The notes beneath the pieces were generated by a model. It was not told the DNA's origin, ran no database searches, and saw nothing but the letters and a program-made list of their open reading frames with translations. Both the position numbers and the translations under genes were made by a program. A DNA stretch of 30,348 nucleotides from Hyphochytrium catenoides (Eukaryota > Sar > Hyphochytriomycetes > Hyphochytriales > Hyphochytriaceae): contig FLMG01001160.1 in NCBI GenBank assembly GCA_900088475.1, positions 1 through 30,348 of the forward strand, in the 5' to 3' direction. Positions 1-30,348 of this stretch are shown piece after piece. The number at the start of each line of letters is the position of its first letter. Within the stretch, counting starts at the first letter, position 1.

Positions 1-2199
1 TGCCTGTGTAAGCAAACGACGTTGAAGAGCCCGCCACACGTCTTTCGATTATAAAATTACTGCGGTAGCTTTTTTTTTATACTCGTAGAGTTAGAGTTGA
101 GATCGAATGAGAGAGAGAAGAAAAAGAAATCAATTTCTATGCGGGAAAGCGCAGCTTATCTGGTCATTAGAAAATACCCTCGTTAGCTCTTTGAGAACCG
201 CCGCCATGACAATGAGAGTTGATGGAGGACGGAGGAAGTGAAGAGAAAGAGGCTTGTTGAGACGCTTCCATTTATCTGAAACAGCCAACCTTCTTCAAAG
301 GAACAACTAAGGTTCACTCAGTTTACTTATTCCTAGCATGCTTGGGTGCCTTTTTTTTTGGTGTTCTGCAAGAGAAATGTGGGAGGATCCACTGCTCTCC
401 ATCCTGCTTGTCAGTTGGTACCCTTCAGACCTCCCCTCGGCTCTTATACACATACTTTGTGGCGGCTTGGGCAACCATGTTTATGTGTCCTCACTTCAAC
501 ATCAGGATGGGTGGAATATCCGAGGACAACTGACTCCGATATATTGCACTTGAAGTTGCCATGCTACCCTCTTACTCGATCCTATTTAGTAGATTTTTTA
601 CCTTACTCTTGATTACTTCAGAGTGCATACTATAATACGCTGGGTTCCTTTTACCGGAGTCAATTTGAATGATTTGTATTGTTTCCTTTCTGAGGCCCCC
701 GCAAGTGAAGAAGTGGGTGGTCCCGCAGTCAGAAGAGAAAGGACGCGAAAGATGTGTGTAAGGAAAGAAAGGGTATGAAGGGCGATGTTGCTACATACAC
801 ACTAATAAATCTGACTCGATTCCAGGAACAGCCACCTGCTTGCTGAGCAGCTTCTGCACAAAGTTCAAGTGGGAAGACCACAGTGGACAAAATAAGGTTT
901 CTCGCAGCAATAATACTTGAATAGAACTTTCTATAAGCCCTTTCCAAAGGCAGCTCTGAGAGATAGAGCCCCCCGTTCTCATCACTTCTGTGGCTCTTGG
1001 GCAGGCATTTTATAGCCCACCCACGCCACTAACATGGGTATACTGTAAAGGACAATCCCAAGTCCCCGCATTGACAGGCCGTAGTTCTAGTAGCAGCTGG
1101 CCATTCCAGTTAACCTTATGTTCACTGCACCATATTCCCACCCACCTGGTGTTTGGCGTGTTGGTTGTGTAAGGTTTTGGTCTTTTTGAACAGCACCCAT
1201 ATTTGCCCTCGTACTTGAGGTCCTCGTGCCAACCTGCTGCTCCCTGATTCCTCCCTCGTGTCTTTTGCCCCTTCCTCCTATCTCCCTTCACACTCTTGCG
1301 GCCTTTCTTTCCGTCTGTTCTTCAAGGCAACATGAGCTCGCCTCTCTCATCAAGCCAGCCCCCAAAGACTTTTCCCAGAAACCTGAACAGACCTCAACTA
1401 CGGCAGTAGTAATACTATTGTGGGATCGACAAAGCAGCGTATTGAGCTCTTTCTCGTTAGTAATACGAGCTCTTCGCCGCTCGCAGGGCCTTGGGCGGAG
1501 GCAACTTTTGTTGTACTCCAAGATTATTTGGTCTGCATTACTGCTCGTCCCTATGGCCCTTTGCTAACAATGGCTTACCCTTATTAGGAAACATAACTGT
1601 ACTTTTCTTACTTTCTCCTCAAGTTCTCCCTGTTCCTTGCTGGGCTTTAGGGTGGGACAATTCGAGTTGTACTGTAATAATTGTCCCCAAAGCAACAACG
1701 GTCTTGAACAAACCAAAGGAAAGAGAAGAGAATGCTAGGAAGAGGAGGGAGCGGGTGGGGGTGAAAGAGATTTGAAGAGTTTCTGGCTTCCCTATCATTA
1801 TTGGTCTTATAAGGAGACAGAGGCGCAACAGCGCGGACTTTTGACTGAGCTGGTGTTGAAGGAGGAGGGTACATGAGGAGATAGATTGCCTTGCTGCTTG
1901 ATCTGTTTGAGTTGAAGCTCGGACGTTCATTGCCAATATCACGTCTGCGCATTATCTCTATCTCAATTGTCGGTCCTAAGCTCTGGCCGATAGGCAACTG
2001 TAAAAAGCCGACGTTAGTGGAGTCTTCCGCAGCCCGGTGGCGAAGCATCTACAGAGAGGACGACTGAATCGGCGGAGACGCGAACGTGCTTTACCCCTTG
2101 CTAAGACAACCTTAAGCGTAGGAGTGCTAGCGAGAAGCAAAGAGTTTGGAGACTACGAGAGAGCTTCCAATAGCTACATTGGGATCGGGGGCCAAAGCC
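1..2199. other. No defensible gene; upstream region of the first zinc-finger gene
   Basis: About 2.2 kb with only short overlapping open frames on both strands, none with a recognisable domain and none joining to another across a plausible intron. Frames near 1226-1567 (+) and 1619-2048 (-) are the longest, and their composition looks like chance. The last 100-200 bases probably hold the promoter and 5' leader of the zinc-finger gene that starts at 2200; a stop codon at 2128-2130 closes its frame upstream. I see no RNA gene or mobile element. Confidence 0.5.
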
Positions 2200-3236
2200 A
2201 TGTTTACTTTGCCCTGTAATTTTCCAGGTTGTCTGAAATATGCGAAGATAAATGGCAGATGTTTGCAACACTGTCCGGCAGGGGAACAGAGCATAAGAAT
2301 GGATTCACTCTGCAGTCCTCGAAAGCCTGAACAAAGCCCTTCATCACCGAGTCGCCAGAGAGATTCCGCGGAACGGTTGGACTCGATGCACGAAAGGATC
2401 ATGAAGCCTGAGACTTCAATACCTACCTGCTCTGAGCAGATGCATATCACGATTCCGACCATTCTACAAGTGTTAAAAGAACGCGCTCCAGAAGCTGGGA
2501 ATGCTAATTTCGCGGCGTTCCCAGTACGTAAAGTGCCATTCTCCCCTTGCTTCTCCCCAAAGCCAGCGAACTGCCTACCAAGAATTCGCCAGTTACAGGA
2601 GATGAGCAGGATGAGTAATGCAGCGACTATGGCAGTGACTGGCAGTCCACTGGTTCATCCGATGACCGCACAGGTGATTGGGACTCCAACCACGTGCATC
2701 CTCTCATCAGCCTCTTGTAAGACGTCGGTGACTCAGTCACCACAACGGAAGTCATCGTTTGTGCTCGACCATGATTCTAGAGGAGAAAGTACAGGGGAAG
2801 AGTCTGATATCGGCATGTCTCGGGAAGAGTGCGAAAACGTACGAGGAGGGAAAGGAGAGACGAAGTGGCCGAGGAGAAAGAAATGCTCGGTCGGTGATTG
2901 CCCCAATATATCCAAAACAAGGTGAGCCACACATCTTAGTATTTGTTGCGAGTATGTACCGATATTTACATTGGCTTTCCACTATACCATAGGGGGCTAT
3001 GTAAAAGACACGGCGGCGGTGAGCGCTGCAACCACCATGGCTGCCCAAATAGTGCGAAAAAAGGAGGCTATTGCATACGCCACGGCGGTGGGCGCTGTGA
3101 GATGGAGGGATGCACTTCAGGGGCAAGACGAGGAGGTCTCTGTGCCTTCCACAACCGAGTGAAACGGCAGACGGCAGCAGCTGACCCTGTAAGCCCACCA
3201 TTTCGCGCGGCTACAGTGATTCGCAGTGTCTCGTAG
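2200..3236 (+). CDS. WRKY19-type zinc-finger protein, four fingers, two exons
   Basis: Exons 2200-2921 and 2993-3236 (71-nt intron, phase 2), 321 residues. The unit is C-x4-C-x9-C-x2-H, the short Cys/His repeat found in WRKY19-like proteins of oomycetes, algae and plants. Finger 1 sits at residues 6-24 (CNFPGC to CLQH); three more are packed at the C-terminus (CSVGDC, CNHHGC, CEMEGC) with GG/RG-rich linkers. The intron splits finger 2, so the frame is only complete after splicing. The roughly 200-residue middle is Ser/Pro-rich and probably disordered. I chose the ATG at 2200 because the longer frame begins at a TTG. Function is unknown; nuclear DNA or protein binding is inferred from the fingers. 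It is a relative of the gene at 20696-21865. Confidence 0.85.
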
Positions 3237-3942
3237 ATCAAAAGGGTAGAGAATGACTGGGATGTATGATTGTGCACATGTATGATGTAGACGTAGTGTA
3301 TATAGTTTTATATAAGCGGTCTCGGCGACGTTGGCCTTGGGGTTTCCTACTACCATTGAGGGACTAAATGCCTTGTCCGACTGTACATGGGTAAATATAT
3401 CAATTTTGAAGTTTGTGAGCATCTTGTATCAGACCACAGCTGCACCAGATTAGAGCAATAGTACTAGGATCCATGAGGGGCTTTACCGCGAAAGATAGAG
3501 ATCTTTCCCAGTCTGCGGGAACCATCAGCTCAGCTCATCCCGAAATTTCTTCGTAATCTACAAGCAGCTCATCTTCCGTCCCCCTCATCACTCACCAGAG
3601 AAGATAGGCGGGAGGAGGAGTTATTATGACTGTGTTGTGTTGCGTTTCAGCTCTATATATAACTCAGTGGCAAGCGGAATATGATAACTATCCAATTGAT
3701 AACCATGTCAGAAGAGGTTGTGAGTTGGTCAGGATCTGGCTCCAAAGATACAGTGTGCAGCGCGCAGTATAACGGCAATGCGGTGACTCCTTTCGCTAAC
3801 AAATGAAGAATCTCTGGATGAAGAGCAGAACGTCCCGATGCGATACCGTGGGCTGCGGTCATAGCTGTGTCCATTCCAGGGAAGACAGATCTGGCTGCGA
3901 TATAGCCAAGTGCCTCACCACCGGCTTGGTTAGTCCACCATT
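3237..3942. other. Intergenic region between zinc-finger gene and dehydrogenase
   Basis: About 700 bases between two genes on the same strand. It should contain the 3' end of the zinc-finger transcript and the promoter of the dehydrogenase. A 73-codon frame on the minus strand (3653-3874) has no recognisable content. I see nothing else here. Confidence 0.5.
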
Positions 3943-6049
3943 ATGATTAGCCGTAGCTTAAGTTCCCGTGTGCTCCGGCGCCGCCCCAGTCTTGCGAGTC
4001 GATACTATCGACCTCGCGGTACGCGCCGAGAGGTAATGTTGCATTTATGTACTGTCAGGACGATTCTGTCGGCTGACCACCCTGGTGTTAGCTCTCGTCT
4101 ATCAACAAAGAGGTCTCCATGAGCCCTGGAGAGTTTATTAGAGATATGCAGGTGGCTATCCTGTTCGACTTGTTTTCGCACGTTTTCTCACCAACTGCAG
4201 GGCAACTTCAGGCCCATGGCATCCGTAGAGGCTTCATCAGGTATGAAGAAGGTGCGGGAGTGGTGGCTAGTCATCAGGTCCTACAACCAGTCGCCGATAT
4301 GTTGAGAAAAGACCGAATTGACTTCCACAAGGTGACGCGCGTTATGACACATAAAGCAAATCTTCCGTGGCCGCTGACATAGTATGCCTAGCATGAGGCC
4401 CTCTTCTTCGAAGTTGGGAAGCAATCTAGCGCTTTGATGGGTGCCTTTCTCTGGTGGACATTTCGCGGACAGGTCTCCACCTCGGCTCTCTTACTGAAAA
4501 TTTTCCGACAGACCATTCACTCCCATCTTTCTGCGTTTGGCGCAGGGTTGCGGAGGGATTCGACTCCGAAGCTACATGAGCATGGAAGAATATGTCCGAG
4601 ATGGGATGCGCCTTTCACTTGGAATGGGAAGAAAGAATGCTCTAGCTGGTATTCCCTTAAATATCTACTTCAACTTCCTACGCTGACCTTCCCCGTCCTT
4701 GGGGCTGGACGAGTAGGGCTCTGGTGGGGAGGAGGAAAGGGAGTCATTGCGGAGCCGGATAACATGGATATTAACGACCCGGAATACAGAAGAACACTCT
4801 TTCACGAGTATGGCCAGTTCATAACGTCTCTTAGAGGTGTATACGTCGCAGCTGAAGATTCAGGCGTTAATGTGTCGGATATGGATAACGTGTATGCAAG
4901 GAGCCGCTATACCACGTGCATCTCTCCATACTTGGGAGGCAGTGGCAATCCTTCAGCTCCCACAGCGGCGGGTGTGGTTTGCGCTATGGAGGGGGCGTTA
5001 GCTTTTCGTGGAGAAGGCTCTCTTCAGGGGAAGACTGTAGCCATTCAAGGAGTCGGTAATGTTGGGTAGGGTCCTTTTTGTACTATGTCCTCCAACTCGC
5101 ACATATCGCGTGCAAGCTATCAACTGCTCTCACTTCGTCAGGTTACACCTCATCCGTTACTTACTGGAGAAAGGAGTCAAATCCATAGTAGCGTCAGACA
5201 TTACTGCTCAACGCGTTGTGGAGGTTGGGATGATGCCGATCATTAACGCGGGTAAAGCACTAGACTTACGTTACCACCACAGGTCTCTCGGATGTTTTCA
5301 ACTGACCGGGTTCAGGTTAAGCTTGCTGATCGCGGAGACAACACCATTTTGTCTGAAAAGTGTGACATTGTGTCTCCCTGCGGTTGGGGAGGAGTGCTTG
5401 ATGACTCCACTATTCCCCATATAAGGTACCAAGCCTTGCTATTCTCACGTTGTCCATAACAACCAAGCGGATTGAGCCTCATGGAAGTTATCAGCGCAGG
5501 AATCGTTTGTGGGGCAGCTAATAATCAGTTAGCTAATCCAGAGGATGGTGACCGGAAGCTGGAAGAACGTGGGGTCACCTACGTACCTGACTTCGTGGCG
5601 AACCGTATGGGCATTGTAAATTGTGCCAACGAGCAGGTGAGTGTATTTTGCCTGCTTACTAGTTGGAAATTGAAGAGTGACTAGCTTTCTACAGTATGGA
5701 AGGGTTGGAGCGTTGTCATCGTTGGCAGACCCAGCTATTTCAGCTCACTTAGGACGGGAGGACGTGAATAGTGTATACAATGTGACCCTGGGAGTGCTAC
5801 GACTCGCTGAAGAGAAAAACTTGACGGCGGCTCAAGCAGCAAACCATTTAGCAGACAAGGTCATCTATCCAAGGAGCGCGCCTTCAAATAATTTGTCGTG
5901 ACTACTAATGGCTCTAGCAAGTCTATTTCTTGGACTACTCCCCACTCACGCTTGATGCGCAGGCCGCCAAGAAAGAGCATCCAATTTGGGGCCACCGATC
6001 GAAACACATTATCGAATCTCTTGTGCAAGACCGATGGTTAGAGGAGTGA
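3943..6049 (+). CDS. Mitochondrial Glu/Leu/Phe/Val dehydrogenase (bacterial type), 11 exons
   Basis: Exons 3943-4032, 4113-4151, 4212-4331, 4392-4472, 4546-4648, 4717-5065, 5142-5223, 5283-5425, 5495-5636, 5695-5859, 5963-6049; 466 residues. It catalyses NAD(P)-dependent oxidative deamination of an amino acid; I cannot tell which one from sequence. Family marks: MGRKNALAG with Lys140 and GGGKGVI with Lys152, the same 12-residue spacing as the two active-site lysines of leucine dehydrogenase; AEDSG with the catalytic-type Asp192; the NAD fingerprint GVGNVG at 256-261; and VCGAANNQLA and NRMGIVNCANEQYG near the C-terminus. Exon 1 encodes an Arg/Ser-rich, acid-free peptide (MISRSLSSRVLRRR) that looks like a mitochondrial presequence and ends exactly at the exon border. 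The closest relatives I recall are bacterial, so an old transfer with later intron gain and a new targeting exon is inferred. The least certain border is exon 1 to 2. Confidence 0.92.
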
Positions 6050-6216
6050 GCTTCCATGTGTGCTGAAGGAGTCCATCGCCTTTTCCAAGCGTCTACCGCT
6101 CAATGCAATTATGCCATCACAGAGATGCGTGTTCTCCGGTGCATCAGGAGCTCGTATTGCATTCAAGCTAGCTGTCTTAGGTTTACTTTACAAGGGACTA
6201 TGGCACTTTAACGATA

Positions 6217-9200
6217 TCATACGTACACGGCACTGAGATTTCTCTTCAAGGGCTCGTCTTCCCGTCTCGACTCTTGTTGGTGGTCTGCATCGGGTCTGGG
6301 GTCTGCAATGCTCATTAGTGCTGGACGCTATGAAAAAGACAGGACGTGATAATGGTGAGCCCGAGAAAAGAGGGGAGGAGGGAGAATAATGCACTACCTT
6401 GCACTTAGGATCTGCATCAACGTTTCCGCAGGCCTTCTTCCGCTTCTCAGAAGATCGCTGCGGTGACTGTAGGCAGGGTTCTTGAGATAATAGCCCTTCA
6501 ACCTTCCGCGCAACGAATGGTGACTGCATCTGAGGAGCGGTACAGACAACCGCTTCTGGCCTGTCCCCTTTGTCGAACGCTGCCGGGCAAAATGCCTGGA
6601 TAAAGGATACCAGGTTAGACCCTGACAGTAGTATGGGGACAGCCTACTTTGTCCACTACTGCAAGTGTTTAATGTGTTATCTAAAGAAGCGAGTTCATGA
6701 TGAATCTTTCGCTAGTCACCTTTTGATGATCTCTACAAGCTGGAAACCAGCGGCCGTCACGCTCAAGCACTAAGCCTTCGTTCTTGGCACACTGACCATG
6801 AAAGCTCTTAGTGCAGTCCCAACCGAGGCACTTAACTGTGGCACCCTTCCTGCTTCGACAATTGCATTTTACCCATTAGCAGCAGCATAATACGTGCAGA
6901 ATTCCAGAGAATTGCGGTTGGCGGTCCACATCATATGAACAGAAGAGATGGCAGGACAGAGAGTCAACTAGGTGCAAAATGTAATAGCAACATCGAGGGT
7001 AGATCAACAACGCTTAGAGATAAGGAGAAAAAGAAGGAGGGGGACAATAGAGAGCTCATGAACAGGGGGAGCTTGGCGACTGAAGATATTCCTGAGATCA
7101 AACGTACAGGGAAGCTTGACAAACGCGGCACGAGCCCAGTATACGGGCAACAGGAATGGACCGCATGTCAACCTGGAAAGACCACCGCGAGAGGCTGTCA
7201 CTTGGATTAAAGAGACGCGAAACCTCAGGGACCAGTAGTGCACAGATCTCATGCACCAAAGAAGTAGTCTTGTTATTCTCCCGGGATATCACCGCAATCG
7301 GCACTAGTTTGCCACTAGGGCAGGGGCAAAAGATGCATGTGTTGTTACCTGCCGGGGTAAAGGGGACATGGCAGGGACGGTAGTCCTGATTGTGAATGGG
7401 TTGAAGATACATGATACTGAGGCATTCTAAGGTAGAGGCGGCAAGACAAAAAGGAGGCATTCTAAGCTAGAGGCGGCAAGGAGGCATTCTATGCTAGAGG
7501 CGGCAAGAAAAAATCAGTCTCACCGGCAACCTCTGTTGGGGCTGATGAAATAGCTGTAGGCGCCACTGTGGACTGAACCTCTGGCACTGTGGACTGAATC
7601 TCTGGTAGTGGAAGCGCTGACTCAATTTGTTCTTTCTGCAAAGTAGACTGTATGACCAGAATACCCTATCAGCTTTAGGTCAAGCAACAAAATCTTGGGT
7701 TTATAACCAACCTGCTTCTTACACCGATAGCAAAAGCAACGGCCCTGACATCGGAAGCAAACCCAAGCTAGGTCTACCATTATAGCCTACAGTGGTAAAG
7801 ACCAAGGCTTTAGATTACTAAAGGGCCGTATTCTCAGGCATAAAGTCTTTCTCACCCTTGCATCAGCGTTGTAGTGCTTCTCTATACAGGTAAGGCAGTA
7901 CCGAACCTTGCAGGTCGTCTTGGAAGACAGCTTTCTCTTGCACTGTACTAATGCCTGCCATCGACAGGTTTTGGTATGCGCAGTTAGCAGTCAGCGATGA
8001 AGGGCTTGTGAGACGGCAAAGATCAAATAAGGACACGGACCTCTGCCTGAAACAGCTTGTTACATCGATGACATCGCTTTTCTTTTGCCTTGCACGTATT
8101 CTCGTCAGCACCAAGTGCTCTCTGTACATCTACAGTACTGCTTCCTGACTTTCCTGCTGCTACGAGGACGCGCGGCGCCTTCCCTATTATGTGCTCCGAA
8201 GGGATGCTGAAGCTGCCGCTTCGCTTATGGTTAGGTGGAGACAAAGAAGAGAACGATGGAGATGGCGGGCAACGGGAAGACGGCGGAAGCTGTCGTTGCC
8301 TCAGCGCATGTCTGGCACAAAGAAGGCCTGTGGCTGCAGCCTCATGCTGATCCTGCAGCCTGAGCTGAAGGCAACAGAGCGGATGGAACGAGCAGGTGCA
8401 TCCGTTGCTGTTACACAAGACAACGCGGCCGCCTTCCCGACCACACACCATACACGCAAGCTATATGACAAAATGTTAGTAGATATTTTAGGCGCTATGG
8501 AAGAAAAAGGTCTGCCAGTAAGAACGTGGCTGCCAGGAAGGGGGGGCCCTGAATTCTGGCAGAGGGTTTAGCTGTAGTTGCGGCTCCTTACCGCTGGGTC
8601 TTTTGGTAGAGGTTTCCCTTCGGTGAATCTGGTGCAGAGAATGTGCACCCAGCCTTCATCCCGCTGCTTCATTGCTCCTCCGCTTCTAAGACATAGGCTA
8701 CAGTGGTGGTCTGCTGCCACTGCTTGAGACTCTCCCTCAACAGTGCCATTTTCTGCCGTCGTTCGTTTGCTTTGCATTTTGACCGACTTGCAGGGATCGC
8801 AATACCAGTCGCCGGTGGGAATAACAGGGACATCATAACACTTTTGATGCACCGCAAGGTTACATCTGCATTTGATACGACGCAGTTTTGCATGAGTGCG
8901 AGGAAAAGCAGGCTTCACTTTCAAAGGCAGACAAAGGGCCAGAGCTGAAAGTTCTTAATGAGAGTAACCGCGATAAGCCACGCAAGTTTGGACAGATTGA
9001 AGACTGTTTGTGAGCCTTTACCTGTCGCAAAAAAGAATTTGATTCTCAAACTCCGAAGTTCCGCTGCTGCACACGGAGCACTTCGCACTTAATATTGCTT
9101 CCAGCTCTTTCCGCCGTTGTTCTTCCTCTTCTTTTAGCCTTGTAACAATGGCCAGGTAGTCTGCCGTATCCTTTTCAGCCAATCTTTCATGGGGAGAGGA

Positions 9201-12200
9201 CTAAGAACGGAAATGTGAAGTGTCAGTAAGTCATAGGTCGTGTTTCCTTGATCAATATTGGCGCTGCTGCAGAGCACAAAACGAGCGGGAAGGCAGAGCC
9301 GCTAATCTCATGCGGACCGTATGCAAGATCCCGAAAATATTCTATGAAGAGTCATAGCGAAGGAGATAGGTGTCTCTTACTGTCTCCTTTTCTTGTCTGT
9401 CAATCTGGATGATGCAATCGACCTGCCTTGAAAGCTTCGCACGCATGTCCTCAAATTGTCTATTAAGCGTTGCGATGGTGTTCACAAGCTCATCTGAGCC
9501 ATCCTTTGAGAATTCATTCCCATCATGAGGATCCATGGCACTAGTTATGAGGAGAGGAGTCAAATGCTTGCGGGTCTTGACAGAGGTACGGACACAAAGA
9601 ATAGGGAGGCTCAGAACGCCGTGCCAAAGTTTGCTGCTTACCTCAATATCGTCAAGAGCTGGTTCTTGGTCGGGTGGGAGAAGAATGCCGAATCTAGAGC
9701 GGGCCAAATATCTCCAACTTTTAGGGGGCCTGGCGAGGGCCAGCCCCATGAGACGGTACGGTCTTGGCCGTCCTGTACTTGACAGGATGGAGAAAGCGAA
9801 CCGTCATCATTGTCGCCAAGGTCCACCAGAGTTGCTGGAGACACTTTATCCCGCAGAGAAGTATCACATGCTGACGCCGGGGTTGATAGCGGAGGTTCTG
9901 TGCTCGTGGGGACGGACATAGACAGTTAGTCTCTCGCTCCAAAGTGAGCCGCTGAAAGGCCCCTTAGAAAGTCGCTCGTGTAACCTTCTTCAACAAATCA
10001 CTATTCTCCTAAACTAAATGTGACTTGAACGGACAACATGATAGTCCATCTGTTCCCGTGAAATATGGTGCAGCACACTTGGCTTAGACCCCATAGAGCC
10101 GCTAATAACTGACCGCCTGCTGACCAGAAAAAAAGCCAAGACGCTGCCTATATGACTTCTTGCTAGTATGCTTCGCATTACCTTTCGAATGCTTTAAACA
10201 ATACGCTACCCATTGGAGACCTCCTGCCGTATTGACCTCTTGGAACTTAAAGCCACTAGCTCTCCCGCAGGAAGGATGGAAAGCTACTTTGCAGGAACGG
10301 TAAGCGCATTGGATGCTACACCCTTGACGTTTATCCACACACAAAGAGCAACGCAGGACTTTTCGGAGCTTGAAGGCCCTATGCATGTGAACACATAAGA
10401 TTGTGAGATATTAGACCTGACTATGGAGGAAAGATGCCTGATCAGGTCTTAGCGCAGATTATTTGGACTCTTTCCGGTCAGAGACAGCTAGGGAAGGAAT
10501 TAAAGAGAAATTGACGAGACAAATGCGACTAAGAACTTGAGGTGATTGTCAGTCCCGAGTTACTACCTCTCTTCCCCCATAATGGGCTGCAGCTTTTCGG
10601 GTTGCCCGAAAGTGATCTCTGGTATGTAGAAAGCGCAGAAAATGTGCGCCCAGCCACCGCTAGTTGTCCTTTTCATGGCTCCTCCCTTTTCCGGACAAAA
10701 GATGCACTGCGGTCTTGATGACTGCAGCCCAAACGCGCTGAGGCCCCGGGAGAAGGAACAGGCATCACAGCGCCAGGGGTCTAGTCGGCAGTGGTTGCAA
10801 GAAAGTGAGAAGGTGTGACAAAAACAGCAATTGCAGAGTAAAACGGCATATCTGCCTCCAGCAGGAGAGTTTGGAACCAAGAACGCGACCAACTTAACAC
10901 AATTAGTGGGAATCAGAATACGTCTCCTCCGTCATATGGGACTCTCAAGTATATCGGCTTCTATCCTGCAGCCTACCTGGCAGCTTCTCCTCCAAAGCGT
11001 AACAGTCAAGGTGGACGTGTAGCCCACAATCTGAGCAGGCCATAGATTCTTCTCCTGCCTGCTGCCAGCAAACATGACACTGGATAGACCTTGTTCCTTC
11101 TCCAATCTCCGAATCTTCATGACTTGAGACGGCGGAACTGCTTTCGAAACTATGAAAGCCATCTTCTTTGCTGACCACCAGACACTCACCATTGGTAGTA
11201 CCTTTGGCCTGAAGGAGCAATGGATAAGGACTCAATAAGAGCAAAATGAAAAGAGAAACCTCCGGAGAGTAACGATATTTGTGTTACTTTCAGCAAATGT
11301 CCAGGAAAGAGTGCTTGCAACTTATTCAAGTGCAAGGCCTTGAAAGCCATAAACCAGGAGTCGTGCGCTACTGCCACAACGGCGGAGAAAATGCTGACTG
11401 CGCAAATGTGATTCTTACGTTTGCTTTGGAGAGGTTGTTGGCTGGATTACTCGGACCAATATCTCCAGGTGCTTTGCCGCCATATATAAGAGCTGAGGAC
11501 AATGCCTTCTTGCTCAATTTGCCATATTCCAAAACATGCTTTGGACAGTAGGTTGTCAAATTNNNNNNNNNNNNNNNNNNTTGAAAGATGAACCGAATGC
11601 CATGAGAGAGGCCGCAAGTGGCATGGAACGCCTTTACGCAGGATGGTTGGGAGCATTGGAGACATGCACCTGCTGCTTTCCTATTGGAGCTTGGAGCTTT
11701 CTGGGAGATCAAGAAGCGTTAACTGTACCACTTACGCTGAAGGCCACCTTCTGCAGGGAAGAAGGGGGTTTGCTGTGTACTAGACAGAATAATTTCTGGC
11801 AAAACTGCATAAGTAGAACAGAGATCCTGTGTAGACTTACCTGCTTGCAAAAAATGCAGGTCAGAGACCAGCGGGCTGGGTTCATAGATGACAACGCGCA
11901 AACTCGCTCCTTCATGTCCGGGCTATGGTAAAACAGCTCTGGGATGCTCTCTACACAAACGATATGCACCCAATGTCCACCCACTGTGCGGGTGAAGGCA
12001 CCGCCTTCGCATAGTCAATAACAGGTAGTCGATAAGATATAGAAGTGTTGGATCCGGTGTAGAGAAGAGCCCAGGAAGTTAGTTTGAACTTTTGAGACGA
12101 TCGCCAGTTAAGCTACAAATACCTTTGCTGGGGCATAGGGCACATGTAGGTTGATAGCCCTCTCGACAAGGGGCACACTGCCATGGCTGTGAGGATGTGG

Positions 12201-14203
12201 GAGAACCTACAACACCATAGCAGTCCTTATGGACTGCCACACCACAGGTAGAGCAGTCGTACAACGCCTCGGCTTCCCCAGAGCTATTCAGGCATACCGC
12301 ACACGCAGATGCATGACTAACCGAACGGGATTGAGCACTGGCACCGTCATTAGCAGAGGCTTTGGTTGGATTACAGCTTTGAATCGAGCTTCCGGAAGGA
12401 GGTTTGTCGATTTGTGGTTGACTAGCGAGAGGCTTACGCAGATTGGACTCCGCCATGTCTTCTTGTGAGTGACTAGGCTCCATCTTTGCACTATCGCCCT
12501 TAGAATCCTCATACCGTCCGGCGTGAGCTGGACAATAGCTGTAAGACCTAAAGGTCGTCTGTACAAAGCGGTTAAGCCCCAGAGTATACTGCAGGAGATA
12601 ACAGACACGTTTACCGCGTCAAATTGAATGGGTCTTCCCTTCTTCTGAGAACAAGTGACATGGTAGGCTGCCCTGCAAGAGGCCTGAGCGCACTGAATGC
12701 AGGCTCCGCGCTTCTCTTTACAATATAGACAAGTCATCTTCCAGCGAAGAGGGTTGACCCCTTTCTGCAAAGTATTCCATTTTACAGAGATTTACGTTAG
12801 AGACAGCGAAAGTGGCTCTCACAATGCTTATCAACTTCATCAAGGAGAATGCTTGCTTATGGAAACACCTTACCGTTGAAGAGACCTGATCCTTGTTAAT
12901 GACGTCGCCATAGAATAGCTCTGGGATAGCGTCCACACAAGAGATATGAGCCCAATTGCCATCCTCATCTCGCTTCATGGCACCACCTGTAGAGCGGTCG
13001 GTATAGAATTTAGGCAAGCTTGACACTTCATAACCTCTACCACGAGTCGATAGCACTAGTACCGGACCTTGCTCGGTGCAGAGTATGCACTGCTTTGGAT
13101 CCTTATTCGTATATAGGCAAACAGCACACTTCCAGGAACTCTTGCTCTGAGGCACTACTCCGTAGCACGACTCGTGCACTGCCACTCCACAACCAGAGCA
13201 AACATGGACTGGCTCATCATTATCTTCCTCCGCATTCTCCATCCGACAGATATTGCAGAGAGGAGGTGCTTGGGATGGCTCTATGGACGTCGCGGCCCGG
13301 CGGATGTTAGCGATAATAGACAGCTTCTTTTCCTGCTTTAGAGTGAGCGCAAAAAACCGAGGTTAGACCTGGAGCATATGGAGAAATAAAAGGGCTAAAT
13401 GGTGACAGACCTCCAGGGCTGACGTAACCTCCTTGTTTATGACAGTAGCTTCCGGCTGCAAACTTGAACTAAGTTCAAGGGGATGTAAGATAGGCGGTAA
13501 ATGGATGTAAGATATGCGGTAAATGCTAGTAAGGTCGACGAAGCCTTGCAGACGAGTAACCTGTGAGAACTAGTTTGCGGACAATTATGCAGATGGTCCA
13601 TGGTGGCACCGGGTTCGCCAGCTGAGGCTTCGACAGTTGGATTGTCAGGCCCTTGTAATGCCTCAGGCTGCCTGATCGTCTCTGGGTATCCCTTGCTAAT
13701 AGCAACCTCTTCGATATTCTTCCCATCAGCAGCAATACCAAAGACAACCAGAGATTTCTTTCTGGCTGCCTGCAAGATCGTCCGAGAGTCTGCGCGAAGC
13801 TGCTGAGCTGCCTTGTAGTAGATAGTCTCTTCCTTGTTATACAGCTCAGCATTGGCACATAGCAACTCCACATCATGGCTAAGGTCCTCCACAGTCTCGT
13901 ACGCCTTTTTAAGTATTTTCTATGGAACTTGGTCAGGAGATAGGCTCTGGGTATGCGCCTTACTACGGGGACAAACCTTTTTTATGGTGTCTAGACACAT
14001 AGGATGCTTGATCAAGTCATAGTAATCGGGAACCTGTCACTCAATGTCAGTCTCATGATGGCATAACCTGCTGGGGCAGCACTGACCTCTGACTTATCGA
14101 CAGGACGGATAAAGTAGTGATACAAGTCTTTAGCCTCTAAGGCTTTATGCACTTCTAACAGAAACTCCGTCCACAGACGGAGGCTCTCTCCTGTCAGTCT
14201 CAT
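6217..14203 (-). CDS. Multi-PHD/ePHD bromodomain chromatin reader with zf-4CXXC_R1 domain, 25 exons
   Basis: Exons, 5' to 3': 14203-14087, 14033-13977, 13919-13561, 13468-13411, 13332-13068, 12986-12874, 12764-12615, 12558-12123, 12004-11841, 11700-11419, 11208-10977, 10780-10567, 10378-10182, 9897-9642, 9540-9381, 9200-9022, 8865-8592, 8460-8041, 7918-7856, 7786-7712, 7647-7524, 7348-7108, 6849-6720, 6595-6398, 6327-6217; about 1,624 residues, all phases consistent. Domains: bromodomain 10-115 (VPDYYDLIKHPM, acetyl-lysine Asn in AELYN); PHD-ePHD units near 222-395, 456-635 and 711-880, of the BRPF/JADE type that reads histone H3; Ser/Pro linker; coiled coil 985-1058; PHD-ePHD near 1061-1220; zf-4CXXC_R1 near 1300-1356 (CHRC, CLTC, CFRC, CFCYRC); final KMT2-like ePHD near 1400-1522. 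No SET, acetyltransferase or helicase domain is visible, so it is probably a nuclear scaffold. Doubts: a 5' extension; a split into two genes around 10.1-9.9 kb (a stop at 10102 and an ATG at 9919 exist if intron 10181-9898 is not used); and an alternative end at 6038. Confidence 0.83.
7419..7507. repeat. Three copies of a 27-bp repeat inside an intron
   Basis: Units at 7419-7445, 7454-7480 and 7481-7507 share the core GAGGCATTCTA then GCTAGAGGCGGCAAG with one or two mismatches. The first two are separated by 8 bases and the last two are head to tail. They lie in the 175-nt intron 7523-7349 of the reader gene. Read through without splicing, the first unit met on the minus strand would give an in-frame stop at 7491-7489. 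Confidence 0.9.
7564..7605 (-). repeat. 21-bp tandem duplication within coding exon 21 of the reader gene
   Basis: Two adjacent 21-bp units (7564-7584 and 7585-7605) differ at one base and encode a repeated seven-residue PE(I/V)QSTV motif in the disordered stretch between the zf-4CXXC_R1 domain and the last ePHD. The length is a multiple of three, so the frame is kept. Confidence 0.85.
11563..11580. other. Assembly gap of 18 N bases in a coding exon
   Basis: The gap falls in exon 11700-11419 of the reader gene, inside the second ePHD, between GIRFIFQ and NLTTYCPKH. Eighteen bases is six codons, and the frame matches on both sides, so the true gap is probably 18 bases or a similar multiple of three. 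Neither flank shows a break in homology. Confidence 0.95.
13481..13524. repeat. 22-bp tandem duplication in an intron
   Basis: Units 13481-13502 and 13503-13524 are identical except at one base (GGATGTAAGATA then G or T, then GCGGTAAAT). Both lie within intron 13560-13469 of the reader gene. They add length to a short intron without touching its splice sites. Confidence 0.85.
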
Positions 14204-14905
14204 GATGTATAGGTCTACAGAGGCTCCTTAGTGAACTCTAAGGTGTTTCCAGGCTGTGAAGTGCCAGAAATCTCTCTTCTGACGATCTGCTCCCGAGGAC
14301 GTAAGTACTCAAAGATTCAAGAGCCAAGCTGAAAGAGCTTAGACCGAGCACTATGAAGCTCAAGCTACGACTGGACAGACTGAAGTTCGAATTTTGGCGG
14401 GAGTGGAGAGCATTCTTGACAATGCGAATTGACTAAACGTCAGTTATCGACTGTAATAGTAACCTATGCACTGTTACCCGATTAATATAAGCTGTACTGT
14501 AGGCCATATTGTTCTTATGTTAGCTCTAAGGATATTTCACAAATACTGCTTGACAAAGAAGGCCACAATCTGGTCGTTATCAAAGTCAACATGCGCGAGG
14601 TAGGTCAGTACCAAGATAGGCATCATTCTGGTGATGACCGCCGAGCCGACACTTATCATCATCCTCACAATTAAAAGCAAGCAGATAGAGCGAGGAACAG
14701 AGCTTTGCGGCCTCGCACCGGAGATCTCGTTGCCATTGAAGCAGTTCTCGTCAGCCATTGTAGACGCTGTTTAGAAGCTAAAGAGAGCTCTAAGGACATA
14801 CTGGAAGCTCATCTGGGACTGGTGGACTACGCAAAAAGCCCGACTACTGAGAACTAGGTCTTCCATAATCACATTAAGTTGAATGGAAGGCGCGAGCCAC
14901 AGATA
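14204..14905. other. Short intergenic region between reader gene and transportin gene
   Basis: About 700 bases between the 3' end of the transportin gene and the start codon of the reader gene, both on the minus strand. It must hold the transportin terminator region and the reader promoter. An in-frame TAA lies about 24 bases upstream of the reader ATG at 14203, which supports that start unless an acceptor just downstream of the TAA joins an upstream exon. It contains the small open frame described separately. Confidence 0.5.
14537..14758 (-). CDS. Small open reading frame of 73 codons, doubtful
   Basis: It starts with an ATG (MADENCFNGNEI) and encodes a hydrophobic, Met/Ile/Leu-rich middle (ICLLLIVRMMISVGSAVI) and an acidic end with VDFDND. 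I do not recognise it. It could be a small membrane protein, the first exon of the reader gene (a donor-like GTGAGG lies inside it), or chance. The flanks are genes on the same strand 150-330 bases away, so an independent gene would be tightly packed. Confidence 0.2.
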   Translation of the reverse strand: MADENCFNGNEISGARPQSSVPRSICLLLIVRMMISVGSAVITRMMPILVLTYLAHVDFDNDQIVAFFVKQYL

Positions 14906-17900
14906 TCACTGTCTGGGTCTGAAGTGCGAGACTCGGTTTCGGTAAGCCAAGGAAAATCCATACACCGTCTGTCTGAAAGCACGCTCATTCTGTGCGGTAA
15001 AGAGTGCATCAAAAAACTCCATCTTGTTCTGTTCAGTCAGGATACTCTCGGGCACCTTGCTAAGTGCGCGCTGAATCCAAGACTAGCAGTTCATTAGTCA
15101 GTAAAAGCTGAACGTAGAGGGACTATAGGTCCATTCTCCGAGAGCCTACCTGTAACTGATGAGCATCAAATTCGGCTAGCCGCTCTAAGACTCCGCTGAG
15201 AGAGCCATTCCTATCCGACTGCACTCGACTAAGGGGAAGAGCGCCCATCGCTGCATCCATCACTGCATCTACTAAAGCCTCTCCTTCTAGGGAGAGGAGG
15301 TTGGCTACGAAGGGCTGAATACCAATAGTTAGAAATAGCTCTGTGGTACGTGGTCAGGATTTGTCTGGCAGGACACCTACCCGGTATCTCAAGTACTCTG
15401 AGTGTCCTGAAGAGGCAAGGCCCATTTGAATGGTCTTTATAATACACATATTCATCAGTGGGGGGAATTATGGACATCATAGGGCGGTGAAAGTATACGT
15501 ACCGTCTCGATGCAAGTTAGCACAGCCTTGTTTGCGTCCTGATGCTGCACCTGCAGGCCCATTGTGGCGGACTACCGGACGATGGTGTTTAGACGCGCGA
15601 AACATCAATGTTACCGAGTAGGACCTACCCTAACAACGGAGCGCAGAAGGTCTGTTTGCAACAGTGGCTCCCGTAAGTGCTTCACTGCTCGTTCTATGAG
15701 GTAGAAGAACTCTTCGACCACATCAGGGTGATTGGTGAACGCATCTAAGTCCTGCATAGTAGAAGACACTTGTGACAAGGTTCGTTTAACTACTGCAGCC
15801 CAGTCACGGTTACCTTCAGGAGCGAAAACGTCAATTTTGCCAAATCCCCTACGGCACTCATCAATAGAGGTTTATAGCTCTCAACGCCAGCAAACTCTGA
15901 AATACAGATACTGGCGCAATATAAATATGAAGAGACCGGAAAGCGACCGTATGATTGCACCAAGAGGGCTGCTAATGGCTCCAGCAAGGGTGCAAAGTGG
16001 TGCCTACAGGCGCGAACCGAGTGCTTGAATAGCCGACAGAGGTCTTCTATTACCGTTCCATTTGACCTATAGACCACGCAGATCTGGAAGGCAAGCGTTT
16101 GGATCAGGCGGCAGATACCCACCCGCAATGAATTAGACGAGTGCGTTACCTGTTCAAACAAAGGCCACATTTCTCTCATGATAAGGACCGTTGGGTGAGT
16201 CTGAGGTGGCACCACAGCAGGTGCAGCGTTCCCCAGAATGGCTGTCAGCCTTCTCAAATCATCAATAATATCCTTATTAGTCCCTGTAGAGGATTCACCA
16301 AGGAGGACTCCTAGCCGCCTTGCGATCGGTCCCACAAGATGACGTAAGGCTCCTTCAGCTGCCCTGACGTCAACCCGTGATAACACCTTTAAAGAAGCAC
16401 GTCAACAGGTAAGCCCTTAATCGCGTGCTTATATATTCCGAAAGCTTTCAGACCTGTACTAGTCCTTCCAAGAGCTCGACTTCATCTCGTAGCTGCATCG
16501 TAGGTGCTTGATCATAAATCTGAAGTACCCCTTCCCCCAAAAGGTGACCTTGAAATAAAAACGGTCAGGCCCGCTATAGGGAGTAACGCCTATTAAACTC
16601 CCTTACCACAGTCGCGGCAGAGGGACTTGACGGCCATGGCGGAGGCCGAGGACACCATCCAAAGTTTGTCCGTAATGGGTATCCCATGTAGGACGTAGTT
16701 GAAGAGTGGCAGTAGACCCTGGCTGTGCTTTTCTATCCACTCTGAGTATCTCCCAATGACTAGCGTGGCGGTGTAACTGGGAACCCCAGGGAATAGTGCT
16801 TTAGCCGTTGCAGGATCAGGACCATATGATGACTGGTACTTACCGCACAGGAAGCTCTGTTGGCAGTTGTGGAATAAGGGAAAATAATTGAGGAAGGACC
16901 TCTGATTCCTCCCTAGGCACCACTCGGGCTATGCAGCGGACACCATACAAAGCCGCCTCAATGCCCATCCACTTCTGCGTCTTAACACAGATTGTAAGCA
17001 GTACACTGCCTTGCATGGACCATTGCTAGGGACTTACCCTGCCATGCTCTTCCAGTCCTTGCCGAAGTTTCGTCAAGCAACAGCTAAGAGTCCTTGTAGC
17101 ACCAAGCACGTCTGCGCAATCCAATAGTGCGTCTCCCATCTATGAGTGTACCTCGAGTGTGAGGACTCACAAGAGTGCAGGATAAACTAGGTCCCACCTG
17201 CGTCCGAAAATGCCGAAAGTCATCATGCTTATCCGCCTTCCACTTATCGACGTCTTCAGGATATTCCAGCATTTCCATGCCTAAAAGTAAGGCAAGTGGC
17301 AACGAAATCGGTCAAATCCTGGACTTGAGGTTAATGCATGTTGCTCACATACAGATGCCCTCCAGTCTATCAATCACTGGCCAGAAAAGAGACATCCGAC
17401 TGGCCTTCGTCCGTTCGTCGAAGTTGCGGACGTAACCCAGCAGGTGGAACCAAAAGTTGAGCGTCATCTCGGATATGTCTGACGTGAAAGTTTGTAGGAT
17501 GACACGAAAGCGTGTAGTGGATCGTCAGACTACAGAAAAATGGGTGTGTTTACACCGTAAAGCCAGCCAACCTGACTCTGGATGTGACGTGCACTGCAGC
17601 ATGAGATCCAATATTTGCCCTTGCTGAACATCGCGATCTCCTGTCGCCGTTGAAAGTTGTCACCCACGTCGTCTTGTTCAGACTCAATATAACGATACGT
17701 ACCGATGATGAGCAGGATATAAGACTCCGCCATTTCTGTGAATATTCTACACAGCCCTCTGCAGGTGTCATAGTCCTCAATGCCAGCCGCCTCCACATAC
17801 ATACCCTTCAACTGCATGATCCGAGGTACTACAAAGCTAATCACCTGCCTTGCGGTTTAGACGCATATCTAACCTAGACAGTATGGTAACGAGATCTACC

Positions 17901-18993
17901 GCTGAAGAGCTTTCGACATCCTCGTATGCTCGTAGGACCGAGACTATGGCATCAACAGCGTCGTCAAAGAGGTCATCCGATGACATTGCGTCAAACATCC
18001 CGGGCAATAGAGGGTTTCTTGCCATCTCGTCTGGCGAAGCTCCTTGAGTTAGTAGATAGATTATTATAAGTGCAAGGAAGAGAAAGGTATTTTGTGCACC
18101 TGGTGCGATCAGACCGCCTGCAATCCAACTGGAGACACTTCTTAGGACTTGGGACTGAATGGCAGGACTGCTTCCTTCTTTCTGCATTAGCTCTGTTCGT
18201 GTTCTTGATGAGCTTATTTGATGAAGAGCAACATGCATCATCTCTCACCAACAAACAGACCCAAGACGCTGGGAGAAGACTGCAGGAACTCCCTATGCAG
18301 AACGTCCCCCCTTTCCCCAGGGACAGTGCTTGCCTCCTCGGGAAGGATAGATAGTACCTCCAGCAGTGCAAAGCTAGTACCTTGTGATGAAGCTATTTTA
18401 ATGCTTTTTCACTCTATGTCCGCAGTTTACCAGTTAGGCAGTAGCATACCATTCTGACTCATGAATGTCTTTACGATGTCAGGAATGACGCCCGTCCAGT
18501 TCTCCATCTGTACTGCTAGCTTAGCAAGGGCCACACACAGTCTTGTTATGGTCGCTCTTGTGCTGCAGGGCTGTTAGACGGACAAAGCTTCATCAAGTGA
18601 CAAGGAAAAAATAATTACCTGTTTCTAAGTCGAAGGATATGACCGACTAATGAGTCCCTTAAAGACCCAAGTGCTGTGGGCGGTAGCTCTGCCATGTCAT
18701 ACTTTATCTTGGTGTGAAGCGTCTGGGCGGCAAAGTAATGCACGAAGTCGGGTACCGGATCCAGGAAGAGGAGTTGGTCCGCGATCTGGGGACAGAGTGT
18801 AAGAATACCGCTACCACCACACAACCTTGGGCAGGAGCCACTGGCTTACCTGCCAGGCCTCAACCGTGTTTTGAAAGCGGTGAAGAAAGGTGTCGGCTTC
18901 ATGTTTCATCTGAGGGTCGGCATTCGTATAAAGAACGACCAGGGCATTCTGCACCTGCTGGATTAGGCCAGGTTGTCCCCCGTCGCTGCTCAT
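14906..18993 (-). CDS. TNPO3: Transportin-3/Mtr10-type nuclear import receptor, 20 exons
   Basis: Exons: 18993-18850, 18785-18619, 18562-18450, 18380-18249, 18192-18100, 18042-17874, 17836-17703, 17640-17572, 17478-17353, 17280-17198, 17139-17038, 16980-16844, 16776-16607, 16548-16454, 16386-15814, 15751-15629, 15571-15503, 15434-15381, 15338-15150, 15082-14906; 972 residues, close to the family's 920-975. It is an importin-beta superfamily HEAT-repeat protein that carries SR-type splicing factors into the nucleus and releases them on Ran-GTP. Family marks: QVQNALVVLYTNADP at the N-terminus, FAAQTLHTKIKYDMAELP, CRGLCRIFTEMAESY, LNFWFHLLGY, YSEWIEKH, AVKSLCRDCG, QHQDANKAV and the C-terminal WIQRALSKVP. 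Introns are very short; those at 17873-17837 (37 nt) and 15380-15339 (42 nt) were placed because no longer choice keeps the conserved frame. Importin-13 is the main alternative, less likely on these motifs. Confidence 0.92.
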
Positions 18994-19300
18994 CCTGACC
19001 TCCACTACCTAACAACGGACGACCTACAGCAACACCGGATGCATATGCGCAAACGCTTACTTCTCTAGATGTGCCACGGCTTTGGTGTCGACTGCCTTTC
19101 CTATGCAAGAAAGGATAGACCCGCTTCCACTTGGGCTTTGGTTAGAAGGTATACAAGTAGTGGAGATGAAGCCATGAAGCCGTGATGCCATGTGATAGTT
19201 CTCACTCAGTAGCCAGAATAATAGATCTATGAAGTGCTTGAACAAGATTCTCGTGCCGTGCCACCCTCCATTCTGACCCCCCCCTGGAGTTTGAGAGAGG

Positions 19301-19351
19301 TATTTTCCACGCATCCTGAAGAGATATTATTTTCCATGCATCCTGAAGAGA
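19301..19351. repeat. Direct repeat of 24 bp, two copies
   Basis: Copies at 19301-19324 and 19328-19351 (TATTTTCCA then C or T, then GCATCCTGAAGAGA) differ at one base and are three bases apart. They lie 300 bases upstream of the transportin start codon. No inverted ends or coding capacity suggest a mobile element. Confidence 0.85.
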
Positions 19352-19447
19352 CACAAGATAGTTGATCATTGAGCGCTTGAATAATAAATCCTTGGTCCCA
19401 GTCCGAGCGTCTTGTGAGACATCACAGACCGAGCTTCAGCCAGCCCA

Positions 19448-19561
19448 AGCTCCATTAGTAGCAGCCAGACCGAGCTCCATTAGTAGCAGCCAGACCGAGC
19501 TCCATTAGTAGCAGCCAGACCGAGCTCCATTAGTAGCAGCCAGACCGAGCTCCATTAATAG
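19448..19561. repeat. 25-bp minisatellite, five copies
   Basis: A strict 25-bp period beginning AGCTCCATTAGTAGCAGCC and continuing AGACCG, with copies starting at 19448, 19473, 19498, 19523 and 19548. The first four are nearly identical; the last is partial and has drifted (ATTAATAG). A related fragment just upstream at about 19426 (AGACCGAGCTTCAGCC) suggests an older copy. Copy number should vary between individuals. Confidence 0.93.
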
Positions 19562-20695
19562 CCCTCATGAATGGGACACTGCCTGGAGGTGGGCAGCACA
19601 TACAGCTATCGCTACAAGCTGCTGATTATAAGGTTAAACTCTTCGTCCCAGAACTATGCTCTCATACTCATGATTGAAGTGGACTCGGCGATCATGAATA
19701 GAGTAACTACTTTGACCTCGCTTCCTGGCGCTGACTGACTGCGTTGTGGGGGCAGTTGGAAGAGCAGTCATAGACCAGTCCGAGTTGACGGATAAGCTCT
19801 GAAAGGGTAATCCCCACTATGAAGAACCATGTGCACAGGACTCCTTCTTCTTTCCACCTTCACGAAGGAAGAACCCTTCGCGTCTTGTATTGTTGCACGA
19901 AGTACAGGAAAGTAGAAGTGATGTCAAACTCCGAAAGTCTCAATAGACGAGGAAGAGAGAGAGAAGAGAAGAGGTTAAAAAAGGAAGCCGATCTCCAAAA
20001 GGTACCAGGCTTATCTTATTGGACATATCCTACGGCTGAACGGCGTTATGAAGAGTTGTTGAAGTGGCCTCATCGGAATGATTAGCGTTCCACCAAATGA
20101 GATCTCCATCCCGGCGACAGATGAAATAACGGCTCTCTGCGTCATCTTTGCGTCCCTACCTGGTTTTGCTATCGCTTTTCATGGCTAGTAGAAAGTCGCA
20201 TTATGCTTCCTCTTCTGGCAGAGCTTCCATTTAGCTAATCCAACCCTGAAAAGCGCGGTAACATTTACAGGGCCATTAGATAGAGATAGGCAACCTACCT
20301 TGTTGCTCTTGCCGGGAGGATGGACAGCTGGCGATAGCAACTATAAGAAGTAGCTCCCCTGGAAAGGGCACCCATTGTGGCTCATATTCAGTAAGAGCAA
20401 CAAAGTGGACACTGGCAAGACCATTACGACGCAGGATAGGCTGACACTACCATCAGAGTGAAACATCGTTTATGGACTGTAATATCATTATACAAACAGA
20501 GCAGACTTGCCCACTTTGCTCCGTAGCTTCCATAGGGATAACGACGAGAGACAGGAACAGCCCCGTTACCAAGGACTGCGCTATGGACATTTCTGGTATG
20601 ATGGACTCAGTGCCAATAAATAATGGAGGGCAACCTAATAGGTAGAACAACGGCAGATCACTAGAAAAGGAGAGTTGTCTGGAAGCGCCTATCAA

Positions 20696-21865
20696 TCAAT
20701 AATAGTATCGATTGGCAGGATCGACGTTGGCTGTGAATTGCAGTTCCTTTGCATCCTCAATGGCAGCAACCGCACTACCGTCACAATCCTCCTCACGCTG
20801 ACTGCTTGCAGCCATATCGGTTCCAACATCGGGTCCACCACCACTGAGCTTGCCTGAATAGTGCTGAAGGCATTGGCCTTGGACCTTGGCAAAATAACTG
20901 CAGTCAGTCACCATGCAGAAGGTCACGGTAACCTGCGCATGTGCATTGCACATTCCCCTCGTCTTTGCTACTTTCTCACAGCCGCCGACTGCACAGAGAG
21001 GAATCTTCTCTTCCTTTGTTTCAACATGTGCTTGGCCAATGCTCCTCTTGCGCTTCCTGATCGCTGGCGAAGCAGCTCGCTTCGCCTCGCTAGAACTTCC
21101 GTGTCCAATGCATACCCCACCACGTTTTGCAACCTTGGTGCAGTTTTCGACCTTGCAGGTCTTTATGGTTGCACCATGGGAGATGCAAACACCGCCTCTT
21201 ACACTGCCCTTTACGCAGTCTGGCATACTGCAGCGCTTTACCTTCGCCCCATGCGCCTTGCAGACCCCTTGTCGAACAGCATACTTTCCGCATCCTTCCA
21301 TTTTGCATCTAATAACCTTCACTTTGGCTCCGTGAGATACACAAATGCCTCCTTTCCTGGCGTACTTGCTGCATCCTTCTACGCTGCATCTCCGTATGGG
21401 TTTCTTTCCATCACATTTGCTATTAGTGCCAAGAGGAGAAGCACTTTTGCAGGATTCGCTACTTAAAGATTTTTTACAGATGTCGATGTCCGCTGTTGAG
21501 GTCGCCTTCTTCATCACGGCACTAATGGCGGGCAGTTCTTTGGTGTTGCCGGCAAGCTTGGTTTTGAGAGCGGGTAGAGTGACTGCGCCCGTTGACGCGG
21601 GCCCAGCTGTTTTGCTGCCTGAGACAGCTGACACAAGGCTCTTTAGCACTTGAGCCGCTTGAATCTCCCTATTTAGCGTTGCTATGCTGGGAAGGAAGGT
21701 TCCCTGGCCACGCAAAGAAGGAGAAGTCGGAAAAACAGCGCGAGGAGGCATTGTCGAAAGACTCATGGCCTCTGCGCGGGTAGAACTAGAACTCGGTGAC
21801 AGCTTGAAAGGGGTGCTCGGCTTCGCATTTGCGGGGAAGTCCGTTTTTGGAGAGGAGAGAAGCAT
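20696..21865 (-). CDS. WRKY19-type zinc-finger protein, six fingers, single exon
   Basis: 389 residues from the ATG at 21865; the frame extends further only through a GTG. Residues 1-150 are Ser/Pro/Ala-rich and probably disordered. Six C-x4-C-x9-C-x2-H fingers follow: near 160, 187, 212 and 237 (close set, joined by HGAKVK-like linkers), then 291 and 317. Between fingers 4 and 5 lies a basic patch, KRAASPAIRKRKR, a likely nuclear localisation signal. The acidic tail ends in NRYYY. No intron is needed, unlike its neighbours. The last finger (CMVTDC to CLQH) resembles the first finger of the protein at 2200-3236 (CNFPGC to CLQH), so the two are probably distant paralogues. Function is unknown; nucleic-acid or protein binding in the nucleus is inferred. 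Confidence 0.88.
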   Translation of the reverse strand: MLLSSPKTDFPANAKPSTPFKLSPSSSSTRAEAMSLSTMPPRAVFPTSPSLRGQGTFLPSIATLNREIQAAQVLKSLVSAVSGSKTAGPASTGAVTLPALKTKLAGNTKELPAISAVMKKATSTADIDICKKSLSSESCKSASPLGTNSKCDGKKPIRRCSVEGCSKYARKGGICVSHGAKVKVIRCKMEGCGKYAVRQGVCKAHGAKVKRCSMPDCVKGSVRGGVCISHGATIKTCKVENCTKVAKRGGVCIGHGSSSEAKRAASPAIRKRKRSIGQAHVETKEEKIPLCAVGGCEKVAKTRGMCNAHAQVTVTFCMVTDCSYFAKVQGQCLQHYSGKLSGGGPDVGTDMAASSQREEDCDGSAVAAIEDAKELQFTANVDPANRYYY

Positions 21866-24800
21866 CACCGCTTCTCTCCTACTATTGGATAGATCTGTCT
21901 TGGGGATTGTAGTGTCTCACTGATGCGCAGCAGAAGGTTTGTTGTGCTGCTCTTGGATAGACAACTCGATAAGCAAGAATACACAGCCGAGCAAGAGAAA
22001 GCTGCATCAGCTTTGGAGCCCAGAGGAAGAGAAGAAGTTCCCGCTAATCCTTCCGAAGTTGGAGGCAAATGACACTGTGCATGCCTCCAATGAGGATTGC
22101 AGCAGAGTCCGCGCACGACAAGGCAGTTCTTGCTCTTTCCTGACGCCTTGTTGTTGCAGGCCCACACCTAAAGACAAGTTATGCTGGCGGCAAGACGCAT
22201 GGAAGCCCATTAAAATGCACGACAACAGTCTTGTCAACTGAGACCTCTTCCCCCAGACCGTACCGTACCACATGAGCAGTGCGAAAGCGATTGGGAGAGG
22301 TCCGACTACAGGAAGGGGAGGAAAAGTAAAGGAGCGTGATAAAAGAGCGAGGAAAAAGGGGTCGGCACAGGAAGCCAGCTGAAGAAGGAAGATGGCTGGT
22401 TCACTGTGCACAAGTGTGGCTGGAGACACTCCAGGCCTATCTACAGCGTCCAGCGTGAGCCCGATGTGAGGGAGAAGGAAAGTCTCTAACGAGAGGAGGG
22501 GAAGGGGCCAAAAGAGCTGCACGAAATGTAGAGCAATCAAGCCATCACTGGATAGCATGTCGTGACACCTAAATGGGAAACGGGATTGACAGTCCTACGA
22601 AGCCCTTGTTAATATTCGCATGTCCATGTTGGATGAGACACCCAACCACTGCTTTAAGGCTGCCATTGAACCATTATCAGAGCCACAATGAGGGCACGGC
22701 CAAGGAAGAATATGGTCTTCTTTGAACAGGAACTCGTAGGGACTCCAACCTCTTCTCCCTTCTGCTCAATAACTTTCTCTTTCCCTCCTTCCCTCAGCCC
22801 TGTTCTCTCTCTGCTGGTTGAACAGCTTCAAGTCCCCCATTCGAGTGCCCAGTCGACCTGCATGTCTGGGACTCAAGGCCCAACCTCGACCAGCACATTG
22901 TCCGCCTCCCTGGGAAAGGTTGGACATTGTTCTTTTTACCTCAGCAGAAGGGTGAGACGATCTCCTTGGTCGGGCTCATGGCTAGAACTCTAGGACAGGC
23001 CACTCTGTTGATTGAGGCACTTCTGCTGTGTGGTCCGATCCTTTTCTAAGGGAGAAATCAAGCGACTTTCCTCTGGACTGTGAAGCCTTTCTGCCGTTCT
23101 CTATATCTCTTTCCTGATTTAATTCGGTGTTCTCAAACCCTTTTTCACTCTGTTTCGTAGTTGGGGGGGAGGAACTTTCTTTATGTTTGAGGTTTCTGCA
23201 AGACCTGTAAAGTGAAAGGAAGAAATTATTTCCCGTCAAGAGCTGTCCATGAGATGATTGTCTCTCGGCCCTACAATATTCACATATTCTGCAAATGCCT
23301 AGATTGGCTCGTGGACTATCGACTTCTCAATAACAGTGAACCTATAATCTGTGTTTTGTCTTTGTTTCTTAGTCCCATAACTGACGCATATATGATGCCT
23401 CCATATTGACTTATTTGTGAGGTCAGGGCAAGAGCCATGTACGCCCATCATCCTGCACGTCCTGCTGTCCAACTGAGCTACTACTACTACTACTACAGGC
23501 TCGTGACTACACTGTACATGTACTTCATTTGTGTAGGAACTAGTAGGAAGTAAGAACTAAAGTTCCCAAGAAAGAACAGCTTGTCATAAAGGCTTTACCT
23601 CTTTTTGGTGGGAGGTTCACATTTCTACGAATAATAAGGCTGGCTACAGTATTCCATTGGCTGGCTAACTAACCGCATCATCCTTCCCGCCAATAAATAT
23701 TGGTGCGTTGAAGAGACATGACCATAGAACAACAGTTATGAGAGCACGACTACCAGGAAGACGAGGGGAGCCAATGAACGCGTTAGTTCCTAGAGGGTTA
23801 AAAACGGCATCGTCACTACTCACGATGAATCTTCACAAGGTAAGCTCATTATTCATAGGGAATATATATTCAGTAAGATCCATCACGGAATCAAGCTGAT
23901 GGTGCAGTATCTATGACTGCCGCTATATGCAGTGGCCACAGCAAGGTGATCACATGTGGCACTTGGACTGCTGTTGGCACTGTAAGACTTCGGTTAGCAT
24001 GAGAGTGCACTGAGCTAGTGGTCTCCTGACCATGCTGTGTAACTGGTGCTGCGTGATGCACGTAAGCTTTCTATCTCATATATGGCATCTACTTCCGGGC
24101 ATGACGTTGTCCTTGTGATTGAAGAGGGGCAAGGCAGCAACTCAAGTTTCCATGTAGGAGAGGGCTAGCGATGGGTTAGATTGTTTGATCTTAATAGCGG
24201 CACGCTACTGTTATATTCTGCTGAATGGAGTTGCTCATGACCATACGACAGTGGCATTGACTCTGAGAGCTCGCCTCCTGCGAATCTTTGTTGGTAGCTC
24301 TAAGTATTTATTCAGACCATCGAATCTGTACGGCCACCCTTCTGTGGATGGGTATTCCTGGCGAGGGCCTCCCTTGCTGCTTGTTCGCTGTGGTTGATAG
24401 CAGCGATACTTAGGAAGAGCTGCCCAGAGCGATCGAAAAACTGAGAGAATGCTTGAGGGTCGACTGATACGTCCTACTTCTAATTGGCCTAACAATCATG
24501 ACTGGAAACGGTATTCAGTCCTAATGGCTGGCAGCTTCCGCTACCTGTAAGAAAACTTGCCTCCTAGCAAATGCTCCTTCTTCGACGCAACCATTCAAAC
24601 CTTGAAAGGCTTCTCAGGCTGGACCTTACCCTAGGCCACTGACCTTGTGGACACATGTGGACACATTGGTTAGGTTCGATATGGGAGTAGCATCTCCAGT
24701 AATGGTAGGTTGAACAGAGGTAGGATGACATATTACGAAGCAACTGAAGAAGGTTGGCCGACCATTGCAGTGGGGGACTTATGGCCAAGGATATCGCCAT

Positions 24801-25307
24801 GCCACTTTGATGCTTCAATGCCAAAATAAGGCAGGTCATGAGCTATAAGCGTGGTCGTATCGCTAGGATGCTGCTAGTGTGACCTCTCACCACAAAATGG
24901 GCCGATAGCACTGATGGTATAGCACATCGGTAGACAGAGACGGTAGCTGAATAGTATCTGATTATTGGGTGAAATGACCCTGAGTGTCAAAGGAAGACCA
25001 CATTTGAATTCTCGTTCGTCTCATCCTCCCGCTCGTCTGGCTTTTCTTTTTTTAGGGTGCTTGACAGCTACGCAGAAAGGCTGGGGATCACTTTAGCCAA
25101 GGTAAAGGCATAGCCACCAAGGACCCTCGTCTACACGACGAACCCCTTAAAGGCTGTCCCGCTACTATCAAAGCAGCAGAGTATGGAAGTGCCACCCTTT
25201 CCTTTCGAGTAAGCACGCAAGGCCGAGGAAACCATGTCATTTTGAGAGAAAGGCTTAAAAGGTGAGCCCTGTGAAATCAAGAGTGGTTCGGAGCTCGTAG
25301 CTTCTAC
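21866..25307. other. Long region without a defensible gene
   Basis: About 3.4 kb. The longest frame is 22007-22558 on the minus strand (183 codons from an ATG), leucine-rich with no recognisable domain or conserved motif.  Others are below 105 codons and do not link across plausible introns. There is a short CTA microsatellite at 23478-23496. I found no tRNA-like T-arm, no rRNA and no transposon ends. The region could hold non-coding transcripts, promoters of the flanking genes, or fast-evolving genes with short exons that cannot be seen by eye. Confidence 0.5.
23478..23496. repeat. CTA trinucleotide microsatellite
   Basis: Six uninterrupted CTA units plus one base. It lies in the gene-poor segment and no reading frame depends on it. 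Confidence 0.9.
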
Positions 25308-27267
25308 TTAGAACTGAATGCTGTCAAGCTCTTCCTCGCGCGAACCGCTAGCCTTCGGAGATGGCGACGGTTCAACCCCATCGGGACCGGGAGTTTGAGT
25401 TGCGTCAGTATTAGCCCGCTTTCGCATCTCCTCCTGCGGGAGTGAGTACGAGATAGTGACGTCAGTTCAGAACGCCTGATTAGTTCCAGACACCACAATC
25501 ATGAGCGCTTACTTTTAATTGCGACAAAAGAGAAAACCCAGCTCTTGAGTGGTTGCCTCGAACGTCAAAGTTACTCCCTACATCTAGACCTGGCTCACGA
25601 TGGAAGGAAGATTGTTTGTGGGTTGGAGATGCCCATTCGAAACCATGTTCTCTGTTCCCTGTATTATCTACATGACTCAAGCTGTCCATGTTCCGCAAAG
25701 GCGCGTCCTGGGTTGAGGCAGAGGTTACGCTGTAGGATAAACGTGGGCCATAATTGTCCGCCTGAGTTGAACGGCTGTTGGCTCTATCTGTTGACGCGAG
25801 AGGCCGAGGGTGCCCAAGCTGGCGCTTTTTGTGGCTGCCTGGCTGACCAGCTCGGCCTTGCTTGCTTCCTGGGCCTCTAGTATTATCGCGTGAGTACATC
25901 TCAACCAGTGTTATATACAGCTCCACGTTTGGATGAAGCTCCTTTAGCAAAGCCTGCGCAGAGTACTGCTTAGCCATTTTCTTAGCGAATCCGCTGCCTA
26001 CTCCTACGCGGTTGCCACACGACGCGATGAACTTGAACAAAAACTGGTGAGTTGTCCCAGTTGCTGCCAGCTCTTCGTTGGAACGCTGGGTCTGCTCAGA
26101 CTTATAGTTGACAATGATCCCAGGATTTCTGTTCTGGTACTCTTGCAGGACTTGTGCCGGAGTTTTGATACCAAGTTCAGCGCAGGCGGGCACCACACGA
26201 GGGTCTTCGACCTGTAGACGAATGAATTGACTGATCGTCATATTTTGCGAATTGTTCGTGGAGGTAGGCAACTGCTCTCCATGTAGCGGCGAGAGCACTT
26301 GTCCTTTCGCCTTCAGGTCCTGCCAGAAACCTGGGAGCAGCATATCAAGAGTAGCCTCCGCGGCTAGCTGTTTAGCCATCTTCTTGTTCCCGTACTCAGC
26401 CTTCCCATACTCAATACCATCCAGGTACACTGAGCAGCTATAAGGACAGAGCGGGTCGTCAGCTTCCTTTATGACGTACTTGGGAAGGCACTTGAGCTTT
26501 GTCATCGTATACTCTTGCAAGAAGCTGATAGCCGTCTTTCCCTCCGGGGACGGGATATCGTTCTCACCGTTTCTGAGAGCCTGCCGGCGCGCCTCCTTTG
26601 CCTCCTTCTTCTTCTGCGTCTTCGCAAGCTTCGCCGCTTTATCATTTTGTCCCTGACAGACGTCAGTAGAACTCAGGCCTGAGTCAGCCACAAAGTTTGA
26701 AGATGACCCTTTACTGGCCGAAAAGAGGCTAGCAGCGGAGTCTTCGTCCTTTTGAGCAATAGTGTCCGCGACATCTGGACCATACTCTTGCGCAGTCTCG
26801 ACCGATCGAGCTTTCTTTTCTTTGGATGACAATTCCCCGCCTTTATTTCCCTCTGTTGCATGAAAGCCAGCTCCTCGTTTCCTTTTCAAACCTAGAGAGC
26901 TCTTTTTCAGCGTCTCCATGCAGAGGTCATATATCTCTGTAAAGAGGACCCTAGGGTTGGCCGAGGTGAATGCATTGGAAAGGGTAAAGCTAGGTTGAAA
27001 CGTCCTGAGTGGGGGCGAGTGGATCTCTACATGGTGCTCTGATGGACAAATATATGGTCTGGTCCAGGTGACTACTCTGCTTTCTTGGTGGAAATAGCAC
27101 GTAGTACCACTGATGTGTGACACGGAAGTCCAGCCACGAGGAAGGGTATTTGAGAGCAGGCTACTCTCATAGTCTTGGGCACTATCTGCGTGCGTTCGCC
27201 CCTGCGCTCGATCGGACTCAAGTCCATGTTGTGGTGCGGCCTCGCCAGCAAGACTTTTGCCTTCCAT
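25308..27267 (-). CDS. DGCR8-like: DGCR8/Pasha homologue, double-stranded RNA-binding Microprocessor subunit
   Basis: Exons 27267-25513 and 25433-25308 (79-nt intron, phase 0), 626 residues. In animals this protein clamps primary microRNA hairpins and guides the RNase III enzyme Drosha in the nucleus. Domains: WW domain at 42-73 (LPRGW to VVTWTRPY), whose ESRVVTW core I recall as near identical in human DGCR8; basic stretches near 127-131 and 210-230, probably nuclear signals; dsRBD1 at about 243-312 (SCSVYLDGIEYGKAEYGNKK then MAKQLAAEATL); a connector with DPRV and PAQVLQEYQNRNPG; dsRBD2 at about 365-447 (GFAKKMAKQYSAQALLKELH). Exon 2 completes the C-terminal helix SLLSQLKEEMRKRA, the counterpart of the Drosha-binding tail. 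The Pro-Cys heme ligand of animal DGCR8 is not seen after the WW domain. The single long coding exon contrasts with its intron-rich neighbours. A plain WW/dsRBD protein is the alternative, but the order, spacing and tail all fit DGCR8. Confidence 0.9.
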
Positions 27268-27604
27268 GACTTATGTAAGAAAGCCAGGCTCGCTTATCCT
27301 TTGTCGCTCTTGCTGTTGCTCATAGCCCTGAAGAAAGTCGGGATGTCTAACGGTTTGTTTGAAGGTGTGATTGGTCAGTACTAGAAAATGTCCCCTGTTT
27401 CAAGTCTGCCTGTTTCCAGCGTTCTCCTGCTGAGGCCGGGATGGATCTACTGAAGCTAGTTGACCTCTCTCCTTCATGCCAACAGCCTCTGCTCATCAAC
27501 AAAGTCAAGCTACCCAGTCGACGGCGAGCTGATTGAGGAGGAGCTAAAGCTTCTTCCACCTTAAGAAACCTCGCGCTCCCGTTCTGCGCCACATTTACTC
27601 GTTG

Positions 27605-27968
27605 TCAGGATGATGCTATCAGAGTGTAAATTGACGAACTCAATTTGCTAAAACTGGCCTTCAAGACGTCAGACATCCTCCCTTCAAACTCCTTGAGCTT
27701 CTTCTAATGGAGTCACCTGTACCCTAGTAGCCAGCGCTGCTCTCCGACTCACTACAGCGACAAAGCCTCCACGTCTTGACATGAGGGCCTCGGTGTACTC
27801 TGAGACGGGGGGGTGGCCCCTTTGAAGATACAGATTCTGGTAGAGGATGACATAGTGAGGAGGAGGTGGTGGTGTGAGCAAATCCGCTGTTTTGCCAGAA
27901 AACAAGTCTTTTCCTACCGCTTGTCAGTGCCAGTGGTGGCGCACACCGTGATGCGGTGGCTTCATCAT
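27605..27968 (-). CDS. Possible small three-exon gene of 84 residues, unrecognised
   Basis: A candidate model with exons 27968-27947, 27886-27753 and 27703-27605 reads from ATG to stop in 84 residues with matching phases (1, then 0), introns of 60 and 49 nt, and a consensus GTGAGT donor on the second. The protein runs MMKPPHHADLL, a five-proline run, then VILYQNLYLQRGHPP, and an amphipathic end with KKLKEFEGRMSDVLKASF. It resembles real protein more than the other frames here, but I know no family for it, and upstream exons are possible. It lies between the Pasha and glycine dehydrogenase genes. Confidence 0.33.
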
Positions 27969-28177
27969 CTGTGCAGTGCATGATTGAGTGTCTCTTCCCG
28001 TCAGCAGACCCGTCAGCAGACATCCTGAGATCTGTCAGAGCTGTCTCGCCCTCTTTGTTTCTGGAGTTCGATCTTGGCGAACGCAGGAGACAGCTCATCT
28101 CTGTAAGAGCCGCCCGGCTGTCAAGGCTAGCGCGCCGTAGGGAGAGCAGTTGCTAGAACGTGATCAAGGTTGCGACT
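27969..28177. promoter_or_regulatory. Presumed divergent promoter region
   Basis: About 210 bases separate the ATG of the plus-strand glycine dehydrogenase gene from the nearest minus-strand start; if that small gene is not real, about 910 bases separate it from the Pasha start. Regulatory sequence for divergent transcription must lie here, but I can point to no specific element. A short direct repeat (CCGTCAGCAGA twice, near 27999-28020) is the only structure I notice. Confidence 0.3.
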
Positions 28178-30348
28178 ATGTTGCTGTCAGCTGCTAGAAG
28201 AGGCTTCAGGGCCTTCCCTGGAAGCCAAAGGCCTTTAGCGGTTATCAATGGCCTGGTGGGTTCTAGCATAACACTATCTGCAATAGTCGGCTGACACTTT
28301 CTTGTCACAGGGACCACGACGATACTTGGCAGCAAAAGCGTCCGTTCTGGGCAGTTCGGATCAGTTCATTAACCGCCACATTGGGCCGCGCGATGATGAT
28401 ATCCAAGACATGCTTAAGCTTGTGGGCTTCAAGACGTTGGACGAGCTCATTGATAGTACTGTTCCGCCTCATATTCGACTGGACAATGAACTGAAGCTTC
28501 CCGATCCCAGGACCGAAGCGGAGGCTCTGGAAGAACTGAGGGCCATTGCGTCGAAAAATAAAGTCTATCGATCTTTCATCGGGATGGGCTACTATAACAC
28601 CTTCACCCCAGGCGTTATCCAGAGAAATGTGCTTGAAAATCCGGGTTGGTACACCGCCTACACCCCATATCAAGCTGAAGTGGCACAAGGCAGACTGGAG
28701 TCTTTGTTGAATTATCAGACTATGATCTGCGATATGACTGGCTTCGCAATGGCGAACGCCTCTTTATTGGATGAAGGTAAGAAGTGGCCCGAAGATAGTA
28801 AACTTTAGTCCACTAGATATTCTCACACGATCGGCAGGAACGGCTGCTGCTGAGGCGATGAACATGTGCGTGGGCGCCACCAAGAACAAGAACAAGTTTT
28901 ACGTCGCTGCAGACACTCATCCCCAGACAATAGGAGTCATTGAAACCCGCGCGAACGCCATAGGAATCGAAGTCGTAGTAGGGGATGTGGACAAACTAGA
29001 CCTGGATGCCAAGGACTACTGCGGTGTTCTAGTACAGTATCCTTCTACTTATGGAGACATCCGGAACTACTCGGATCTCGCCGCCAAGGCCAAAGCCTCT
29101 GGAGCCCTCGTCGTCGCAGCAGCAGACCTGCTGTCCCTGGCAATGCTAAAGAGTCCAGCTGAATGGGGTGCCGACATTGCCGTCGGCAGTTCCCAGAGGT
29201 TTGGAGTTCCACTATTCTTTGGTGGACCGCACGCTGGGTACTTGGCCACATCCGACAAATATAGCCGCAAAATGCCTGGTAGAATTATAGGAGTCTCCAT
29301 TGACTCGAATGGCAAGCGTGCCCTGCGGATGGCGATGCAGACTCGCGAGCAGCATATCCGCCGGGATAAGGCGACAAGCAATATCTGCACGGCTCAAGCA
29401 CTCTTGGCCAATATGGCTGGTAAGTGGGAGCTTAAGGCTAGAGGTAGTGACGGAAGGCTATAAGATTGCTGTCCGGTAGAGCGAGACATGGCTAGCGAGA
29501 TTTGAAGAAAAAGTTGTTTATGGCTGCGATAGCTGTAGAGTGGCGTCTTTGTGTACGGCTAACCATTGATGGACGGGGTCAGTAGGAGTGGAGACTTCCT
29601 ATATGCGGGCTAGCCTCTAAACCCACTTCTGAAATAGGATTCTATGCGGTGTACCATGGCCCTGAAGGCATAAAGGAGATTGCCGCTCGTGTAAACAACG
29701 CAACGAACATCTTGGCTGAGGGAATCAAGCAGGCAGGGCATGAGGTGGTGACCAAGAATTTCTTTGATACAATTACAGTGAAGGCAAAAGGGGGATCCGC
29801 GGCTATTGTCAAGGCTCTGACAGCACGGGGCATTAATGTCAGGCCTATCGATGACGAGTGCGTGGGCATTGCCTTGGATGAGACGGTTACAGAGGAGGAC
29901 TTGACCAATCTGATCCAGGGCTTCGGCGTGAAGAATGTTGACTTAGAGGCTCTTGCTAACAAGGCCGGCAGCAGCATTCCCGATGCTCTGCAGAGGAAAA
30001 GCGAGTTTTTGACTCATCCTATCTTCAACACTTACAGGTCAGAGACAAAGATGATGCGCTATATCAAGACGCTTGAGGACAAAGATGTAGGGCTCAATCG
30101 CTCCATGATTGCGCTTGGCTCCTGTACTATGAAGCTGAACGCAGTCAGCGAACTGCAGCCAGTGAGCTGGCCAGAATTCTCTGGAATCCATCCTTTTGTT
30201 CCTGAGGACCAGGTTATGGGGTACACCGAGATGATCGAAACTCTGCATGATGCTCTTGCCAAGATAACGGGCTTCGCTGCTGTGTCCTCACAGCCCAATT
30301 CTGGTGCTCAGGGGGAGTATGCGGGTTTGATGGCTATCCGCTCCTATC
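28178..30348 (+). CDS. GLDC: Glycine dehydrogenase (decarboxylating), mitochondrial P protein, 5' part
   Basis: Exons 28178-28255, 28311-28776, 28838-29419 and 29638 to the window end, about 612 of roughly 1,000 residues. The P protein of the glycine cleavage system uses pyridoxal phosphate to decarboxylate glycine and passes the aminomethyl group to the H protein in mitochondria. Exon 1 encodes an acid-free, Arg-rich presequence ([19 protein letters not shown]). Conserved stretches follow: [27 protein letters not shown] then [16 protein letters not shown], the GGPHAG motif, [20 protein letters not shown], and [29 protein letters not shown] near the edge. The PLP-binding lysine lies beyond the window, so completeness cannot be judged. 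Introns are phase 0, 1 and 1 and 55-218 nt long. No damage is visible in the part present. Confidence 0.97.

Follow-up and report, generated by a model that had tools for sequence, protein, structure and literature searches.

The minus strand of the window, the 30,348-nucleotide stretch of DNA analysed here, carries a gene of two exons and one intron that we confirmed, by sequence comparison, as a homologue of DGCR8/Pasha. Its unspliced open reading frame (ORF; 27267 to 25480) encodes 595 aa and holds LPRGW...ESRVVTWTRPY...HSPPL together with two dsRBD stretches. In the splice model, which was derived from the sequence alone, a GT-AG intron substitutes the final codons of this ORF with a second exon ending in a TAA at 25308, giving a protein of 626 aa (Table 1). 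The spliced coding region therefore spans 25308-27267, the same span that a preliminary description of this DNA had assigned to the gene.

Table 1. Coordinates of the DGCR8 homologue and its parts (window positions; residues are those of the spliced model)
Feature	Coordinates	Strand	Basis
DGCR8 homologue exon 1, residues 1-585	25513..27267	-	ORF, splice model, PDB DGCR8 match E 1e-30
Intron, 79 nt, GT...AG; length not a multiple of three, in-frame stops	25434..25512	-	predicted from the sequence
DGCR8 homologue exon 2, residues 586-626 including stop	25308..25433	-	LLSQLK joined to EEMRKRA, matching the human DGCR8 tail
WW dimerisation domain and following stretch, residues 40-92	26992..27150	-	PDB and direct alignments
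dsRBD1, residues 246-309	26341..26532	-	Pfam dsrm; genome search, 45.6 bits; DGCR8 alignment
Pre-dsRBD2 stretch, dsRBD2 and following helix, residues 342-464	25876..26244	-	DGCR8 alignment to residue 464
Drosha-binding-like C-terminal helix, residues 580-592, split by the intron	25413..25530	-	tail alignment to human DGCR8

Elsewhere in the window, a PHD-finger exon (12721-13242) and a Transportin-3/Importin-13-like exon (15793-16386) were seen on the minus strand, and further exons of both seemed by eye to lie nearby.

A search of the ORF against 177,635 distinct PDB sequences put five entries named DGCR8 at the top, with E-values from 1.2e-30 to 1.6e-8; sixth came "MGC78846 protein" (5e-8), which we take to be frog DGCR8. 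The DGCR8 matches aligned at residues 40-89, the WW dimerisation domain, and at residues 238-464, which hold both dsRBDs and a helix, and the spliced 626-aa form gave the same leading matches. Outside DGCR8, the strongest match was to the WW domain of NEDD4L (4.8e-5), followed by TARBP2 (0.0042), and HYL1 reached 0.05 only. The preliminary description had called the gene DGCR8/Pasha and had named placement with generic WW or dsRBD proteins as the outcome that would speak against this call; with 1e-30 for DGCR8 and 5e-5 for the best unrelated match, the search placed the protein with DGCR8. A generic WW/dsRBD protein was rejected on this gap, as was a Dicer partner of the TRBP/Loquacious type, with TARBP2 at 0.004 only.

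The WW-containing dimerisation domain is the defining feature of the DGCR8 family and identifies the family on its own (PMC3388087, excerpt). In the window protein this domain matched PDB entry 3le4 at 1.6e-8, was identical to human DGCR8 at 23 of 45 positions (51%), and reached a local alignment score of 119, which none of 1000 shuffles attained (23.1 ± 4.7); the Pfam WW model scored 14.6 bits on the ORF (E = 0.033), under its cut-off of 26.9. C-terminal of the WW domain lie the two dsRBDs, to which Pfam dsrm matched in two stretches (3.5e-11). Residues 238-464 aligned with entry 2yt4 at 1e-21, and the dsRBD region shared 66 of 198 positions with human DGCR8 (33%), with a local score of 260 against 31.5 ± 5.0 for shuffles, again reached by 0 of 1000. 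The NCBIfam match of the protein was confined to the RNase III family, at its dsRBD end, and stayed under the cut-off. Past the dsRBDs, the tail encoded across the intron, LLSQLKEEMRKRA, aligned with human DGCR8 ILSKLQEEMKRLA, a segment that lies within DGCR8 726-755 and within the DGCR8 peptide of the Drosha entry 5b16 in PDB. The tail score of 37, when the 162 C-terminal residues were shuffled, was equalled in 8 of 5000 cases (21.3 ± 3.6), which is weaker than the domain matches, and the 30-residue tail peptide alone found no match with phmmer. The C-terminal helix thus resembles the Drosha-binding tail, more weakly than the domains resemble theirs, and binding is predicted. The WW domain with its ESRVVTW core, the two dsRBDs in the right order and spacing, and the Drosha-tail-like C-terminus, all claimed in the preliminary description, were accordingly recovered, the last at this lower strength.

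Human DGCR8 binds heme through Cys352 together with Pro351, aided by Trp329; the Pro351-Cys352 pair is described as invariant across the known DGCR8 proteins and is not termed family-defining in the same excerpt (PMC3388087). The window protein retains the Trp329 equivalent at residue 68, has Gln-Pro at the Pro351-Cys352 positions, and has its next Cys at residue 116; a homologue from Phytophthora ramorum (P0002) likewise has no Cys at the heme-ligand position. Heme control of the animal type is unlikely here, as judged from the sequence, because Gln-Pro replaces Pro-Cys.

The host genome was scanned as 42,489,369 bases in 1105 contigs, with the DGCR8 gene on contig C145. An RNase III domain search gave nine matches on five contigs. 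The preliminary description had pointed to a Drosha-like protein with two RNase III domains and to Dicer as genes to seek in the host; the former was found on contig C800, and the latter as two Dicer-like genes on C381 and C961. The C800 gene was modelled as eleven exons in one frame (562 aa), with AG before each exon and GT after the ten that have a following intron, the start of exon 4 being picked to suit the reading frame. In PDB, the E-value of its protein was 8.9e-73 with Drosha, as against 2.8e-23 with bacterial RNase III and 1e-18 with the best Dicer; by sequence it is a Drosha, closer to Drosha than to Dicer. Pfam recognised a pair of RNase III domains and, at the C-terminus, a dsRBD, and the first RNase III domain is interrupted by a long insertion; animal Drosha shares all of these features. 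Both RNase III domains carry an LEFLGD motif, and the D..E pairs DCVEAL and DAFESF are present; we take these to be the catalytic acids of the two domains. Because the contig upstream of the Drosha exons is N, the N-terminal half, and with it the state of the platform, PAZ and helicase, lies unseen inside the gap. A protein of DGCR8 architecture and a Drosha catalytic half with its acidic motifs hence co-occur in this genome, as read from sequence. Compared with animal DGCR8/Pasha, the window protein has the same WW domain with Trp329, dsRBD1, dsRBD2 with its helix and C-terminal helix, in the same order and with a Drosha in the genome; it differs in its host, which the trees below place outside animals, in the missing Pro351-Cys352, and in a shorter N-terminus, the WW match starting at residue 40 here and at 301 in human DGCR8.

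We consider it probable that this gene is a genuine DGCR8 orthologue, carried by a heterotrophic stramenopile close to the oomycetes, and that its product is dimeric, grips hairpins and holds Drosha, with Drosha cutting the hairpin base. By analogy with the animal proteins, two DGCR8 copies would pair via the WW domain, the dsRBDs would clasp a hairpin RNA along its stem, and the C-terminal helix would hold the C800 Drosha of the same genome, which, positioned by the DGCR8 pair, would cut both strands at the hairpin base. A nuclear location is likewise predicted. The best reading of these sequences is that a two-part Microprocessor exists outside the opisthokonts.

The two Dicer-like genes were both partially assembled, that on C381 with PAZ (the sole PAZ found in the host genome), RNase III matches and a dsRBD match, and that on C961 with a DEAD helicase, two RNase III matches and dsRBD matches. 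For Argonaute, Piwi gave 0 matches in the gapped 42.5-Mb genome, while one control genome was positive, and ArgoN gave 0 matches with silent controls. RdRP, ERH and Exportin-5 likewise gave no match in the host genome, with silent controls and with gaps that could hide genes. Long runs of N interrupt the assembly (9.8 kb in a single stretch), so that genes can be missing from it. The negative results for ArgoN, RdRP, ERH and Exportin-5 are weak, and those for Piwi, RdRP, ERH and Exportin-5 may stem from true loss, from gaps in the assembly or from searches of low sensitivity.

Other loci of this genome carry related domains. On contig C89 (2204-3046), a dsRBD (dsrm, 1.8e-7) is fused to a Bin3-type RNA methyltransferase (Bin3, 7e-17); in animals, BCDIN3D of the Bin3 family acts on pre-miRNA ends. 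On C961 (1764-6656), a protein kinase exon is followed by an ORF with a dsRBD match, in which further dsRBD-like repeats were seen by eye, and then by a Dicer-type DEAD helicase exon; this could be a PKR-like kinase beside Dicer, or one fused gene. Single RNase III matches followed by stretches that are Cys/His-rich by eye were observed on C549 (3317-5593) and C31 (3519-4271).

Because the lineage seems to lack Argonaute, a rival reading proposes that the orthologous DGCR8-Drosha pair does not make microRNAs, and instead crops structured hairpins of mRNA or rRNA, or feeds siRNA. Besides the Piwi result, the missing heme ligand is in its favour, as are two published observations on DCL2, an oomycete enzyme likened to Drosha: in Phytophthora capsici, where it is likely the Drosha orthologue, DCL2 was reported not to be responsible for miR8788 processing (PMC11062530, excerpt), and DCL2 homologues have been suggested for 25-nt siRNAs (PMC12857978, excerpt). 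The long N runs, the presence of two Dicer-like genes, and the Argonautes of Phytophthora species (PMC3804510 and PMC12857978, excerpts) count against it, and we regard such a job as unlikely, at roughly a quarter of our belief.

The relatives of both proteins bear on the lineage of the pair. Among 8000 candidates scored, the DGCR8 protein search found at least three homologues, namely P0001, P0002 of P. ramorum and P0003 of Pythium brassicae, so that the named relatives closest among the matches listed are oomycete hypothetical proteins. Animal DGCR8 was not among these three matches, and therefore the search gives no animal-versus-oomycete ranking. The window protein was identical to P0001 at 76 of 189 positions and to P0002 at 60 of 138, around residues 342-464, that is 40-43% as against 33% to human DGCR8, over aligned spans that differ. 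A profile search with the three homologues recovered P0001 only, and not P0002; each of the two has one Pfam dsrm, and neither showed the tail helix. The gene model of P0002 has WW and dsRBD2 and no recognisable dsRBD1, possibly through an exon skipped in annotation, while P0001 aligns over both dsRBDs. A scan of viral contigs gave 595 pattern matches and no relative.

For Drosha, 613 of the 8000 scored proteins matched, and among the best 120 of these, many of which are without an organism name, the organism-named rows were animals except P0111 of P. insidiosum. P0111, taken to be of the oomycete DCL2 class, aligned with the host Drosha piece at 31% over 99% and matched Drosha in PDB at 4e-43; the motif SYVDAGMQS-NT is common to the two, and a YVDAG-like motif at the same place occurred in one of the 120 listed matches, P0111. 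Trees were built on rows from these 120 matches (13 in the main tree, 19 in the tree with a Dicer outgroup, and 10, 9 and 10 in the trees with rows dropped), picked mainly to thin arthropods and with no ichthyosporean knowingly included. In the main tree, host and P. insidiosum grouped at 96/92, and nine rows of animal type, including two unnamed ones, formed a 100/100 group without the host. Constraining the host to sit with six arthropod-type rows was rejected (AU p = 1.6e-5), as was, in the analysis with rows dropped, pairing it with P0004 (p = 0.003). The host-P. insidiosum pair reached 100/97 without P0116 and 99/98 without P0116 and P0079, these two and P0111 being long branches; with P. 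insidiosum removed, the host leaned weakly to P0116 (77/72). With the partial host Dicer as outgroup and P0004 untrimmed, P. insidiosum joined Dicer (82/96) and the host had no firm placement, which we read as long branches meeting. On these sequence comparisons, both members of the pair have kin among oomycete proteins.

One further row, P0004 from EukProt, is a Drosha by PDB match (3.6e-124) with an N-terminus that is Arg/Ser-rich by eye and a recognisable PAZ domain at 440-551 (2.2e-12), which the animal Drosha P0010 does not have; it is a possible Dicer-to-Drosha intermediate. A PAZ domain therefore does not exclude Drosha. This touches the published placement of oomycete DCL2, found basal with Drosha, yet judged more Dicer-like for its PAZ (PMC4791657, excerpt), and elsewhere found most similar to Drosha (PMC10080066, excerpt) or grouped with fly and human Drosha in a 2026 tree (PMC12857978, excerpt). 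Drosha has also been stated as not identified in Phytophthora (PMC11062530, excerpt). No DGCR8 partner of DCL2 is named in the published excerpts, and the words DGCR8 and Pasha occur 0 times in the DCL2 papers PMC4791657, PMC10080066 and PMC12857978; PMC11062530 and PMC3804510, a 2013 paper on small RNAs of Phytophthora, are not among the papers pairing "oomycete" with "DGCR8". A survey of titles and abstract starts, whose coverage stops short of preprints and most subscription papers, showed no report of a stramenopile DGCR8.

As to origin, the preliminary description had offered that a Microprocessor either predates animals or was acquired separately. Recent acquisition from animals is unsupported because the host Drosha does not branch from within them; vertical descent and ancient transfer both stand. 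A transfer of DGCR8 and Drosha from an early holozoan into the ancestor of the oomycete group, an alternative about origin and not about function, could produce the patchy presence, and we know of no DGCR8 from plants, fungi, alveolates or photosynthetic stramenopiles. Such a transfer would, however, have had to move two genes that lie on separate contigs (C145 and C800) and keep them together, and neither the host Drosha nor that of P. insidiosum falls inside the group of sampled animals; we hold it to be improbable, with about one chance in four. Our preferred reading is that the Microprocessor may be ancestral to the animal and stramenopile lineages. More tentatively, and with somewhat less than even confidence, we suggest that it predates the animal-stramenopile split, perhaps descending from the last eukaryotic common ancestor, its first form lacking heme control and having a Drosha with a PAZ, that it was kept in some Argonaute-less lineages, and that its original job was not the making of microRNAs.

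Judged from the genes under study, the host is most likely a heterotrophic stramenopile near the oomycetes. A universal rRNA pattern gave 0 matches in its genome. The preliminary description had spoken of a non-animal protist or alga; the first part is borne out by the Drosha tree, which excludes the host from animals, whereas "alga" is unlikely because no light-harvesting protein was found in the host genome with a positive control. It had also taken the flanking genes as a lineage clue, and here the WRKY19-type fingers held up, while the dehydrogenases (one a glycine cleavage P-protein, the other matching ELFV weakly) said little. The fingers form a zinc-finger array at 20696-21868 on the minus strand (5e-37), and a plus-strand ORF at 2146-2925, with no Pfam match, resembles such an array by eye. 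The presumed taxonomic range of WRKY19-type fingers counts against a host close to animals. Were the host an ichthyosporean or another close animal relative, the finding would add a species to a group in which Drosha and Pasha are already reported (PMC8061703, excerpt), and P0004, P0079 and P0116 in the Drosha trees have no species attached. Against such a host stand the oomycete names among the listed DGCR8 matches, the higher identity to P0001 and P0002 than to human over their differing spans, the pairing of its Drosha with P. insidiosum and not with P0004, and the fingers that adjoin the gene, and we think it very improbable. A generic WW and dsRBD protein grown DGCR8-like by convergence, for which the sub-threshold Pfam WW score might be cited, is negligible given the PDB gap, the matching domain order and spacing, and the Drosha in the same genome.

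Membership of the DGCR8 family is known ground, and what is new is the lineage and the missing heme ligand. The window protein also stands apart from plant HYL1/DRB1 and Chlamydomonas DUS16, which presumably are without a WW dimerisation domain. Those proteins are likewise dsRBD partners of a miRNA-making RNase III (PMC12026948, excerpt). Drosha and DGCR8 have been stated as found only in animals (PMC3388087, excerpt) and have so far been treated as an invention of the animal line, ichthyosporeans included (PMC8061703, excerpt). In a published model (PMC9098223), one Dicer/Drosha-like enzyme and a partner of the plant type are assigned to the ancestor shared by several lineages; a matched Drosha-DGCR8 pair in a stramenopile, if true, would overturn this picture. 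On the same proviso, the pair would suggest that heme control of the Microprocessor was a later, animal addition. Oomycete "DCL2" would gain a partner and a testable job, its Drosha likeness would be explained, and the question of one versus several origins of microRNAs would become testable in culturable organisms.
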